From NCBI GenBank assembly GCA_003252395.1, contig QKEL01000009.1, forward strand, positions 62,001 to 126,000: a DNA stretch of 64,000 bases, read 5' to 3'. This DNA comes from Spirochaetales bacterium (lineage in GTDB: Bacteria; Spirochaetota; Spirochaetia; Treponematales; Treponemataceae). Shown piece after piece: positions 1 through 64,000 of the stretch. The notes under the pieces are model-generated. The model saw only the letters and a list, made by a program, of their open reading frames with translations, was not told the origin of the DNA and searched no databases. Numbering within the stretch: position 1 is the first letter of the stretch; each line of letters opens with the position of its first letter. A program made the position numbers and the translations under genes.

Positions 1-748
1 GTAGCACCGATTCCCAGAGATACGCAGTCCGAGGACCTGATGGATTCACCGGATTCCCCTTTCCTTCGTTATCACCTTTGTTGAAGGGAAGGAAATAAGT
101 AGATTCACCTGCAAGTTTGGTTGTCATAAAGACTTCTTCAGTGGAGACTGCAAAGTGAACGACACAGCGACTCTTGAACTGTAGAAGGGATTCAAGTCGA
201 TTTGATTGAGTATCTTTGGGAAGCCGGTCTTTCTTGTATTGTTTGATTGCAGCCCAAACTGACTGCGTGCTTTCAGTCTTTAGCTCAAGAGTAGCTATCG
301 GGAGTCCATTTAGGAAGAGCACAAGGTCAATGGAGTTTTTATTGTTTGCAGAATAGAAAACCTGTCTGACTACACGAAGGGTGTTTTTTTCGTAGAGTTG
401 TGTTGCTTCAGGGTTTCTGGTGCTTCGAGGCTTTGATTGCATCATGGCAAAGTAGGTTCCGCCAGCTCCAGCTATCTTGAAGCCATGGCGAAGGACGTGA
501 AGAGTGCCCAGTTGATCGAGTTCAGTGCAAAGTCTGCTCAGAAAATATTCTTCTGCTTTCGCTCCATGCTGGGATACAAGCCGATCCCATGCATCATTAT
601 AGGAGGTTTTCACCCATGAAAGAACATCTTCTGTATAGAGGGCTTGTTCTACATTATAGTTTTCCGATTTGCCTTCAACCCATCCTGTAGAGGCAAGATG
701 AGAGACTATATCGGTCTCAAATTGTTTTTCAAGATGGACATTATTCAT
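1..748 (-). CDS. hsdR: Type I restriction enzyme R subunit, N-terminal part (runs off the window)
   Basis: Translocating and cleaving subunit of a type I restriction-modification enzyme. About 249 codons are visible before the left edge, with no stop. The visible part is the N-terminal nuclease domain: an acidic residue in NSIDLVLFLNG followed by LELKT is the PD-(D/E)xK arrangement of HsdR. The ATG overlaps the hsdS stop as ATGA (745-748), so the two genes are translationally coupled. The ATPase/helicase motor should lie to the left of the window. The visible part is uninterrupted, so there is no sign of decay. Confidence 0.9.
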   Translation of the reverse strand, partial: MNNVHLEKQFETDIVSHLASTGWVEGKSENYNVEQALYTEDVLSWVKTSYNDAWDRLVSQHGAKAEEYFLSRLCTELDQLGTLHVLRHGFKIAGAGGTYFAMMQSKPRSTRNPEATQLYEKNTLRVVRQVFYSANNKNSIDLVLFLNGLPIATLELKTESTQSVWAAIKQYKKDRLPKDTQSNRLESLLQFKSRCVVHFAVSTEEVFMTTKLAGESTYFLPFNKGDNEGKGNPVNPSGPRTAYLWESVL

Positions 749-2118
749 ACCAGAGCCTCCACATTGATTTTCCCTGTGACAGCATTGGTGATTAGAGCGG
801 AACGATGTTCATTTAGGAGAGAAATGGAGGATTCGGTTTCAAGGATTAATGAATCAACTTTTTGTAGATGTTGTGTTAAGTATTTGGCAATATGTTGCTG
901 TTCTCGGAGCGAAGGGAAAACGAATTTTGTATCTCTAATTTGAGCTTGACTAATATTGGGGTCCTTTCTACTGCTTTCTGCACCAATCATCCAATACGGA
1001 CGATAAAACTGAACAAAATAATGTAGAAAAAAGGGAGACGAACACGAGGCAGGGAGAATACCACATAGTGCTTGATTTACTGTTGATGGTGATGTTAACA
1101 ATCCTGATTTTCCTATAGTTCCTTCTCCACCATACATCGCAATGAGGACGGTTTCTGATGGTAGCATTTTACAAGCACTGTTTTTTAGTGCAAGTTCGGA
1201 AATAAAGATTTCTCCACATGATAACGGCATATCATTCAAGTCTGTTGTTCGAATCCAAGAAATAGTCCCGTTATAGTTCTCATTTATATTAGTATCAGGT
1301 GTTGATCCGCTCAAAGTTTGAAAATACCATTTGACAGGACCCACGTCCCACCCTTCCGGTATTTCTCCAAGCCATTCAACTCCAGAATCCTTAAACTTGA
1401 CAGGCTTAGCCCATTCCCCAAATTCAGGATCATCCGGGCTTACGAGTTCAGACAATCCTCTGGTTACAGCATGAGAGATGAGTGCTTGCCGCTTTTCTTG
1501 AAGGAGCGCAATAAGTTCTTCATAGTCTTTAATGAGTCCATCTATTTTAGCGGTTTCAGTATCGAGGAAGGTGGCTATGCATTTTTGTGTTCTTAACTCC
1601 GGAATAGGAATGTAAAACTTGTTTATATCTTCCTGAAAGAGATGAGGAACTCCCATTCCACCACGAAAAAGTTGAATAACTGCTTTCATGTATCCACTAT
1701 CCAGCAAGAACTTAAGAAAGAACCCATATAGCCTTTTATACGGTGTAATAACAGCTATAGAACTATTAACTGTCGCAGGTTTCGGGAGTTTTCTAACAAT
1801 ATTCACAGTTCCAAGAGTTGATCCATCTTTCGCTAATAAGACATCACCAATTCTCAGTTGTATTTCAGGTGATTCAGCATATCTTTCATTATTTATGTAA
1901 TTTACATTCTCAAAGTCAATTTCTCTATCTTTTATATTCGGCGTAGATAGAAAAATATACCCTTCATCAACATATTCTTCTGCCTTAAGACCTTTCCATC
2001 CCAATCTTGCTCTTACCCATGCCTCAAATCCAATTCTTGACACCACCCAGTCCGCAGGTATCTCTCCCAACCATTCGACTCCAGAGTCCTTATACTTGGG
2101 ATACGCAGGATACTTCAT
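745..2118 (-). CDS. hsdS: Type I restriction-modification specificity subunit S
   Basis: DNA-recognition subunit, 457 residues, a normal HsdS length. It has the two-half layout of the family: each half opens with nearly the same block, [12 protein letters not shown], at about residues 10-21 and again near 244-255. Each block is followed by a divergent target recognition domain and a helical spacer, including [28 protein letters not shown] in the first half. The start overlaps the hsdM stop as ATGA and the stop overlaps the hsdR start. The target sequence cannot be predicted by reading. The repeated block gives a natural point for domain exchange with other hsdS genes. Confidence 0.92.
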
Positions 2119-3830
2119 TTGGCGATCTCCCCGAGGAGTTTCATAATCTTCTCGGTCTTTGCCTTGAGGTCGCGGTCAATCTCTTCCAGAGGACGGGGCG
2201 GCACATACTTGTAAAAGAAACGAGTAAAGGGAATTTCATAACCAACCTTGGTTTTTGAGTCATCAATCCAAGCATCAGGAACATGAGGCAACACTTCGCG
2301 CTTGAAGTATTCTTCAATATCATCTGACAACGACACATTCTCCGTATCCCTCAACGAAGCATCAGGCTTGGGATTCCCTTTCTTATCGAGTTCGACTTTT
2401 CCCTCCTCTTTTTTCAGAGGGCGCTCGACCGTGATGGTTGAATAGCCAAACTCAATATTCGGGACAATCTTACAAATCTCTGATTCCTTGAAATCCCCAA
2501 AGGTCTTCGTAATGGTTTCAATATGTTCATCACCAAGTTCTTTTCGTTTCGAACCGAGCGACTTCTTCATCTTCTGAAAGAGATCAATTCCATTTACGAG
2601 CTGGATTTTTCCTTTTCGCTCAGTTTTTTTATGATTTGTCAAAATCCAAACGTATGTGGCGATGCCCGTGTTGTAAAACATGTCTGTCGGCAATGCAATG
2701 ATAGCTTCGAGTAAATCATTCTCAATAATGTATTTTCTTATTTCAGACTCACCGGAACCAGCTCCACCAGTAAAAAGGGGAGAGCCATTGAGAACTATAC
2801 CAATGCGGCTTCCTCCATCCTGCACCGGCTGCATCTTGCTCATCAGATGCATAAGAAATAAAAGGCTACCATCGCTGACACGAGGTAATCCGGGACCGAA
2901 ACGACCAGCAAAACCGAGTTTTTCCCGTTCAGCTTCTACTTCCTTCTGAACCTTCTTCCACTCGACACCAAATGGAGGATTTGTGAGCATGTAGTCAAAC
3001 TTCTTGTCCGATAATCCATCATGGCTCAAAGTATTACCCTGAATCATGTTTTTAACATCAGCACCTTTGATAAGCATATCAGCCTTGCATATAGCATACG
3101 ACTCTTCATTTAATTCCTGCCCAAAGACCTTCAATGATGCTTGCGGATTCATCGCTCTAAGATGTTCGTCAGCTACCGAGAGCATACCGCCAGTTCCGGC
3201 ACAACAGTCGTAGAGCGTTCTGATGACGCCCGGTTTGGTCAAAGCTTCACTGTCTTCACAGAACAGTAGATTTACCATAAGCCGGATTACTTCACGCGGC
3301 GTAAAGTGCTCTCCGGCAGTCTCGTTGGAAAGTTCTGAAAACTTTCTGATAAGTTCTTCGAACACCGACCCCATGTCTGCATTCGAGACTACAAGCGGTC
3401 GGAGATCGAAGGCAGTAAATTTCTGGAGAACCATGTAAAGAAGGTTCTTTGCAGACAAGAAATCAACCTGTTCGGAAAACTTGTAGCGAGTAAATATGTC
3501 TTGGGCATTGGGTGAAAAAGAGTTGAGATAGTGCAGCAGATTCTGTTTAATCTGATCTGGCTCAGCAAGCATCGAAGTAAGGGTATGAGATGAAGTATTG
3601 TAAAAAGAATGCCCCGAAGCTTTACAAAGAGCGCGTTCGAGAACCAGTTCACTCTCGCCAGCCTTTTCTTTCGCTTCGGCGAGGACCTTAGCTTTATTAT
3701 GTTCAAGCACACAATCGAGACGGCGTATCAGCGTAAAGGGAAGGATTACCTTGCCATAGTCGGACTGTTTATAGTCACCCCGGAGAAGGTCAGCTACGGA
3801 CCAGATGAGATCGGATAAGGGAGATGCCAT
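2115..3830 (-). CDS. hsdM: Type I restriction-modification DNA methyltransferase subunit M
   Basis: N6-adenine methyltransferase subunit, 571 residues, which with HsdS modifies host DNA and with HsdR cuts foreign DNA. The N-terminal helical HsdM domain covers about residues 5-130. TPREVIRLM near 177, the SAM-binding motif DCCAGTGGM (208-216) and the catalytic NPPF (284-287) are all intact. A GAGG lies about 9 bases before the ATG. It is the first gene of a tightly overlapping hsdM-hsdS-hsdR operon read leftward from the promoter at 3864-3892. The complete motifs suggest an active enzyme. Confidence 0.95.
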
Positions 3831-3863
3831 TTAGAAATACCTCGTAAGTTACAACTTGTTACC

Positions 3864-3892
3864 ATTATATGCTTAAAAAAGGTCTCTGACAA
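3864..3892 (-). promoter_or_regulatory. Promoter of the hsd operon
   Basis: On the minus strand TTGTCA (3892-3887), a 17-base spacer and a perfect TATAAT (3869-3864) lie about 35 bases before the hsdM start. Just downstream the inverted repeat AAGTT-AC-AACTT (3846-3857) overlaps the expected transcript start and could bind a regulator. A related ACAACTTAC occurs in the leader of the divergent gene at 4020. Confidence 0.65.
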
Positions 3893-3968
3893 TTTGATTT
3901 TCTGGAGATACGTCAGTTATTTGTTCGAAGTATTTTCATACGAATTTTGACGAATTTTCCAAAAAAAT

Positions 3969-3998
3969 TTGATTTATCTATTGGGAATTTGTTATCAT
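3969..3998 (+). promoter_or_regulatory. Promoter for the small-gene cluster beginning at 4020
   Basis: TTGATT (3969-3974), an 18-base spacer and TATCAT (3993-3998) precede a GGAGGGG ribosome site at 4011-4017. The promoter is divergent from the hsd promoter. Confidence 0.5.
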
Positions 3999-4019
3999 GT
4001 AACAACTTACGGAGGGGAA

Positions 4020-4358
4020 ATGAATCAGCTTCCGGTTTATGTATCGCTCTCAAACGGCACAGATTCCTACTGGCGTAATGGGAGTTTGATCTATACGGAT
4101 GGTGTCAAAGCCATGTGCGAAGAATTTAAGGCTTATTGGACCATCGATGTAGTCAGGAGCTACCTCCCGCAGCTTACGGAATATGAATTTTTGATCATCT
4201 ATTACGATGTCTTCGATAACCATACCTGCCATTTCCATGTCCGCGAGGACAGCGATTTGCCTGATATCGTGAGCCAAACAATCGAATTTACCGACTTGAA
4301 AGTGAGTTTGTGTATGTATCTCATTGATTCGGTCCTTTTAATGAGGGAAGAATATTGA
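4020..4358 (+). CDS. Small hypothetical protein, resembles the DUF6876 family
   Basis: 112 residues. The start at 4020 is chosen because GGAGGGG (4011-4017) sits directly before it; an upstream ATG in the same frame has no ribosome site and would overlap the promoter. The layout LIYTDGVKAMCEEFKAYW, then WTIDVVRSYLPQL, then a beta-rich C-terminus resembles the small DUF6876 proteins often carried on mobile DNA, from memory of the family only. There is no signal peptide or membrane segment. Function is unknown. It is divergent from hsdM and overlaps the next gene by one base, so it heads a cluster of small island genes. Confidence 0.7.
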   Translation: MNQLPVYVSLSNGTDSYWRNGSLIYTDGVKAMCEEFKAYWTIDVVRSYLPQLTEYEFLIIYYDVFDNHTCHFHVREDSDLPDIVSQTIEFTDLKVSLCMYLIDSVLLMREEY

Positions 4359-4645
4359 TGAAAATACTCTTCAAACAACTCCCTGACATTAACACTCAGC
4401 ATGCTCTCGAACGACAGAGCCTCCGGGCTTACGGACGTTTCGGACTGCTACCAGATGGAAGCTTGTGGCTTGGCGATTCGCAATCAAGTCATCCGCGTGA
4501 GTTATCGGTCGGATGGTATTGGGGAGTTAACCATACCGAAGAACTGATCCTTTCATCACGGAATGTCTGGTCGGAAGTTGAACTCTTGCAGGGGGAGGGT
4601 AACATCATAATCAAACACCTGATCCACGAACTTATTATGCAGTGA
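4358..4645 (+). CDS. Small hypothetical protein
   Basis: 95 residues beginning at ATG 4358, whose A is the last base of the previous stop (TGATG), so it is probably translated by re-initiation. The protein is soluble, with aromatic residues in the middle (GWYWGVNH) and a short helical C-terminus. I recognise no family. Its coupling to the DUF6876-like gene suggests the two products work together. AT content and position mark it as island cargo. Confidence 0.65.
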   Translation: MKILFKQLPDINTQHALERQSLRAYGRFGLLPDGSLWLGDSQSSHPRELSVGWYWGVNHTEELILSSRNVWSEVELLQGEGNIIIKHLIHELIMQ

Positions 4646-4673
4646 ATCATCTCCCGTCAACAGGGGATAGGAC

Positions 4674-4712
4674 ATGAACATCGATAACAAAAAAGAAACG
4701 GAGGAAAGATGA
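4674..4712 (+). CDS. Possible 12-codon leader peptide
   Basis: ATG at 4674 follows AGGGGATAGG and opens a 12-codon reading frame rich in Lys and Glu. Its TGA overlaps the ATG of the next gene (4709) as ATGA. It also spans that gene's GGAGGA ribosome site, so its translation could affect initiation there. It may equally be chance. Confidence 0.25.
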   Translation: MNIDNKKETEER

Positions 4713-5059
4713 ACGGCGATATCCAGCTTTGTATTAATTACTGGGCTGATGATAATGATTATTGTGATATCAAATACAGCGATACACCACTTGTCTTGCG
4801 AACTTACGGGATACCTCTAATTATGCCATTGGGAGCATGCATAGCAGACATAAATAGTATATCAATATTTTCCGATGAAGACTTTGTTTCTTCCCCAATA
4901 AAAAACAAAGATGTATCTTGGAAATCTGATACTGGTCAAAATTACTCCGATACAGCATGTGATGGCATTTCTCTCTATAACAAGGATCGTGCCGCAGCTT
5001 TTGAAATAAAGGAAATTCTGGGTGATGACCTCATTGAGATGCTTAAAAATCAACGATAA
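4709..5059 (+). CDS. Hypothetical protein
   Basis: 116 residues, acidic and soluble, with a GGAGGA site 4 to 9 bases before the ATG. The N-terminus is rich in Asp, Asn and Tyr (YWADDNDYCDIKYSD) and a short helix ends the protein (ILGDDLIEMLKNQR). I recognise no family. It follows the two small genes at 4020 and 4358 on the same strand and overlaps the convergent gene at 5050 by ten bases. A role as an immunity or accessory protein is possible, but nothing in the sequence proves it. Confidence 0.6.
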   Translation: MNGDIQLCINYWADDNDYCDIKYSDTPLVLRTYGIPLIMPLGACIADINSISIFSDEDFVSSPIKNKDVSWKSDTGQNYSDTACDGISLYNKDRAAAFEIKEILGDDLIEMLKNQR

Positions 5060-5475
5060 TTGGGATTACCAACATGGTTTGATCTTATCCGTGAACGAGA
5101 AATATTTACTTTTCTGAGAGTGTCATCTTTCGGCTCTAAACCCCAATAACCGACCCAATCCGAAATACTACCAAGCTCTGAAAAAGAAATATCACCGACT
5201 ATATAAATTAATGGTTTTATTTTTTTGTCTTGATAATGCTCATCTAATTTCGATTGTATGCTCTGATAAACAGGCATATCCAGTATAAAGAGATAGGCAT
5301 CAGATTTGATAATTTCAGAGAAAAGGTCTTGGCTTTTAGGCTCTTGAAATATTTCCCGAGTTTTTTTTGTAAATATGCGGAATGTATCCTGCCAATTTTT
5401 ATTCTCAACACAACAGAAGACCACATAGGGCTTGTATTTTCTCTTATTCTTTTTCTTCATACATTTATCTTTCAT
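5050..5475 (-). CDS. Hypothetical protein
   Basis: 141 residues, with Lys/Arg-rich N-terminus (MKKKNKRKYKP) and alternating hydrophobic strands (YVVFCCVEN, AYLFILDMPVY, PLIYIVGDISF) that suggest a small alpha/beta fold. A second in-frame ATG at 5460 could be the true start; neither has a strong ribosome site. No family is recognised. It converges with the gene at 4709 and lies downstream of the terminator at 5501-5520, so it needs its own promoter. Confidence 0.55.
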   Translation of the reverse strand: MKDKCMKKKNKRKYKPYVVFCCVENKNWQDTFRIFTKKTREIFQEPKSQDLFSEIIKSDAYLFILDMPVYQSIQSKLDEHYQDKKIKPLIYIVGDISFSELGSISDWVGYWGLEPKDDTLRKVNISRSRIRSNHVGNPNYR

Positions 5476-5500
5476 GGAAACAAAGAAAAGTGTATAAAAA

Positions 5501-5520
5501 AAGCACCCTGTAGGGTGCTT
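5501..5520 (-). terminator. Terminator of the 5542-6931 gene group
   Basis: AAGCACCCT-GT-AGGGTGCTT is a perfect inverted repeat. Read leftward it is followed by a run of T, placing it 22 bases after the stop of the lipoprotein gene at 5542. Confidence 0.75.
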
Positions 5521-5541
5521 CCTAATTAATCTTGATTCTTA

Positions 5542-6243
5542 TTAATAGATAGCATAAAAATTTCCAGTTCCAAAGAAATTAAAAGTGCCTGTTACATATT
5601 TTTTATCATCAGAGATATTTTTGACATGAAACTCGTATTGCATATTTTTCCAATGAATTATTGTGGTATTGAGGTCAGAAAAATCTCCATGAATTACCAT
5701 ATATCCAGCTGCCTTCACTTCTTCCGCAGATGTAAGACTCTTTGCAGGACGATCTTGTTCAATCGAAACAATCTCTTTTTTTACCGTGTCATAAGTCATT
5801 TTTTGGACTACTAATGTTTCACCGGGGATCATCAAAGTTACAGTAATAAATGTGTCTGGCTTATCATCAAAATAAACAGTGATTATACTATCTTCGACCA
5901 AAGATATCTGTATCTTGCCGAAGATGTAATCATCTTTTTTGATATTGTAAAGCACACCATCGATATCACACTTTTCTGCAATTAATCCCTTTTTTGCTAT
6001 TGTTGGAAAGTTATATACTTTATTATCATATCCTATTTGAACATTCTCTTTGCCTTCGATTTTAATAAACTTTAAAGTCGGCTCTCCTTTAGGAAACATT
6101 TTTTTGTAAAACTGATAATCAGTTTCCATATTACCGAGCTTGAAATAGTATGCGGTTTTAGTGTCATCCGTCCCGCAGCTTGTGAAAAGCGTAATGCTAC
6201 TAATGAGCATTACAGAGAGAAAAATTCCAAACTGTTTCTTCAT
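5542..6243 (-). CDS. Hypothetical lipoprotein
   Basis: 233 residues with a lipoprotein signal: basic MKKQ, a hydrophobic core, then LFTSC with Cys23 as the likely lipidated residue. The mature part is beta-rich with repeated hydrophobic/polar alternation and no catalytic motif that I recognise. It is the last of three leftward genes (6710-6931, 6255-6689, this one) separated by 11 to 20 bases and ended by the hairpin at 5501-5520. All three products carry an export or membrane signal, so the set probably forms an envelope function. Confidence 0.75.
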   Translation of the reverse strand: MKKQFGIFLSVMLISSITLFTSCGTDDTKTAYYFKLGNMETDYQFYKKMFPKGEPTLKFIKIEGKENVQIGYDNKVYNFPTIAKKGLIAEKCDIDGVLYNIKKDDYIFGKIQISLVEDSIITVYFDDKPDTFITVTLMIPGETLVVQKMTYDTVKKEIVSIEQDRPAKSLTSAEEVKAAGYMVIHGDFSDLNTTIIHWKNMQYEFHVKNISDDKKYVTGTFNFFGTGNFYAIY

Positions 6244-6254
6244 ATCACATTCCT

Positions 6255-6689
6255 TTAGGGTCTACCTTGATTTTTCTTTTCCATAACTTGTGAACTATTG
6301 TAGATAGCATTCTTCTTGTCGAAAACGTATTCAGCGCGCATACCATCATTGGTCCAAGCAATCTGATAAGCTTTTTCGATGTTGCCCGAGTTGGTCATTA
6401 CTTCGGTTTCTTCGACTTGGTAAGTTCCTGAGCTATCAGGTTCGCCCCACGACGAGTCGCCTTTGACAGCGAGATACCATTCATACGTGCCATCTTTTTT
6501 GAATACCATTTTTGCAGTTCGATCCATAACCATATCGTCATCGATCCAAACCCCGACAGCTGCTTTTTTTGCAGCATTCAATGATGTTGGAGCCGCTTCA
6601 AGCTCCTGCATAGTATAACCGATAGCTGCAAGCACCATTAGAACAATAAAAACCTTTACTTTTGTGTTTTTCTTCTTTTCATCAGTCAT
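6255..6689 (-). CDS. Membrane-anchored small protein with a lipocalin-like outer domain
   Basis: 144 residues: a Lys-rich cytoplasmic start, one membrane helix at about residues 12-27 (VKVFIVLMVLAAIGY), then an extracytoplasmic domain. That domain has the pattern GVWIDDD, KDGTYEWYL, SGTYQVEE typical of small lipocalin-like beta barrels. The comparison is by pattern only. It lies between a second single-helix protein and a lipoprotein in one transcription unit. Confidence 0.65.
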   Translation of the reverse strand: MTDEKKKNTKVKVFIVLMVLAAIGYTMQELEAAPTSLNAAKKAAVGVWIDDDMVMDRTAKMVFKKDGTYEWYLAVKGDSSWGEPDSSGTYQVEETEVMTNSGNIEKAYQIAWTNDGMRAEYVFDKKNAIYNSSQVMEKKNQGRP

Positions 6690-6709
6690 TAAATTCTTGC
6701 TCCCTCAAA

Positions 6710-6931
6710 TTAGTTTCCAAAATTCTCTACTGCCCGTTTTTGAGCAGGTGTCGCAGTTTGATTCCATTCATTAATAGCTTTAGTTGCACCATCAATACGA
6801 GAACGACTTGCAGCATCTGGGGAGGGATTAATGCAATTATAGACGATAGCTATAATTATCCAAATAATAATGAAAACAAAACAGCCAAGTTTAGACTTTT
6901 TCTTTGGTTGCTCATTCTCTTCGTCGCTCAT
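6710..6931 (-). CDS. Small single-pass membrane protein
   Basis: 73 residues: acidic-basic N-terminus (MSDEENEQPKKKSK), one membrane helix (LGCFVFIIIWIIIAIVY) and about 40 outer residues. GAGGTGAAC precedes the start. It is first in the three-gene envelope unit, and its promoter must overlap the palindrome at 6971-6982. The XRE regulator transcribed the other way therefore probably controls it. No family is recognised. Confidence 0.65.
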   Translation of the reverse strand: MSDEENEQPKKKSKLGCFVFIIIWIIIAIVYNCINPSPDAASRSRIDGATKAINEWNQTATPAQKRAVENFGN

Positions 6932-6970
6932 AGGTTCACCTCAAAATTCTTAAAAAAATGTGATTACATA

Positions 6971-7020
6971 CCTCTATAGAGGGTCGCTCGATTACAAGTT
7001 TAACTATACCTCTATAGAGG
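6971..7020. promoter_or_regulatory. Twin operator: two copies of CCTCTATAGAGG
   Basis: The same perfect 12-base palindrome occurs at 6971-6982 and 7009-7020, 38 bases apart centre to centre (about 3.6 helical turns). It lies between the leftward membrane-protein gene and the rightward XRE gene. Both copies are preceded by ATA on the plus strand. This is the usual layout of a repressor site pair over divergent promoters; the XRE product at 7020 is the obvious ligand. Confidence 0.75.
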
Positions 7021-7271
7021 TGTCAAGCGAAGATAAGACAAAAAACGTGAGGTATCCTCGTGAAGTTCGCCTCGTTTTGGATCGAATCCGTCAGATACGT
7101 GAGGAAAAGGGTATGTCTTTGATTATTTTGGCGGCAGAAGCTGACATGTCTAAGGCGTTTTTATTTGATATCGAAACACACAAGAAAATGCCCAGCTTGA
7201 TGACTTTGCATAAACTTTCCAAGGGCTTAGGTGTCCCAATGAGTGCCTTTTTTGAGGATAAAGAGGGTTAA
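7020..7271 (+). CDS. XRE-family helix-turn-helix regulator
   Basis: DNA-binding repressor type. The core VRLVLDRIRQIREEKGMSL, then EADMSKAFLFDIETHKKMPS, then LHKLSKGLGVPMSAFFE is a complete XRE/Cro-CI five-helix domain, with almost nothing else in the protein. The frame is open from ATG 6960, but that start would translate through both operators. GTG 7020, right after the second operator, gives an 83-residue protein and might be read from a leaderless transcript. The start is uncertain because no ribosome site is visible. Autoregulation through the twin palindromes is inferred. Confidence 0.8.
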   Translation: MSSEDKTKNVRYPREVRLVLDRIRQIREEKGMSLIILAAEADMSKAFLFDIETHKKMPSLMTLHKLSKGLGVPMSAFFEDKEG

Positions 7272-7870
7272 GCTTTTTTCGCTTCCTTAGCTAACCAATG
7301 AATGTAGGCAGACCTGCTACACCCCAAAAGTTTGGAGATTGATGTCTGATTCAGCCCCAACTTCTGATATTTTTCAATTTCTTCCCTACGACTATCAAGC
7401 TTACTCTTTCCTTCTGGTCTACCGAGCTTAACTCCCTGAGCTTTCCGTGCCTGAAGAGCTGATTTGGTCCTCTCGGAGATCATATCTCGTTCGATTCTGG
7501 CTGCCAGACCGAGCGCGAAAACATAGGCTTCCCCAGCAACACTACTGTCAATAGTTGTTCCTGATTTGGTTTCGAGGAGGCTGGCTCCAGCCTCTCTGAT
7601 TTGATTAACTATGGCAAAAAGCGCTGCAACTCCGCCACGGGTCAAGCGGGAAAGTTCCCACACAGCGAGAGTATGACCGGGTTTGAGATTGGCAAGGATT
7701 CGGTCCAGCTCAGGTCGATCCCCGTTGCCATGCGCCGTTTCCCGGACTATAAGGGGGGCACCGAGGCTATGGGTCTCGCAATAGGTTAGGATTTCACCCA
7801 CCTGTCGCTCGGCATCCTGCTTGTCGGTGCTAACCCGGCAATAACCAATGACCTGTGCGCTTTTAGCCAT
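7268..7870 (-). CDS. Serine recombinase (resolvase/DNA invertase, Mpi-like)
   Basis: 200 residues. The catalytic domain begins IGYCRVSTDKQ with nucleophile Ser14, followed by VWELSRLTRGG and a long helix E region (ALGLAARIERDMISERTKSAL). The C-terminal helix-turn-helix is GLNQTSISKLLGCSRSAYIHWL. The linker GVKLGRPEGKSKLD is like that of the Bacteroides master invertase Mpi group, as far as I recall. It cuts and rejoins DNA at paired short sites. The ribosome site AGGTAGGT precedes ATG 7870. The stop overlaps the convergent XRE gene by four bases. Confidence 0.88.
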   Translation of the reverse strand: MAKSAQVIGYCRVSTDKQDAERQVGEILTYCETHSLGAPLIVRETAHGNGDRPELDRILANLKPGHTLAVWELSRLTRGGVAALFAIVNQIREAGASLLETKSGTTIDSSVAGEAYVFALGLAARIERDMISERTKSALQARKAQGVKLGRPEGKSKLDSRREEIEKYQKLGLNQTSISKLLGCSRSAYIHWLAKEAKKA

Positions 7871-7872
7871 AA

Positions 7873-7910
7873 ATGACCTACCTGTAGCTTAAAAGTAGAT
7901 TTATGACCTA
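7873..7910. repeat. Direct repeat ATGACCTA upstream of the recombinase gene
   Basis: ATGACCTA occurs at 7873-7880 and 7903-7910, exactly 30 bases apart, in the leader of the recombinase gene. The distal copy is the core of a near-palindrome TTTATGACCTAAA. The pair may be a binding site for the recombinase or a repressor. Confidence 0.4.
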
Positions 7911-8038
7911 AATATACTATAGGTGCATCGTAAATACAACCTTAAAAAATTTATTATTGTAGTGTTTATCGTTCGTTTAAATACCATATTGAATAACACA
8001 TAATTGAAAAAATTGTAAACTGAAGAACAAATACGGTG

Positions 8039-8044
8039 TATAAT
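8039..8044 (+). promoter_or_regulatory. -10 element of the kinase-TPR operon
   Basis: A consensus TATAAT lies 30 bases before the kinase ATG in a very AT-rich stretch. No good -35 sits at 17 bases; TTGTAA at 8013-8018 is at 20. A weak or activated promoter is likely. Confidence 0.4.
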
Positions 8045-8073
8045 TAAACTTGGAAAAAAAAAGGATATTTAAT

Positions 8074-9222
8074 ATGACCCGAGAAGAAATGTTTGTATCA
8101 TTAATTGAAGGAATGCCATCTTTTGATGGTCGTTATTCGAATCTTTGTTGTATTAATAATTATGCTAATCCTATTCCAAATAAACGTCAGGGCCAGTTTT
8201 CCGTAGTTTTTTCTGCAACAGATGATGTTACAGATGAAAGAGTTATTATTAAGGTTTATGATCCCTTCCGCCCCAGTAAGTTTCGGATGGATTGCTTTGA
8301 AAGGGAAGGTGAAGTTCTTCAAGAATTGATTGATAAAAATAGATGTTTGCAATTAAAGAAAGCCATCAATACAACAGATGTTCAATTACCTGTCACACCA
8401 TCACCAATTGATATTTCATTAAGTTATTTCGCCACAGAGATACTTCCAGTTGATATTTTTGAAAAGTTTAACCAAAAAGGAAGTATGCCTATTGATGATA
8501 AGATTGATTTGTTTAGAGAAATATTACTTGGTATTCGTGCATTACATATGCATAAGGTTTATCATCGTGATTTGAAACCAGACAACCTACGCGGAGAAGA
8601 AAAAGATAATCGTGTTATTGCAATTGATCTAGGAACAGCTGTATTACCTAAAACCGTTCATGTGCTTAGTAGTTATGAAAAAGTCCAAGTGGGACACCCT
8701 TCGTATGCTTCACCTGAAGCCTGTTGTGGGCTATATGGTCATCGAGAGTTAAGTATATATAATGACTACTATTCCTTGGGTTGCATAATGTTTGAATTAT
8801 TTACCCCAAATACACTTTACCTAGAGTTACATAAAAAAAGAATCACGGATATCATATCATTATGTGAATTTCAGATGGCATCAGAACCTGAATCAACAAA
8901 AATCTCAAAATGGCATGAAATCGCACATTATTACACAAACAGATTAGATTATCCGACGTTAAGTGATTATCCAAACGATATATCAAAATCGATTATTAAT
9001 TATCTTGAAAGAATACTTCATGGTTTTATTCGTTTTGATTACCGAGAACGAATAAACATTGATGAAGCTTTAAGATTAATAGATATATGTATTAAAATCA
9101 GGAGTAACGATAAGTTTGAAAAAGAACTTCAAAAACGCCATCAAGTATACAGGTTAAACCGTATTGCAAAAATTATAAAGATGAATACAAAATACTTATC
9201 AGCGGGAGAATGTCATGATTGA
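8074..9222 (+). CDS. Hanks-type Ser/Thr protein kinase
   Basis: 382 residues from ATG 8074, chosen because AAAGGA lies 9 bases before it; an upstream TTG at 8050 has no such site. Kinase motifs in order: glycine loop GQFSVVF (41-46), VIIKVYD with Lys60, a C-helix glutamate near 78, HRDLKPDN (164-171), metal-binding DLG (185-187) instead of DFG, and SPEA in place of APE. All catalytic residues are present. There is no membrane segment, so the kinase is cytosolic, unlike most PknB-type sensors. It overlaps the TPR gene by 8 bases, implying a two-protein system. Confidence 0.9.
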   Translation: MTREEMFVSLIEGMPSFDGRYSNLCCINNYANPIPNKRQGQFSVVFSATDDVTDERVIIKVYDPFRPSKFRMDCFEREGEVLQELIDKNRCLQLKKAINTTDVQLPVTPSPIDISLSYFATEILPVDIFEKFNQKGSMPIDDKIDLFREILLGIRALHMHKVYHRDLKPDNLRGEEKDNRVIAIDLGTAVLPKTVHVLSSYEKVQVGHPSYASPEACCGLYGHRELSIYNDYYSLGCIMFELFTPNTLYLELHKKRITDIISLCEFQMASEPESTKISKWHEIAHYYTNRLDYPTLSDYPNDISKSIINYLERILHGFIRFDYRERINIDEALRLIDICIKIRSNDKFEKELQKRHQVYRLNRIAKIIKMNTKYLSAGECHD

Positions 9223-10981
9223 AGATAATGGGAAGGAGATTAGCAATGAAATCATGAATGCTGAGCATAATACTCGGATTGAAGTAGTATTCAACTCTCT
9301 TCAAATTGAACTACCATCATTTGAAGAAATTGCCAAAATTAAGTCGCTTGGGTTTGAACATATTCGAATATTAGAGCAAGGTTTAATTGGTAAAGACAAT
9401 AGAGAGATTATCATTCAAGAAAAGTATAGCTTTGAAAAACATCTTGATAAATTGAATGATTCCGAAGTTTTTTTCTATAGACTATCAGCTTTCTATGAGT
9501 CTTTAGGAGATTATGACAAAGCAATTGAACTTGTCCAACGAAGTAGTGAATTATCTGATAAACCGTTTATTAAAGAAAAATATGGGGAGCTCCTTCTTAG
9601 AAGAGATGTTCCTGAAGGTGTAAAGATTCTTGATGAATTAAAGACAAATGATTCTTGTGTGAACTTAGCACTACTTTATATACAAAAAAGAGATATTGAA
9701 AAATCATTGTTTTACGCAAAATATGCTTATGAGAATTTTGATTTACATCATAAAATATCAACCACTTATGCATTATTACTATTATTAAATAAGGATTATT
9801 GTCAATCAATTGCTATTCTTAAAGAACTAGTTCATGAAAAAGATGCACCCTCATATGCGTATTATTTGATATCTTTATCATACTTTATCATAAAACAATA
9901 TAAGAAAGCTTTTCAGAATATCAGGATTGCTTATGCGCTTAATCACTTCAATCGTGACATACTTGTTCTATACTGTGCATTAAATGAGATGGACGGTAAT
10001 CTTAATCAATCAATTATTGCACTTGAAGAATATTGCAAGTGTAACAAGCCGGATGAATACATCTGGCAACTTTTATCAAAATACTATTATTTGACAAATA
10101 AATTTGAGAAAGCCATTAAACCATTACAAGCCGTTATTACACTAAACGATAAACTTGATTGGGCATGGAATAATTTAGCATTGATATGTTTGAAGCAAAA
10201 GAACTATGAAAAAGCAAACAAATATTTATCTCATGCGCTCACGCTAACTAATGATGATACAGTTGTGTTTAATTATTTGCAGTTACTTTACGAATTGAAA
10301 GAATTTAGTTCTATTATTGACATTTTTACTGCTCTACGACGTGATAGAAAAGATGCGACTTATTCAGATATTTTCTTTCAATCATTTGAATGCTATGTAG
10401 AATCATTAAAAAAGCTTAAGAAATATTCAGAATATATTAGCGAACTTTTATATTTCTATCAATTTTGCAAATCAAGTAATCAAAATGAAAATAGTATATT
10501 GAACTACATTTTGTGCTATTATGCATCTGAAGACAAAAATCGTCTTCAGGTATACCGCTTCATTGAATTACTTGATGAATCCATTAGTAAAAATGGGATT
10601 ACTAAGAAAAGCTATATTAAATCAATAAACAATCTTGCATTCGCATATCTTGAGCATAATGATATTCAAGGTTCTGAAAAATATATCAAATTACTTACTG
10701 CTTACCTTGATAACAATCCATATTATACCGCAACATATGGTTTGTATTGTTTGAGGAACTATAATATTACCAAGGGGGAGCACTATTATAATAAAGCAAT
10801 AGGATTTTCAATTGATCCAGAGATAAAGAAACTACTTGCACATAAACGAGACTATGAAATTGGGAAAGTGTATATTTTTGAAGGATTGCGAACTAATGCA
10901 ATCACGTTTCTACGAAAAGCTACTGATGGTTCAGATTTTGTTGCAAAAGAAGCTTTGAGTCTGTTAGATGAAATTAGGTGA
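9215..10981 (+). CDS. Large TPR-repeat protein paired with the kinase
   Basis: 588 residues made almost wholly of tetratricopeptide-type helix pairs from about residue 80 onward. Examples are FYESLGDYDKAIELVQRS, YLTNKFEKAIKPLQAVI, WNNLALICLKQKNYEKANKYL and ATYGLYCLRNYNITKGEHYY. The first 80 residues are not TPR-like. No signal peptide, membrane helix or enzymatic motif is visible. The start lies inside the kinase gene (8-base overlap). TPR arrays bind partner proteins, so this is probably a substrate, sensor or scaffold for the kinase. The codons are extremely AT-rich, unlike the host half of the window. Confidence 0.85.
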   Translation: MIEDNGKEISNEIMNAEHNTRIEVVFNSLQIELPSFEEIAKIKSLGFEHIRILEQGLIGKDNREIIIQEKYSFEKHLDKLNDSEVFFYRLSAFYESLGDYDKAIELVQRSSELSDKPFIKEKYGELLLRRDVPEGVKILDELKTNDSCVNLALLYIQKRDIEKSLFYAKYAYENFDLHHKISTTYALLLLLNKDYCQSIAILKELVHEKDAPSYAYYLISLSYFIIKQYKKAFQNIRIAYALNHFNRDILVLYCALNEMDGNLNQSIIALEEYCKCNKPDEYIWQLLSKYYYLTNKFEKAIKPLQAVITLNDKLDWAWNNLALICLKQKNYEKANKYLSHALTLTNDDTVVFNYLQLLYELKEFSSIIDIFTALRRDRKDATYSDIFFQSFECYVESLKKLKKYSEYISELLYFYQFCKSSNQNENSILNYILCYYASEDKNRLQVYRFIELLDESISKNGITKKSYIKSINNLAFAYLEHNDIQGSEKYIKLLTAYLDNNPYYTATYGLYCLRNYNITKGEHYYNKAIGFSIDPEIKKLLAHKRDYEIGKVYIFEGLRTNAITFLRKATDGSDFVAKEALSLLDEIR

Positions 10982-11364
10982 TATAGATATGGACTATAAT
11001 GGTTTCGTGTTAACAGTCTATTTCATATATGCACATGATCACCATATACGCCTACATTATGATTGAAAAATGAGTCCTGTTTCCTCGTAGGTCTAAGCTA
11101 TTTCTTTGAAGTTGTTTACAAGGTAATAATAACGAGTAATATTGTTCCTTAGATTTCCGTAATGGCGGGTTAGTTAAGTAAATCATTGGAGTCAATAATA
11201 TCTTCATGTTATTTGAAGTTTTTGCGAAATTTATAGATTATTTCTTTCGTTATGACCATACCTGTTACTTGCACTGGTATAGGCGTATAATCAATACTTT
11301 TTAAGTATCAATTATACGCGATTATTAATTCTATAATAGGGCAGAGTTGCCCCCGCCCTCGTGG
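10982..11364. other. Gene-free AT-rich stretch after the kinase-TPR operon
   Basis: I see no reading frame with a ribosome site. It holds the long hairpin at 11283-11319. It also holds an inverted pair of TATACGCCTA (11045-11054) and TAGGCGTATA (11280-11289), the second copy of which enters that hairpin. Confidence 0.5.
11283..11319. repeat. Long imperfect inverted repeat
   Basis: GCGTATAAT, CA, ATACTT, loop TTT, AAGTAT, CA, ATTATACGC: two stems of 6 and 9 base pairs around a symmetric CA/CA bulge. No T-run follows on either strand close by, so it is not an ordinary terminator. It may be a protein-binding site or a weak transcription end for the 50-residue gene at 11365. Confidence 0.55.
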
Positions 11365-11517
11365 CTAATCGTGATCCTCTTCCTCTCGTTCATCGCCACG
11401 ATATTCGTTGTTGTTTGGGTTCAACTGATCGGCATGGTTATCGAGCGAATCCCAATAGGCATTATTGTTCGGATTCATCGAGTCACTGCGATCATCATTT
11501 GAACTTCTGCTTCCCAT
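11365..11517 (-). CDS. 50-residue protein with duplicated NPNN motif
   Basis: A strong ribosome site, AGGAGG, lies five bases before ATG 11517. The 50-residue product is very polar, with two related blocks: SDSMNPNNNAYWDS (residues 11-24) and ADQLNPNNNEYRGD (29-42). The tail is GDEREEEDHD. It has no Cys, signal or membrane segment and is probably partly disordered. I have an impression of similar small NPNN proteins in many bacteria but know of no function. It is the only gene downstream of the structured leader RNA and its strong promoter. Confidence 0.75.
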   Translation of the reverse strand: MGSRSSNDDRSDSMNPNNNAYWDSLDNHADQLNPNNNEYRGDEREEEDHD

Positions 11518-11534
11518 TCAATCCTCCTGTCCGT

Positions 11535-11554
11535 ATCAAGAGATGTCTCTTGAT
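11535..11554. repeat. Perfect palindrome in the leader of the 50-residue gene
   Basis: ATCAAGAGA-TG-TCTCTTGAT, nine-base arms with a two-base centre, ends 18 bases before the ATG and next to the ribosome site. It could act as an operator or as an mRNA hairpin adjoining AGGAGG. Confidence 0.6.
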
Positions 11555-11572
11555 GTTAAGTAAAGAGATTAT

Positions 11573-11590
11573 AACGACTATATAGTCGTT
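11573..11590. repeat. Second perfect palindrome in the same leader
   Basis: AACGACTATATAGTCGTT is an uninterrupted 18-base palindrome, 19 bases from the previous one. Read leftward it is followed by TATAATC, so it could also cover an internal promoter. Confidence 0.6.
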
Positions 11591-11616
11591 CTGTGGGCGG
11601 AGCTTATTGAGGCTCT

Positions 11617-11728
11617 GAATAATCATTAGTAGTATCCAGCTTGTGCTGGGTAGATGATAGATACCAGAATTGAATCTGGCGATTGATAGTAGCTCCGGAT
11701 TTCCCGGAGAAGTAGTATTTTGTTATTC
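11617..11728 (-). ncRNA. Candidate structured leader RNA: outer stem enclosing three regularly spaced hairpins
   Basis: Read leftward from the predicted transcript start: GAAUAA (11728-11723), a 13-nt linker, hairpin CUCCGG/CCGGAG (11709-11693), 13 nt, hairpin CCAGA/UCUGG (11679-11664), 14 nt, hairpin CCAGC/GCUGG (11649-11636), 13 nt, then UUAUUC (11622-11617) closing the outer stem. The linkers are unpaired and alike, rich in UACUACU and CUAUC. The stems differ in sequence but the geometry is constant, as expected if structure is selected. A fourth small hairpin GAGC/GCTC (11615-11600) follows. I recognise no known RNA family. Confidence 0.6.
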
Positions 11729-11732
11729 AGCG

Positions 11733-11761
11733 AATATAAACCGATATTATCCGGTTGTCAA
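11733..11761 (-). promoter_or_regulatory. Strong promoter with a palindrome in its spacer
   Basis: TTGACA (11761-11756), exactly 17 bases, TATATT (11738-11733). The spacer carries AACCG and CGGTT arms (11739-11743 and 11752-11756), a typical place for a repressor. The expected start near 11728 coincides with the 5' strand of the leader RNA's outer stem. Confidence 0.75.
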
Positions 11762-11772
11762 GGAGTCAAAAA

Positions 11773-11796
11773 AAAGGCGAGCTTTAGCCCGCCTTT
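11773..11796 (-). terminator. Terminator of the AT-hook protein gene
   Basis: AAAGGCG-A-GC, loop TTTA, GC-C-CGCCTTT; read leftward it is followed by eight T. It lies just after the stop of the gene at 11800 and insulates it from the promoter at 11733-11761. Confidence 0.85.
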
Positions 11797-11799
11797 CAC

Positions 11800-12111
11800 T
11801 TACTTCTTTCCTCGTTTCTTTGGAGGGGTCTCACTAATCGAATTGTCGTTTAACATTGGGAGGTAATCTGCCCTGCTTTTTTCCTTAGCTGGTCTTCCAC
11901 GCTTTTTCGGAGGCTCACCTGATTTTGAAACTTTCGTCTTTGGAGTTATTTCCTTTTTAGGAATTGCTTTTTTTGTTTTTGTTTCAGGAGACTCCAAGGG
12001 GTTCACTACTATCGGGTCAAGTTGCTCTGCTAAGTCCGCTATGGCAAAGGCAAGCTGGGCAGCCTTATTTTCGAGAGTTCTTAACTTTTTAACAATTTGA
12101 GCTTGGGTCAT
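11800..12111 (-). CDS. Small basic protein with AT-hook motifs
   Basis: 103 residues. Residues 5-32 form a helix or short coiled coil (IVKKLRTLENKAAQLAFAIADLAEQL). The rest is Lys/Pro-rich and disordered, with PPKKRGRPAK and the shorter TPPKKRGKK at the end. KRGRP is the minor-groove-binding AT-hook core. This suggests a dimeric architectural DNA-binding protein, suited to AT-rich island DNA. It lies next to an excisionase-like gene near the island boundary. An involvement in island recombination or silencing is inference. Confidence 0.7.
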   Translation of the reverse strand: MTQAQIVKKLRTLENKAAQLAFAIADLAEQLDPIVVNPLESPETKTKKAIPKKEITPKTKVSKSGEPPKKRGRPAKEKSRADYLPMLNDNSISETPPKKRGKK

Positions 12112-12227
12112 GGAGATACTCCTAAGAATGGTATGTAATTATTTTATCATAACTTACTGATTAAGCCAAATTTATGAACAGGCACTATTTATGAAAATAT
12201 GTAAGGCATATTTTAATCGTCTGCCCT

Positions 12228-12554
12228 CTATTTTTTATAGAGCTTAGCCATTTCTTCATCATTCTGATGAATCCATTCTTGTATTGTATCCCATCGCCAT
12301 TGGGGCTTCGTTCCAATGATGGCATCCGGCACTCCTCCGCGAGGTTTAAGATATGAATATGCCTTGTTTGCAACTGAGCCATCATTGATATTCTTGAGGG
12401 CGCACGCTTCTTTCAGGGTATAATATTCCTTCCTAGGGTTAAGCTTGGTCTTCAGCTCTTCTACTTCCTTATGTAAAGACTTGATTTCAACAACCAAATC
12501 GTCAAGGAAAGGTGCTCTGATAATAAATTCGGGGGACATTTCTGGATTTTTCAT
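12228..12554 (-). CDS. Excisionase/MerR-like small DNA-binding protein
   Basis: 108 residues: an N-terminal coiled coil (LDDLVVEIKSLHKEVEELKTKL), then YYTLKEACALKNINDGSVANK, a winged-helix recognition unit, and WRWDTIQEWI. The pattern 'trigger helix, YTLKEAC, ... PQWRW..I..W' is that of AlpA/Xis-type proteins. No catalytic part is present. It lies only about 210 bases from the tRNA-Leu remnant, a normal place for a recombination directionality factor. It could equally be a plain transcription regulator. Confidence 0.65.
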   Translation of the reverse strand: MKNPEMSPEFIIRAPFLDDLVVEIKSLHKEVEELKTKLNPRKEYYTLKEACALKNINDGSVANKAYSYLKPRGGVPDAIIGTKPQWRWDTIQEWIHQNDEEMAKLYKK

Positions 12555-12717
12555 ATTTTTTACTCCTAAGGTAGAATTCCAATCTACTCATCAAATTTAA
12601 CTATGCTAAGTTCGAGTGTTTTTTGTGGTATTTTGACGAGATTTTTTTGGGACCATTTTAGGACCACTTCGTTTTTGTTCACTTTGATTCTTCTTATATA
12701 AAAAAAAGAAGCGACTC

Positions 12718-12747
12718 TTGAAACAAGCTAAATCTTTATACTATAAT
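12718..12747 (+). promoter_or_regulatory. Outward-facing promoter at the island end
   Basis: TTGAAA (12718-12723), 18 bases, perfect TATAAT (12742-12747), about 20 bases before the tRNA remnant and reading across the junction. If the island circularises, this promoter would read across the joined attachment site into the other end of the island. Confidence 0.6.
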
Positions 12748-12767
12748 GATATTTAGAGATCGGATGG

Positions 12768-12820
12768 GCCTTGAGGTGCTAGTGGGGCGACCCATGGAAG
12801 TTCAAGTCTTCTTCGCCGCA
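12768..12820 (+). pseudogene. 3' half of tRNA-Leu(GAG): attachment site at the island boundary
   Basis: GCCTTGAGG supplies the anticodon loop with GAG, followed by the 3' anticodon-stem strand TGCTAG. Next come a long class II variable arm (TGGG-GCGA-CCCA), a T arm (GGAAG, loop TTCAAGT, CTTCT), acceptor strand TCGCCGC and discriminator A73. CCA is not encoded. The 5' half is absent: nothing upstream could pair as GCGGCGA, and the 5' anticodon stem is broken just before GCC. The remnant therefore marks a site-specific insertion at the anticodon loop. Leu is inferred from GAG, the long variable arm and A73. Confidence 0.8.
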
Positions 12821-12825
12821 CGTAA

Positions 12826-12855
12826 AATCCCCGGTTTATGCCGGGGATTTTTTTT
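12826..12855 (+). terminator. Terminator following the tRNA-Leu remnant
   Basis: AATCCCCGG, loop TTTATG, CCGGGGATT, then a T-run. This is the original terminator of the interrupted tRNA gene. Confidence 0.9.
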
Positions 12856-12875
12856 GCCCAGTCGGTTTTAATAAA

Positions 12876-12898
12876 GCCCGTTAAGAGGCACGACGGGC
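12876..12898 (-). terminator. Terminator after the nucleoside hydrolase gene
   Basis: GCCCGT and ACGGGC arms around 11 bases; read leftward it is followed by TTTATT. It lies about 70 bases beyond the stop at 12966. Confidence 0.5.
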
Positions 12899-12965
12899 CA
12901 CGCGGGGAGCGCGTCGGCCGCGCGGAGCCCCCGCGTTCGGTCGATCGAAGCGGGGAGAGCTTTTT

Positions 12966-13874
12966 TTATTCGCCGCCGCTTCTTTGGTACAAGGCGAGTT
13001 TCGCGTAAAAGTCCTCAAGGATAAAGCGGGAATCCACGTACCTATACGCCCGTATCGCGTGTTCGTTTCGCCCCGCGTATTTCATGTCGCCGTCGATAAT
13101 CGGGGCCGGGACCGTCTCATAATGGAAATCGTGGCTATCCATCAGTAAGCCCACCGCCGCCGAGTCGCCCAGGCACCAGCTTTCCCCGCTCGGCCAGGAA
13201 GGATTGTTCCCGTACTGCTCGTTTACCGCGAGCAATTGGTCCACGAGATACCTGCCGATTCGGCCCTTATCGGCGACCCTCGTTTCCAGTTCCGCCAAGC
13301 TTACCAGTACCAGTGAGTACACGTTCCGGGGAACCTGCCACAGGTCAATGCCCGAGGCGAATACCTCGTTGGCGGCCTCGATATCGTTGAGGAGATTGTA
13401 TTCCCAGCCGCCGTCGGGATAGGGGCCGCCGCCTATCCACACGACGGTTACGTTTCGCCCGACGATGTCGGGCCGCTTGCGGATGGCGAGGGCCATATCG
13501 GTCAAGGGCCCCATGAATACGCAAAAGAGCCGTTTGGGGTCGTCCCTGAACGCCTGCCGGATAATGAAGTCGCTCCCCTCGGAATCGTCGCCCCGGCGGT
13601 TTACCGCGGCCGTTGCCCCTTTCAGGACCGGAACGTCCAGGCCCATAATCGCGAGAAGCTTTTTGATCTCGTCGTGGCTGTCCCGCATGGAGGTGGGCGA
13701 TTTATCGCTGCCGAAATGGGAAGCCACGAAGCCCTCTATGAGGAACTTCGGGGTTAGGAGGGAATGAACGATGGCGTACTGGTCGTCCGCCTCGTTTTTC
13801 GCGTCGGTATTGATTATGAGCCGTATCCGCTTCGCCTCCGGCACGGAAAACCCCGCCGTACATTGAGCCTTCAT
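12966..13874 (-). CDS. Nucleoside hydrolase family protein
   Basis: 302 residues. It resembles inosine-uridine nucleoside hydrolases, which split ribonucleosides into base and ribose. The N-terminal metal-binding loop reads LIINTDAKNEADDQYAIVHSLL, a variant of the usual DTDPGxDDAxA that keeps the paired aspartates. VVWIGGGPYPDGGWEYNLLNDIEAANEVF is the matching middle motif (normally GG...EFN...DPEAA). AAGGAG precedes the ATG. It is the last leftward gene before the island and the first host gene to its right. Substrate is uncertain because the loop deviates. Confidence 0.85.
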   Translation of the reverse strand: MKAQCTAGFSVPEAKRIRLIINTDAKNEADDQYAIVHSLLTPKFLIEGFVASHFGSDKSPTSMRDSHDEIKKLLAIMGLDVPVLKGATAAVNRRGDDSEGSDFIIRQAFRDDPKRLFCVFMGPLTDMALAIRKRPDIVGRNVTVVWIGGGPYPDGGWEYNLLNDIEAANEVFASGIDLWQVPRNVYSLVLVSLAELETRVADKGRIGRYLVDQLLAVNEQYGNNPSWPSGESWCLGDSAAVGLLMDSHDFHYETVPAPIIDGDMKYAGRNEHAIRAYRYVDSRFILEDFYAKLALYQRSGGE

Positions 13875-13897
13875 GCGTTCTCCTTACGCTTATTTGA

Positions 13898-14464
13898 TTA
13901 TCCCCGCGCCATTTCCCGGAGGTTGTCCATAAGGCGGTCGATGGTCTGAAGGCCGAGCTGGTCCTCCAGTGTCTCGCCGACGACGGTTCCCCCCGCGTGG
14001 CTGTAGGGAAAGCCGTCGTTTATCACCTTAAAATTTTGCTGCAGTAAAAAGGTATGGATGTTTTGCAGGGTCGTTTCCTGTCCCCCGTTCCGAAAGCCGC
14101 CGCACGCGATGCCGCATCCGATTTTGCCCGACAGTCGCGGCCGCCGCTCGTAGCTCGGGCGAAAGAGAACGCACCGATCCATCAGGGCCTTGGTCTGTCC
14201 GGAAACCATGCCCATGTATACGGGCGAGCCCAGTACCAGGGCGTCGCACCACCGCATCGCCTCGTACACCTCGCCCATATCGTCGTCGAAAACGCACCGA
14301 TGGCTTTTCGCGCAGGAAAAACAGCCAATGCAGGGATTGATTGTTTTGCCGCTCAGGCCGATATACCGCGTCTCGTCGCTTTCGACCCGGGCAAGGGCGT
14401 ACCGGACGGCGCGCGCGGTGTTTCCGTCCGCGTGCGGGCTTCCCGAAATTCCCAATATTCTCAC
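13898..14464 (-). CDS. NADPH-dependent FMN reductase / iron-sulfur flavoprotein-like protein
   Basis: 188 residues starting at GTG 14464. Earlier in-frame codons run through the neighbouring lipoprotein gene and are not plausible. ILGISGSPHADGNTARAV is the FMN phosphate-binding loop of flavodoxin-like reductases, and VLGSPVYMGMVSGQTKALMDR the second flavin-contact segment. A Cys cluster CIGCFSCAKSHRC resembles the cluster region of iron-sulfur flavoproteins but is short. The gene starts two bases after the stop of the gene at 14467, so the two are co-transcribed. It probably reduces quinones or a metal centre. Confidence 0.85.
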   Translation of the reverse strand: MRILGISGSPHADGNTARAVRYALARVESDETRYIGLSGKTINPCIGCFSCAKSHRCVFDDDMGEVYEAMRWCDALVLGSPVYMGMVSGQTKALMDRCVLFRPSYERRPRLSGKIGCGIACGGFRNGGQETTLQNIHTFLLQQNFKVINDGFPYSHAGGTVVGETLEDQLGLQTIDRLMDNLREMARG

Positions 14465-14466
14465 GG

Positions 14467-15525
14467 TTAATCGATCCTTATCCGCATGGTAATCGGCATC
14501 CCGTTGCGGGTATCGCCGTCGTTTCGATAATAGTGCCGCTGCGTGGTCCCGTCCAGTCCGGTATAGTCGATAACGTACACCTCGCGCGCTTTTAATTGCA
14601 TGGGGTAGTTGTCGTACGGCAAATAGTCCGGAATGATCGCGCTGTCTTTCAGGGTTTCGTACGCGCCTTCCAGCCGCCAGAATTCCCGGTAGGAGAAATC
14701 GTGAAAGCCGTACAGGGGCTGTTTGCCGTAATAATTCGCGGCGTATGCCCTGCCTCCCGCCTCGATCGTATCCACGCGCAGGGGCGTCGTCGGCTTTAAG
14801 AGAAGGCTTAAATCCGTCGAGGCGATCCGCGTTTTGAAATGCCAACTCAATTGATTCGCCATGCACGGAATCTGTCCGGTTATATCAAGCCTATCGAGAC
14901 CGATATGGGCCGAGCCGTAAATGCCCATAATGGTCGCGTCCTGAACGCCCTCGGTTTCCCGGAGGAAATTCGTGACCATGGCGTTTTCGCGAAAGCGCGG
15001 GTCTTTTCCCCCGTAGAATTCCATGCCCTGCGCGATCGCCTCCTCCGCCAGTCGGTACCGCTTAGAGTTCTCCTGGCCCTGCGCCTCCATATCGCGCAGG
15101 AATCGCGCCCCGATGGTCGCGTACTGATGCCCGACGTCGGTGCCGTGAAATACCGTTTCCGGGCATTCCCGCTTGACTGCCTGGTAGAACGCGTAGGTAT
15201 CCGGATTATGGGCGTTCGTGCCTTCCCAATCGGCGTAGATCGCGTCGAGTATCGCGTCGTCGGGGGCCCTCATCCACGTATTGAGGTATTCGGCGGTGTA
15301 ATAGGGCATCTCGATGAATAAAGACCGGTTTCCCTTTTCGTAATAGCCGATCCATATCTCGATTTCCCTATCGAGAATTGTCTTCTGGCCATGGATTTCC
15401 CCGTACAGTTGAATGGTTCCCCCGTAGGAAACCTCGCTCCCGGCCGCTTTGTCCGGCGTTGAGGAGCAGGCGCTCATCGCCAGGGCCAGCGCCAGTAGTA
15501 CGGTCAATCGGAATGTGTCTCGCAT
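14467..15525 (-). CDS. Lipoprotein of the EreA/ChaN-like (Tiki) superfamily
   Basis: 352 residues from ATG 15525 (GAGGA nine bases upstream). The lipoprotein signal MRDTFRLTVLLALALAMSAC ends in lipobox AMSAC. The mature part begins with IQLYGEIHGQKTILD, then RSLFIEMPYY, VFHGTDVGHQY and TIMGIYGSAHIG. This spacing of GE.H and a late G..H recalls the TraB/Tiki, ChaN and erythromycin esterase group. The assignment is by motif only, and the activity (hydrolase or haem handling) is unknown. It lies between a flavoprotein and a DfsB-like gene in a leftward run. Confidence 0.65.
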   Translation of the reverse strand: MRDTFRLTVLLALALAMSACSSTPDKAAGSEVSYGGTIQLYGEIHGQKTILDREIEIWIGYYEKGNRSLFIEMPYYTAEYLNTWMRAPDDAILDAIYADWEGTNAHNPDTYAFYQAVKRECPETVFHGTDVGHQYATIGARFLRDMEAQGQENSKRYRLAEEAIAQGMEFYGGKDPRFRENAMVTNFLRETEGVQDATIMGIYGSAHIGLDRLDITGQIPCMANQLSWHFKTRIASTDLSLLLKPTTPLRVDTIEAGGRAYAANYYGKQPLYGFHDFSYREFWRLEGAYETLKDSAIIPDYLPYDNYPMQLKAREVYVIDYTGLDGTTQRHYYRNDGDTRNGMPITMRIRID

Positions 15526-15568
15526 GTGATGGATTCCTCTAATTTTTTTTGGCGGCGCGTCGCGTGCC

Positions 15569-16237
15569 CTATTCGGATTCGGACAGGTTCGCCCGGACAA
15601 AAGCCGCAACGCAGCGGCTGTCGGGGAACATTTCTTTCAATGCCTTGAACCGGGGTCGGAACCGGTCTGAATCCACGCTGAATTCAGAAAGGCGATACCC
15701 GGCATGATCGTCCGAATATAGCTCGAATAGGTCGCTTACCCGCCTCAGCGCGCACTCAAGCCGCTCGTAGTTTTCCCGCTTCAGGAAGTGGTACAACGCG
15801 TGCTGTACCGGATGGATAACCGTGTCCATGAGCATGTAGCGCCACATGACCATGGAGAAGCCTGTGTCGAAGGAATCGGAGTTCACGTCCCTTTCCGAAT
15901 AGGCGGCGATAATCCTGATATAGCTTCCGAGGGAATCGAGGTATCGCGATTCAATGTCCTCCCTCGAGGCTCCCCGGTACGTATCGAATATTCGGGCGTT
16001 GATTTCATCCAGGGTCGTAAGCCCCTGGTATTCTTGGCTTTGCTGCGTGCCGAGCTTGAGGCTTGAAAGCTTGTCTATCGAATAGTTCATCCAGCCCACG
16101 ACGTGGCCAACGACGTCGGTATCGCTCCAGTCCTCATACGTTCCTGGGCCTTCCCCGCCCGTATCGTCATGGCGGAGTAAATCGCGAAATACCCCCGTCC
16201 CGTTCAGTATCATGTCCACTAGCTCGTTTCGATTCAT
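15569..16237 (-). CDS. ClbS/DfsB (DinB-like) four-helix bundle protein
   Basis: 222 residues from ATG 16237, with AAGGA eight bases upstream. TYEDWSDTDVVGHVVGWMNYSIDKL matches the W.v.dvl.Hl..W signature of the DfsB/ClbS and DinB-like group. HPVQHALYHFLKREN supplies the second histidine region. Members often bind a metal and act as thiol-dependent or protective enzymes; no specific reaction can be given. It starts about 140 bases after the hairpin at 16345, which separates it from the next gene upstream. Confidence 0.65.
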   Translation of the reverse strand: MNRNELVDMILNGTGVFRDLLRHDDTGGEGPGTYEDWSDTDVVGHVVGWMNYSIDKLSSLKLGTQQSQEYQGLTTLDEINARIFDTYRGASREDIESRYLDSLGSYIRIIAAYSERDVNSDSFDTGFSMVMWRYMLMDTVIHPVQHALYHFLKRENYERLECALRRVSDLFELYSDDHAGYRLSEFSVDSDRFRPRFKALKEMFPDSRCVAAFVRANLSESE

Positions 16238-16344
16238 CGTCTTCTTCCTTATTTGATGGGGGGCGTGGCCCGGGAAGCGTAGGAATGGTTCGCCGTACGC
16301 CGGATCATTCATTTTTGGGGAACCCGTATGCCCAATACAGAAGG

Positions 16345-16373
16345 AAGGGCTATCCGCTTGCGCAGATAGCCCT
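16345..16373. terminator. Hairpin terminator below the OB-like gene
   Basis: Perfect ten-base arms AAGGGCTATC / GATAGCCCTT with a nine-base loop, six bases after the stop of the gene at 16379. T-runs are short on both strands. Confidence 0.65.
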
Positions 16374-16378
16374 TTTCG

Positions 16379-16807
16379 TCAATCGAGTACGCGTACGGCT
16401 TTTAAGATCCTTCGCTCTGGCAGCGCTGTTCCGTTGGCCAATTTGGGCGATTTTAGGCTCACGATCGCGCTGAGGCGGACGCGTCGTTGCTCATAGGCCT
16501 GAACGGCTTCCCGGGATCCTTCGTCTATATACCAGTCGTTTCCCGAATCGTCTGTTATCACCAATTCAGGAAACGGCTCGCTTCCTACCAGCCGTATCTT
16601 TCCCCAAACCTCGATGGTTTGCCCGTCGACTACGTTGTCGGTACCGTCATTCGAGGACGTTTCCGCGACGGCGGCGGGGGTTTGTACCGCGGGCGTTGGG
16701 GGAATCTCTCCCTTTTTTTTCGCGTCTTTTCTTCCGCCCGCGAACGTTACGGAACACACAAGCAGGAAACTAAGACCCACGAGTGCGAACTTTCGCCATC
16801 CCGTCAT
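16379..16807 (-). CDS. Exported small protein with OB-fold-like domain
   Basis: 142 residues from ATG 16807, which overlaps the stop of the metallopeptidase gene (ATGA) and has AGAGGA upstream. The signal peptide ends SVTFAGGRKD, the export signature common in treponemes. A Pro/Ala/Thr linker leads to DGQTIEVWGKIRLVGSEPFPELVITDDSGNDW and a closing beta segment KAVRVL. That resembles a small OB-fold or DUF4920-like module. No catalytic residues stand out. Coupling to the M30 lipoprotein suggests a shared envelope role. Confidence 0.65.
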   Translation of the reverse strand: MTGWRKFALVGLSFLLVCSVTFAGGRKDAKKKGEIPPTPAVQTPAAVAETSSNDGTDNVVDGQTIEVWGKIRLVGSEPFPELVITDDSGNDWYIDEGSREAVQAYEQRRVRLSAIVSLKSPKLANGTALPERRILKAVRVLD

Positions 16808-18561
16808 TTCATTCCTCTCGACCATTCTTGCTTCGATAGGGGCCTTCGCGGTTTACTCGCGCCCGTCGCCGGATTGCGCACGGTTCCGTCCGGATTGAAT
16901 TGCACGTCAACTTTCATGTTCGTCGGAAGCTGCCCGGGCGTTACGGAGGTCGCGAAACCGGATGCGGCGGACATTCCCGAGCTCGCCGCGAATCCGGTTT
17001 CATAATCGCCGCTATTGTCCGGATTGGCGTTGAATATCATGCACACCTGACCGCTATAGGGAGCCGTATCGTCGACCTGGAAGGTAGAAACGCTTAACCC
17101 GCGATAACGCATGTTATCGCCGCTTCCGGTCTCGGGCGTATAGGAAGACTCCGCTCCCTGTTCATTAAGCAACGAGCCGATCGCCTCCCCGGGGAAGAGT
17201 TGGATCTCAAGCCCGTCTTGCGGTACGTAAACGCGGCGGCTAAGATTACTGATAATACCCTTATACCCGAGTAAGCCAGAAGGTCGGTAATACACGTTCG
17301 CGACAAGCCAGGTACTTAAGAGTGTTTCCCAGTTCGATAGGGAAGAGTCGATTCGGCTGGTAGCCGCCTCTGTTACCGCGCGATAATCCCGGAAGTCCGA
17401 CGCGAGGATTTCCTTGTATATGCCGATCCCGTTTGAGGCCTGGATCCGTAACCACTGGAAGAAAAGGTAGACGGTCGAGTAATTATCCAGTACCGAATCG
17501 GGATAGTAATACTCCCAGTATCCATTCCATACGTAAAAGTTATTTCCCGCTATGAGCGTATGGTAGGGATCATTATTGTAATAATTAATGCGGGAATCGC
17601 TTAAGCTACCGGTATATACGTACTCGGCGCCGGCGGAAAGCCCCTCGTTTATCCAAAGATCCTGGGCGGTACCCGTTTCCGCGACCGTATTCGAGAAATT
17701 GACCAGGTGCTGAAATTCATGCGCGACGGTATCGTAAAAATCGTCCGAGCCCGCCACTTGGGGATACGTATCCAAAAAGAGCATATCCGATTCGTTTGAG
17801 TGCGCCTGATCGGCTACCGAATACATATGCGCGTTTTGGAAGAACCCGCCGATGTAACTCCCCCCCGATACATACCCGTCCCGAATGTCCAGGAGTAGGA
17901 GCGTCACTTTACCGTCCTCGTTGACGTCAAGCGGGCTTCCGAAATTTTCGGTGATTTTTCCGTAAATATTCTCGTCGAATTCGGTGGCTATCTTCTTGGC
18001 CCACGCGCTGGTGAGTAAGGCGTTAGGCGCCACGTATACCTTTACGTAGTTCCCTGTCGCCCATAAACCCGCATCCACGGTATACCAACTATTGTCCCTT
18101 AGGTCCATGACGTTAAATTTCCGTCCCCATTGGACATAGAGGGCCATATTTTCGGTGACCGTAATTTCCTCGCCGGAGCGGTATGCCGTTCCCGTTCCCG
18201 CGGAAACCGTATTCCAATCGTCAAATACGCTCGGGTATTTCGATAAATCGCCGGAATTTCCCATTATAATGGCCTTTTGACCCGAAATATATTGGCATGC
18301 GTCAACCGGGGCCGTCCCAGACGTGGCTAGATTCGGGTAATAGGTTATCGTGTACGTCGGGGTGGTTTCCGCGATCCATCGCGCGTAAAGCGTCGTGTTT
18401 TCGGTGATTATAAAGGTTGAACCAGGCAGGTAGGCGGTACCGGTTCCCGCGTCCGATAGGGACCATCCGTTAAATTTATAGCCGGTTTTGGCCAGCCCGC
18501 CGGGGTTGCCGGGGATCGTTACCCCGGCGTTACCGAGATAGGCGGTCGTATCCACGGGCAC
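16804..18561 (-). CDS. InlB-repeat M30-type metallopeptidase lipoprotein (N-terminal part frameshifted)
   Basis: Open frame of 585 codons from GTG 18561, with no signal peptide in that span. Residues 24-62 and 92-145 are InlB/Listeria-Bacteroides repeats (TGYKFNGWS, TENTTLYARW; TENMALYVQW), and a third begins upstream. Residues 150-520 resemble peptidase M30 (hyicolysin): zinc motif HEFQH at 281-285 and a downstream glutamate in WINEGLSAGAE (306). The same frame continues upstream through another repeat, a Pro-rich linker and GFILALLGC, but has no start codon there. See the adjacent frameshift entry. Extracellular protein hydrolysis is inferred. Confidence 0.85.
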   Translation of the reverse strand: MPVDTTAYLGNAGVTIPGNPGGLAKTGYKFNGWSLSDAGTGTAYLPGSTFIITENTTLYARWIAETTPTYTITYYPNLATSGTAPVDACQYISGQKAIIMGNSGDLSKYPSVFDDWNTVSAGTGTAYRSGEEITVTENMALYVQWGRKFNVMDLRDNSWYTVDAGLWATGNYVKVYVAPNALLTSAWAKKIATEFDENIYGKITENFGSPLDVNEDGKVTLLLLDIRDGYVSGGSYIGGFFQNAHMYSVADQAHSNESDMLFLDTYPQVAGSDDFYDTVAHEFQHLVNFSNTVAETGTAQDLWINEGLSAGAEYVYTGSLSDSRINYYNNDPYHTLIAGNNFYVWNGYWEYYYPDSVLDNYSTVYLFFQWLRIQASNGIGIYKEILASDFRDYRAVTEAATSRIDSSLSNWETLLSTWLVANVYYRPSGLLGYKGIISNLSRRVYVPQDGLEIQLFPGEAIGSLLNEQGAESSYTPETGSGDNMRYRGLSVSTFQVDDTAPYSGQVCMIFNANPDNSGDYETGFAASSGMSAASGFATSVTPGQLPTNMKVDVQFNPDGTVRNPATGASKPRRPLSKQEWSRGMK

Positions 18562-18695
18562 GTCTCCGGAGGTGTTCGCATTACCGTCAAACGTGACCGA
18601 ATACGTGGGCGGGGGCGGTCCCGGTGGGGTTGATGCCGTCGGGGAGGGACAGCCTAAAAGGGCTAGGATGAAGCCGGAAACGAGCGGCGGAGCAT
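18562..18695 (-). pseudogene. Displaced start and signal peptide of the M30 lipoprotein
   Basis: ATG 18695 has a good GAGGA site seven bases upstream and opens with MLRRS, but this frame stops at 18663. The frame of the peptidase contains VSGFILALLGC (a convincing lipobox), then a Pro-rich linker and the first InlB repeat. The ATG and this frame differ by one base: adding one nucleotide within about 18682-18692 would join MLRR to VSGFILALLGC and give a normal lipoprotein. This is either a real frameshift mutation or a sequencing error. Confidence 0.6.
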
Positions 18696-19175
18696 GACCG
18701 GATCCTCGGTGCCGTAGACGATCAAGGAGGGAATGCCTTCTGCGATAAGGAGCCCCCGTAATTCGTCGAAGGCTACGATCGGCGTCTGGAAAACCAGGAT
18801 ATCTTCGTTCGTTACGTACCCGCCTTTGATCTGATTGTACAGGAGGGCGGTTCCCAGGGACTTCGCTATGAAAATCCGTTTCTTGAACTTTTTCGTTTTT
18901 TTCTTAACGTATTCGCCTATTAATTCCGAATCGATATCGATCCATTTCGTCCTGGTTTCCGGGTCGGATTTCATGAATTCCTTGTTATCGCCGTATCGCA
19001 GGTCCACCCCGAAATAGTGAATCCTTCTCTCCGCGAAAATGGGGTGCAGGTAAAAAAGCGATGGGCCGGCGAGGGTATAGCCCTGGCCCGGATACACGAT
19101 CCCGACCAACTCGTCATAGTCGTTTTCTTCCCGAACCGCTATTTCAACGTTGTCGTATCCCCGTATCGCGTTCAT
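18663..19175 (-). CDS. Truncated alpha/beta hydrolase-like protein
   Basis: 170 residues from ATG 19175, which overlaps the SUMF1 gene stop (ATGA) and has AAGGAG upstream. VGIVYPGQGYTLAGP looks like the oxyanion-loop region, FIAKSLGTALLY the nucleophile elbow (GKSLG type with Ser) and SLIVYGTEDPVM the acid-bearing strand. The frame then ends after LRRSFPASS, before the C-terminal histidine that such enzymes need. Its last 11 codons overlap the apparent start of the M30 lipoprotein. It is either a C-terminally truncated gene or affected by the same one-base error. Confidence 0.65.
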   Translation of the reverse strand: MNAIRGYDNVEIAVREENDYDELVGIVYPGQGYTLAGPSLFYLHPIFAERRIHYFGVDLRYGDNKEFMKSDPETRTKWIDIDSELIGEYVKKKTKKFKKRIFIAKSLGTALLYNQIKGGYVTNEDILVFQTPIVAFDELRGLLIAEGIPSLIVYGTEDPVMLRRSFPASS

Positions 19176-20080
19176 TTCGATCTCCTTCGCACCAGGCGGA
19201 AGCCGACGTCGGAAAAGGGGAAATAGTAGTCGGGATTGTTGATATTCTGCCTGAAAAAGCGCACGGTTTCCGTGTCTGAGATAAACGAGCCGCCCCGCCA
19301 TATCCGGTTGCTCGTCTTGAGCGCGGAGCCCGCGGTCCTGGCGGCGGTAATGATGGGCTTATAGGTTTCCGTGCAAAATTCGTTCACGTTGCCGCTCAGG
19401 TCGTAAATGCCCAATGAATTGGGAAGCAATTCCCCGACGGGGTGAACGCGGTTATCCGAATTGATCGCGAACCACCCTACCGCACGGGGGTCGTCCGAAC
19501 CGGCGTACGCGTGCGATTCCGCGCGGGGGCCGCCCCTTGCTATATACTCCCATTCCTCGAACGTGGGCAACCGATAGCCGGTGGCGCCTTCCGCGTAGCT
19601 CCAGTCCTGAAGATCATAACTGGGTTGCAGCCCGTTCATTTCGCTGAGTATATTGCAAAAAAGCGCCGCCCCGTACCAGCCAATATTGGTTACGGGCTTA
19701 TTCGCCGAGGACGGAACGCAGGAAATCCTTCCGTTTTCCAGCGAGATGTCTTCCGAACGGGCGTCCAGATCCATGATGGCATTATTGAATTGCGGGAATA
19801 AACCGACGAGCGGCACGAGCTTCCCCTCGGACACCCGAACGTATTTTTTTCGAATGCCGTAATTCATGACCTGAGTAAAGGCCTCCCAGGTCGTCTCGTA
19901 TTTCGCCGCGTAGAGGTCCTCGATGCGGGCTTGGTACCGCGCGCAATCGATATCGTCGCCGATATCGGCCAGTCCGCCCGCTACGGGAACCTCTTCCACG
20001 GTAACCCGCCCGTTCCCCGCGGAACAGGACGCGAGGAGAAAGAGGGCGGAGAGAAAGGGAAAATAAAACCTGCGGACCAT
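19172..20080 (-). CDS. SUMF1/formylglycine-generating-enzyme-like lipoprotein
   Basis: 302 residues. The lipoprotein signal MVRRFYFPFLSALFLLASC has Cys19. The mature domain shows the SUMF1 series: YETTWEAFTQVM, KPVTNIGWYGAALFCN, ATGYRLPTFEEWEYIARGG, LGIYDLSGNVNEFC, RIWRGGSF and VGFRLVRR at the end. True formylglycine enzymes use an active-site Cys pair; here the domain is probably a non-catalytic, ligand-binding version, as in many treponemal lipoproteins. AAGGAG precedes the ATG. The stop overlaps the hydrolase start, so the genes form one unit. Confidence 0.88.
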   Translation of the reverse strand: MVRRFYFPFLSALFLLASCSAGNGRVTVEEVPVAGGLADIGDDIDCARYQARIEDLYAAKYETTWEAFTQVMNYGIRKKYVRVSEGKLVPLVGLFPQFNNAIMDLDARSEDISLENGRISCVPSSANKPVTNIGWYGAALFCNILSEMNGLQPSYDLQDWSYAEGATGYRLPTFEEWEYIARGGPRAESHAYAGSDDPRAVGWFAINSDNRVHPVGELLPNSLGIYDLSGNVNEFCTETYKPIITAARTAGSALKTSNRIWRGGSFISDTETVRFFRQNINNPDYYFPFSDVGFRLVRRRSK

Positions 20081-20091
20081 GGGCGACTCCT

Positions 20092-20952
20092 TTACGCGTT
20101 CGCGGGACGCCTATCCCGTACGTACTTCTTGATTGACTCTATTTGTTTCCGGTCGAGCGGGTAGCCGAGCGCGTCGGCAACCTGAAGGGCGTATTCCTCG
20201 AACAAATCGATCGCGATAAGCAGGCTATCGTATACGCGCGGGAAGTTACCGTCGGAGTAAACGCGGCCGAGGCGTTCCGTTTCCCCGTCGGTCAGATAAC
20301 GCGTTACGTTTTTATAGGCCTTGCCCGCCGATACGGAAAAGCGGTGCGCGCATCCGATTTTCCAGGATACCATCGTATACAGCAAATCGATTTCGTTATG
20401 GTCTAAAAAGGATTTTGCGTACGAAAGCTCTTGCCGGTGAATTCCCTTCAGGACGTAGAGCGAAAGCCAGAGAAATTCGTTTACGGCGTCGTCGAATTCC
20501 CCTTTGCTTGGCCGCTTTACCCAATAGGCCCCCGCGTGAAGCGTTTCCCGTATGCGTAGGCCGTTATCCTTGCATAAAAGCACCCTTCGGGGTTCCTCTT
20601 CGGCGTTAAAGCGCTCGAGATTCCTCACGTTAACGAAGGTGAAATCAATCCGGTTCCCGTCCTGAAATTGTACGAGAAAGGCGTAGTTTTCCTGGCTATC
20701 GATGTCGTAGGGGTGGGAAAACCAGTCATCCGGTTCCTGGAGGATAAGCACGTCCCCGAAATGCCCTATCCAGGACCTATCCCGTATGTACGGCCGAATG
20801 TCCCGAACGAGGTACTGAATGTCATAATCGGAATACTCGTCCGTGACGCATTCCCCATTCGCCCGGGACCCATTCATGGTAACGGCGAGAATGGTATCGT
20901 CCTCTTGCGCAAATCGCAGTATCACTTCGAGCATTTCGCCTTCCGGCCTCAT
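20092..20952 (-). CDS. Aminoglycoside 6-adenylyltransferase-like nucleotidyltransferase
   Basis: 286 residues, the usual length of ANT(6)/AadK enzymes. AVTMNGSRANGECVTDEYSDYDIQYLV contains the nucleotidyltransferase GSR and the metal-binding SDYD pair. RIDFTFVNV carries the third acidic residue. The C-terminal half is the helical ANT(6) region. These enzymes transfer AMP to a hydroxyl of streptomycin-like drugs; chromosomal relatives are often of unknown substrate, so resistance cannot be assumed. GGAGGAGAG precedes the ATG. It lies next to an APH-like gene. Confidence 0.85.
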   Translation of the reverse strand: MRPEGEMLEVILRFAQEDDTILAVTMNGSRANGECVTDEYSDYDIQYLVRDIRPYIRDRSWIGHFGDVLILQEPDDWFSHPYDIDSQENYAFLVQFQDGNRIDFTFVNVRNLERFNAEEEPRRVLLCKDNGLRIRETLHAGAYWVKRPSKGEFDDAVNEFLWLSLYVLKGIHRQELSYAKSFLDHNEIDLLYTMVSWKIGCAHRFSVSAGKAYKNVTRYLTDGETERLGRVYSDGNFPRVYDSLLIAIDLFEEYALQVADALGYPLDRKQIESIKKYVRDRRPANA

Positions 20953-20968
20953 TCTCTCCTCCGCGGGA

Positions 20969-21775
20969 CTAAAGCCTTTTCCTCATTTCTTTGCGTATTC
21001 GCTTCACGATGACGGCCGTTTCCTTGGGAGAAAGGTTTTCATTGAGGCGCGCCGCGTACAGCGGCAAGAGCCAGGCGTTTATCTCGGCGCCCGTCACGCT
21101 GCTTACGGTACGATACTCCCTGATATAGGCCCGCGCAAGTTTTTTTTGCCCGAGGGCCAAGAAAATTCTCACGTACACGGGAACGGAATCGGGAATTTCG
21201 CCCGTTTCGAGTATTACTTTGCTCCTTGCCACGTCGCCGACGGGATGCCCCGACGAGCCGGTCATCCAATCGATTACCCATAGCGTATCGGTTACCAGTA
21301 CATTGTCGGGATGGAAATCGCCGTGGCACAGGCGATCGGAGTCCGGTAGGGTCCGTAGATACGCGATAATCCGTTCCTTGTCCGGATCGCTTAAGACCGG
21401 CGCGGCCTTGATCGCCCCGGCTATATTGGCCTTTTGCGAATTCTCCGGCGCGTCGTAGATCACGGAATTGAGTCGATGGTGAAATCGGGCCATTTGTCGG
21501 GCGATGGCGTTAAGGCGAAAGGGGTTTTCCGACAGTTCCCGCAAGAGGGATTTTCCCTGAATCCTTTCATAGACAATGCCCGTCCGATCGTCCCTATTCA
21601 CCAGTTCCATCGGTTTTGGGGTATGCAGCCCCATCGCGTGCGCATGGTTGGCGACCGTGTATTCCCGCTCCACCGCGGCCCGACTCATGAACGGCTTGAA
21701 TAATTTCAACACCGAAGCGGTATCATGCAGGCATACGTCAGCGGTTCGGCCGTTCCCGATTGTTTCGTTTTCCAT
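20969..21775 (-). CDS. APH-family phosphotransferase
   Basis: 268 residues, a small-molecule kinase of the aminoglycoside/choline kinase fold. IGNGRTADVCLHDTASVLKLFKP is the N-lobe with the ATP-binding lysine. LCHGDFHPDNVLV is the catalytic Brenner motif, and VIDWMTGSSGHPVGDVARS the metal-binding motif. A family of bacterial APH-like proteins shares the GxTA.v start. Substrate is unknown. AAGGA is upstream of the ATG, and 16 bases separate it from the ANT(6)-like gene downstream. Confidence 0.85.
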   Translation of the reverse strand: MENETIGNGRTADVCLHDTASVLKLFKPFMSRAAVEREYTVANHAHAMGLHTPKPMELVNRDDRTGIVYERIQGKSLLRELSENPFRLNAIARQMARFHHRLNSVIYDAPENSQKANIAGAIKAAPVLSDPDKERIIAYLRTLPDSDRLCHGDFHPDNVLVTDTLWVIDWMTGSSGHPVGDVARSKVILETGEIPDSVPVYVRIFLALGQKKLARAYIREYRTVSSVTGAEINAWLLPLYAARLNENLSPKETAVIVKRIRKEMRKRL

Positions 21776-21858
21776 TGCTTATTCCTTGTAATGCGGCGAT
21801 TCGTCGTAGTCGCTTTTCGCTCGGGTTACACGTATCGGTAATTCCGTCGGGAATGGCC

Positions 21859-22398
21859 TTATTTTACCCATTCGTTTACGGTCTTAACCGCGCAACCCTT
21901 GCTTTGATAATAGCGCAGCATATCGGTGATCTTCGTTTTATCGTAACTGGTAACGCAATCAGACAATACGGTCACCGTATACGACGCTTTGCGTAAGTTA
22001 TAACAGGTTGATTTAACGCAGGCAACGGCATCGGCCCCGGTTATGAGGAACTCGTTTATCCCCGTCCTTTGTATGAAATCGATAAACTCCGGGGACGTCA
22101 GGGCGTTTCCCTTGGTTTTCGTGAATACGTGTTCCGATACGACGTTCAGTTCCGGAACCAATTCGAAGCCCTTGGTGCCGGGCTTAAAGGTCCTCGTTCC
22201 GGCCGAGGCGTTTTCGTGTTTTACGTACGCGACCGCTATACCGGATCGTACGGCCCAATCGATCGCCCGGTTGATATTCCCGATTATGTCCCGGTAGTTT
22301 TTGGTAATGTCGTTTTGGATATCGATGATCACCAAGGCTTGCTTCCGCGTGCCGGTTCCGCCGTATAGGCCGTCCCGATTCATTTCACGTTCGCTCAT
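21859..22398 (-). CDS. Isochorismatase-family cysteine hydrolase
   Basis: 179 residues from ATG 22398 with GGAGG eight bases upstream. ALVIIDIQNDI holds the catalytic aspartate, the Lys lies in the middle of the protein, and GADAVACVKSTCYNLRKASY carries the cis-peptide and nucleophilic Cys. Such enzymes hydrolyse isochorismate, nicotinamide or other amides; the sequence does not decide which. It is divergent from the WYL regulator 125 bases away, a usual regulator-target layout. Confidence 0.88.
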   Translation of the reverse strand: MSEREMNRDGLYGGTGTRKQALVIIDIQNDITKNYRDIIGNINRAIDWAVRSGIAVAYVKHENASAGTRTFKPGTKGFELVPELNVVSEHVFTKTKGNALTSPEFIDFIQRTGINEFLITGADAVACVKSTCYNLRKASYTVTVLSDCVTSYDKTKITDMLRYYQSKGCAVKTVNEWVK

Positions 22399-22457
22399 GT
22401 CGTTTCCTCCAATTTTCTCAAGGTTTCGTACGGTATCCCCACTATATGGCCTCAATG

Positions 22458-22486
22458 TTGACGGGGGTGTGGCAACAATATACGAT
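22458..22486 (+). promoter_or_regulatory. Promoter of the WYL regulator gene
   Basis: TTGACG (22458-22463), 17 bases, TACGAT (22481-22486), 37 bases before ATG 22523. Confidence 0.6.
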
Positions 22487-22522
22487 TATGCAAAACTATT
22501 TTCTTTCAATAGCGGGTTTCCC

Positions 22523-23479
22523 ATGAAAATTGACCGGCTCGTGAGCATTATCATGATTTTGCTGGATAAAAAGAGAATCGGCGCGAAGGAATTGTCGGAG
22601 ACCTTCGAGGTTTCGCTACGCACTGTCTATCGCGATTTGGAAACCATCAACCTGGCGGGCATACCGATACGGTCAACGCCGGGAGTGGGCGGCGGTTTTG
22701 AGATTATGCCGGAATACAAGCTCGACAATAAGGTCTTTACCGCGGCCGACCTGGCGGCGATCCTAACCGGCCTTTCCGGCGTGTCGGATATGATTCGGGG
22801 CGAAGAACTGATTAACGCCATCGCGAAAGTCAAAAGCTTCATTCCCGCCGAACGGGAAAAAGACATAACGTTGCGGGCGAGCCAGATTCATATCGATTTA
22901 AGCCCATGGGTCGGCAACCGGAACGCGAATGTGTATCTGGATACGGTGAAATTGGCCTTACAGGAAAACAGGCTGCTTTCATTCGACTATTTTGACCGGT
23001 ACGGACACAAAACCGCGCGCACGGCGGAGCCATACCAGCTCGTGTTGAAGGGCAGTCACTGGTATTGGCAGGGTTTTTGCCTCGAGCGAAACGACTTTCG
23101 CCTCTTTCGGGTGTCCCGTATGTCAAACCCGCGCGCGTTGGAAGCCCGTTTCGCGCCACGCGCCTATCAAAAACCCCAATTAGATATTCAGGAGATCGTT
23201 GATCGACGGCTCAAGGGCATACGGATCCGCATTCATGCGTCGATCATGGATCGGGTACTGGATTTTTGCGGGTTTGAATGCTTTACGCCAGACGGAGAAG
23301 AGCATTATCTCGTGAGCTTCCCCTTTATAGAGAACGATTTTTATTACGGCATCCTCTTAAGCTTTGGGCCCTCCTGCGAATGCCTTGAGCCCGCGAACGT
23401 TCGCCTCGAAACGCGCCGAAAACTGCTGGAAATGCTTTCCCGGTACGAAAACGGAGCCGCCCCGCGATATACTTCATAG
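22523..23479 (+). CDS. YafY-type HTH/WYL-domain transcription regulator
   Basis: 318 residues from ATG 22523; earlier in-frame codons run through the divergent isochorismatase gene. LVSIIMILLDKKRIGAKELSETFEVSLRTVYRDLETI is the HTH_11 winged helix, followed by GVGGGFEIMPEY. A WYL domain spans about 130-310 (LLSFDYFDRYGHKTARTAEPYQLVLKGSHWYWQGF). WYL domains bind ligands or nucleic acid. It probably controls the divergent isochorismatase gene. The following LRR lipoprotein starts 16 bases after its stop and may be co-transcribed. Confidence 0.9.
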   Translation: MKIDRLVSIIMILLDKKRIGAKELSETFEVSLRTVYRDLETINLAGIPIRSTPGVGGGFEIMPEYKLDNKVFTAADLAAILTGLSGVSDMIRGEELINAIAKVKSFIPAEREKDITLRASQIHIDLSPWVGNRNANVYLDTVKLALQENRLLSFDYFDRYGHKTARTAEPYQLVLKGSHWYWQGFCLERNDFRLFRVSRMSNPRALEARFAPRAYQKPQLDIQEIVDRRLKGIRIRIHASIMDRVLDFCGFECFTPDGEEHYLVSFPFIENDFYYGILLSFGPSCECLEPANVRLETRRKLLEMLSRYENGAAPRYTS

Positions 23480-23495
23480 CGGGGAGAAAGCACCG

Positions 23496-24998
23496 ATGAG
23501 TCGAAGGTTGTTATTCCTTGGATCGGCCCTGTGCGCCGCGTTTTTTTGCGTTTCCTGCGCCAACGAAACCGAAACCGTTACCGTCCCGGCGGATAACGGG
23601 GACGTGGGCGGGTGGGTTTCCTTCACGATTGACGTGACGGGAACATTGGGCATAACCCCGACGGCCGGGACTGCCGTGAGCGAGAGCGTTTTCAGGCCGG
23701 CCCTCCAATTCGCGCCGAGCCCCGACGCCCCGGAACTCGCGGTTACCCCCGCGACGGTTACCATCGAATACGGCGACGGTTCCGCGTTGCGCGTCACCGT
23801 TTCGGCGTCTTCCTGGCAAGCCCCCGTTCACCGGTACGCGGTTTCCTCCGCGCCGGTTACGGCACGGCTTCGCGTGGAACCCTCGACCGCATTGACCGTG
23901 ATCAATACGGGTTTTCGGGCCGGAGACGGGGGAAACGACCAGTCCGGCAAGACCGACGTTCCCTTCATTGCGTATCTTCCGCCGCTTGAGGCCCCGTTCG
24001 GCGACAGCGGGGACGCGCTCGACGCGCGAACCGTGCGCGCCTACGTGGGGACGGTGCTTGCGGTAGACAACCTGCAAGCCTACCCGAACCTTCATGCCTT
24101 TTGCTGCGAATGGCAGCCCCTTCGGGAATTGGACCTATCGGGCCTGGCAAGCCTTCGTACGCTCGAGGCGTTTTACTCGGAAATCAAAAAGACCAATTTT
24201 CAGGGCTGCGCCGCCCTTAGGCGCTGCTGTCTCGAATCGACCGGGGCCTATGCTTCCTGGCGCGTTGAGGGCGGCGTACGAATCGAATCCGAGGAGCTTG
24301 ACTTGAGGGATTCCCCCCTCCTTCAGGATATCCGGGGCACCAACGACGATCACGTGCGGGTGCGGCTTTCCTCGGCGGCAAAGGGGTCTCTGTGGCACTT
24401 TTGCAAAATGAACAACGGCCGCATGCGCGATATCGCCTTCGACGACGGCGGGGCGGAATCCTTCGATCTTTCGGACTTTACGGCGCTAACCCAGTGTTGG
24501 GTTTCGGGGACGCCCCTGTTCGGCGAGTCCGTCTTGATAGGCAACGGCGTTACCGAAAGCCTGTGGGCGGGAGGCTGCGGTATCCGAGAGATACGGGCCG
24601 CGGGGCAAGGACAGTTGACCGAGCTGGATCTGTCGTTTAGCGGCGCCATCGACCTTCTTGACATCGGCGGCTGCGCGGGGCTCACCCGGCTCAATTTGGC
24701 GAACGATCAGCTCGCTGGCCTCGCTATCGGCGACAGCGCGCGCTTGGTCTGCCTTAACCTGACGGATTGCGGGCTCTCCCAAGACCTGGTAGATTCCCTG
24801 CTCGTCACCCTCGATTCCTTCCTTACCGTCGCGGACTATTCCTGGTTAAGCGAGGAGGAGCGCACCGATCCGCTGAAAATGCCGGTATGCCTCGCGAGCA
24901 CCGCGAACGCGGGAAGGCCGAACGCCCCGCCGTCGTCGGCGGGCTTGGCCCACCTTGCCTCGCTTCGCTCGCGGGGATGGGTGATTTCGACCAATTGA
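23496..24998 (+). CDS. Leucine-rich-repeat lipoprotein
   Basis: 500 residues from ATG 23496. The lipoprotein signal MSRRLLFLGSALCAAFFCVSC has Cys21. Residues 30-150 are Val/Thr-rich beta sheet. From about 180 leucine-rich segments follow: LRELDLSGLASLRTLEAF, LTELDLSFSGAIDLLDIGGCAGLTRLNLA and LVCLNLTDCGLSQDLVD, similar to bacterial LRR proteins of spirochaetes and Bacteroidetes. A surface binding role is likely. GGGGAG precedes the ATG. It converges with the GGDEF gene at 25015. Confidence 0.75.
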   Translation: MSRRLLFLGSALCAAFFCVSCANETETVTVPADNGDVGGWVSFTIDVTGTLGITPTAGTAVSESVFRPALQFAPSPDAPELAVTPATVTIEYGDGSALRVTVSASSWQAPVHRYAVSSAPVTARLRVEPSTALTVINTGFRAGDGGNDQSGKTDVPFIAYLPPLEAPFGDSGDALDARTVRAYVGTVLAVDNLQAYPNLHAFCCEWQPLRELDLSGLASLRTLEAFYSEIKKTNFQGCAALRRCCLESTGAYASWRVEGGVRIESEELDLRDSPLLQDIRGTNDDHVRVRLSSAAKGSLWHFCKMNNGRMRDIAFDDGGAESFDLSDFTALTQCWVSGTPLFGESVLIGNGVTESLWAGGCGIREIRAAGQGQLTELDLSFSGAIDLLDIGGCAGLTRLNLANDQLAGLAIGDSARLVCLNLTDCGLSQDLVDSLLVTLDSFLTVADYSWLSEEERTDPLKMPVCLASTANAGRPNAPPSSAGLAHLASLRSRGWVISTN

Positions 24999-25014
24999 CC
25001 GGGACGGCGAACGG

Positions 25015-26031
25015 TTAATCGCTTTCCACCCGGTTTTTCCCGAGCTCTTTGGCGCGCAGCAAGGCCTGGTCAACGCGCTTTATCAATGCCGCATCGTCGT
25101 CCCTGATTTGGAATTCCGTCACGCCGAGGCTGATGGTTATGTATAGCTTTTGCCCCTCGCTTTCAAGGGCCTTTTTCTCGACCGCCGACCTGATTTTTTC
25201 GGCGATCTGTCTCGCGTCCGGAAGGGCGGTTGCCTTGAAAATCAGCGTGAATTCCTCGCCCCCGAAACGGCAGAGAAGGTCGGTTTTGCGAATTATTTCC
25301 TGAATCGTGCGGGTCGCGGTTTGGAGCACGAGGTCGCCGACGGGATGGCCGTAGGTATCGTTAAAGGCCTTGAAATTGTCTATATCCAATATCGCCACGC
25401 TAAAGGTTTCCCCGTACTTGCGGGCCTGTTCGATGGTATCGCGGAGGTACTCGTCGAAAAAGGCCCGGTTGCGCGCCTGGGTCAGACCGTCGGTTATGGA
25501 CCTATCGTAGACCGATTCGTACGAGGTCATCATCCGTTTGCCCCATTCCCCCTGGAAGGCGAGAAGGATCCCTATTACCAAGAAATTCGCGATCAGAGAA
25601 AAAACCGAGGCGGGAACCAGCAGGGGGAAAAGCGCCTCTCTCATGAATATGAGGCCGAGGATCATTTCGGCGCAGAGAACGACCGTGGTGTACAGGGTAA
25701 ACTCCACGTCGAAGTAGAGCGAGGCGCTGGCCAGGATAACGTAGAGCAGGAAGAGATTGTCTATATTGCCCTTTTGGATATAGAGCAATACGAACATGTA
25801 GGTGATGGCGAATAAGACGAAAAGGTATTTGAATACGGCGCTGGAGGGCCTGATGAAATATATGATCAGGGGGAGGCCGAACATGGCTAGGGCAAGGCCG
25901 AAGACCCTGATGGTGCCGATGACGGAGGAATCGACGAAATACGACAGGATAGTCTGCACGACGATCATGCAGATGGACGAATACGCGATAAGCCGGTTGG
26001 TCGTTGCCTGACTCACGATGAACTTGTGCAT
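25015..26031 (-). CDS. Membrane-bound diguanylate cyclase (GGDEF)
   Basis: 338 residues from ATG 26031; longer in-frame starts exist at 26046 and 26130 with no better ribosome sites. Residues 15-165 form about six membrane helices. The GGDEF domain starts near 175 (DGLTQARNRAFFDEYL). The signature is GGEEF at 257-261, an active variant. RKTD five residues before it is an intact inhibitory site for c-di-GMP feedback. It makes c-di-GMP from two GTP in response to an unknown membrane signal. Confidence 0.9.
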   Translation of the reverse strand: MHKFIVSQATTNRLIAYSSICMIVVQTILSYFVDSSVIGTIRVFGLALAMFGLPLIIYFIRPSSAVFKYLFVLFAITYMFVLLYIQKGNIDNLFLLYVILASASLYFDVEFTLYTTVVLCAEMILGLIFMREALFPLLVPASVFSLIANFLVIGILLAFQGEWGKRMMTSYESVYDRSITDGLTQARNRAFFDEYLRDTIEQARKYGETFSVAILDIDNFKAFNDTYGHPVGDLVLQTATRTIQEIIRKTDLLCRFGGEEFTLIFKATALPDARQIAEKIRSAVEKKALESEGQKLYITISLGVTEFQIRDDDAALIKRVDQALLRAKELGKNRVESD

Positions 26032-26205
26032 GCCCCTTGCCCCCATTCGAAAAGCGGTTCCCGTAACGAAACGGGTTTTAGTGTAAGCGTTTTTTTTTCG
26101 TACGGCAAGAAAGAATTGCGAATTCCGCATGCCCGCCGTTTTCGGCCGCGGCGGAATTTTTTAAGCGACGGATGCGCGCACCTTTTGACCGGCGCGGCAT
26201 ACCGC

Positions 26206-27231
26206 TCAATCCCTTTCCAGCAATTCCCCGAGAATGATCTCGGAATAGATATACGGCGGCCGAGTCGCTTTTTGGTTCCGGAACTCGCTATTGAACACCG
26301 CCACGAGGCTGAGGCTCGGCGTTATGAAAATATACTGCTCATTGGCTCCCCACGCGTAAACCGTCTTTTGGCCGCGATAGGTATTGATCCACCAACCGTA
26401 TCCGTATTCGCCCCCGACATATTCATCCCATCGGTATCCCTCGCTCTGGGGCGTCGTCATTTTGTTGACCCATTCGGTAGACACCAACGATTCATTACCG
26501 TAGTTTCCTTCGTCAAGGATAAGCTGGCCGATCTTTAACGCGTCTTTCGCGCGCATTCGGATCCACGCGCCGCCGAAGCATATTCCTTGGGGGTCCTCGT
26601 ACCACGATACGGACGTAATGCCGAGCTTGTCAAACAATCGCGCCTTGCCGAAATCCAGCATGTTTTGTCGGGTCGTTTCCTGGACTATTTTCGAGACGAG
26701 ATGATGGTTTCCCGAATTGTAATTGAAGGCGGTGCCCGGTACCTCGATCAAATCGCGCGATAGGATGAAATCTATCCAATTGCCGCTTTCGACCATCGGC
26801 CTGAAGAAATGGTTCCAATCCGTTGACTCGGGCCATGAAAGCCCCGAGGTCATGGAGAGCAAATGCCTAAGCCGGATGTTTCCCTTAGGATCCCGGGTGC
26901 CCTCGAGGGCCGGAAAGTAATCGGAAATGGGTACGTCCTCATCCCGAATGTAGCCCGTATCGATGGCTATTCCCGCGATGATAGACGTTACGCTCTTTGC
27001 CACGGAATAGTAATTGTAGATACGGTTCCTATCCGAATCCGACAGATAGTATTCATAGACGATAGAATCGCGTTGGCTGACTATTACGGCGTTTATCTGG
27101 CGTTCGCTATCGAGTAATTTCGTTACACGGCTAAAGTCAGGGCGCGTGGGCTCCCGTTCCGCAATTTCCTGCGACCGCGAACAGGCCGATAGCAGAAGGC
27201 AAGAGGCTAAAACGATGGTAACGGCTTTCAT
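26206..27231 (-). CDS. Class C beta-lactamase-fold serine hydrolase lipoprotein
   Basis: 341 residues. The lipoprotein signal MKAVTIVLASCLLLSAC ends in lipobox LLSAC. YYSVAKSVTSIIAG holds the SxxK catalytic pair; FNYNSGNHHLVSKI holds the YxN tyrosine; near the end WWINTYRGQKTVYAWGANEQY carries the third motif. The family covers EstB-type esterases, D-aminopeptidases and 6-aminohexanoate hydrolases. True beta-lactamase activity is not implied. It lies 46 bases upstream of the next stop, in a leftward group. Confidence 0.88.
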   Translation of the reverse strand: MKAVTIVLASCLLLSACSRSQEIAEREPTRPDFSRVTKLLDSERQINAVIVSQRDSIVYEYYLSDSDRNRIYNYYSVAKSVTSIIAGIAIDTGYIRDEDVPISDYFPALEGTRDPKGNIRLRHLLSMTSGLSWPESTDWNHFFRPMVESGNWIDFILSRDLIEVPGTAFNYNSGNHHLVSKIVQETTRQNMLDFGKARLFDKLGITSVSWYEDPQGICFGGAWIRMRAKDALKIGQLILDEGNYGNESLVSTEWVNKMTTPQSEGYRWDEYVGGEYGYGWWINTYRGQKTVYAWGANEQYIFITPSLSLVAVFNSEFRNQKATRPPYIYSEIILGELLERD

Positions 27232-27277
27232 TGGCTATTCTGTCCTTGGCCAGGGCGGCTTGGCCGTAAACGGCCCC

Positions 27278-28024
27278 TTATCGCGCGATAAAGTCCTCTA
27301 TCATTTTCTGCTCGTCGTATCCATTGGCCTTCACCACGGTATTGTACCGTTCCAAGAGCGTAACCGCCTTCGTTGAGGCCTTTGAAAAAGCCACGTAAAA
27401 GCGCGTTTCCTCGCCGGGAATCTTGAGGGTCTTAATCTTCGACTCAACGCCCAGCCGTTTCGCCTCTTCCCGGTACGAGTAGGCGTTCATATCCATTGCC
27501 GCGTCGATTCTTCCCGCGAGCAGACGGGCAAGGTTTTGCCGTATCCACGAGTCGCCGCTCACCGACTCGAATGCCACCGACTTCGCGGAATCGAAGAAGG
27601 GGGGAATGGCTGCCCCGCTGAGAAACCCGATTTTCATTCCCGATACGTCGTCCACCCCGTCGATCCGGTCGATTTTATTCGTGGCAAGCACCGTTAAAGA
27701 AGGAACCATTACGTACACCGGTTCGTCCGAAAAATAGGCGTATTCTTCCCTTTCGGGGGTTTTGGCGATTTCGAGGCAGAGGTCAATCTGCCCGTCTTTT
27801 AGGTACAGAAGCACCCTCGACAGGGGCAATAGGCGGTAAACGGGCACGTAGCCCATTTCCGCCATTACCTGCGAGACGTAGTCGATCGCCGGACCGTACA
27901 CGCCGTCGTCGGCTTCGTTTTTGTAAACGTGGGGGGCGTGCACGAACACGCCGACGGTCACTTCCCGGGCGTAAGCGGAGAGCGAAAGGATGAGGGCGAG
28001 CGATAGGAAAAAAAACTTCTTCAT
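27278..28024 (-). CDS. Periplasmic solute-binding protein, family 3
   Basis: 248 residues from ATG 28024 with GGAGAAACG upstream. A classical signal peptide MKKFFFLSLALILSLSAYA precedes REVTVGVFVHAPHVYKNEADDGVYGPAIDYVSQVMAEMGY, the start of SBP_bac_3 domains. LDKGQ-like and Asp-rich ligand loops follow. No permease or ATPase genes are adjacent, so it is an orphan that may act as a sensor or serve another transporter. Ligand unknown. Confidence 0.78.
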   Translation of the reverse strand: MKKFFFLSLALILSLSAYAREVTVGVFVHAPHVYKNEADDGVYGPAIDYVSQVMAEMGYVPVYRLLPLSRVLLYLKDGQIDLCLEIAKTPEREEYAYFSDEPVYVMVPSLTVLATNKIDRIDGVDDVSGMKIGFLSGAAIPPFFDSAKSVAFESVSGDSWIRQNLARLLAGRIDAAMDMNAYSYREEAKRLGVESKIKTLKIPGEETRFYVAFSKASTKAVTLLERYNTVVKANGYDEQKMIEDFIAR

Positions 28025-28114
28025 GGCGTTTCTCCAAGTCCCCAATCCCATTATCGCATGAAACGGCCCGTTTGCGGCAACGGCGCGTAGAATTTTTCCC
28101 GCGCCGTTCCGCGG

Positions 28115-31045
28115 TCACCGGAACGTTATCCGCACCTCGTGCGAGCCCGGGGATAGCGGAAGGGGAATGGCGTTGCCGTCCTGCGGCGCGCCGTCGAAGG
28201 AAAGCTCGAACGGCGCGTCCTTGACGCGGCGGAAGCCCGAAGGCTTTTCGTACCGGACGAGCAAATCGGCGTCTCCCATCCGCAAACGCAATTCCGCCTG
28301 GGTGTCCTCTCGCCGCAGGACGGGGTCCATGATGAGGCCGCGGTCGGAAAGCTCGATTCCGTACGCCTTCATCAGGGAAAGAATGAACCAGGTGGAGGTG
28401 CCGCTCAAAAGCGGGCCGATATTCTCCCCGGTTTCGCTGTTGTTGTACTGGGTGCAAAAGCGCGGGTTCCCCGCGAGCACGAAGGGGTTTTCCATGGCGC
28501 GGCCGGGATAGACGAGGTCGATCATGGACCACGCTTCCGCGGCGAGTTCCGCGGCGAGCCCCCCGTTTTCCACCCGCTTGGCCGCATCCAAAAGCGCCGA
28601 CACGGCCATCATGCTCGCGTGTTTGAATACGGCCCCGTTTTCGCGGTCCCCGGGGAAATATTCCGCGCTCGCGGCGTCGCGCACGACCCGGCTCAGGTCG
28701 TTCGGCGAAACGAGTTTTAGCCCGTGGGGCGTTTTCAGCTTGCGCCTGACGGCCTCAAGCATCGAGCGGACCTGGGCTTCGTCGGCGACTCCGGCGAGGA
28801 CCGACCAGGAAAAGCTATTAAGAAAGAGCGTTCCGCCGCTTCCGTCCGTATCAAGGCCGTCACCGTCGGCGCCCGCGTAAGTAAAACCCGGGTAGTCGTT
28901 AAAGAGCAGCCGGGCGTACGCGTTGCCCTTCCACGCATGCGCGCGCACCGCCTCGCTAAGCCGCGCGATAAGCGTATCCAGCTTATCGGCGGCGGCCGTA
29001 TCGCCTCTCAGTCCCGCGAGCGATCGCGTTTCCTTCGCGGCGATTATGGCGAGGAACGCGTTCATCACGCTTTCCGTATTGTTGGATTCCATGCGGCCGG
29101 TCTCGCGGTATATCTTCTCCTTCTCGGAGCCGGAGCGGTAATTCCGGTCAAGGCGGAGGCAATCGTTCCAGTCGGCGCGGTCGAGGAGCGGAATGCCGTG
29201 CGGGCCCACCGAAATCTCCGTCGAATAGCGGAGGCACGCGAGAAGGGTCTCGAAAACGGTCCTTCGCTTGCCGTCGGCGCCGGCGACCGGCACGGCGGCA
29301 TCGAGGAACGCCGCGTCGCCGGTCAGGTGCACGTATCGGCCCACGGCCTGATGCAGCCACAGCGCGTCATCGGACCAATGGCCCGCTTCCTTGCCCTCCC
29401 AGAAAAAGTTATGGTTCGCGAAACCGAATTCGTGAACCTGCGAAACCCATTCCGTCAGGAGACGCTTCACGAAATCGCCGTTGCCCCGGGCGTTGAAATA
29501 ATACATCGAGGCGAAGAGGTCCTGAATCTCGCGGAAGCCTATTTCCCGGTAACCCTTTTGCGTCTGGTCAAACGAGCGGGACACGAAGGTTTGGTAGAGG
29601 ACCTGGAAGGGAAGGTTGCGGTTGCAATAGGTAGAGAAACCGGGATCTCCCGTTCGCAGCTGAAAGAAGGCCGCGTAGTCCTTCAGGAAATCGGACGACT
29701 TGCCGAGGGCGAGCGGTACGGATTCCGGCGACTCGAAGCGGCCGAGCAGGGCGTCGATCTCGCGGGAGAGGGAACCGGAATCGAAGGAGGGATTTGCCCG
29801 TTTTGAAACGAGCCCGGTAAAATGGTCGACGAACACCGTCTCTCCCGGGTTGACCGCGAATTCCGCGGCCACCGCGAAGAAGCCCGGACCCTTGCGGTAC
29901 AGCTCGTTCGGGAACGCGAAAAGGCCGTCCGGCGATTCAAGCGTTCCCCGCCCGACGAAGTCGTTGTAATTCAGGCAATACTCGTTCGGATAGGCGTTCC
30001 CCCCGGGCGCGCGGACGACCATCGCGTGAAAGCGAAGATCGTCCTGGTCATGGAGGGGAAAGTACCGCGGGCTCACCGCGCGAACGGTTCCGTCCTTATT
30101 GAGGAGGATTCCCGCTTCCATGATGATGTTGCTGTACAGCACGTCTTCCTGGAGGGCAGGGGGCTTTGACGGACCGAACATGCCGGTGTACGCCATACGG
30201 AGCCTGCGCGCCGACGTTCCCCGGTTGGTGACGGCGATTCGCTGGATCTCGACGGCCAGGGGGAGCCCGGCTTCCTGCATGGGAAGGAATATCGTGCGTT
30301 CAACGCCCAGGCCGCACGCGGTGGAATAGGATATTCGCGTATGGTTCTGGCCGTGTACGCAGGCGGCCTCGTTGACCGTCGCGCTTTCGGCGTCGGCTGA
30401 GTAAAAGACGCGCTTCGACCCTTCGGTCAGGTAAAACTGCCGGTTGCAGGGGAAGCCGTTCTCCTCCTGCCGGAGGTCCCAACGCGTGGCGAGTACCTGC
30501 GTGGCGGCATGAGAGCGGAAGCTTCCGCGTCCGTAGCGGTCCACGACGCTTTTCGGCGTGGTCTGCAGGGGATAATCAAAGCCCATTCGGTTTCCCATCA
30601 GGAGATTCACGAAGAAGTGCGGGCCCGGGGACGGCGACTTGAGGTCAATGACGTGCTCTCCGTCCCCGTTGAGCGTTCCGCCCCATCGTTCGGCCGCGGT
30701 TAAAACGGCGAGAATTTCCCCGGTAAGGGAGGCTGCGAGGGGAAAGTCGACGACGGCCTTTCCCTCGGTTTTAAACGCCGATAGGCGATTGCCGGTTTCG
30801 AGGCGGAGGAGGCAGGATTCTCCGGAATCTTTGAGCCCTTTCCAGAGTGCCCTGAACGATTCTTTCCTGAGAAGTTCCTTCAGGACCGGCGCCTTATAGG
30901 GCAGGCCGCACGCGCCGATCGCGTGCGCGCGTTCGCTCCCGAGGAACGCCGCGTCGCACGCCCCTATCACCCGCGACTGGAACAGGGCGCGCACCGCGCC
31001 TTCTGGCAGTATATCCTCGGTTCTCGCCGTAACGTATTGACCCAT
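28115..31045 (-). CDS. GH94-type glycoside phosphorylase
   Basis: 976 residues, cytosolic (no signal). It matches the cellobiose/chitobiose phosphorylase superfamily: an N-terminal beta-sandwich (about 60-430) with CNRQFYLTEGS, then an (alpha/alpha)6 barrel. The barrel carries the general acid in RADWNDC (Asp625 or Asp628), MESNNTES, and GGTLFLNSFSW near the end. Such enzymes cleave beta-glycosides with phosphate, saving ATP. The length and sequence do not fix the sugar. AAAGGA precedes the ATG, and a 20-base imperfect palindrome at 31100-31119 may be an operator. Confidence 0.82.
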   Translation of the reverse strand: MGQYVTARTEDILPEGAVRALFQSRVIGACDAAFLGSERAHAIGACGLPYKAPVLKELLRKESFRALWKGLKDSGESCLLRLETGNRLSAFKTEGKAVVDFPLAASLTGEILAVLTAAERWGGTLNGDGEHVIDLKSPSPGPHFFVNLLMGNRMGFDYPLQTTPKSVVDRYGRGSFRSHAATQVLATRWDLRQEENGFPCNRQFYLTEGSKRVFYSADAESATVNEAACVHGQNHTRISYSTACGLGVERTIFLPMQEAGLPLAVEIQRIAVTNRGTSARRLRMAYTGMFGPSKPPALQEDVLYSNIIMEAGILLNKDGTVRAVSPRYFPLHDQDDLRFHAMVVRAPGGNAYPNEYCLNYNDFVGRGTLESPDGLFAFPNELYRKGPGFFAVAAEFAVNPGETVFVDHFTGLVSKRANPSFDSGSLSREIDALLGRFESPESVPLALGKSSDFLKDYAAFFQLRTGDPGFSTYCNRNLPFQVLYQTFVSRSFDQTQKGYREIGFREIQDLFASMYYFNARGNGDFVKRLLTEWVSQVHEFGFANHNFFWEGKEAGHWSDDALWLHQAVGRYVHLTGDAAFLDAAVPVAGADGKRRTVFETLLACLRYSTEISVGPHGIPLLDRADWNDCLRLDRNYRSGSEKEKIYRETGRMESNNTESVMNAFLAIIAAKETRSLAGLRGDTAAADKLDTLIARLSEAVRAHAWKGNAYARLLFNDYPGFTYAGADGDGLDTDGSGGTLFLNSFSWSVLAGVADEAQVRSMLEAVRRKLKTPHGLKLVSPNDLSRVVRDAASAEYFPGDRENGAVFKHASMMAVSALLDAAKRVENGGLAAELAAEAWSMIDLVYPGRAMENPFVLAGNPRFCTQYNNSETGENIGPLLSGTSTWFILSLMKAYGIELSDRGLIMDPVLRREDTQAELRLRMGDADLLVRYEKPSGFRRVKDAPFELSFDGAPQDGNAIPLPLSPGSHEVRITFR

Positions 31046-31099
31046 ATTCTTTTCCTTTTTCTACAAAACTGGATGGGGAGACGATCGCGCGGTTTCAAG

Positions 31100-31119
31100 T
31101 TCGTTTCCGCGCGAACGAA
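31100..31119. promoter_or_regulatory. Imperfect palindrome before the GH94 gene
   Basis: TTCGTT, eight bases, AACGAA, centred about 64 bases upstream of the GH94 start. It is of the size and symmetry used by LacI-family regulators, but no regulator gene adjoins it. Confidence 0.3.
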
Positions 31120-31232
31120 AAGGACCTTGAAGGCTCCCGGATGCCGCCGCTGGCACGGGCGACAAAAGGGCGAGCAATGGCCAAGACACAAGATATCACA
31201 CTCAGGCAATATGCGCCATGGATTTTCGCCCC

Positions 31233-32171
31233 TTACGGGACGCGCAGCGCCCTGACCAGGCTTTGAATGCCGTCGTTTATCCAGGCCTCGAGCCTCGGGA
31301 TTCTCGCGGCCTCTGCGGCGCCCCCGCTCCACATTAACTGGAGTAAGTCCTGCTCGATCTGGTATACGGTTTGCCGTTCGCACAGTCCGGGAACCGTGGC
31401 GCAGGGCGCAGAGGCGTCCAGAACCGCCTTCAATACGGCGTGGAAGGCGCGCCCTTCGTCGGGCGGAAAGAGGCACCAGTGGAAAAGGTGGCATAAATCG
31501 AAATCCGCCTCGCCGTATTGGGAGCATTCCCAATCGATCACCCCGGAGAAGGCCTTGTCCTCAACGATGATATTTTTTGGATGAAAGTCGTTATGAAGGA
31601 GTACCGGCCCCGTTTGATAGTCTAGGAATTCCCTATGCGCAAACAGGTAGTCGAAGGCTTCGTTCACGACGGCTTGCGCCCTACGGGTGAGCGTAATTTT
31701 CGCGAGGTTTTCCCCAAGGAACGACCAGTATTTCTCATGGCCTTCCCGCCACGTTCCGGTATGGCCCTTGACGATGGGGATATAATGGCCGATATCGTAC
31801 GATTGTCCGGAATTGCGGTGTAAACCCGCGAGAAAACCGGCGATAGCCCGACCGAGGGCATCGTTTTCGCGGTCGTTCAAACCTTCGATAACGGAGTAGT
31901 ACTCGACTCCCGGAACTTGGGTCAACAAGAGGTAATTATAAGTTTTCCCGGCCTCGAAGGTTCCCGTCTTGACGATTTTGGGAACGCGCGGAAGATGCCG
32001 TATGCGATGGAAGCACGCAACCTGTTCGTCAATGCCCTGTTCCGTCGGCCTGAGGATATACGAGCCGTCGACGATGAAAATGTCCTTGTCGAAACTGCCC
32101 TTGACGTGGGTCATTTCGTTCGCCGGTATGCACAGTCGCTCAAATAATTGAATGGCCTCGTCTTTCGTCAT
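31233..32171 (-). CDS. APH-family phosphotransferase
   Basis: 312 residues from ATG 32171, nine bases after GAGGAAAA; a TTG nine codons earlier is less likely. VLLHNDFHPKNIIV is the Brenner catalytic motif and GVIDWECSQYGEADFDLCHLF the metal-binding segment. FIVDGSYILRPTEQG is the N-lobe. Many such proteins phosphorylate aminoglycosides, choline, homoserine or sugars; nothing here selects one. It is not closely similar to the other APH-like gene at 20969 when read side by side. Confidence 0.82.
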   Translation of the reverse strand: MTKDEAIQLFERLCIPANEMTHVKGSFDKDIFIVDGSYILRPTEQGIDEQVACFHRIRHLPRVPKIVKTGTFEAGKTYNYLLLTQVPGVEYYSVIEGLNDRENDALGRAIAGFLAGLHRNSGQSYDIGHYIPIVKGHTGTWREGHEKYWSFLGENLAKITLTRRAQAVVNEAFDYLFAHREFLDYQTGPVLLHNDFHPKNIIVEDKAFSGVIDWECSQYGEADFDLCHLFHWCLFPPDEGRAFHAVLKAVLDASAPCATVPGLCERQTVYQIEQDLLQLMWSGGAAEAARIPRLEAWINDGIQSLVRALRVP

Positions 32172-32216
32172 CGGTACGTTTTCCTCGCTTTTGCTCAAGA
32201 TACGGTATATGGCCGC

Positions 32217-33224
32217 CTACGTCCTCGACCGAGCGTCGGAAAACCACTTCGCCAAGCGATCGGGGTCGCCGCCCAGTTCCAATCCCGCGCCGCGGCTTGA
32301 ACCCTCCGCCACGGTACGGCCGGCGCGGGTCAAGGTAAAAGAGAGGGAACCGTCGACCGTTTCCTTGATAACCCGGTCCATCAGGCCGGCCGCCGGCGCC
32401 TGCAGCGGGCTTGCGCCGGTTTGTCTCGCCGAAATGGAAAGTTCCCAGGGGCCTCTGGCCACGCTGACCTCATAATCAGCCCCCTTGACGGCCATCCGGG
32501 TTACCCGCGCCCCGTTCCATGTCGCGAGCGTTACGAAGCCGAGGTCCTCGCCGCGGACGAAGGCGATTACGCCGGGGAAGTCGCGTCCCTTAAACGGTAT
32601 CGCGGCCAGGGAAGCGAAAACCGACAGATCTTCGCGCGCGAAACCGTTGGCCTGCATCCACACATAATCCTTCGGGAATGAATGCCCCCAATCCTTTTCG
32701 ATATATCCCTTTCCCCCGTCCAGGTTCCAGGTCCGTTCCGGATCGCCGGGAAAGCCGATCTCGCATGCGCCCCGAAGGGTATGGTTCGCGCTTACGACGC
32801 CGTGGTAGCATTCCAGGAAGCCCGCAAGGCCAAAGGGGCCCATAATGCCGGGGCGGAATAATCCCGCGGGGTAGGGGGTCCAGGGCCCAAACCTGACCTG
32901 ACCCCTAAAACGTACGGCGCGGTCCCGGATATCGGCGGTTATTCCCCCGGCCCCGAAACCGCAGTTCCCGACGGAAACGGAAAAGGGCCTGCGGGTCCAG
33001 GAAAAATCCCCCAAAGGATACCGTTCATAATGGCTCCGGCCGTTCCGCCCGTCGATGAACTGAATGAAGGCGTGGGGATCGGTTCGCGAGGTGCTGAAAC
33101 CCGGTATGCAGGCAAAGCTCTGACCGCTGGCGTCGCAGAGCTTAAAGTACCAGCCTTCGAATCGATCGGGTTGATCAAAGGATACCTGCGGCGCCCAGGG
33201 CGAAAATCTTCTCCACAGACTCAT
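32217..33224 (-). CDS. Tocopherol cyclase-like protein
   Basis: 335 residues. It opens SFDQPDRFEGWYFKL and carries GGKGYIEKDWGHSFPKDYVWMQAN in the middle; both are hallmarks of the tocopherol cyclase family. In plants the enzyme closes the chromanol ring, whereas bacterial relatives are of unknown function and organisms like this do not make tocopherol. A lipocalin-like double barrel is expected. No signal peptide is seen. It is divergent from the CoA-binding gene at 33330. Confidence 0.85.
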   Translation of the reverse strand: MSLWRRFSPWAPQVSFDQPDRFEGWYFKLCDASGQSFACIPGFSTSRTDPHAFIQFIDGRNGRSHYERYPLGDFSWTRRPFSVSVGNCGFGAGGITADIRDRAVRFRGQVRFGPWTPYPAGLFRPGIMGPFGLAGFLECYHGVVSANHTLRGACEIGFPGDPERTWNLDGGKGYIEKDWGHSFPKDYVWMQANGFAREDLSVFASLAAIPFKGRDFPGVIAFVRGEDLGFVTLATWNGARVTRMAVKGADYEVSVARGPWELSISARQTGASPLQAPAAGLMDRVIKETVDGSLSFTLTRAGRTVAEGSSRGAGLELGGDPDRLAKWFSDARSRT

Positions 33225-33329
33225 ACGATAAGTATGGCCTACCCGAACCGCGGCTGTAAAGGCATTTCCCGTTTCTCGGAGGGGCGTTTTGCCCGGCTTT
33301 CCGTGTTATGCTTGTATAAAGGAGACAGT

Positions 33330-33770
33330 ATGAGAAAGAAAATCGCGCGTTCGTATTTTTCCGCGGATTCGGTGCTTTTCGTGGGTTACTCATCGCGGAA
33401 TATCGCGTTTTGCAAGAGCGTTCGCGAGGCGTTCGAGCGGGCCGGTACCCGGGTGCTTCCCGTTAACCCGTCGGGAAACATTGCCGGCGAGCCCGTCTTT
33501 CCTTCGATCGAGGCCGCCTCAGCGGAGGGAGCTTCCGGATCGGTAGATTTCGCGGTAGTCCTGACGAAAAAGGAGCGCAACCTGACCGTCGCGGACGAAC
33601 TCGCCAAGGCGGGAGTGAAACGCGTTGCCTTCGCCAATTCGATGTGCGCCGACCGCGCGGTCTTGGATAAATGCGAGGAGCTCGGGCTCGAGGCCGTAGT
33701 GGCCTGCCCCCTCATGGCGCTTGGCGGCGGCTTGCACCGTTTTCACGGGTTTCTCGCGGGGGTTCGCTAA
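33330..33770 (+). CDS. CoA-binding (Rossmann) domain protein
   Basis: 146 residues from ATG 33330 with GGAG four to nine bases upstream. SVLFVGYSSRNIAFCKSVREAFERAGTRVLPVNPSGNIAGEPVFPSI is the CoA_binding_2 Rossmann fold, followed by FAVVLTKKERN and ALGGGLHRFHGF. These small stand-alone proteins bind CoA and lack the ligase part of succinyl-CoA synthetase; their role is unclear. The stop overlaps the next ATG by one base (TAATG). Confidence 0.8.
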   Translation: MRKKIARSYFSADSVLFVGYSSRNIAFCKSVREAFERAGTRVLPVNPSGNIAGEPVFPSIEAASAEGASGSVDFAVVLTKKERNLTVADELAKAGVKRVAFANSMCADRAVLDKCEELGLEAVVACPLMALGGGLHRFHGFLAGVR

Positions 33771-34150
33771 TGGCCCGGTCTCCGTACGGGCGGCTGTATA
33801 CGGCCCTGCTTTGGGTTTCGAAACTTTTCGCGCTGGGCGCGATCGTCACGCTGATTCCCTGGAAGGGTGCTTCCTGGCCGAATCTGATCGGGTACCGTTC
33901 ATTTTGCACCTTTACGCCCGCCTCGACCTTCGCCTGCGCCCTCCTGGCGGGCATGACCTGTACCGTCCGCGCGCGTCTCGTGCGCAGGCGCCCGGGACCG
34001 GCCTTCGTGCCGATCGTCGCGCTCGCGCTCCTCTCGTTCGGCCTTATCTATTGGACCGCGGTATGGGTTCCGATTAAGGCCAAATACGCCGCGCCCCACG
34101 CGACCGTTGAGTCAGTCGACGCTACCTCTTCGGCCTCGATGGCGGAATAA
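33770..34150 (+). CDS. Small integral membrane protein
   Basis: 126 residues from ATG 33770, coupled to the CoA-binding gene by a one-base overlap. Three membrane helices are visible: LYTALLWVSKLFALGAIVTLIP, CTFTPASTFACALLAGMTC and AFVPIVALALLSFGLIYWTAVW. The tail is polar. I recognise no family. Its translation through re-initiation suggests it works with the CoA-binding protein. Confidence 0.7.
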   Translation: MARSPYGRLYTALLWVSKLFALGAIVTLIPWKGASWPNLIGYRSFCTFTPASTFACALLAGMTCTVRARLVRRRPGPAFVPIVALALLSFGLIYWTAVWVPIKAKYAAPHATVESVDATSSASMAE

Positions 34151-34206
34151 GCTCCCGGTATCCCGGCGGCGGCAAAGCCCGATCGGAAGCCGTAAAAACG
34201 GACTAT

Positions 34207-34839
34207 CTATCGGGCGCTTCGTGGGCCATTCGCTTCGCGCATTTCCCGAATCCCCTCGATTATCGAGTCCCTATCCGCATAGCGGGGGATGGATTCCAGT
34301 CCTTCGCCGTTATTGCCCTCGAAGGAGACAAACGCGTTCCCAAAGACCGGCAATAGTTCAAGGCTGTCCGAAAGGACCGTGGGGTTGTCAAAGGCCGCCA
34401 CGTCGTACACGTAGCCCGTAAAGTCATAATGCCTGAGAAAGACCCGATAGAGCACGAGGAGTTCACGTTCCTGGTCACGGTCTAGGTTAAGATAAAAGAC
34501 GTCGAGTATCTCGGGATAGTTCGATTCGCCGATAAAATCGCCAAAGACGATGTCGCGATAATAGTCAACGCCGTATTGCCTCATGTAGAGGTGGCCGATT
34601 ACTTCCGGGTAGCGTCCGTAGTCGAACGGCGTTTGATAAAAGGCCATTATCGAGGGATCGGCCGCGTCCCATTCATCGGTTTCGAGAATTTCGTAGGTCA
34701 GGGCGTTATCGGGCGGTATAACGCGGCGAACGAAATCGGCGGGCGATTCTTCGGGCCCCCTGACCAAATCCTCGATACTCTGCGCGGACACGAGCGCGGC
34801 GCAAACGCATAAAACGCACGCAAGGGCTACTTTATCCAT
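34207..34839 (-). CDS. Exported hypothetical protein
   Basis: 210 residues. The signal peptide MDKVALACVLCVCAALVSAQ probably ends after ALVSA. The mature protein is acidic and rich in Tyr and Asp (YMRQYGVDYYRDIVFGDF, VFYLNLDRDQERELLVLYRVFLRHYDF). The Asp-rich NLDRDQERELL is a possible calcium- or VCBS-like loop but too short to assign. Convergent with the membrane protein gene at 33770. Function unknown. Confidence 0.65.
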   Translation of the reverse strand: MDKVALACVLCVCAALVSAQSIEDLVRGPEESPADFVRRVIPPDNALTYEILETDEWDAADPSIMAFYQTPFDYGRYPEVIGHLYMRQYGVDYYRDIVFGDFIGESNYPEILDVFYLNLDRDQERELLVLYRVFLRHYDFTGYVYDVAAFDNPTVLSDSLELLPVFGNAFVSFEGNNGEGLESIPRYADRDSIIEGIREMREANGPRSAR

Positions 34840-34912
34840 AACAACCTACCGTATCCCTGTCGCGTCTTTTATCAAGCCGGGAAGGCCGGATATTCCGCGG
34901 CGATTTTTCCTA

Positions 34913-35488
34913 TCAGTCTTTCCATACCACGACCTCGTCGATCGGTTTCCGGTACCGAACGTTCCGATTCTCGGCGGGGTAGCCCAGGGTGAGCGCCGCT
35001 ACCAATTCGGTGTCTTGGCCGCACCATTCGCAAATGCCCTCGTAGGCGATAAAAACGTCGCACACCCACAGCGATCCTAAGCCCAACTCCGTGGCCATGA
35101 GCGCCATATTCTCGATAGCCGCCCCGATAGACTGAACGTCGACCAAATCCTGGAACCGTTGCTCGACGTTTCGCCCTTTCCACGGCTTATCGCCGAACTG
35201 ATTGAAAACCAGTATGGATACCGGGGCCTCGTCCATTATCCTGATCGAATTGCCCGCCCATTTGGCCCATTCCCGGTCCTCTTCTCCCTCCGCGCCTGAC
35301 TTTAGTATGTTCACCAATTCCCGTTTGCTTTCGCCCCGCACCGCCACGAACTTCCATGGCTGCCTGTTCTTACCCGATGGCGCGTCGATCCCCGCCTGGA
35401 TAATCCGCACGACAGACTCCTTGGGGATTTCCCGGCTTTCAAATGCCCGTACGCTCCTGCGAGCGCTTACTGCTTCTTGAACGGTCAT
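34913..35488 (-). CDS. Nitroreductase-family flavoprotein
   Basis: 191 residues with AAAGGAG upstream of the ATG. VQEAVSARRSVRAFESREIPKE and IDAPSGKNRQPWKFVAV are the FMN-binding start of nitroreductases. IGAAIENMALMATELGLGSLWVCD and ALTLGYPAENRNVRYRKPIDEVV complete the domain. It forms an FMN homodimer that reduces nitro or quinone compounds with NAD(P)H. A single gene facing the large gap at 35489. Confidence 0.9.
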   Translation of the reverse strand: MTVQEAVSARRSVRAFESREIPKESVVRIIQAGIDAPSGKNRQPWKFVAVRGESKRELVNILKSGAEGEEDREWAKWAGNSIRIMDEAPVSILVFNQFGDKPWKGRNVEQRFQDLVDVQSIGAAIENMALMATELGLGSLWVCDVFIAYEGICEWCGQDTELVAALTLGYPAENRNVRYRKPIDEVVVWKD

Positions 35489-36357
35489 GCTGCGTGTCTC
35501 CTTTATTCGAATTACGGTCGTTCGGTTACATTCTTAGGATATCACGTAATTGATTCCCATTATCAACATAAATACCGGGTTCCGCATCTTTTTCTGCGTA
35601 GGTATTCTGTAAAGGCGTAATCTTCTTTTTACCTTAAATTTAGATGAATGCAAGCTTCATAATACGAGTATTTTTCCCTCAATGAAGAGCAACGCTCCTC
35701 AGCCCAGTATATCCATACTATGTGAGTAAAAAATAGAATTACTCTTATGGCGTCGTGCGGAATAATTCCGTTCACGGCAAGAAATACCAATTCTTTGCCC
35801 GTAAATTATTGTATTCCTGGAAGTTTTGTACATAGTTAAAAACAGAATGCGTGCGCTCTATCTTGGGCTTCATGCGTAAATAAATAAAACGAATGAAACC
35901 CGCGTCCTGACGCAGAATCGCGTTTTTTTCGGTCGTTGCGCTACTATCCGAAACGCGGTTTCGGTGAATGTTGGCGCTTACTCCTTCCGTGATACGCAGC
36001 TGTTCCCTTCTTAGCGGGGATACGAGGCTCGGCTACCGTAATAAGAACATCACTCGGTAGCGGGATATTCCGGGTATCACTGCAACGATGGGGGGCGTAA
36101 AAAGCGCTTCATTAAGGTTACGGGAACCTTATGAGTAATCGAGGCGAATGTTTTTATGATCGAGCAGTACGAACGCCTCGTTCGGCCTGTTTACGATATT
36201 TCCGTAATCTCGGTTATTCTGGCTAATAATGTGGATGAAAACCTTAGTTAAAGGGATGAATGCTAATAGGCCCGGCAATAATCAGGGTGTGATTCCATCG
36301 CATGAGGTACTGTGCGAATTATTACTCTCCGCGGTACGCCTGTGAATTGAGGTATTT
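35489..36357. other. 870-base gap without a convincing gene
   Basis: Only very short frames occur: 33 codons leftward at 35772-35873 and 31 codons rightward at 36156-36251, both without good ribosome sites. Several compact hairpins are present: CCGAAAC-GCG-GTTTCGG (35948-35964), TAAGGTT-ACGGG-AACCTTA (36113-36131) and CTACCG/CGGTAG near 36030-36060. The stretch is more AT-rich than its flanks. It may hold decayed genes or an unrecognised RNA. Confidence 0.5.
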
Positions 36358-39300
36358 ATGAATAACAGGAATTTATTGGAAAAGGCCTTTATTGCGCATT
36401 ATGACGGCGATACCGATATCTCTGGTAAATCGTCGCGAGGGAAGCTAATCAAGCGCTTTATGTTTTGGATAACTTGTATAGCGCTCATCATCTTAACCTT
36501 GGTGTTCGGTGTGGGATACCTATTCGAAAAAGAGATACTCAAAGCAATGATAGATGAGGCGAAACAATCCCAAGCTTTTATCGAAGGAAGCTTTGAGGAT
36601 GAACAAATCGGAATATTGTCAGATTTACGGATGATTTCATCCTTTACCGGTATAAGACGCTTCCTGAAAAACGGCGATGCCGAGCTGAAAAATCGCCTCA
36701 CAGAGGATTTTCGCGTCGTTTCTGCCCAAAAAAAGAAATATGACCAAATACGAATCCTTAACCTGAGCGGTCAAGAACTGATTCGTGTAGACTTTCGCGA
36801 AGGTCATCCGGTAACGATTCCTGACGAAGCATTGCAAAATAAAGCGGATCGTTATTATTTCACCGAAACGATGGCATTATCTCCCGGAGAAATCTATCAG
36901 TCGCCGATGGATCTCAATATCGAGCAGGGAAAAATCGAAACCCCATACAAGCCAATGATCCGTTTCGGTACCCCCGTGTACGATGAATCGGGAGAGCTAT
37001 TGGGCGTAGTGGTAATCAATTATTTGGCGGCAGAGATACTAAGTAAGATTAAGTGCATCGATGAGACTAGAGCCGCCTGTTCCATGATGCTGCTCAATCC
37101 GGCCGGGTATTGGTTGAAGTCAACGTGCAATAGCGAAGATGAATGGGGCTTCATGTTCGGTAATGGTAAAACTTTCGGTAGTAGATACCCCGCCGCCTGG
37201 GAGGCGCTCACCGCGGAAGAGCGAGGCGTTTATAGGGACAGAAACGGTATCTTCGTATTTTCGCCCATGCACCCCCCCGGCATTAAGGGCGAAATCGTAT
37301 GGCAAGTAACGTTCATAAACCAAGGCCACATCGAGGCGGCCCTTTCTTTTGAACGAAGAATTAAGGCATGGATACTCGCCGCCTCGCTCATCGGAACCGT
37401 TTTAATCGCCTATTTAATGGCGCGAATACGGATTAGCGTCGAGGCTTCAAAACGGCAGATTGAACTCCTTTCCAACGTAGTAGAGCAAAGCCCGGTTTCC
37501 ATAATAATCATGAAACCTGATCTCACGGTCGAGTACTCGAATGCGTTCGAGGTCAGGATGACCGGTTACACGACAGATGAATGCGTCGGGAAACCGCCGG
37601 TGTTCCTGAACGATCAAAAAGAAAACAAAGCCCTCCTGGATGAAATGGTCACAACCTTGGCGCAAGGGGATATCTGGCGCCGGGTTATCCAGGCCGAAAA
37701 AAAGACCGGGGAGCGTTGCTGGGAAAAAATTTCGTGTTTCCCCGTATTCGTTTCGGGCCTGTCGAGTTCCCATATAATCGCGTTCAAGGAAGATGTAACG
37801 CTGCAAAAAGAAGCGGAAATTGAATTAATACGCAATTCGGAGGAGATTAGCGATCTCTACGAAAACGCTCCCTGCGGTTACCATACCCTCGATAATGAAG
37901 GCGTATTCATAAAAATCAACGCGACGGAACTTTCCTGGTTGGGATATCAGAAGGAGGAGATCGTTGGAATGATGAAGATCGTGGACCTGCTGGCCGGGGA
38001 AAGCGCTTCCGCGTTGCACGCGATTTCTCAACGGCTGATTGAAGGCGGTATCATCGAGAACCTAGAGCTAGAATTCCGCAGAAAGAACGGAACGTCTATC
38101 CCCATATTGCTCAATTCCACCGCGGTCCTTGACGATGAAGGCGAGGTTATCGCAAGCAGGGCGATCATAATTGACAATCACGAACGGAAGGAAATGATTG
38201 GCGCGCTTCGCGCCGCCAAGACCGCAGCCGACCTCGCTAATAAGGCAAAAAGCGCCTTCTTGGCGAACATGAGCCACGAGATACGGACGCCGTTGAACGC
38301 CATAATAGGGTTTTCGGACCTGGCCCTCAAGACGCAATTGACTCCCCAGCAAGATGACTATATCAGCAAACTCAAAAGCGCCGGTATTTCGCTATTGACG
38401 CTCATAAACGACATTCTAGACTTTTCGAAGATCGAGGCGGATAGGCTCGATATCGAGGAAGTCGAATTTGACCTACAGGACGTCATCAATACCACGACGT
38501 CGATCGCGGCTCATGCGGCGAACCTGAAAGGCCTTGAATTGCTTGTCGATATTCCCCTAGACCTTCCCACTAAACTCGTGGGAGATCCGCATAGGCTTGG
38601 GCAGATCATTAACAATCTCCTGAGCAACTCGGTTAAATCCACCGAGAAAGGGGAGGTTGAGTTACGTATCATTACCTTAGAGGAAGCGGGAAACAGGATA
38701 AAATTCATGTTTTCCATACATGACACGGGAATCGGAATGACCACCGACCAGCTATCACAGCTATTCCAGCCCTTTGTCCAAGCCGACAGCTCGACGACGA
38801 GGAAGTACGGGGGAACGGGTCTAGGCTTAAGCATAACGAAGCGATTGGTGGAGCTGATGGGCGGACAAATTTGGGTGGAAAGCGAACCGAAGAACGGAAG
38901 TTCATTTAGCTTTACGGTCTGGCTCGGCATTGCCGCGTCAACGTCCCCCAAGCACGATTCGTTCCCGAGGCATCTTACTGGAATGCGCGTGCTCATTGTC
39001 GACGATAATAAGAATGCACGAGTGGTACTCGGCAACATCATGGAGTCGGTACAATTTCGGGTAGACTCGGTTCCATCTGGCGAATCGGCGGTCGATGCGG
39101 CGAATAAAGCACGGCACGAGGGTGATCCGTATGAACTGATCCTGATGGACATGCTCATGGATGGGATCGACGGAATAGAGGCCACGAGGAGAATCCGGGC
39201 CGATAGCAATTCCGAATGCGCGATCATAATACTGAGTTCTTCCGACGACGGGGGCTATACAAGGCAAGAGGCTATGAATGCGGGAGCATCCGATTTCATG

Positions 39301-40491
39301 TACAAGCCGGTTACTTCCTCGACCCTCGTGGACGCGATTATCACCATACTCGTACCCACCGTTTCGGGGGAAGTAAAAAGCGTCACAAACGCAATCGAAG
39401 AGGATGAGTCAGCCTTACGGGGAGCATACGCGCTTTTAGTCGAAAACAACGAAATAAACCAACAAATTGCCCGGGAATTGCTCGGTCACGTAGGCATTGA
39501 GGTCGTGGTTGCCGCTAACGGTAAAGAGGCGTTGGACCGTCTGATAAATAGCGGCAGAACCTTCGACTTTATCCTCATGGATATCCAAATGCCCGAAATG
39601 GATGGGCTAGAGGCAACGATCGAGATAAGGAAGATTCACGCGTTCGCTTCGATTCCGATAATAGCGATGACCGCCCATGCGTTAGTGGAAGAACGGCAAA
39701 AAGCGATCGAGGCGGGCATGAATGGCCATATCAGCAAGCCTATCGATTCGGATGCGCTGTACGCGATGCTCAAACGCTTTTACCCTGGCGGAAACCCAAG
39801 GGAACGGCCCGTGAATGAGAAAATGGTAAAACCCATGATGATGAGTAAGCCTGCCGAGACCGAGGAGACGGCCGCATCCGTCCCCGAGGAAATGAAAATT
39901 GAAGGGGTCGATACAGAGGCCGCGCTGAAGCGACTTTCGGGTAACGCCGTGTTGTTTAGGGAGCTCCTTGTGGAATTCGTGTCGGAATACCGTAATGCCC
40001 CGGCCGAATTGACCGAACTGATTGCCAACGAAGACTGGGTGGCCGCAAAACGGCTCGTTCACGAGATTAAAGGCGTTTCCGGGAATATCGGGTCCATGCC
40101 GCTTTATGAATTCCTTGGAAACCTTGAAAAGACGTTGAAAGCCCCCGAGCCCGAGACCGCCTTACTTGATCAGGTTCAGGTTTTCGAAAAGGCGATGGGG
40201 AGATTAACCTTAGCCATCCAAGAATTCATGGATTCCCATCAGGAGGGGAACGGAGGCGGCGAAACGGACGGAACGGGATTCGACGGCGAGGAAGGGCTTG
40301 ATGATGGGCTCCTTCGCCAAAGGATACGCGCGCTGGCGGCCAAGAACGATATGGAGGCCGTTTATCTATTCAAGAAATTCCGTAACAGATTGAACTCGGG
40401 TTTGGGCCAGGAAACCGTGGGGAAGATTTCTACGGCCCTCGAATCCTATGATTTCACCGCGGTCGTGGAAATCCTCGACGCTCTCGCATAA
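36358..40491 (+). CDS. Hybrid sensor histidine kinase with two receivers and an HPt domain
   Basis: 1377 residues. A first membrane helix (about 34-56), a Cache-like outer sensor (to about 335), a second helix (338-358) and two PAS domains (about 370-480 and 495-610) precede the kinase. Kinase: MSHEIRTPLNA with phospho-acceptor His640, N box NNLLSNSVKS, G boxes DTGIGMT and GTGLGLS. Receiver 1 has Asp931; receiver 2 has Asp1075 but LLVENNEIN replaces the usual VEDNEIN, losing one pocket acid. HPt His1235 lies in VHEIKGVSGNIG. An internal phosphorelay probably passes phosphate to the HD-GYP regulator 22 bases downstream. Confidence 0.93.
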   Translation: MNNRNLLEKAFIAHYDGDTDISGKSSRGKLIKRFMFWITCIALIILTLVFGVGYLFEKEILKAMIDEAKQSQAFIEGSFEDEQIGILSDLRMISSFTGIRRFLKNGDAELKNRLTEDFRVVSAQKKKYDQIRILNLSGQELIRVDFREGHPVTIPDEALQNKADRYYFTETMALSPGEIYQSPMDLNIEQGKIETPYKPMIRFGTPVYDESGELLGVVVINYLAAEILSKIKCIDETRAACSMMLLNPAGYWLKSTCNSEDEWGFMFGNGKTFGSRYPAAWEALTAEERGVYRDRNGIFVFSPMHPPGIKGEIVWQVTFINQGHIEAALSFERRIKAWILAASLIGTVLIAYLMARIRISVEASKRQIELLSNVVEQSPVSIIIMKPDLTVEYSNAFEVRMTGYTTDECVGKPPVFLNDQKENKALLDEMVTTLAQGDIWRRVIQAEKKTGERCWEKISCFPVFVSGLSSSHIIAFKEDVTLQKEAEIELIRNSEEISDLYENAPCGYHTLDNEGVFIKINATELSWLGYQKEEIVGMMKIVDLLAGESASALHAISQRLIEGGIIENLELEFRRKNGTSIPILLNSTAVLDDEGEVIASRAIIIDNHERKEMIGALRAAKTAADLANKAKSAFLANMSHEIRTPLNAIIGFSDLALKTQLTPQQDDYISKLKSAGISLLTLINDILDFSKIEADRLDIEEVEFDLQDVINTTTSIAAHAANLKGLELLVDIPLDLPTKLVGDPHRLGQIINNLLSNSVKSTEKGEVELRIITLEEAGNRIKFMFSIHDTGIGMTTDQLSQLFQPFVQADSSTTRKYGGTGLGLSITKRLVELMGGQIWVESEPKNGSSFSFTVWLGIAASTSPKHDSFPRHLTGMRVLIVDDNKNARVVLGNIMESVQFRVDSVPSGESAVDAANKARHEGDPYELILMDMLMDGIDGIEATRRIRADSNSECAIIILSSSDDGGYTRQEAMNAGASDFMYKPVTSSTLVDAIITILVPTVSGEVKSVTNAIEEDESALRGAYALLVENNEINQQIARELLGHVGIEVVVAANGKEALDRLINSGRTFDFILMDIQMPEMDGLEATIEIRKIHAFASIPIIAMTAHALVEERQKAIEAGMNGHISKPIDSDALYAMLKRFYPGGNPRERPVNEKMVKPMMMSKPAETEETAASVPEEMKIEGVDTEAALKRLSGNAVLFRELLVEFVSEYRNAPAELTELIANEDWVAAKRLVHEIKGVSGNIGSMPLYEFLGNLEKTLKAPEPETALLDQVQVFEKAMGRLTLAIQEFMDSHQEGNGGGETDGTGFDGEEGLDDGLLRQRIRALAAKNDMEAVYLFKKFRNRLNSGLGQETVGKISTALESYDFTAVVEILDALA

Positions 40492-40513
40492 AAAAATCAC
40501 GTAAGGAGCGAGT

Positions 40514-41608
40514 ATGGGCAATGTATACACAGCGAAACCCTGCATACTGGTAGTCGACGATACGGCGATAAACATCACCATGATGGCCGCCATTCTCTCT
40601 CCCGAATACCAGGTTACGGTAGCGAAATCGGGCGATCAGGCACTGAAAATCGCAAAGTCGGGCAATATGCCTGACCTTATTTTGCTTGATATTGAAATGC
40701 CCGGAATGGACGGGTACCAGACATGCGAAGCCCTTAAGAGCAACGATGTAACGGCCTCCGTTCCCGTTATTTTTCTCACTTCCCGGAACGAAATCGAGGA
40801 CGAGAAGAGGGGCTTTGCGCTTGGGGCAGTCGACTATATCACGAAGCCGGTGAGCCCGCCGATTCTTCTCGCGCGCGTTAAAACGCATTTACAGTTAAAG
40901 AGCGTCAGGGATTTCCTTCGGAGCAAGAGTAAGTACCTTGAGGAAGAGGTCGTAAGAAGGACGCAGGAGATAGCCACCATCCAGGACGTAACGATGACGG
41001 CGCTCGGCTCGCTCGCGGAAACGCGGGATAACGAAACAGGAAACCATATTCGACGAACACAATACTTCGTTAAGGCCCTGGCCTTGGAATTACGAAGGAA
41101 ACAAATGCAAAATCAGGCATTGTCCGTCGAGTGGATCGAACGCTTAGCGAAATCAGCCCCGCTTCACGATATCGGGAAAGTGGGCATTCCCGATACGATC
41201 CTGTTGAAACCCGGAAAGCTCGATCCTGACGAATTCGAGATTATGAAAACCCATACCACCCTTGGCAGGAACGCGATTCTTACCGCGGAAAAAATATTGG
41301 GTACCCCGACGTCTTTCCTAACGATCGCACGCGAGATTACCTGGAGCCACCATGAGCGGTGGGATGGATCAGGCTATCCTCAGGGCCTCTCCGGCGAGGA
41401 TATTCCGCTTGCGGGGCGTTTGATGGCCGTAGCTGACGTGTATGACGCGTTGATAAACAAACGCGTATACAAACCCGCGTTCTCGCACGAAAAAACTCTC
41501 GAACTCATACGGGAAGGATCCGGAACCCAATTTGATCCTGAGATCATCGATGTCTTCTTGAAAATAACCGATCAGTTCAAGGTGATCGGACAGACCTATT
41601 CGGACTGA
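40514..41608 (+). CDS. Response regulator with HD-GYP c-di-GMP phosphodiesterase domain
   Basis: 364 residues with AAGGAG upstream. Receiver: VVDDTAIN, Asp59 in LLDIEMPGMDG, and the Lys in YITKPVSPP. A linker helix leads to the HD-GYP domain: HD at 218-219 (LHDIGKVGIPD), then HHERWDGSGYPQGLSGEDIPLAGR with GYP at 287-289, and VADVYDALINKRVYK. All RpfG-type metal ligands are visible, so c-di-GMP hydrolysis is expected. Operonic with the hybrid kinase, which is its likely phosphate donor. Confidence 0.93.
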   Translation: MGNVYTAKPCILVVDDTAINITMMAAILSPEYQVTVAKSGDQALKIAKSGNMPDLILLDIEMPGMDGYQTCEALKSNDVTASVPVIFLTSRNEIEDEKRGFALGAVDYITKPVSPPILLARVKTHLQLKSVRDFLRSKSKYLEEEVVRRTQEIATIQDVTMTALGSLAETRDNETGNHIRRTQYFVKALALELRRKQMQNQALSVEWIERLAKSAPLHDIGKVGIPDTILLKPGKLDPDEFEIMKTHTTLGRNAILTAEKILGTPTSFLTIAREITWSHHERWDGSGYPQGLSGEDIPLAGRLMAVADVYDALINKRVYKPAFSHEKTLELIREGSGTQFDPEIIDVFLKITDQFKVIGQTYSD

Positions 41609-41789
41609 TACCGCGTATGGGTCATTGACGCCCTGACATTTTTATTGGCGATGCCATTGCTCGTTTAGTTCGAATCCTTGTTTGCGTTCGCCCCGAAAAA
41701 CGCGCGCTTACGATGGCAAGGGGTTACTAAAGGATCAGGTACCCCGTTGCCCTTGGCGGCTGAGTTTTCCTTCAAGGCGTAACAGTGGC

Positions 41790-42144
41790 TCACGTATTTT
41801 TTCCGTAGGAGTAGCCGGTTAGATACATCCTGCTTTTGTCTACCTTGTATTCCTCGGACATCGCCTGTATATGAGCGATCAGTACATCGAGCTGAAAGAC
41901 CCATTCGGATTGGATTGGACATTGAGGCTCAAGGATAATGAACGGAAGTTTGCGTTTCAACAAAAGTATGCAGTCCTCCATCAGGAAGAACGTCAAAGTC
42001 CTTTCCCGATTCATCTTATCCGTGGGAAAAAATTGTAGGAAACGGATCGGTAGCGATATCAGAGTTATCCGGTAGATAAATATACTTGGTTAGGTTTCTA
42101 TCTATCCGTGACGTAATGGATGTAACTTGTTTGATCGCTTTCAT
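41790..42144 (-). pseudogene. Degraded PHB-depolymerase-like esterase
   Basis: ATG 42144 has AAAGGGG upstream and opens a frame reading KYIYLPDN..PFPTIFSHG before a stop. Homology-like sequence then continues in another frame (GKDFDVLPDGGLHTFVE) and a third (RKLPFIILEPQCP, VDKSRMYLTGYSYG) before ending at 41790. Together they trace the YLP, HG, APQCP and GxSxG segments of an esterase of the PHB-depolymerase/Esterase_phd type. At least two frameshifts and loss of the C-terminal half make it a pseudogene. Confidence 0.75.
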
Positions 42145-42194
42145 AAGTACCCCTTTCCTGACGCTTCTTCGAGGGCTTGCGGCGCGTGATAATA

Positions 42195-42890
42195 CTACTT
42201 CAAGAACGACGCCATTTCCTCGATCGCTTTTTCGCTTTTCAGTATCGAGAGATGGCTTGTCGGCGATATCTTGGCGATTCGGGCGCCGGGAATCGATTCC
42301 GCGATATCGATGAGGTGCGCCTCTTTGATCATATCGCGGCTGGCGTACAGTATTTCAACGCTCGTTCGTATTGAATTCAGGTCTTGCCTCGTTAAGCCGA
42401 TATCGCTGAGCATTAAGCCGAATCGGAGCCGTTGTTTCCTCAAACCGAAAAGCCCAAAAAGGGCGTACGCGCATTTAAATACGCCGAGCCACGAGTCGAC
42501 GATTCCGCTCACGAGGTAATTGGGCGATATGGCCGCTATTTTTACGAACCTATCCGGCTCCTTTTTCGCGAGGAATAGCGAGACGTTTCCCCCGTCGCTA
42601 TACCCGATTACGCGCGCCTTCTCGATGTTTTTCGCTTCGCAAAACGCGATTACGTCATCGCTGATCCGCTCAATCGATAAAACGCCGCCTTCGCTTCCGC
42701 TTTTGCCGTGTCCCCGGCTATCCAACGCATACGTATGGTAGTTCGAAAAAAAATCCGTTTGGTACTTATGGAAAATTTTCCCGTTTTCGGAGTTCCCGTG
42801 GAGGAGGATGAGCGTTTCCCCCTCTCCGTATTCCCGGTACGCCAGCGTAACGCCGTTGACCGTTATATAGTTCGGCGCGATCGTTTTAAT
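42195..42890 (-). CDS. Alpha/beta hydrolase, apparently starting at AUU
   Basis: 231 residues if started at ATT 42890. AGGAGG (42902-42897) lies six bases before this ATT, ideal spacing, and a stop precedes it; no ATG, GTG or TTG occurs in frame until TTG 42725, which would remove essential parts. The long form gives ITVNGVTLAYREYGEGETLILLHGNSENG, YALDSRGHGKSG, VIGYSDGGN (nucleophile Ser) and a late SHLSI histidine: a complete family I hydrolase. Either the gene uses the rare AUU start, as infC does, or its ATG has mutated. Substrate unknown. Confidence 0.82.
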   Translation of the reverse strand: MKTIAPNYITVNGVTLAYREYGEGETLILLHGNSENGKIFHKYQTDFFSNYHTYALDSRGHGKSGSEGGVLSIERISDDVIAFCEAKNIEKARVIGYSDGGNVSLFLAKKEPDRFVKIAAISPNYLVSGIVDSWLGVFKCAYALFGLFGLRKQRLRFGLMLSDIGLTRQDLNSIRTSVEILYASRDMIKEAHLIDIAESIPGARIAKISPTSHLSILKSEKAIEEMASFLK

Positions 42891-43152
42891 ATAAGGCCTC
42901 CTCCGGCGCGACGGTCAATGGTGCGTTCGCGATAGCGATAACTAAAGCCCGATGGAGCGCATTGGATAGGCACTTTTTCTTACGGCGTCGGTTTTCGAAA
43001 GTATACACCCCAAAAGAATCCATGAAAAGAAAAATGGGAAGTTACGTTCGTTCGCCGTTCGAGGGGGCTCCGAGAATGGCCCGTTCGCTACCCCTCGCTC
43101 GCGCTGCCTCGGTCCTTCCTTCTTATAGTCCCTCGCCCAATCGGAGGGAAGC

Positions 43153-43653
43153 TTATCGGGCGTTCGCGGGCGTCTCGGGATCGGCATCCGTTTTCGGGCA
43201 GGCGACCGGTTCGTCGGGGGCTTCGGCGAAGGCCGAGAGCATCCGTTTTAGTATGCCTTGCAGGGCCGTCGCGTCCGCTAAATCGAGGGGAAGGCAGGTG
43301 AAGAGGCGTTCGGGCACGGAAAGGGCCCGTTCCCGCAGGGCGAAACCCGCCTCGGTAAGGGTGACCCTGACGCTCCGTTCGTCCGTCCGGTCCCTCGTGC
43401 GGGTTAGGAGGCCCCTTCCCTCCATTTTTTTCAGGAGGGGGGTGAGGGTTCCGGAATCGAGGAAGAGCCTTTCGCCGAGGGCTTTTACGCTGATCCCGTT
43501 TTGTTCCCACAGAACCATGAGGGCGATATATTGCGTGTAGGTTATGTCGAGTTCGGCCAGGAGGGGGCCGTACCGGCGTACCACTTCCTTGGCGGTGGCG
43601 TAGAGGGGAAAGCATAACTGGTTTTCCAGCTTTAAGGATTCATAACGGTTCAT
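43153..43653 (-). CDS. ohrR: OhrR-type MarR-family peroxide sensor
   Basis: 166 residues from ATG 43653, with GGAG nine bases upstream. LENQLCFPLYATAKEVVRRYGPLLAELDITYTQYIALMVLWE is the OhrR signature, with reactive Cys14. The winged helix follows (VKALGERLFLDSGTLTPLLKKMEGRGLLTRTRDRTDERSVRVTLT). Oxidation of the Cys by organic hydroperoxides releases DNA. It is divergent from the glutathione peroxidase gene, 132 bases away, whose promoter carries a TTGTATACAA palindrome. The C-terminus is a little longer than in typical OhrR. Confidence 0.88.
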   Translation of the reverse strand: MNRYESLKLENQLCFPLYATAKEVVRRYGPLLAELDITYTQYIALMVLWEQNGISVKALGERLFLDSGTLTPLLKKMEGRGLLTRTRDRTDERSVRVTLTEAGFALRERALSVPERLFTCLPLDLADATALQGILKRMLSAFAEAPDEPVACPKTDADPETPANAR

Positions 43654-43723
43654 ACATGCAAACTCCAAATAATAGCATACAATTGAATATTGCCCAATTA
43701 TGTGGCGAAAGTCAACCGATCGC

Positions 43724-43753
43724 TTGACAGTATCACTGATAGGTTGTATACAA
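43724..43753 (+). promoter_or_regulatory. Promoter and likely OhrR operator of the peroxidase gene
   Basis: TTGACA (43724-43729), 17 bases, TATACA (43747-43752). The perfect palindrome TTGTATACAA (43744-43753) covers the -10. CATACAATTGAATATTG further upstream resembles OhrR boxes built on TACAATT. Confidence 0.7.
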
Positions 43754-43785
43754 TAAAATAGCAAGCAATCGTAAAGGAGCATGTC

Positions 43786-44259
43786 ATGAGTTTATATGAT
43801 ATTACCGTTCAGGATCGCGCGAAAAACGAGGTTTCCCTGAAAAAGTATCAGGAAAAGGTGCTATTGATCGTGAATACCGCCACGGGGTGCGGTTTTACCC
43901 CCCAGTATCCCGGGCTTCAGAAACTGTATGACGCGTATCGGGACCAGGGTTTCGAAATTCTCGATTTCCCCTGCAATCAGTTCGCGAACCAGGCCCCCGG
44001 GACCGACGAGGAGATTCACAATTTCTGCTCAGGCCGTTTCGGGGTGACCTTCGAGCAGTTCGCGAAGGTCGACGTAAACGGAAAGGGCGCCGCGCCATTG
44101 TTCCGCTGGCTCAAGAAAAAAAAGGGCAGCCTGTTCGGTTCCGGCATTAAGTGGAATTTCACCAAGTTCCTGGTCGACCGGGAGGGTAGGGTGGTCTCCC
44201 GCTTTGGGCCCGGCGTGACGCCCGAGCAGATCGAGGCCTCGGTGGCGGCGCTGCTCTGA
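43786..44259 (+). CDS. Glutathione peroxidase family thiol peroxidase
   Basis: 157 residues with AAAGGAG upstream. LIVNTATGCGFTPQYPGLQKLY holds peroxidatic Cys35; ILDFPCNQFANQAPGTDEEI holds the second conserved motif with Cys65; KWNFTKFLVDREGRVV supplies the Trp-Asn of the catalytic tetrad. A Cys rather than selenocysteine, with no inserted dimer loop, points to a thioredoxin-dependent bacterial peroxidase. The divergent OhrR gene implies induction by organic hydroperoxides. Confidence 0.92.
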   Translation: MSLYDITVQDRAKNEVSLKKYQEKVLLIVNTATGCGFTPQYPGLQKLYDAYRDQGFEILDFPCNQFANQAPGTDEEIHNFCSGRFGVTFEQFAKVDVNGKGAAPLFRWLKKKKGSLFGSGIKWNFTKFLVDREGRVVSRFGPGVTPEQIEASVAALL

Positions 44260-44300
44260 TCGGCGTCCGGCGGGACCGGTGCGGGCGGGACCGGTCCGGA

Positions 44301-46154
44301 TTAGTCCGCCTTGAAGGCGTTGACCAGGCCCATGGTCCGTTCGCAGATGGTTTTGGTTTCCCTGGTCAGCTCGCTCATTTCGTCCATAATTGAGCCGAGC
44401 TCGCGGTTCATGCCCTCCACCTCGATCACGTTCGCGAGCGATTCCCGGGAACCCGACTCGAGGGCGCGGATGGAGCCCGTCATCGCAGAGCCGTCAATCG
44501 CGAGCCGTTTCGTGATCTCGCCGAGCTCGGCGGTTCTATCGCGCGTGTTCATGAGCTTTTCGAGCACGTCGGCGTTTGCACGGTCCTGCTCGCTCATGGT
44601 AAGGGAAATGGAACCGGTTTCCGCTTCCATTTCCGCCACGTTCTTCTTTACCGCGAGGAAGGTTTCTCCCGATTCCTTCGCCACGCGCTCCGCCTCGCGT
44701 ATGGCCGCAACGATCGAGGCGAGGCTCTGCGCGCTGGTTTTCGTCTGCTCCGCGGTATTTTCCGCGAGCTTGCGAATTTCGTCGGCGACCACGCTGAAGC
44801 CCCGTCCGGCTCCACCCGCGTGGGCCGCCTCGATCGCGGCGTTCATGGCGAGCAGGTTGGTTTGCGAGGCGATGCCGGAAATGATCTCGTTGATTTCCAT
44901 GAGCTCTTCCGAAAGGCTCGCCGCCTGGCCGATGGATTCGGCGGTTTGGGTCGTGGACCGGTAGCCCTCGGCGAAGCGTTCCGACATTTCCGAGGTTTGG
45001 CGGCGAACCCTCTCGGCGCGTTTTGATACCTCGCCGATGGAGGCGATCATTTCTTCGGCGGCGGCCGAGCTTTCAGCGATATTGGCGGAAAGCCGGGCGA
45101 TCTCGCCAACCGCGGCGTCTATGTTACCGCTCAGGGCGTCGCCCGAGCGGAGGGTCTCGTCGACCATCGTCTTTTCCCTTTCAAAGTTAGCCCTGGTTCT
45201 CGCGACGTCGGCCTCTATGGCGTGAATGCGTTCGGTGGCGGTTTGGATGCTTTCGAACAGGCGCGTTTGGTAGGCGTTTTGATTGCCGAACATGGATTTC
45301 GTCTCGCCCAGGTGGGCGGCTATCATGTCGCTGAACACGTTGACCTTATGCCCGATGGCGGCCAATTCGTCCACCGACGCGATGAAGAGCCGTTGGGTAA
45401 GGTCTTTTTCGGCCGAGACCATGGCGTCGAGCCGCTCGTCCACGAGGCGGAAGAGCATGGAGGAGGAAGACGCCCAGGTCAGCACCAGGCCGGCAACGCA
45501 GGCGAAATAAACGACGGCCACGGGGAGGAGGCTCAGGATCGTTTCTTCCCTGACGGTATGCGCGCTCATGGAAAAGTAAAAGGACGCGAAAATATAGGTC
45601 ATGATCGCCATGAAAAGGGGGATGACGATGTTTTTCGTCCTCTGGCGCCGTTCGCGTAAATCGGGGGGATAGCGGGTCAGCCTCGCCTCGTAAAGAAAAT
45701 ACATGACCTGACGGTCGAGAAGCACGTAGGAGAAACTCGCCGCCAGCATGCTGAACGCGAAGACGAATCCGGTGAAGCTTTGTACCAGCTCGCGGTCGAT
45801 TCCCATGGTTCCGGTATACCTGACGGCATGCATCCATTGATTCATGACCAGGACGGCAAGAATGCCCAACAGGGATAGCAAGGGCATTTTCCCCAACCTA
45901 ACGAGCCATGAACGATACTTATCGGGTTGGGCGTCGGGATCGATTTTGACCGTATAGCAGCGGGCCGTGAGCAGGGAAAAAAGGCAAAGGAGAACGATGA
46001 GGATGAGGTAGGGCAACAGGGCGATCCCGTTTGCCTTGAGGGAACTCGCCTCGCCTTGAATGAACAGTGCGTACCACACGTCTTGCATAGCGGCTATTAT
46101 CATCGCGGGAATGACGACGGTTACCGCGTGTATGATCTTTTTTTTTGTTTTCAT
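44301..46154 (-). CDS. Methyl-accepting chemotaxis protein with six membrane helices
   Basis: 617 residues from ATG 46154; longer in-frame starts run into the aroA gene. Six hydrophobic helices fill residues 8-250, with no large periplasmic loop, unlike the usual two-helix receptors. A HAMP-like segment ([20 protein letters not shown]) follows. The signalling tip near 465-490 is [48 protein letters not shown], the conserved kinase-contact hairpin. It probably senses a membrane or intracellular cue. Confidence 0.9.
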
Positions 46155-46206
46155 GGAACAAAGCCTAGCACCCGAACGGGGAAAAACCAATCGAATTTCG
46201 ACGAGA

Positions 46207-47478
46207 CTAGCCCCAGAACGGCCCGATCCGATCCCAAAAATCGGGGAAGGATTTGGAAACGCATCCGGGATTGAGGATCTCGACCCCGCCGAGGGCAAGG
46301 CCCGCCACGGCGAAACTCATGGCGATCCGGTGATCGTTCCAGGAGTCGATCACGGCGGGGCGAAGGGCAGCGGGGTCGCCGTGAATGACCAGATCGTCGT
46401 CGTATTCGCAGCGGATGCCCATCTTGCCGAGTTCCGTCTTAATCGCCTCGAGGCGGTTGCATTCCTTGTACCGGAGGTGCCCGACCTTGGTGAATACGCT
46501 CGTGCCGGCGGCGAAGGCCGCGGCTATGGCGAGCGGCGGGACCAGGTCGGGGGTATCCGCCATGGCCACGCGTATGGGGGAGAGCGTTCCGCCGGTAACG
46601 ACCAGGTCTGGGCCGTCCCAGGCGACACGCGCGCCCATCTTCTCAATGAAGGACGCGAAGAGCCGGTCACCCTGTTTCGTATCGGCGCTCAAGCCGGTAA
46701 CGCGTACCGTGGATGCACAGACCGCCGCCGCCAAAAGATAAAATGAGGCGCTGCTCCAGTCGCCTTCCACCCGATAATCGCAGGCGCGGTAGGACTGCCC
46801 CGAGGGTATGGAAACTTCCCGGTACCCGCGGTTTATCGCCTTCGCGCCGAAGCGCTCCATCATTTGCAGGGTTATGTCGAAGTAGGGTTTCTCCGAAAGC
46901 TCGTCGGGGCAGATCAGGGTCACGTCGTTTCGCGCCAACGGGGCCGAAAGTGCGAGGGAGGAAAAGTATTGGGACGTTTTTAAACCCGATACCCGGCTGG
47001 CGCCGCCGGGTATGGCAGACGAGCGCACGAGAAGGGGGGGATGCCCTGCCTTGCCGAGCCATTGGATATCGCAGCCGAGTTGCCGGAGCGCGTCCACGAG
47101 ATCGCCGACCGGGCGCGCGAGTAAGCCGGGAGCCCCCGTCAGGACGATATCCCCGGGAACGAGGGAAGCGACCGCCGTCAGGGTATTCATGGCCACGCCC
47201 GATTCGCCGACGTCGAGCTCTCGGTTTGACGGCGTGAATTGGCCGCGCGTCCCGTGGATCGCGAGGTCGGCGCCCTTTTTCTCGATTTTCACGCCGAGGC
47301 GAGTAAGGCAATCGATGAGGTGCAGCTGGTCTTCGCCGAGGAGGGGGTCGCGTATCACGCTCGTTCCGTCAGCGAGGGAGGCGAGCAATATGGCCCTGAG
47401 GGTATGGGCCTTGGCCGGGGGCGCCGCCACGACGGCGTTGGTATTGGTCAGTTTGGGGACGGTTTTGCGTTCTTCCAT
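46207..47478 (-). CDS. aroA: 3-phosphoshikimate 1-carboxyvinyltransferase (EPSP synthase)
   Basis: 423 residues. Transfers the enolpyruvyl group of PEP to shikimate-3-phosphate. Recognisable sites: [15 protein letters not shown] (Lys and Arg kept, the Ser of KSxSxR replaced by Ala), [10 protein letters not shown] in place of [75 protein letters not shown] and SKSFPDFW. Most catalytic positions are intact, but the substrate loop is divergent. No ribosome site is obvious. A promoter bracketed by TetR-type palindromes lies upstream (47536-47564). Confidence 0.93.
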
Positions 47479-47537
47479 ATAGTATCAAAGCATGGATGCG
47501 GGAAAGAATTCAAGAGCGTCACTTGGCGATGGGCCTG

Positions 47538-47593
47538 CCTACCGGTCGGTAAAAAAGGTGTCAATATCACTTAATATACCTACCGGTCGGTAA
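47538..47593. promoter_or_regulatory. Twin TetR-type operator bracketing a leftward promoter
   Basis: CCTACCGGTCGGTAA occurs at 47538-47552 and 47579-47593, 41 bases apart. It is close to the TACCGACCGGTCGGTA palindrome used by many TetR/AcrR repressors. Between and under the copies, leftward TTGACA (47564-47559), 17 bases, TAGGCA (47541-47536) could be the aroA promoter. No TetR gene is in the window. Confidence 0.6.
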
Positions 47594-47622
47594 CCTTACG
47601 CGCTTACCCAAGAATTTCTCGT

Positions 47623-47652
47623 TTGACACGGCAAACCACCTGATTTTATAGT
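47623..47652 (+). promoter_or_regulatory. Promoter of the GNAT gene
   Basis: TTGACA (47623-47628), 18 bases, TATAGT (47647-47652), 40 bases before ATG 47692. Confidence 0.65.
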
Positions 47653-47691
47653 GGAACCACCGCCAACGTCGCATCGCTCAAGGAGAATCGC

Positions 47692-48111
47692 ATGATCAAA
47701 GACATAACGTTCCGAGACTATGACGAAATGATCGCTCTCTGGAAAACCGATCCCCACATACGCCTAAGTTCGGCCGATTCCCCCGGGAGTATCCGCGTCT
47801 TCCTCAAGCGAAACCGCGGTTTGAGCCTAAAAATCACCGAAGGCGTAAAGATCGCCGCCACCATGCTCTGCGGCTGGGATGGCCGCAGGGGATATTTCCA
47901 TCACCTGTTCGTCCGCTCCGAATCGCGACGAAAGGGGTATGGCAAGGCCTTGGTGGAAGAAGCCTGCGCTCGCCTCACGCGGCTCGGGATCGCCAAGGTG
48001 CATATTTTCGTTTTGCCCGGAAACGAGACCGGTCAGTCCTTTTGGGAAGCCTCCGGATTTTACCGGCGATCGGAATCGGACGTGCTTTTCTTTTCCCGCG
48101 ATCTCGAATAG
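47692..48111 (+). CDS. GNAT-family N-acetyltransferase
   Basis: 139 residues with AAGGAG upstream. FHHLFVRSESRRKGYGKALVEEAC is the beta4/motif A segment with the acetyl-CoA pyrophosphate loop RRKGYG. KVHIFVLPGNETGQSFWEASGFYRR is the motif B end typical of single-domain GNATs. Substrate is unknown. The gene is divergent from aroA across the twin TetR-type operators and converges with the thioesterase gene. Confidence 0.9.
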   Translation: MIKDITFRDYDEMIALWKTDPHIRLSSADSPGSIRVFLKRNRGLSLKITEGVKIAATMLCGWDGRRGYFHHLFVRSESRRKGYGKALVEEACARLTRLGIAKVHIFVLPGNETGQSFWEASGFYRRSESDVLFFSRDLE

Positions 48112-48132
48112 GCGGGGCCCGGCGCGCTATTT

Positions 48133-48897
48133 TTAGACGGCGGCCCAACGGGTTATGGCGCTCGCGCAGTGTCGCTCGCCCGCGTCGCCGCGGGCCATAA
48201 CGCAATGCGCGAAGGCGTCCCGCTCGTTCGCCGCCCCCGCGCGGGATACGATGGCGTCGCCAAGGTGTGCTTCGTCGGTGAAGCGCCCGCCGATGGACCG
48301 CATGACCTTGCCCTTGACGAGCTCGGGATCGAGGGCGTCGAGCGCCCATTGCAGGTACCGAATATTGTTCGCGTGCCGATTGGCGTCGGTGTCGAAACCG
48401 CTTACCAGGAAGCGGCGTTCGGCGCTTTCCCGGGGAGGCTCGGGTATGGGCGATTCGAGGTTTCGCTCGCAGCTTTTGGCCGCGGCGGAGCCCCATCGGT
48501 CACGGATGTCCTGGGGAATTTTTACCGGCCGCCTTCGGGCAATATCGTATAAAACCCAAAGGCTATTCGCCCTCCCGATGGGGTTTCGGTCCCCGTCGAG
48601 GATCAGGTTTTCACGAAAGCCCCGCATGGCCGTATAGCCGGAAAGCCAGGTCCGCACGGTAATCCGCTCGCCGTACCGGGGGTACCGGTCGATTTCCATG
48701 GTTCCGGCCAGGAGGAGCCAGCCGATATTTTTTTGGGACAGCTCAAAAAGACCGTACCCGATCGCCTCGCAGTGGTCGGCCGCGGTGTCTTCGAGCATGG
48801 TAAGCATGGCCGCGGGAGTCGCGTTGCCGAAGGCGTCAGTCTCGTAGTAACGGGTGGTAAATACCGATTCATAGGTAGCGCAAGATGTGGCGTTCAT
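48133..48897 (-). CDS. Acyl-ACP thioesterase
   Basis: 254 residues from ATG 48897; upstream in-frame codons have no better site. It is a double hot-dog protein: FTTRYYETDAFGNATPAAMLTMLEDTAADHCEAIGYG opens the first half with the FatA-like pattern, and VSGFDTDANRHANNIRYLQWALDAL is the second half with the D.N.H.NN.RY catalytic motif. It releases fatty acids from acyl carrier protein. It converges with the GNAT gene 21 bases away. Confidence 0.9.
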   Translation of the reverse strand: MNATSCATYESVFTTRYYETDAFGNATPAAMLTMLEDTAADHCEAIGYGLFELSQKNIGWLLLAGTMEIDRYPRYGERITVRTWLSGYTAMRGFRENLILDGDRNPIGRANSLWVLYDIARRRPVKIPQDIRDRWGSAAAKSCERNLESPIPEPPRESAERRFLVSGFDTDANRHANNIRYLQWALDALDPELVKGKVMRSIGGRFTDEAHLGDAIVSRAGAANERDAFAHCVMARGDAGERHCASAITRWAAV

Positions 48898-49124
48898 ATC
48901 CCTATAGACAAGAATGGGCGGGCCCCGGTTGCTTGTCATTCGACAATGGATCGCATGAAAGGCGATTACCGAAAAAAAATTCATTGATCGCGTTATGCGT
49001 GCCTTCGGGGTATAGTCCGCCACGAGCCCGTAGCGAGTCGTGGCCAGAGGCCCGATGACCTGCGTTCCGACGATCCTTTCCCGTTCGGCTTGAATCGGTT
49101 ATCTCTGGACTGATGCGGGAAGGG

Positions 49125-49313
49125 TCAGAAGGGTCGGATAGTCCAGGAGGTAAGGCGGATGTCCCGCGCGATCTTCTCCGCCCTCATTTTATTCTCCTCG
49201 GAGAACGTGGGCTTTGCGCGCATCGATCCGGCGTTTTCATCGCGTAGGCGCTCCGCTGAGTGGGAAGTCACTAACAGCACCGAAAGCTTCGTGAAGATGT
49301 CGGTAAATAGCAT
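49125..49313 (-). CDS. Small hypothetical protein
   Basis: 62 residues. AGGAGG lies eight bases before ATG 49313 and a full promoter (49360-49388) lies upstream, so this short frame is likely translated. N-terminal segment MLFTDIFTKLSVLLVTSH is amphipathic or weakly hydrophobic; the rest is charged (SEENKMRAEKIARDIRL). No family recognised. The ArsR-type regulator gene ends 61 bases upstream of the promoter on the same strand. Confidence 0.6.
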   Translation of the reverse strand: MLFTDIFTKLSVLLVTSHSAERLRDENAGSMRAKPTFSEENKMRAEKIARDIRLTSWTIRPF

Positions 49314-49359
49314 AATCTCAACCTCCTATTAGAAATGGCAATTAGCTAACTACGTAATA

Positions 49360-49388
49360 ACCATACTATTAAGATTATGAGCTGTCAA
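49360..49388 (-). promoter_or_regulatory. Promoter of the 62-residue gene
   Basis: TTGACA (49388-49383), 17 bases, TATGGT (49365-49360). The palindrome TTAGCTAA (49342-49349) follows near the transcript start and could be an operator. Confidence 0.65.
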
Positions 49389-49448
49389 GGTCGAATACGT
49401 GAAATTTCAGTTTTTTTTCGTCGGGGATTCCTTACTGAGGCACTTTGC

Positions 49449-50516
49449 TCAACAGGGCGTGCCGCTTTCCTGATCGCAGCCGAAGATATAGTGCTCGGTA
49501 AGGCGTATCAGTTCCTCATAGGCCACGTGGTTCACCCGAACCCGTTTAATGTTTTGGGCGTCCGCTGCGTCTTCCATGACGAGGCCCGCCCCCTTGAGCT
49601 GGTCCAGGTGCCGGGAAACGGTCGCGGTGGTCAAGCCGAGGGTGGCGGCGATCTCCTTGCCGTAACTCGGTTCCACGGAGATCAACCGGAGAATTTCGAG
49701 CCTGCTCCTGTCCGCGAGCACCCGAAGTTTTTGCGCGATATGCTCTCCCTGGGCGTTGCCGCCGGCGCCAGACGGTTCCAGGTTGAATACGAAGAGAAAG
49801 GTAGGGCCGTAGGAACTGGTGATATTCATGAGACCCTCGAAATACGAGGGGGTAAAGACGTATTTGTCGTAGGGACCCCGCTGGAAGGGCCTTTTTTTGA
49901 GTTCCGCCGCCACCTCCAGGGGATGTTTCGCCTGGGTTCGCCGGGCGATGTCCTTGAGGACCAGCTCATAGCGTTTCGCCAGCGATTCTACCTTGCGCTC
50001 GAATACCGGGGTGCGACTGGATTTTACGTAGGCGAGCAGTTCCTCGCGGAACGCGGCGGGCTCTCGGAACAGCGCCACCATGTCAGGGGCGGGCATTTTG
50101 GAAAAATACGACAGTCGGGACCAGTATCGGGGCGCCCCGTCCGGTTCGGCAAGGCAGGAGTCGATCGCGGCGCGGTCCAGGTCGCCGTTCAGCACGGTAA
50201 AAAGGAATTCCGGAATCGAGTCGTTTCTGACGAGGTCGAAGAATGCGTCGAGATCGCGCAGTTCGCCGGTTTTGGTGACATAATCCACCAGGGAGAGGGT
50301 TGGAGAAGAATACTCCTTGGTATTCTCGATGAATGCGAGGGCCCGGGGGGAAAGCGCGGCGCGCTGCTCTTTTTGCCAGGCCGTATCGAACCCCGTGAGG
50401 GCCGAGGGCCGATCGGTCGCGAGGCTGGCCGCGAGGATGAGATCCACCACGGGAGAGTATTCAACCAGTATCTCGCTTTCGGGATACACGTCGTTCGTTA
50501 AGGGCATCGCATTCAT
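49449..50516 (-). CDS. ArsR-type winged-helix regulator with long N-terminal domain
   Basis: 355 residues. The C-terminal 90 residues are an ArsR winged helix: LRVLADRSRLEILRLISVEPSYGKEIAATLGLTTATVSRHLDQLKGAGLV. The preceding 255 residues are helical, without metal-binding Cys motifs, and resemble the extra domain of larger ArsR-like regulators seen in Firmicutes and spirochaetes. CDQESGTPC at the end has two Cys. It probably senses a small molecule and may control the downstream small gene or the divergent AIM24-like gene. Confidence 0.82.
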   Translation of the reverse strand: MNAMPLTNDVYPESEILVEYSPVVDLILAASLATDRPSALTGFDTAWQKEQRAALSPRALAFIENTKEYSSPTLSLVDYVTKTGELRDLDAFFDLVRNDSIPEFLFTVLNGDLDRAAIDSCLAEPDGAPRYWSRLSYFSKMPAPDMVALFREPAAFREELLAYVKSSRTPVFERKVESLAKRYELVLKDIARRTQAKHPLEVAAELKKRPFQRGPYDKYVFTPSYFEGLMNITSSYGPTFLFVFNLEPSGAGGNAQGEHIAQKLRVLADRSRLEILRLISVEPSYGKEIAATLGLTTATVSRHLDQLKGAGLVMEDAADAQNIKRVRVNHVAYEELIRLTEHYIFGCDQESGTPC

Positions 50517-50719
50517 AATACCCCAAAAACGGGCGAGGGTGAAGGGAAAACCGATCGCCCGCGAGGCGAAACCGAACGCCCCGTCCGCCCGAGTGCCCCG
50601 TTCTGTGAGGGGGCTCCGAACGGGGGCATTTCTCCCCGCATCCCTTGCCCTGCCTCGGCCTTTATGCCGTATACTGTCATTGTTCGATAAAAACGCATTA
50701 CTTTGGGAGGTTTTTCGGT

Positions 50720-51505
50720 ATGTATTCTCACGAGATCGATTACGAGATTTTGGGCGACGATATGCAGATTATCGAGGTGGAGCTGGACCCGCAGGAAACC
50801 GTTATCGCCGAGGCCGGGGCAATGAACTATATGGAAGACGGCATCGCCTTCGAGGCGAAAATGGGCGACGGCACCGACGCGGGCCAGGACTTCTTCGGAA
50901 AGCTCCTCAACGCGGGCAAGCGGGCGATAACCGGCGAGTCCCTCTTTATCACGCATTTCACGAACCGGGGGCAGGGAAAGCGCCGGGTGGCCTTCGCGGC
51001 CCCGTACCCGGGAAAAATCGTGCCGATCGACCTGCGCGCCCTGGGCGGGCGGTTTACCTGCCAGAAAGACGCCTTCTTGTGCGCGGCCTACGGGACCAAG
51101 CTCGACATTACGTTTACCAAGCGGCTCGGCACCGGCTTTTTCGGCGGCGAGGGCTTCATTTTGGAAACCCTCCAGGGCGACGGGAAGGCCTTTATCCATG
51201 CCGGCGGCACGGTGGTGATGCGGGAACTCCGCGGCGAGACGCTGCGGGTTGACACGGGCTGTCTCGTGGGCTTTACCGACGGGATCGACTACGATATCGA
51301 GCGGGCGGGCAATTTGAAGTCCATGGTGTTCGGCGGCGAAGGGCTTTTCCTCGCGACGCTCCGGGGCCACGGGACCGTGTACCTGCAAAGCCTTCCCTTC
51401 TCGCGCCTCGCGGACCGGGTGCTCGCCCACGCGCCGCGCGCGGCGGGAACGCAAACCGGCGAGGGCTCGCTCTTGGGCGGTTTGGGGCGGATATTCGAGC
51501 AATAA
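50720..51505 (+). CDS. AIM24/TIGR00266-family protein
   Basis: 261 residues from ATG 50720 with GGGAGG ten bases upstream. [42 protein letters not shown] is the family's opening. [27 protein letters not shown] and the repeated [21 protein letters not shown] are its glycine-rich turns. The fold is a trimeric beta-barrel of unknown biochemical role, related to mitochondrial AIM24. A Gly-rich tail ([13 protein letters not shown]) ends it. It stands alone on its strand. Confidence 0.9.
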
Positions 51506-51524
51506 CGAGTATTTTTTTTAAAAG

Positions 51525-52829
51525 TTACCGGGGGGCAGGAAACGCGTTGCCGGAGAAACTGCCCCCCTCAAGCCTGAGGGCGCCCCGGCGCGAGGCGAAG
51601 GCGTCCGCGGTGTTGTCCTCGAACGCGCAGTTTCGAAGCGTGAGGTCCCTGCTTTCGGAATCGGCCGAAAAGAGCGAGGAGCCCCAGTTGCCGCGGAACG
51701 CGCAGCCCTCGAAAAGAACGGCGTCGCTCGAGGCGATTTCCACGAGGTCGAACTCCCCGGTGTCTTCGAAGGCGACGTCGCGGAAGGTGACGCCCTCGGA
51801 GCGCGCTATCGTGACCAGTCCGTAGGTGCAGTCGTGAACGCGGGAGCTTTCCATGACGAAGTCGCTGGTTCGCTCCAGGCCCACGCCGTAGGTTCCCGAG
51901 CCGTAGAGGTCGCAGGAGCGGACGGAAACCCCCTCGCAGTTTTTGAAGCGGATGACCCCGCCCAGGCAATAGCCGGGAACCGTGTGTCCCAAGGTGAGCC
52001 CCCCGACCGAAATTCCCGAACAGGTATCGAAGGAAAGGACCCAGCCGTAGGCGGGCCGGATCATGAGCGTCGCCAGCCCGTCGCCCTCGAGGGTGAGGTT
52101 GGTCACGTTCCGGATGACCGGGCAGGGCCCGTCGTACTCGTCGACCCAGGAAACGTAGCGGTTTTTCACGCGGTAGCCCTCGGAGAGGTCGTAGTCGCCC
52201 GGGGCTACGCGGATGATGCGGTCCGGGCCGATTGCCGACAGCAGCTCGGCGACGTTTCGTACCGTGACCGCCTTGCCGTCGACGAGGGCTATGGCGCGCA
52301 GTTCCGCCGGGTCGGCGATCGGGGCTACCGCCGCCGCGAGGAGTCGGGCCGTTTCCACGTGCACGGCCTTCATGCGGAGGTTGTTCGAGGCGTCCACGTA
52401 GACGGTCACGATTACCTCGGCGCCGAGCATCTTGCCGATGGACTGGGCCGAGTCGTCGCTTACGTCGCCCGAGAGCTGGAAGCGAAGCTCGTCGCGGACC
52501 GCGTCGATATCCTTGCGCTCGAGCATGACGAGCCGGCCGGAGGCGAGCAGGGCCTGGGTGGCGGCGTCGGTGAGGTAGTCGGCGAGCAGGCGGGAATCGG
52601 TTTTTCCCGGCACCACGGCCACGCGGCTCCCGTCGCCGAGGCTCGCGGCGATGCCGAGCGAGACGGAGGCAATGGCCGCGTCGAGGGTGGGCGAGGCGGC
52701 GCCCAGGGCGGCGGGCAGGAAGAGGGCCAGGAGGGCCGCGAGGGCGGAGCCTTTGAGGCGCGAAGGGCGCGAAGGGCGCGAAGGGCGCGTAGGGCGCGTA
52801 GGTGCGCTGTCCGGAAGGTTGTGGGTCAT
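51525..52829 (-). CDS. CsgG-like domain fused to a right-handed beta-helix
   Basis: 434 residues from ATG 52829. An unusual N-terminus of RPT/RPS tripeptides (encoded by a 9-base repeat) precedes the export helix LKGSALAALLALFLPAALGAA. SRVAVVPGKTDSRLLADYLTDAATQALLASGRLVMLERKDIDAVRDEL resembles the CsgG/LpoB-type domain common in treponemes. From about 190 a NosD-like beta-helix follows (VIRNVTNLTLEGDG, VIRFKNCEGVSVRSCDLYGSGTYGVGL, LVTIARSEGVTFRDVAFEDTG). Likely periplasmic or surface; carbohydrate binding is possible. No catalytic residues are evident. Confidence 0.8.
   Translation of the reverse strand: MTHNLPDSAPTRPTRPSRPSRPSRLKGSALAALLALFLPAALGAASPTLDAAIASVSLGIAASLGDGSRVAVVPGKTDSRLLADYLTDAATQALLASGRLVMLERKDIDAVRDELRFQLSGDVSDDSAQSIGKMLGAEVIVTVYVDASNNLRMKAVHVETARLLAAAVAPIADPAELRAIALVDGKAVTVRNVAELLSAIGPDRIIRVAPGDYDLSEGYRVKNRYVSWVDEYDGPCPVIRNVTNLTLEGDGLATLMIRPAYGWVLSFDTCSGISVGGLTLGHTVPGYCLGGVIRFKNCEGVSVRSCDLYGSGTYGVGLERTSDFVMESSRVHDCTYGLVTIARSEGVTFRDVAFEDTGEFDLVEIASSDAVLFEGCAFRGNWGSSLFSADSESRDLTLRNCAFEDNTADAFASRRGALRLEGGSFSGNAFPAPR
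52758..52802. repeat. Five tandem copies of a 9-base repeat
   Basis: GCGCGAAGG three times, then GCGCGTAGG twice, without interruption. The period is three codons, so copy changes would lengthen or shorten the RPS/RPT stretch of the encoded protein without frameshift. Confidence 0.9.
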
Positions 52830-52951
52830 TTTCCCATTTTCCCGGGGACGGCGCCGTTCTGTCAATCGAAATAATCGGGCGAAGGCCCGGGATTGCCGGG
52901 AATGCGCGGGAGTTTTAGCCGTCTGACGGCGGGATTCGCCGCGATCCGCGT

Positions 52952-54115
52952 TCAGAAGAGCTTGGCCAGGGCCCTCATTTTCTGTTTGCGAGAATCGATC
53001 CAGGACAGGGGACCCGTGCCGAATTTCGCGAATTGCGCGACCCCAAGCAGTTTCTTAACGATGGCGCGCACGGTGGCGCGGGCCGATTCCGGGGCGTCGC
53101 GGAGCGCTTCCTCGGCGTAGGACGCGACGTGCTGCGCCACCGCCTCGAGTAGGTAATCGTTAAAGGGGACTTCGACGATGCTCGAGGGCACGGGCCTGAC
53201 GCGTCGCGCGGGCTTGGCGTAGCCCAGGCCGCGGACGGCCGCGGCGAAGGAGGCGAGCGCTTCTTTTTGGAGCCCGTTGGGCCGAATCGTCGGCTCGTAG
53301 AGCACGGGCATGACCGACTCGAGATTCCGTTCCTCCCAGGCCAGGGGGGCGATATCCAGGGGATTGTCGTAGAGGGCGAGGGCATTCCCGAATTCCCGTT
53401 CCAGGGCGTCGGAGAAGGCGGCGTTGCCCGCGGTCGGGCCGGCGAAGGCGCAGACGGAGAGCTCCACACGCTTCGCCAATCCGGCCGCGGCCAGCTCGTC
53501 CCGGAGGTAGAGGGCGTATGCCGTGGACATGAGGCCGCCGAGACTGTGGCCGGTAAGGCTTAAGGCGACGCGCTTGCGGGAATCGGCGGCGAGAAGGCCC
53601 ATGAGCCACTGAAACGCGGTTTTACCCCCGTCCGCGAGGGTTTCGTGGATATCGAGGGCGTTATCGGCGGCCATGGAGATCCACGCGTCTCGGTGCGTCG
53701 TATTGGGGGAGCGTCTCGTCCAGGGAATCATGCCGCTGACGGCGAGGTCCTGGAATATCCAGCTGGTAACGGAGCCGGGATTCGTTCCCCGAAAAACCAG
53801 GGCGTACCGTTCGGTTCCGTCCCCGTCCTTACCGGGAATTTTCGCGGCGAACATGAGGCTGTCGGTCAGGAGGAGGCCCTTTTTTCGGTAGGCTACCGGG
53901 CCCCAAACGATTTCCCCGACGCCTGAATCCGCGGCGCACCGCTCCACGGCTTCCCGTACTCCCCGCTCAACCTTTTCCCGGTTGGGGTTCCAGCATTCGG
54001 CGTAGGAGAGGTAGGAGAGAATGGCGAGCCGCGCGTCGTCGGGCGGCATGGCCCCGCTTTTTCGTTCGGTGAAAAAGGGCCGTTTTGGCGTATTCCTCAT
54101 GCCCCCAGTGTACAT
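52952..54115 (-). CDS. Class 3 lipase family protein
   Basis: 387 residues; ATGs at 54115, 54100 and 54049 are all possible starts and none has a clear ribosome site. YALVFRGTNPGSVTSWIFQDL is the oxyanion region; VALSLTGHSLGGLMSTAYAL carries the nucleophile elbow GHSLGG (Ser191); CAFAGPTAGN and ALYDNPLDIAPLAW hold the later segments of lipase class 3. No signal peptide is seen, so intracellular or non-classical export is likely. Substrate may be phospholipid or acylglycerol. Confidence 0.85.
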   Translation of the reverse strand: MYTGGMRNTPKRPFFTERKSGAMPPDDARLAILSYLSYAECWNPNREKVERGVREAVERCAADSGVGEIVWGPVAYRKKGLLLTDSLMFAAKIPGKDGDGTERYALVFRGTNPGSVTSWIFQDLAVSGMIPWTRRSPNTTHRDAWISMAADNALDIHETLADGGKTAFQWLMGLLAADSRKRVALSLTGHSLGGLMSTAYALYLRDELAAAGLAKRVELSVCAFAGPTAGNAAFSDALEREFGNALALYDNPLDIAPLAWEERNLESVMPVLYEPTIRPNGLQKEALASFAAAVRGLGYAKPARRVRPVPSSIVEVPFNDYLLEAVAQHVASYAEEALRDAPESARATVRAIVKKLLGVAQFAKFGTGPLSWIDSRKQKMRALAKLF

Positions 54116-54148
54116 TCCGCCGCCGAATGGCGCAAGGTTATCGCGCGG

Positions 54149-56212
54149 TTAGGGGTTTTCGGCGAGTTGAAGGAGGGCGTCGGCGACGGCGGCGGGGTTT
54201 TCCTGATGGGGGAGGTGTCCGCTCCCGGGCACGACCGCGTACCGGGTTCCCTTTTCGCCGAGAACGGAACGCAGGGGCTCGCTCCCTTTCAGGGATAGTA
54301 TGCGGTCCTCGCTTCCCCAGAGTACCAAAAAGCGGACGCCCGCACGGGCGAGTTGTTCGAGTCCCCGCGTGAAGCGGCCTCGGGAGGCGAGGGCGAGGCG
54401 GAGGTAATCCCGGAAGGAGGCGTAGTACGCCCTCAGTTGGGTTTCGCTTTCCACCCGGGCCATGACGCGCTCCCTGAGGAAGGCTTGGTCGGCTTCGCTC
54501 AAGCTTCCGAGTCTCGCGTAATAGGGCATAAGGGAGCGGTATGCCGCCTCGCCGTGATTTCGGTAGGCGCGATAGCCACGCTCGGCGAGACCGGGAACGA
54601 ATACCGCGAGTATTTTGGCGCTGAAGGGCTCTGCGGTGGGAAGACCGCCGTCCAGGAAGGCGAGGCTCGTCGGCACGGGGGGCTCGCGCGAGCCGGAAAA
54701 GCCGCTTTCGCGCGGGGAAAAGGCCGCAAGCTCGCAGACCGCCGCGCCGAGGGAACTCCCCACGAGATGGACCGGCGCGGCATTCCGGGCATGGTCCATG
54801 ACCGCGCGGAGGGCCCGGGCATGGCGCTTCATCGTCGCCTTTCCGGGGGCGATCGAGCGACCGAAGCCCGGCAAGTCGGGGGCGATAACCCGGTAGCCCC
54901 GCTCGGCGAGGAGGGGGAAGAGGGCGCGCCAGGAATCGGCTTCGTCTCCCAGTCCATGGACGAGGATGAAGGTCGCCTTCGGCGCGATGGAACGCGGTGG
55001 GGCCGCGCGGAGGCAAGGACTCTCTGAATCGTAGAGGAAGAGCCGGGTCGGCTTGGGCCGGTCGGGAAGCTCCAGCCAGCGGCCGAAGGGCTCAAGCGCG
55101 GGCGCGGGGCGCATCGCCGCGAACGGGTTTGTCGGCGCGGAGGGGATGAAGTACTCTATTTGGTCCAGCTCGTTTCCCCCGAGGCCCCGGCCCCGGAATT
55201 CCCTGAGCGGCCGACCGCCCATGCCTTCGGCGATCTTTCGGCTGGCGACGTTTCTGCGGTCCACGGGGTAGAGAAAGCCCTCGGCGCGGAGCGAGCGAGA
55301 CGCCCAATCCAGAGCGGCGCGGGCCGCCTCCTTTCCGTACCCCTTGCCGTGCCGTTCAGCGGCGAGCCAGAGGCCCAGTTCGGGAGTCTGCGCGCGGGCA
55401 TTGTGGAGGCCGAGACAGCCGATAAAGGCGCCGGTTTCCCGGTCGGTCACGGCGAACTGGAGGCTCTCTCCGCCCGCGCGGTCCTGGGAGGCCGACTCGA
55501 TGAAGGAATCCGTTTCCTCGATTGAGGCGGCGGGGCGGGGATACATGAAACGCGCTATGTCCGCCGTGAAGGAAGCGAAAACCGCGCTTCGGTGGACGGG
55601 AGAGAGCGGCACGAGGGCGAGCCGCTCCGAGTAGAGCGCGAGGGATTCGGGGAGAAGGAGGGGAGTCGGCGCCTTTCCCGAGAGGAGAAGGCGCAATACC
55701 CGGATTTCCCGATTGAGCCAGGGTATGGCGGCGCCGGTTGGAGAGCCCCGGATCGCCCGGTTCTCGCGCAGCGCGCGACGCGGGGAAACGAAGGCGGGCT
55801 CGAAGCCCAGTTCCCGCTCGTACTCGTCCAGTTTCAGCTCGCCCCATTCGCTCCCCACCTCGGCGAGGTAGTAGTCGGAGCGCATGTCGAGCGCGTTCTT
55901 CGGGTTAATTCCCGCCGGACGGCGTTCCCTCACCGTGAGGTACGGGCCCGAGAGGGCGGTAAGGACGCGCCCCGTTTCCTCAAGGATTTCCCGCGCCAGG
56001 GCCTTTTCGGGCGTTTCCCCTTCCTCAACCCCGCCGCCGGGGAATTTCCAGTCCCCGGTCTTTCGCGAGCGGACCATAAGGAGCTCGCCGTTCACGAATA
56101 TGATGGCCCGCACCGCGTGTCGGCTGACCGTTCCCTCCGGTTTGAAGCCCCGCGGGAAGTTCTGTATTTCGAGCCTTCTGACGGGGTCGCCGCGTCGCGC
56201 CTTCCGCTTCAT
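54149..56212 (-). CDS. Three-domain fusion: Nudix hydrolase, GNAT acetyltransferase, alpha/beta hydrolase
   Basis: 687 residues in one frame. Residues 30-175 are a Nudix domain with complete box GGVEEGETPEKALAREILEETG (60-81). Residues 188-355 are a GNAT of the RimJ type (AERHGKGYGKEAARAALDWA; NVASRKIAEGMG). Residues 395-685 are an alpha/beta hydrolase: LVHGLGDEADSW, nucleophile Ser487 in GSSLGAA, GSEDRILSL and GSGHLPH. All three active sites look intact. The start is two bases after the permease stop at 56215, so it is the last gene of the ABC operon. The combination is unfamiliar to me. Confidence 0.9.
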   Translation of the reverse strand: MKRKARRGDPVRRLEIQNFPRGFKPEGTVSRHAVRAIIFVNGELLMVRSRKTGDWKFPGGGVEEGETPEKALAREILEETGRVLTALSGPYLTVRERRPAGINPKNALDMRSDYYLAEVGSEWGELKLDEYERELGFEPAFVSPRRALRENRAIRGSPTGAAIPWLNREIRVLRLLLSGKAPTPLLLPESLALYSERLALVPLSPVHRSAVFASFTADIARFMYPRPAASIEETDSFIESASQDRAGGESLQFAVTDRETGAFIGCLGLHNARAQTPELGLWLAAERHGKGYGKEAARAALDWASRSLRAEGFLYPVDRRNVASRKIAEGMGGRPLREFRGRGLGGNELDQIEYFIPSAPTNPFAAMRPAPALEPFGRWLELPDRPKPTRLFLYDSESPCLRAAPPRSIAPKATFILVHGLGDEADSWRALFPLLAERGYRVIAPDLPGFGRSIAPGKATMKRHARALRAVMDHARNAAPVHLVGSSLGAAVCELAAFSPRESGFSGSREPPVPTSLAFLDGGLPTAEPFSAKILAVFVPGLAERGYRAYRNHGEAAYRSLMPYYARLGSLSEADQAFLRERVMARVESETQLRAYYASFRDYLRLALASRGRFTRGLEQLARAGVRFLVLWGSEDRILSLKGSEPLRSVLGEKGTRYAVVPGSGHLPHQENPAAVADALLQLAENP

Positions 56213-56214
56213 GA

Positions 56215-56859
56215 TCAGTATTTAGCCCGTTGGGTACGGACCGCCACGGATAGGCTAAAGTTTACCGCGAAGTAGACGGCCAGAAGCGTCGCGAAGAGGA
56301 GGAATACCTGGGTTCCGTTCGCGAAGGTTCCCATGATGATCATGCCCTTTCCGGTGAGCTCCTCTATGCCGACGGCCCAGAGAAAGGAGGTGTCCTTGAT
56401 AACGGTTATGAACTGCGAGAGGAGCGAGGGCAGCATGTTCCGCAGGGCCTGGGGGAGAATGATCGCCTTCAGGGCGCCTCCCTTGGTGAAGCCCTGTGAA
56501 TAGGCCGCCTCGTACTGGCCTTTTTTGATGGAGTTGAGCCCGCCGCGCACGATCTCGGCGATGACCGCGGAGGTGAATAAGGTCATGGAGAGAATGCCCG
56601 TGTCGATGGCCTTCATGGGAACCAGGAAGCGCATGGCCAGAATGACCAGGAGGTTTGGCACGTTACGGAAAAACTCGATATACGCGGAGCAGAGCCGGGC
56701 GATAAGGCGGTTTTGGCCGCCCTTTCCCAACGCGAGGAAAATGCCGAAAACGACGCTGAACGCGATGGTCATGCAGGCGATGTAGAGGGTGGTCTGAAGC
56801 CCCTTAAGCAAAAAGAGCATGTTGACGGGGGTGAAGACCTTTATCATTGCCTCGGTCAT
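56215..56859 (-). CDS. Polar amino acid ABC transporter permease (second)
   Basis: 214 residues with about five membrane helices of the HisM/GlnP type. The cytoplasmic coupling loop is EAAYSQGFTKGGALKAIILPQALRNMLPS, the EAA motif that docks on the ATPase. The start overlaps the stop of the other permease (ATGA), giving one mRNA: ATPase, binding protein, permease, permease, fusion enzyme. Confidence 0.92.
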   Translation of the reverse strand: MTEAMIKVFTPVNMLFLLKGLQTTLYIACMTIAFSVVFGIFLALGKGGQNRLIARLCSAYIEFFRNVPNLLVILAMRFLVPMKAIDTGILSMTLFTSAVIAEIVRGGLNSIKKGQYEAAYSQGFTKGGALKAIILPQALRNMLPSLLSQFITVIKDTSFLWAVGIEELTGKGMIIMGTFANGTQVFLLFATLLAVYFAVNFSLSVAVRTQRAKY

Positions 56860-57596
56860 GCGGGGTTCCTCCCGATCGCCTCGGCGGGAGCCGTGCGCCC
56901 CGGCGCCTTACCGCCCTCGGCGGCCGAGTCACCGGCGTGGAAAATTTCCTCGAGCCTGCGGGAAAGCCGGGTGAGGGGATAGCAAAGCGAGAAATAAAGG
57001 AGCCCGGTGAACACGTAGGCGGGCCCGTAGTAGAGGTTGCCGCTGGACCAGGAATCCGTATGGTACATGAGGTCGCCGCCGGCGATGATGGCGAGGACCG
57101 AGCTGTTCTTGATCAGGTTTACCGCCACGTTGGTCAGGGGCGGCAGCATGACCTTGATGGCCTGGGGCAGGACGATGTGGCGCATGGCCCCGGCGTAGGT
57201 GAAGCCCTGGGAGTAGGCGGCCTCGAGCTGTCCGCGGGGAATGGCCCCGATGCCCGAACGCACGACCTCGGCGACGTACGCCCCCGTATAGATGGATAGG
57301 GCCGCGAAACCGATAATCAGGGTCGGAAGGACGATGCCGATATAGGGCAGTCCGTTATACCAGAAAAAGACCTGGATCACGAGCGGTGTGTTTTGTATGA
57401 ATTCGACGTACACGCGGTTTACCGACCGGAGGAAGGCGTTGCGCGACGTCGCGAAGGTGCCGAACACCGCCCCGAGAACCAGGGCGATAAGCAGGGCCAC
57501 CAACGACACGAGAACGGTCGTCAGTAGCCCCTGTCCGAACACTTTCCAATCGACAAGCAAGGCTTGCCACTTGAAGAGCGCGAACGGACCGGTCAT
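56856..57596 (-). CDS. Polar amino acid ABC transporter permease (first)
   Basis: 246 residues; membrane helices at about 20-45, 60-80, 90-115, 155-175 and 195-220. The EAA loop reads LEAAYSQGFTYAGAMRHIVLPQAIKVMLPP. VYVEFIQNTPLVIQVFFWYNGLP is the characteristic second-helix region of the His/Glu/Gln/Arg permease class. The Ala/Gly-rich C-terminal tail is longer than usual. It begins one base after the binding-protein stop, and pairs with the second permease. Confidence 0.92.
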   Translation of the reverse strand: MTGPFALFKWQALLVDWKVFGQGLLTTVLVSLVALLIALVLGAVFGTFATSRNAFLRSVNRVYVEFIQNTPLVIQVFFWYNGLPYIGIVLPTLIIGFAALSIYTGAYVAEVVRSGIGAIPRGQLEAAYSQGFTYAGAMRHIVLPQAIKVMLPPLTNVAVNLIKNSSVLAIIAGGDLMYHTDSWSSGNLYYGPAYVFTGLLYFSLCYPLTRLSRRLEEIFHAGDSAAEGGKAPGRTAPAEAIGRNPA

Positions 57597-57597
57597 A

Positions 57598-58389
57598 TCA
57601 CTTCAGGCCCCATTTCGCGAGGAGGGCGTCCAGCGAACCGTCGGCCTTCATCTTGGAGACGACGCCGTTGGCGACGCCCGCGAGGGTCTTGTTGGCGAGC
57701 TTGGTCGCCGCGCCGTACTGCTGGGGAGCGAAACGCTCGCTCAGGATGACGGAGTTGGCGTCCACGTAGCCGGCGAGGATCGCGGCGTCTACCGAGAAGG
57801 CGTCGACGCGGCCCGACTCGAGAGCGGTCTTGATCTCGGGATAGCTGGCGTATTCGGAGAATTTGAGGGTATACCCGCCTTCCGCCGCCGCCGCTTCCAG
57901 CGATTTCTTGGTGGTGGCGCTCTGTGCCACGCCGATGGTCTTGCCCGCCAGGTCCTTGAGGAGCTTGTAACCCGAGTCCTTTTTCACCAGGAGCGCGACG
58001 CCGTCGGTGAAGTAGGGATCGGTGAAGTTATAGCTGAGCTTGCGTTCTTCGGTGATGGTGAAGGTGGCGATAACCATGTCCAGCTCGCCCGAGTCGAGGA
58101 GGGGGCCGCGGGTTTTCGCGGTAACGCCCTGGAACTCGACCTTGGAGGGGTCGCCGAGGATTTCCTTGGCCATCGCCCTCGCGATATCGATCTCGAGGCC
58201 GGAAATCTCGCCGGTGGCGGGATCCTTCAGGCCGAACTTGGGCACGTCGACCTTAACGCCGACCTTGAGCACGCCGGCTTTCTTAATGGCGTCGATCTCG
58301 GTGGCTCCGTCTTTGGAACCCCCGGCGAAGGACAGGGATACCGCTCCGGCGAGGAGGGCCCCGATGAGGATGGTGCGATTTCGTTTCAT
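57598..58389 (-). CDS. Polar amino acid ABC transporter substrate-binding protein
   Basis: 263 residues with AAAGGAG upstream. The signal ends SLSFAGGSKD, as in many treponemal binding proteins, with no lipobox Cys. GVLKVGVKVDVPKFGLKDPATGEISGLEIDIARAMAKEI is the SBP_bac_3 opening; LDMVIATFTITEERKLSYNFTDPYF is the ligand-binding loop of the Gln/Glu/cystine class. The exact amino acid cannot be read. Confidence 0.92.
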   Translation of the reverse strand: MKRNRTILIGALLAGAVSLSFAGGSKDGATEIDAIKKAGVLKVGVKVDVPKFGLKDPATGEISGLEIDIARAMAKEILGDPSKVEFQGVTAKTRGPLLDSGELDMVIATFTITEERKLSYNFTDPYFTDGVALLVKKDSGYKLLKDLAGKTIGVAQSATTKKSLEAAAAEGGYTLKFSEYASYPEIKTALESGRVDAFSVDAAILAGYVDANSVILSERFAPQQYGAATKLANKTLAGVANGVVSKMKADGSLDALLAKWGLK

Positions 58390-58436
58390 GCGCGTTCTCC
58401 TTTGTTGAAATGTCTATGGCTCACGACCCCGAGGGG

Positions 58437-59165
58437 TCACTTACGGAGTATTTTACCCAGGAAGGCCTTGGCCCGGGGATGTTCCGGATTCGTGAAAAAA
58501 TGGTCCGGGCTGCCCGTTTCGAGGATCTCGCCGTCGTCCATGAAGACTACCCGATCGGCTACTTCCCGCGCGAAGCCCATCTCGTGGGTAACCACCACCA
58601 TGGTGATGTTTTCCTTGGAAAGCCCGATCATCACGTCGAGCACTTCCTGGATCATCTCCGGGTCGAGGGCGCTGGTGGGCTCGTCGAAAAGCATGATTTT
58701 CGGGTTCATGCTCAACGCCCGCGCGATGGCGACCCGCTGCTGCTGCCCGCCGGACAGTTGGGACGGGTAGGAATCGAGCTTGTCCTTGAGGCCGACCCGG
58801 TCGAGGTATTTCGCCGCCGTCTCGTTCGCTTCCGCCTTCGGCCGCTTTTGGATCTTTATGGGGGCGAGGGTGCAGTTTTCCAGCACCGTCTTGTGGGGGT
58901 ACAGATTGAATTGCTGGAAGACCATGGCGGCGGATTCGCGTACCTTCCGCACCTGGGAATGGTGGCCGTCCAGGGCAATGCCGTTCACCTGGATTTTGCC
59001 GGAGCTGGGTTTTTCCAGATAGTTCATGCAGCGGATCAGGGTGCTTTTTCCCGAACCGCTCGGTCCGATCACCACGAGTTTCTCGCCTTCGCGAACGTTG
59101 AGATTCACGTCTTTGAGCACGTGGAGTTTACCGAAATGCTTATTGACGTTTTCAAGCTGTATCAT
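58437..59165 (-). CDS. Polar amino acid ABC transporter ATP-binding protein
   Basis: 242 residues, the normal length for GlnQ/HisP-type ATPases. Walker [11 protein letters not shown] loop [10 protein letters not shown], signature [15 protein letters not shown], Walker [14 protein letters not shown] and switch His in VVVTHEMGF are all intact. GGAGG precedes the ATG. First gene of the five-gene leftward operon that ends with the Nudix-GNAT-hydrolase fusion. Confidence 0.95.
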
Positions 59166-59313
59166 ATTCAGCCTCCGTCACAGTGTGTTGCATAAATATA
59201 CATAAGAAGTGAATAAATAAACAATATAAAAAGGCCGCGTCAGCGCTCTTTTTTTACGAAAACCGGTATAATAGGGGAAACTTTTATTGATGAGGCGGGG
59301 TAGGTAAGGATGT

Positions 59314-59838
59314 ATGGGCGGGATGAAGGGTGGTTTGATGTCCGGGGGGCGTAATTTTACCGCGATCGACATTGAGACCGCCAATTATCCGCGGGCCAGC
59401 GCCTGCGCCGTGGCGCTGGTCAGGGTTCGGGACGGGGAGATAACCGATTCCTGGTACTCCCTGCTGAAACCGCCGCCCGGCATGGAAATCCTTCGGTCCT
59501 TTACGGCCATTCACGGCATAACCAACGCCCAGGTAGGCCAGGCGCCGACCTTCGACGCCGCGTGGCCCGCCTTGCGCGATTTTGTCGGCGACGATACCCT
59601 GGTGGCGCACAACGCGCCGTTCGACCGCGGGGTATTGCGCGCCTGTCTCGACTACTATGGCATAAATTTTCCCACGCCGCGCTTTGAATGCACGGTGGTC
59701 CTTTCGCGCCGGGCCAGGCCCTCATTGGGAAACCATCGGCTCGATACGGTTTCCGCCCACCTGGGCATTTCGCTGCGGCACCACGAGGCCTTAAGCGACG
59801 CGATGGCCTGCGCGAGGATCAGGATAGCCGCGGGGTAA
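59314..59838 (+). CDS. DnaQ-like 3'-5' exonuclease (DEDDh)
   Basis: 174 residues from ATG 59314; ATG 59338 after AAGGGTGG is an alternative start. FTAIDIETA gives the first Asp-Glu, HGITNAQVGQAPTF and LVAHNAPFDRGVLRACL the ExoII Asp region, and HHEALSDAMACARI the ExoIII His-Asp. The stand-alone domain resembles the epsilon/PolC exonuclease and RNase T group. It could proofread or degrade single strands. It is divergent from the ABC operon and convergent with the zinc-ribbon gene. Confidence 0.9.
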   Translation: MGGMKGGLMSGGRNFTAIDIETANYPRASACAVALVRVRDGEITDSWYSLLKPPPGMEILRSFTAIHGITNAQVGQAPTFDAAWPALRDFVGDDTLVAHNAPFDRGVLRACLDYYGINFPTPRFECTVVLSRRARPSLGNHRLDTVSAHLGISLRHHEALSDAMACARIRIAAG

Positions 59839-59861
59839 CGCGGCGCGCCGGGCTTGATTCC

Positions 59862-60326
59862 CTAAAGAGCCTTCCCGCAGTTGAAGCATTCGGTTCGATA
59901 ACTGGAATTTTCCTTTCCGCATTCGGGACAGGTTACGGCATAGGCCCCGCTCGGGGTTTGCCGGCGCAGGGCTGCGCGGGCGGCCCGTTCGGCGGCTTCC
60001 CGTTCCCGCTCCTCAGCGGCCTCGCGGAGCTTACGCTCCTGTTCATCCCGCTCGCGCTCTTCCGCGGCCTTTTTCGCCTGTTCCGCGGCCAAAAACTCAG
60101 GGGTCGGAACGATGAGCGTCTTTTGCCCCTCGTTTGAGGCGGTTCCGCCGGCGCCGGGGGTTCCCAGATTTACGTTGATGGTCTGACCGCTTCCGGGGCT
60201 ATCCCGGCGCGGCTCGGTTTCACGCGCCGTAAGTTCGTGGCGCCCAAGCCTGAGCAGAATGGCGTAGAGTTCAAGCGCGATGACGGCGAGTAGTAGTACG
60301 ATGAGCGAGACGAGGATGGTATCCAT
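59862..60326 (-). CDS. Membrane-anchored coiled-coil protein with C-terminal zinc ribbon
   Basis: 154 residues: one membrane helix (ILVSLIVLLLAVIALELYAILL), a polar linker, a charged coiled coil of Glu/Arg/Ala (residues 78-122) and a zinc ribbon with ligands CPECG and CFNCG spaced 11 residues apart. The membrane helix probably leaves the ribbon in the cytoplasm. Similar layouts occur in uncharacterised bacterial proteins. No partner gene is evident. Confidence 0.75.
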   Translation of the reverse strand: MDTILVSLIVLLLAVIALELYAILLRLGRHELTARETEPRRDSPGSGQTINVNLGTPGAGGTASNEGQKTLIVPTPEFLAAEQAKKAAEERERDEQERKLREAAEEREREAAERAARAALRRQTPSGAYAVTCPECGKENSSYRTECFNCGKAL

Positions 60327-60440
60327 AATATATACTTTCTAGTATAGGTGGCATTCCGAGAGTTCGCAATCTCGTTTACCGGCGCGGCGCCAATGAATCG
60401 CGCTTTCGGCTTCTACGCGGTCGGCTTGCCCGCGCGCCCC

Positions 60441-62837
60441 TTAGGGAACGATCTCCGCGGTAAAGCGGAGCTCGCCTTCGGCCCGCTCGACCCTAACCGG
60501 CGTGCCCGAAACGGAGACCGTTTCGATGCCCTGCGGGTTTTTCACCGAAAAGGAAAGGCCTTTCCCGAACGGGAAGGATGGGTTGCCCTCCCGTATCAAT
60601 TCCAGATTGAGATTATTTTTCCCGCGCGACCAGAGTAGGCGTACGAGCGCGTAGACGCCTTCCTCGTAAGCGAAGGAGCTCCCGTCGTCGTCGTAGACGA
60701 GCCACTCGCCCGACCCCACCGAATCGTCGTGCCAGAGGGTAACGTGTATCGGCGCGAGGCCGGCCGCGCGGTCAGCGGCGGCGGGTCCGGTTTCGGCGCC
60801 GCTTGCCGCGGTGACGAGCAGGGAACCCGCGCGCGCGAAGAGGGGCATGCGGGCCAAGGGCGCCTCGGCGAGAATCCAACGCCCGCCCGGGAGCCGTTCT
60901 CCGGTATGAAGGTCGAACCAAACCCCCGCGGGGAGATAGACCTGCCGAATATGAACGCCGGGGCGCAGTACGGGAGCGGCCATGAGGCCGTGGGCGAAGA
61001 GGAACTGGTCGTAGAGGTGGCGTACCTCGATATCGTCCGGGTAATCCCAGACCAGGGGCCTCATGACCGGCCTCGCGGTTTTGGAGGCGAGATGGAAAGC
61101 GGCGTAGAGATCGGGCATGAGCCGTTCGCGGAGCCGCATGGATTCAACGAGCAGGCGTTCGGTTTCCGGGCCGAAGGACCACGGTTCCTGCCTGCGGGCC
61201 CCTTCCGCGCAATGGTTGCGGGCGAAGGGGTAAAACATGCCGAGCTGATACCAGCGGACCATGAGCTCTCCCGTGGCGTTGTACGAAAAGCCCCCGACGT
61301 CGGCGCCGACGAAGGGCAACCCGGAAAGGCCCATATTCAGGATCATGGGCAGGGACAGTTCCAGATGTTCCCACATGCTTCGATTGTCGCCCGTCCATAG
61401 CGCGGCGTATTTCTGGATCCCCGCGAAGCCCGCGCGCGAAAGGATAAACGGCCTCCGTTTCCGCGCCCCGCGAATCGCCTCGTAGGTTGCCATGCATTCG
61501 TAATAGGCGTAGAGGTTGTGAAAGCGGCCGTGGGATTCCGTCGGTTCCTCCCCGTGGCACACGGCCGAATCCATGGTCGACTCGTCGTTGAAAACCGCGG
61601 GTTCGTTCATGTCGTGCCATACGCCCTCGATACCGTGTTCGTCCAGGAAGGCAAGTACCTTTCCGCCCCACCACTCGCGCACGTCCTGCCGCGCGAAATC
61701 GGGAAAGACGCTTTCCCCGGGCCATACGCGGCCCACGTAGGGGCGGCCGTCGGCGTAGCGGCACCAGTAACCGTTTTTAACCATCTCGCGGTACGTGCCG
61801 TATTCGGGGTCGGCCTTGATCGCCGGGTCGATAATCGCCGTGAGCCGGATTCCCCGTTCGGCGAGCCGTTCCGCGAGGTCGGCCGGGTCGGGGAAGGCGT
61901 CCTCGTCCCAGGTGAAGGTGCGGTTCCCGTCCATATAATGGATGTCCAGATGGATCGACGCGCAGCCGAGGTTTCGGTCCGTGAAGCCTTGGGCTACCTG
62001 GAGGGCCTCCTCGGCGGATTTATAGCTATAGCGGGATTGGTGGTGGCCCAAGGCCCAGCGCGGGGGCAGGGGCGCCTTGCCCGTCAGCTCCGCGTACCGC
62101 GCGAGAATCCCGGGAAGGCTTTCCGAGGCGATGAGATAGTAGTCAAGGTTTCCGTCCGGCGCCTGAATCCCCGCCGCGCCGGGATCGGTTTCTCCCAGGT
62201 CGAAGGCCGCGCGGTAGGAGTTGTCCAGGTAAAACCCGCAGGCGGCGGTTCCCGAAGACGGCGCGCCGCCCAGTCTAATAAAGAAGGGTACGGAAACGTA
62301 TAAGGGATCGGTGGTGGCCGTATGGGCGGAAAAAACGTCGGAGTTCCACATTTCGTAGCGCCTCCCCCGTTTATCCAGAAAACCGGTCTTCTCCCCCATG
62401 CCGTACACCGATTCGCCGTCGTACAGCCGCTGGCGGAGCAGGAAGCCCCGTCGGTTCCACGAGGCCGGTTCGGCGTCCGCCGCTATCTCGCGGTCGCCGC
62501 GGAAGACCCTGACCGTGAAATCAGCCTTGTTTATCAAGACGGTCAGGCCGCCTCCCGCGACCTCAAGGGTATCGCCGTCGTTTCGCGCCGCGATATCGGA
62601 CGCTCCTGAGGGATCGGCCTTGACGATACCGGTTTCCTTGGCCGCGTCGTAAGTTCCCAACCAGAGGCGAATTCTCGCGACGAGCGGAAAGGGGAAACTG
62701 ACGGCGAGGCCTCCGTTGCGGGCCTCGCACACCGCGGTCTTTCCGTCCACGTGAAAGCCCTGCCATTCCCGAAGGCGTTTTACCCGCTTTCGTACCGTTG
62801 GCGTCGGCGTAGTGGTCAGTAATTCGCTTGAGTTCAT
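60441..62837 (-). CDS. GH31-family alpha-glucosidase/alpha-xylosidase-like enzyme
   Basis: 798 residues, cytosolic (no signal peptide), AAAGGA before the ATG. N-terminal beta domain to about 255, then the (beta/alpha)8 barrel. Nucleophile Asp409 is in GVWHDMNEPAVF; WTGDNRSMWEHLELSLPMILNMGLSGLPFVGADVGGF carries the acid/base Asp and substrate loop; PFARNHC follows. A beta-sandwich closes the protein. It hydrolyses alpha-linked glucosides, and the divergent LacI-type gene is its likely regulator. Confidence 0.93.
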   Translation of the reverse strand: MNSSELLTTTPTPTVRKRVKRLREWQGFHVDGKTAVCEARNGGLAVSFPFPLVARIRLWLGTYDAAKETGIVKADPSGASDIAARNDGDTLEVAGGGLTVLINKADFTVRVFRGDREIAADAEPASWNRRGFLLRQRLYDGESVYGMGEKTGFLDKRGRRYEMWNSDVFSAHTATTDPLYVSVPFFIRLGGAPSSGTAACGFYLDNSYRAAFDLGETDPGAAGIQAPDGNLDYYLIASESLPGILARYAELTGKAPLPPRWALGHHQSRYSYKSAEEALQVAQGFTDRNLGCASIHLDIHYMDGNRTFTWDEDAFPDPADLAERLAERGIRLTAIIDPAIKADPEYGTYREMVKNGYWCRYADGRPYVGRVWPGESVFPDFARQDVREWWGGKVLAFLDEHGIEGVWHDMNEPAVFNDESTMDSAVCHGEEPTESHGRFHNLYAYYECMATYEAIRGARKRRPFILSRAGFAGIQKYAALWTGDNRSMWEHLELSLPMILNMGLSGLPFVGADVGGFSYNATGELMVRWYQLGMFYPFARNHCAEGARRQEPWSFGPETERLLVESMRLRERLMPDLYAAFHLASKTARPVMRPLVWDYPDDIEVRHLYDQFLFAHGLMAAPVLRPGVHIRQVYLPAGVWFDLHTGERLPGGRWILAEAPLARMPLFARAGSLLVTAASGAETGPAAADRAAGLAPIHVTLWHDDSVGSGEWLVYDDDGSSFAYEEGVYALVRLLWSRGKNNLNLELIREGNPSFPFGKGLSFSVKNPQGIETVSVSGTPVRVERAEGELRFTAEIVP

Positions 62838-63003
62838 GCGGTACTTCCTTTGGATTCGTGGTAGGTAAAACGTTAAACGTACGCTATATGGTAGCCAGAG
62901 GCATGAAAACAGTCAAGACTGCGGGATTCGGATTCGGGAACGGGGGCGTCCGAACGACGAGTTTCTATTCAAAGGTACAATTGTTTGGTAAGATGTATTC
63001 ATT

Positions 63004-64000
63004 ATGACGATCACGATTCATGACGTTGCCCGGGAGGCCGGCGTATCCATTTCCACCGTGTCGAAGGTTATTCACGGTTCCACCAGGATTTCCCAACCTA
63101 CCAAAGATCGGGTGCGGGCCGTAATGGAACGTTTGGATTTTCAACCCAACAATATCGCGCGCTCCTTCGTGATGCAGAGCAGCGGAACCATCGGCGTTCT
63201 CACGGATATGCGCCGGGACTCGGTTTCGATGACTCCCCACGTGTACGAAGTTCTCGCGGGCGTCGAAAACGCCCTTTTGGACGCGGGCTATATCCTCTCT
63301 CTTTTTCACATTTCCTCGCCCGAGGAGATCCGCGAACGGATGGATACCATGACCCGGTGCAAGCGGATAGACGCCTTTATCCTCCACACCACGTGGCTGA
63401 CCGACCCCATCGTCGAATGGATCGTGCGGAGCGGCATTCCCTTCGTGGAGATCGGCACGGACCGCCGGGTGGGGGCGGAATACACGGTGGACGTGGACAA
63501 CGCCCTTGCCGGGGAGCTCGCCGCGGCGCACCTTCTCGATATCGGCTGCGAGCGGCCGGTATTTTTCGCGGGCGGCGCGGACGACGGAATCAGCGCGCGG
63601 CGGCTGGAGGGCATCGTAACCTGTTACCGAAAGCGGGGCTTTACCCCCCCCGAAGAGCGTATCGTGTACGGAACCCAGGAGCCCGGCGTGGCCTTCGATA
63701 CCCTGATCCGCCTGTTAGGCGCCCCTCGGGGAAAGCGGGCCGACGGGATAATCTGCGCGAACAATTTTTCCGCGCAGGGCGCGATACGCGCCGCGCGAAA
63801 GCTCAACGTTCCGATTCCCGCCGAAATCGCCTTCGTCGGTTTTGACGATTTTCCCCTGGCCCCCTACCTCGACCCCCCGTTAAGCGTGGTGAAGCTCGAT
63901 ATGTTTAGCCTGGGCATAGAGGCCGCCCGCACGGTGATTCGGAGCCTGGGAAAAAGGGGAGCGCGGCCCGACGCGGCTCCCGTGCCCGCCGAGTCCGCGC
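63004..64000 (+). CDS. LacI-family transcription regulator (runs off the window)
   Basis: 332 codons from ATG 63004 to the right edge, no stop. ITIHDVAREAGVSISTVSKVIHGSTRISQPTKDRVRAVMERLDFQPNNIARS is the LacI helix-turn-helix and hinge helix. The periplasmic-binding-protein-like core follows (TIGVLTDMRRDSV, IAFVGFDDFPLAPYLDPPLSVV). The tail extends beyond a typical LacI length, so fewer than about 30 codons may be missing. It is divergent from the GH31 gene; the short AACGTT-centred stretch at about 62867-62880 in the shared 166-base region is a possible operator. Confidence 0.93.
   Translation, partial: MTITIHDVAREAGVSISTVSKVIHGSTRISQPTKDRVRAVMERLDFQPNNIARSFVMQSSGTIGVLTDMRRDSVSMTPHVYEVLAGVENALLDAGYILSLFHISSPEEIRERMDTMTRCKRIDAFILHTTWLTDPIVEWIVRSGIPFVEIGTDRRVGAEYTVDVDNALAGELAAAHLLDIGCERPVFFAGGADDGISARRLEGIVTCYRKRGFTPPEERIVYGTQEPGVAFDTLIRLLGAPRGKRADGIICANNFSAQGAIRAARKLNVPIPAEIAFVGFDDFPLAPYLDPPLSVVKLDMFSLGIEAARTVIRSLGKRGARPDAAPVPAESA

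Follow-up and report, generated by a model that had tools for sequence, protein, structure and literature searches.

The locus described here forms the right end of an integrative element in what is probably a spirochaete genome. It was analysed within a 64-kb window, by which we mean the whole stretch of DNA, whose GC content lies at 30-44% over roughly the first 12.5 kb and at 47-67% beyond that point. The window's genome contains a tRNA-Leu gene (L232:7156-7237), and an attR-like copy of its 3' end can be found on the plus strand of the window at 12770-12820, as a 51-bp exact repeat of L232:7187-7237. This direct repeat bounds the 25.6-kb element, and the structured leader and small gene that we focus on are situated 1.0-1.4 kb inside its right end. 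Next to the tRNA lies a phage-type integrase, and the element further encodes a DNA methylase, a Schlafen-domain protein, a type I restriction helicase, and type I methylase and specificity genes. A protein kinase and a TPR protein matching PADLOC models are located at 8050-10981 (plus strand). For the kinase, mad6 is the best model and PDC-M71A is matched as well (E 5.3e-12), and for the TPR protein the best model is PDC-M71B (E 1.3e-11); PDC-M71A and PDC-M71B make up a candidate defence pair in PADLOC. The element is thus a carrier of restriction and defence-like genes. By eye, we also noticed GGGACCATTTTAGGACCACTTCG near both ends of the element, where it resembles an arm site.

A 103-aa protein with repeated PPKKRG motifs is encoded at 11800-12111 (minus strand); relatives of its gene occur in 3 of 170 genomes of the order, the window's own included, and the other two adjoin unrelated genes. 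A neighbouring 108-aa gene has relatives in 8 of these 170 genomes (again including its own). One of them, in the spirochaete genome G093, lies 5 kb from a relative of the small gene, and related elements are therefore suggested. A scan of viral contigs for the two neighbouring proteins returned no relative.

The 103-aa gene is followed by an intrinsic terminator (11797-11772, minus strand), which lies immediately 5' of a sigma-70-type promoter on the same strand (11761-11733). The original prediction had recognized this near-consensus promoter, TTGACA and TATATT separated by 17 nt, and rightly so, since 11 of 12 positions match the consensus. It had also placed a palindrome in the promoter spacer, and a dyad (AACCG/CGGTT) can indeed be read from the minus-strand sequence there, although it is imperfect and has arms of only 5 bp. 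Transcription usually starts 6-7 nt past the -10 box.

Downstream of the promoter, the minus-strand fold contains the three strong hairpins that had been foreseen. H1 (11709-11693) has 6 bp and a 5-nt loop, and its pair probabilities range from 0.39 to 0.99 in a modelled transcript running from 11727 to 11365. H2 (11680-11663) consists of 6 bp, including one G-U, around a 6-nt loop; its pairs reach 0.58-0.63 in the same transcript and a mean of 0.98 in a transcript of 11727-11470. H3 (11649-11636), with 5 bp and a 4-nt loop, forms at 0.99-1.0. The linkers around these hairpins measure 13, 12, 13, and 13 nt. The lengths given earlier (13, 13, 14, and 13) hold if the G-U closing H2 is left uncounted, as was apparently done, and not otherwise. 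All four linkers are poor in G (1 G in 51 nt). Linker 2 (CUAUCAAUC, 11692-11681, minus strand) deserves separate mention, as its positions 11689-11681 are the predicted partner of the start region of the small gene (11523-11514). The UACUACU/CUAUC character ascribed to the linkers did not hold up: it is equalled in 12 of 200 shuffles of the letters and in 51 of 200 that preserve dinucleotides, and the likeness falls within dinucleotide composition. Nor do the stems differ wholly in sequence as had been claimed, for CCAG/CTGG can be read in both H2 and H3.

An outer stem was thought to enclose the three hairpins in one regular plan. An 8-bp complementarity does exist on the minus strand, between CTGAATAA (11730-11723) and TTATTCAG (11622-11615), and it encloses 11730-11615, but its pairing in the transcript depends on the transcription start. 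The stem folds when the transcript begins at 11728 or earlier and is lost when it begins at 11727 or later; in transcripts extending to 11365, its probability amounts to 0.01 from 11728 and 0.30-0.36 from 11730. Its first base, 11730, is upstream of the usual start position, and the stem is missing from the minus-strand fold under single-stranded DNA parameters. On these models an outer stem in the transcript, and hence the regular enclosed plan, is doubtful and not supported.

Between the hairpins and the gene, the further palindromes that had been announced are present on the minus strand. The first is a perfect 18-mer (11590-11573), either an operator or a hairpin, H4, with a probability of 0.85-1.0. 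The second is an inverted repeat with 9-bp arms and a 2-nt spacer (11554-11535), predicted to form hairpin H5 at 0.88-0.99 just 5' of the Shine-Dalgarno sequence. Between the two lies CUCUU (11567-11563), the predicted partner of AGGAG (11528-11524). The expected AGGAGG (11528-11523) and small gene follow, the latter a 50-codon open reading frame (ORF) at 11517-11365 on the minus strand, and 0 intrinsic terminators were called between H1-H3 and this gene. On its 3' side, a 9-bp hairpin with a GCAA loop and a 17-bp inverted repeat occupy 11364-11283 (minus strand), where no intrinsic terminator was called either. This 3' flank is the most structured place in the window.

The minus strand at 11732-11600 folds at -35 kcal/mol, compared with a mean of -20.3 for its shuffled versions (z -4.50; 0 of 200 shuffles as low). 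We also scanned both strands of the whole stretch for structure in 4260 windows of 121 nt, with 12 shuffles each and the best 60 rescored with 60. The place of H1-H3 came out as the third row and the second distinct locus, and rows 1 and 2 overlap each other and lie 3' of the same 50-aa gene. Taken by stretch, the leader (215 nt) has a z of -4.55, the coding part -0.72, and the 3' flank (120 nt) -6.19. The leader hairpins exceed chance. Folding alone is no proof of an RNA, however, because the plus strand opposite the leader also folds, at an even lower energy than the minus strand (-42.8 kcal/mol, z -3.42, 1 of 200), and the minus strand retains a z of -3.88 with single-stranded DNA parameters.

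Searches for relatives of the leader were made in several collections. With the Rfam 15 covariance models, 0 matches at the gathering threshold were obtained in the whole window, and at E values up to 10 the region 11300-11800 yielded 14 matches, all under their gathering scores (the best with 20.7 vs 56 bits). The original remark that no known RNA family has such a plan thus holds for Rfam 15. Using blastn, a single copy of the leader was found in its own genome and no leader match in plasmids and phages. Among 98 relatives, 61 gave something at E<=1, which outside the leader's own locus amounted to mere 15-36-base matches (lowest E 0.01). A search of 274 family genomes with 11260-11765 at E<=1e-4 returned its own genome alone. 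In viral contigs, one exact H1 pattern had no match, and a gapped pattern of 15 bases lacked the specificity to be useful.

We also used a covariance model, R1, which is built from one single sequence. Applied with stricter filters to 390 genomes of the order, it matched 12 at E<=1, the window's own included, with 0.03 as the next best E value, which is expected by chance because 390 genomes were searched. In a set of 19 loci, it picked up 11 from the order search and weakly L024, and none in the G093 locus (L011); the six alignments that were inspected look like chance. Nine loci with relatives of the neighbouring genes gave two weak and unconvincing matches (E 0.17 and 1.8). One distinct leader sequence is therefore at hand, and no base pair varies; the selection for structure that the original prediction had read into the stems is not supported.

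The gene itself is less isolated. Its acidic protein of 50 residues (MGSRSSNDDRSDSMNPNNNAYWDSLDNHADQLNPNNNEYRG...) belongs to a conserved, unnamed NDDRSDSMNPNN family of small proteins. It matches no Pfam or NCBIfam family at cut-off and none in PHROGs or PADLOC (Pfam WXG100 comes below cut-off, at E 0.1), and none of the papers in the library searched mentions NPNNDAYW or RSDSMNPN. A pattern scan of a species-genome collection nonetheless found a relative encoded at 62 loci (62 of 151 stretches). According to their titles, these are mostly from Gammaproteobacteria and Betaproteobacteria, and also from Chloroflexi, archaea, a few others, and one spirochaete. Together with 2 viral loci they constitute the family set of 64. 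The 29-residue core is comparable in 39 of the 64, where 21-27 residues (median 26) are identical to those of the window. As far as these sequences tell, the small-protein family NDDRSDSMNPNNDAYWDSLDNHANQLNPNN (L164-L226) is highly conserved across bacteria and archaea. Close to home, the gene appears from genome searches to be rare. Some match to the 50-aa protein at E<=0.01 is found in 11 of 390 genomes of the order, its own included, and several of these belong to a looser NPNN type; of 392 genomes sampled across the phylum, 1 has a match at E<=0.001, and it is the window's own. Two side observations concern the architecture of the family. In some Chloroflexi and archaeal loci, the family protein makes up the C-terminal portion of a longer ORF, and at some loci (e.g., L169 and L171) another small hydrophilic ORF was seen by eye 5' of the family gene.

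The upstream 215 nt could be folded for 59 of the 64 relatives, the other 5 being left out for an unmatched motif or for short or ambiguous flanks, and gave a mean z of -0.27 and a lowest value of -2.47 vs -4.55 here. R1 matches none of the 62+2 loci up to E 10. Since R1 occurs in 0 of 64 loci and none of the 59 is as structured, the leader is not a trait of the family.

The nearest spirochaete relative of the gene, in G093, was compared with the window more closely. Its upstream region has short collinear blocks in common with the leader, namely ATATTCGCTGA, TACTAT, CTACTAATG, and an imperfect fourth. This block score is reached by 44 of 2000 shuffles, and among the leaders of 61 other relatives 3 score higher and 1 equally; for the best single local match, 76 of 2000 shuffles do as well. 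The G093 leader does not fold significantly (z -1.10, 29 of 200). Homology is not claimed, as shuffles and the leaders of other relatives score as high. G093 also has a second, truncated 3' copy of the small gene across a 304-aa ORF, which contains a phage-integrase N-terminal domain (PF02899, E 5.7e-9). From the sequence, it looks as though an element had inserted at the 3' end of the small gene. As a general integration target the small gene was rejected, as among 73 loci a second partial copy is present in G093 only (L182/L011); the integrase motif of this 73-locus check missed G093's own integrase-like ORF and is uninformative on integrases.

We tentatively favour, at somewhat less than an even chance, a structured 5' UTR that is so far peculiar to this locus and holds the start site of the 50-residue gene closed. 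The element would thus carry a small gene with a structured leader of about 210 nt. Transcription would start at about 11726-11728 and proceed through H1-H3, then H4 and H5, into the gene. CUCUU at 11567-11563 would pair with the AGGAG of the Shine-Dalgarno sequence, and linker 2 (11689-11681) would bind GAUUG together with some of the neighbouring AUG. The hairpins would shorten the path and bring linker 2 near the start codon, so that translation of the 50-residue protein may be kept low or conditional. What favours this restraint on translation is the strength of the fold (z -4.5, at the second-ranking locus for structure), together with the pair of helices predicted to close the start site. 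The regulatory leader of the original prediction accordingly survives in part: the promoter is there, no terminator was called before the gene, and the start is predicted closed, but all of this closure comes from fold models and is a prediction only.

In transcripts ending at 11470, the probability that the Shine-Dalgarno sequence is unpaired is 0.04 when the transcript starts at 11727 and rises to 0.31, 0.59, and 0.65 with starts at 11600, 11560, and 11534. The five linker-2 pairs beside it have probabilities of 0.93-1.0 in 3 of 4 transcript lengths and of 0.55-0.56 in the one ending at the stop codon. Of 400 versions with linker 2 alone shuffled, 1 equals the native pairing with the start region, and 1 keeps the Shine-Dalgarno sequence equally closed. 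The stretch from Shine-Dalgarno to AUG is unpaired at 0.22 here, vs a mean of 0.49 in 52 relatives, none of which is closed to that degree; this comparison leaves out 12 of the 64 loci, and the relatives' 210-nt upstream stretches may not be leaders. Several results count against such a restraining leader. When only the Shine-Dalgarno stretch is compared, 3 of 52 relatives equal it in closure, and shuffled leaders, too, keep it mostly closed (mean unpaired 0.17-0.18). Shuffling all linkers yields as much total pairing between linkers and start in 21 of 400 cases. In 150-175 of 400 linker shuffles the energy is equally low, so the native linkers add no stability to the fold; forcing linker 2 open costs just 1.7 kcal/mol. 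Further points against it are that no homologue was found in which the stems could covary, that the relatives are without such a leader, and that the opposite strand folds too. It is also a post hoc reading, one among several tried. A more specific idea, for which we see little likelihood, is a new type of riboregulator encoded by the element. Its three hairpins would serve as spacer and hold the linker, as an internal antisense segment, against the start codon of the unusually conserved small protein, until a factor from the element, or an incoming phage or plasmid, sets it free. A Rho-dependent attenuator was tried and set aside, as the C-spacing pattern of the leader also appears in 426 of 594 bins of 215 nt and is uninformative.

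Two other explanations are, in our opinion, similarly unlikely. The hairpins could be an mRNA stabilizer, in which independent 5' (and 3') hairpins protect a very short mRNA against nucleases and the pairing at the start site is incidental. This would fit the observation that structure in the window peaks at two loci, one on either side of the gene, and not in the coding part, and the fact that H3-H5 form in both modelled transcripts. Yet a leader starting at 11727 opens with 18 unpaired nt, unlike a 5'-terminal stem-loop, and downstream structure is common in the relatives (mean z -1.77 at 59 loci), where it probably represents terminators. The second explanation, to which we attach no greater weight, holds that AT-rich non-coding sequence of a mobile element happens to form these hairpins, which serve no selected RNA function. 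The lack of a copy in the sampled relatives is in keeping with such neutrality, as are the linker likeness within dinucleotide composition, the many linker shuffles folding as well (150-175 of 400), and a regularity picked after the fact. It is harder to reconcile with a z of -4.5 at the second distinct locus among 4260 windows and with a closed start region that is rare among linker-2 shuffles (1 of 400).

Less probable still are palindromes acting at the DNA level, as operators or as recombinase or replication sites of the element, with the RNA fold as a by-product. The many dyads (one within the promoter spacer, another a perfect 18-mer) would suit them, and both strands fold, also with single-stranded DNA parameters (z -3.88). 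The attR lies about 1 kb away, and a nearby ORF (12228-12554) has a weak helix-turn-helix match to phrog_668 (E 2.7e-4). However, the stems are not copies of one site: at the search settings used there is no direct repeat among them, nor is there a tandem repeat, even though H2 and H3 share CCAG/CTGG, and the arm-like repeats seen by eye near the att cores are situated elsewhere. The remaining proposal, a free small RNA or protein sponge using the UACUACU/CUAUC linkers as repeated binding sites, is very improbable. In its favour are the near-equal spacing of the linkers and their low G content (1 G in 51 nt), and an RNA ending before the gene is conceivable, since hairpin clusters have been reported to terminate transcription (PMC8355165); against it are a linker motif within dinucleotide composition, no intrinsic terminator called before the gene, a single genomic copy, and the lack of a known candidate partner. 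The sponge or antisense target first envisaged for this RNA finds no support, on the same grounds of motif and copy number.

Taken alone, one structured leader that lacks relatives amounts to a modest finding. If the leader gates translation, it would provide a handle on when the integrative element expresses a highly conserved small protein.

Several known systems resemble the leader in part. Type III antitoxin RNAs consist of near-identical tandem repeats of about 35-45 nt, and an endoribonuclease toxin gene is found downstream. Such type III toxin-antitoxin loci share with ours the order of a promoter, an array of small RNA structures, and then a gene. In contrast, the leader here has no tandem repeats, and the 50-aa acidic product matches no family at cut-off, leaving the place of the toxin gene unfilled. 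The stabilizing ompA-type 5' UTRs of Escherichia coli have hairpins and single-stranded linkers ahead of the gene. Hairpins joined by single-stranded linkers before a gene are what our leader has in common with them, whereas it is without a 5'-terminal hairpin if transcription starts at 11726 or 11727, and its small gene is of another family. RNA thermometers and translational riboswitches are alike in that here, too, a helix is predicted over the Shine-Dalgarno sequence and AUG in a structured leader. The Yersinia ompA thermometer (PMC8245352) is an example of a 5' UTR that sequesters the start site. Sequestration at low temperature is also found in our model, with the Shine-Dalgarno sequence unpaired at 0.02 at 25 C. 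A thermometer was nonetheless rejected, as the model opens little on heating (0.04 at 37 C, 0.06 at 42 C, and 0.14 at 50 C). As for a translational riboswitch, the leader has no Rfam match at gathering score, no known ligand, and no homologue in which a conserved aptamer core could be seen. By its sequence, the leader is an orphan seen only here; in kind, it is ordinary.
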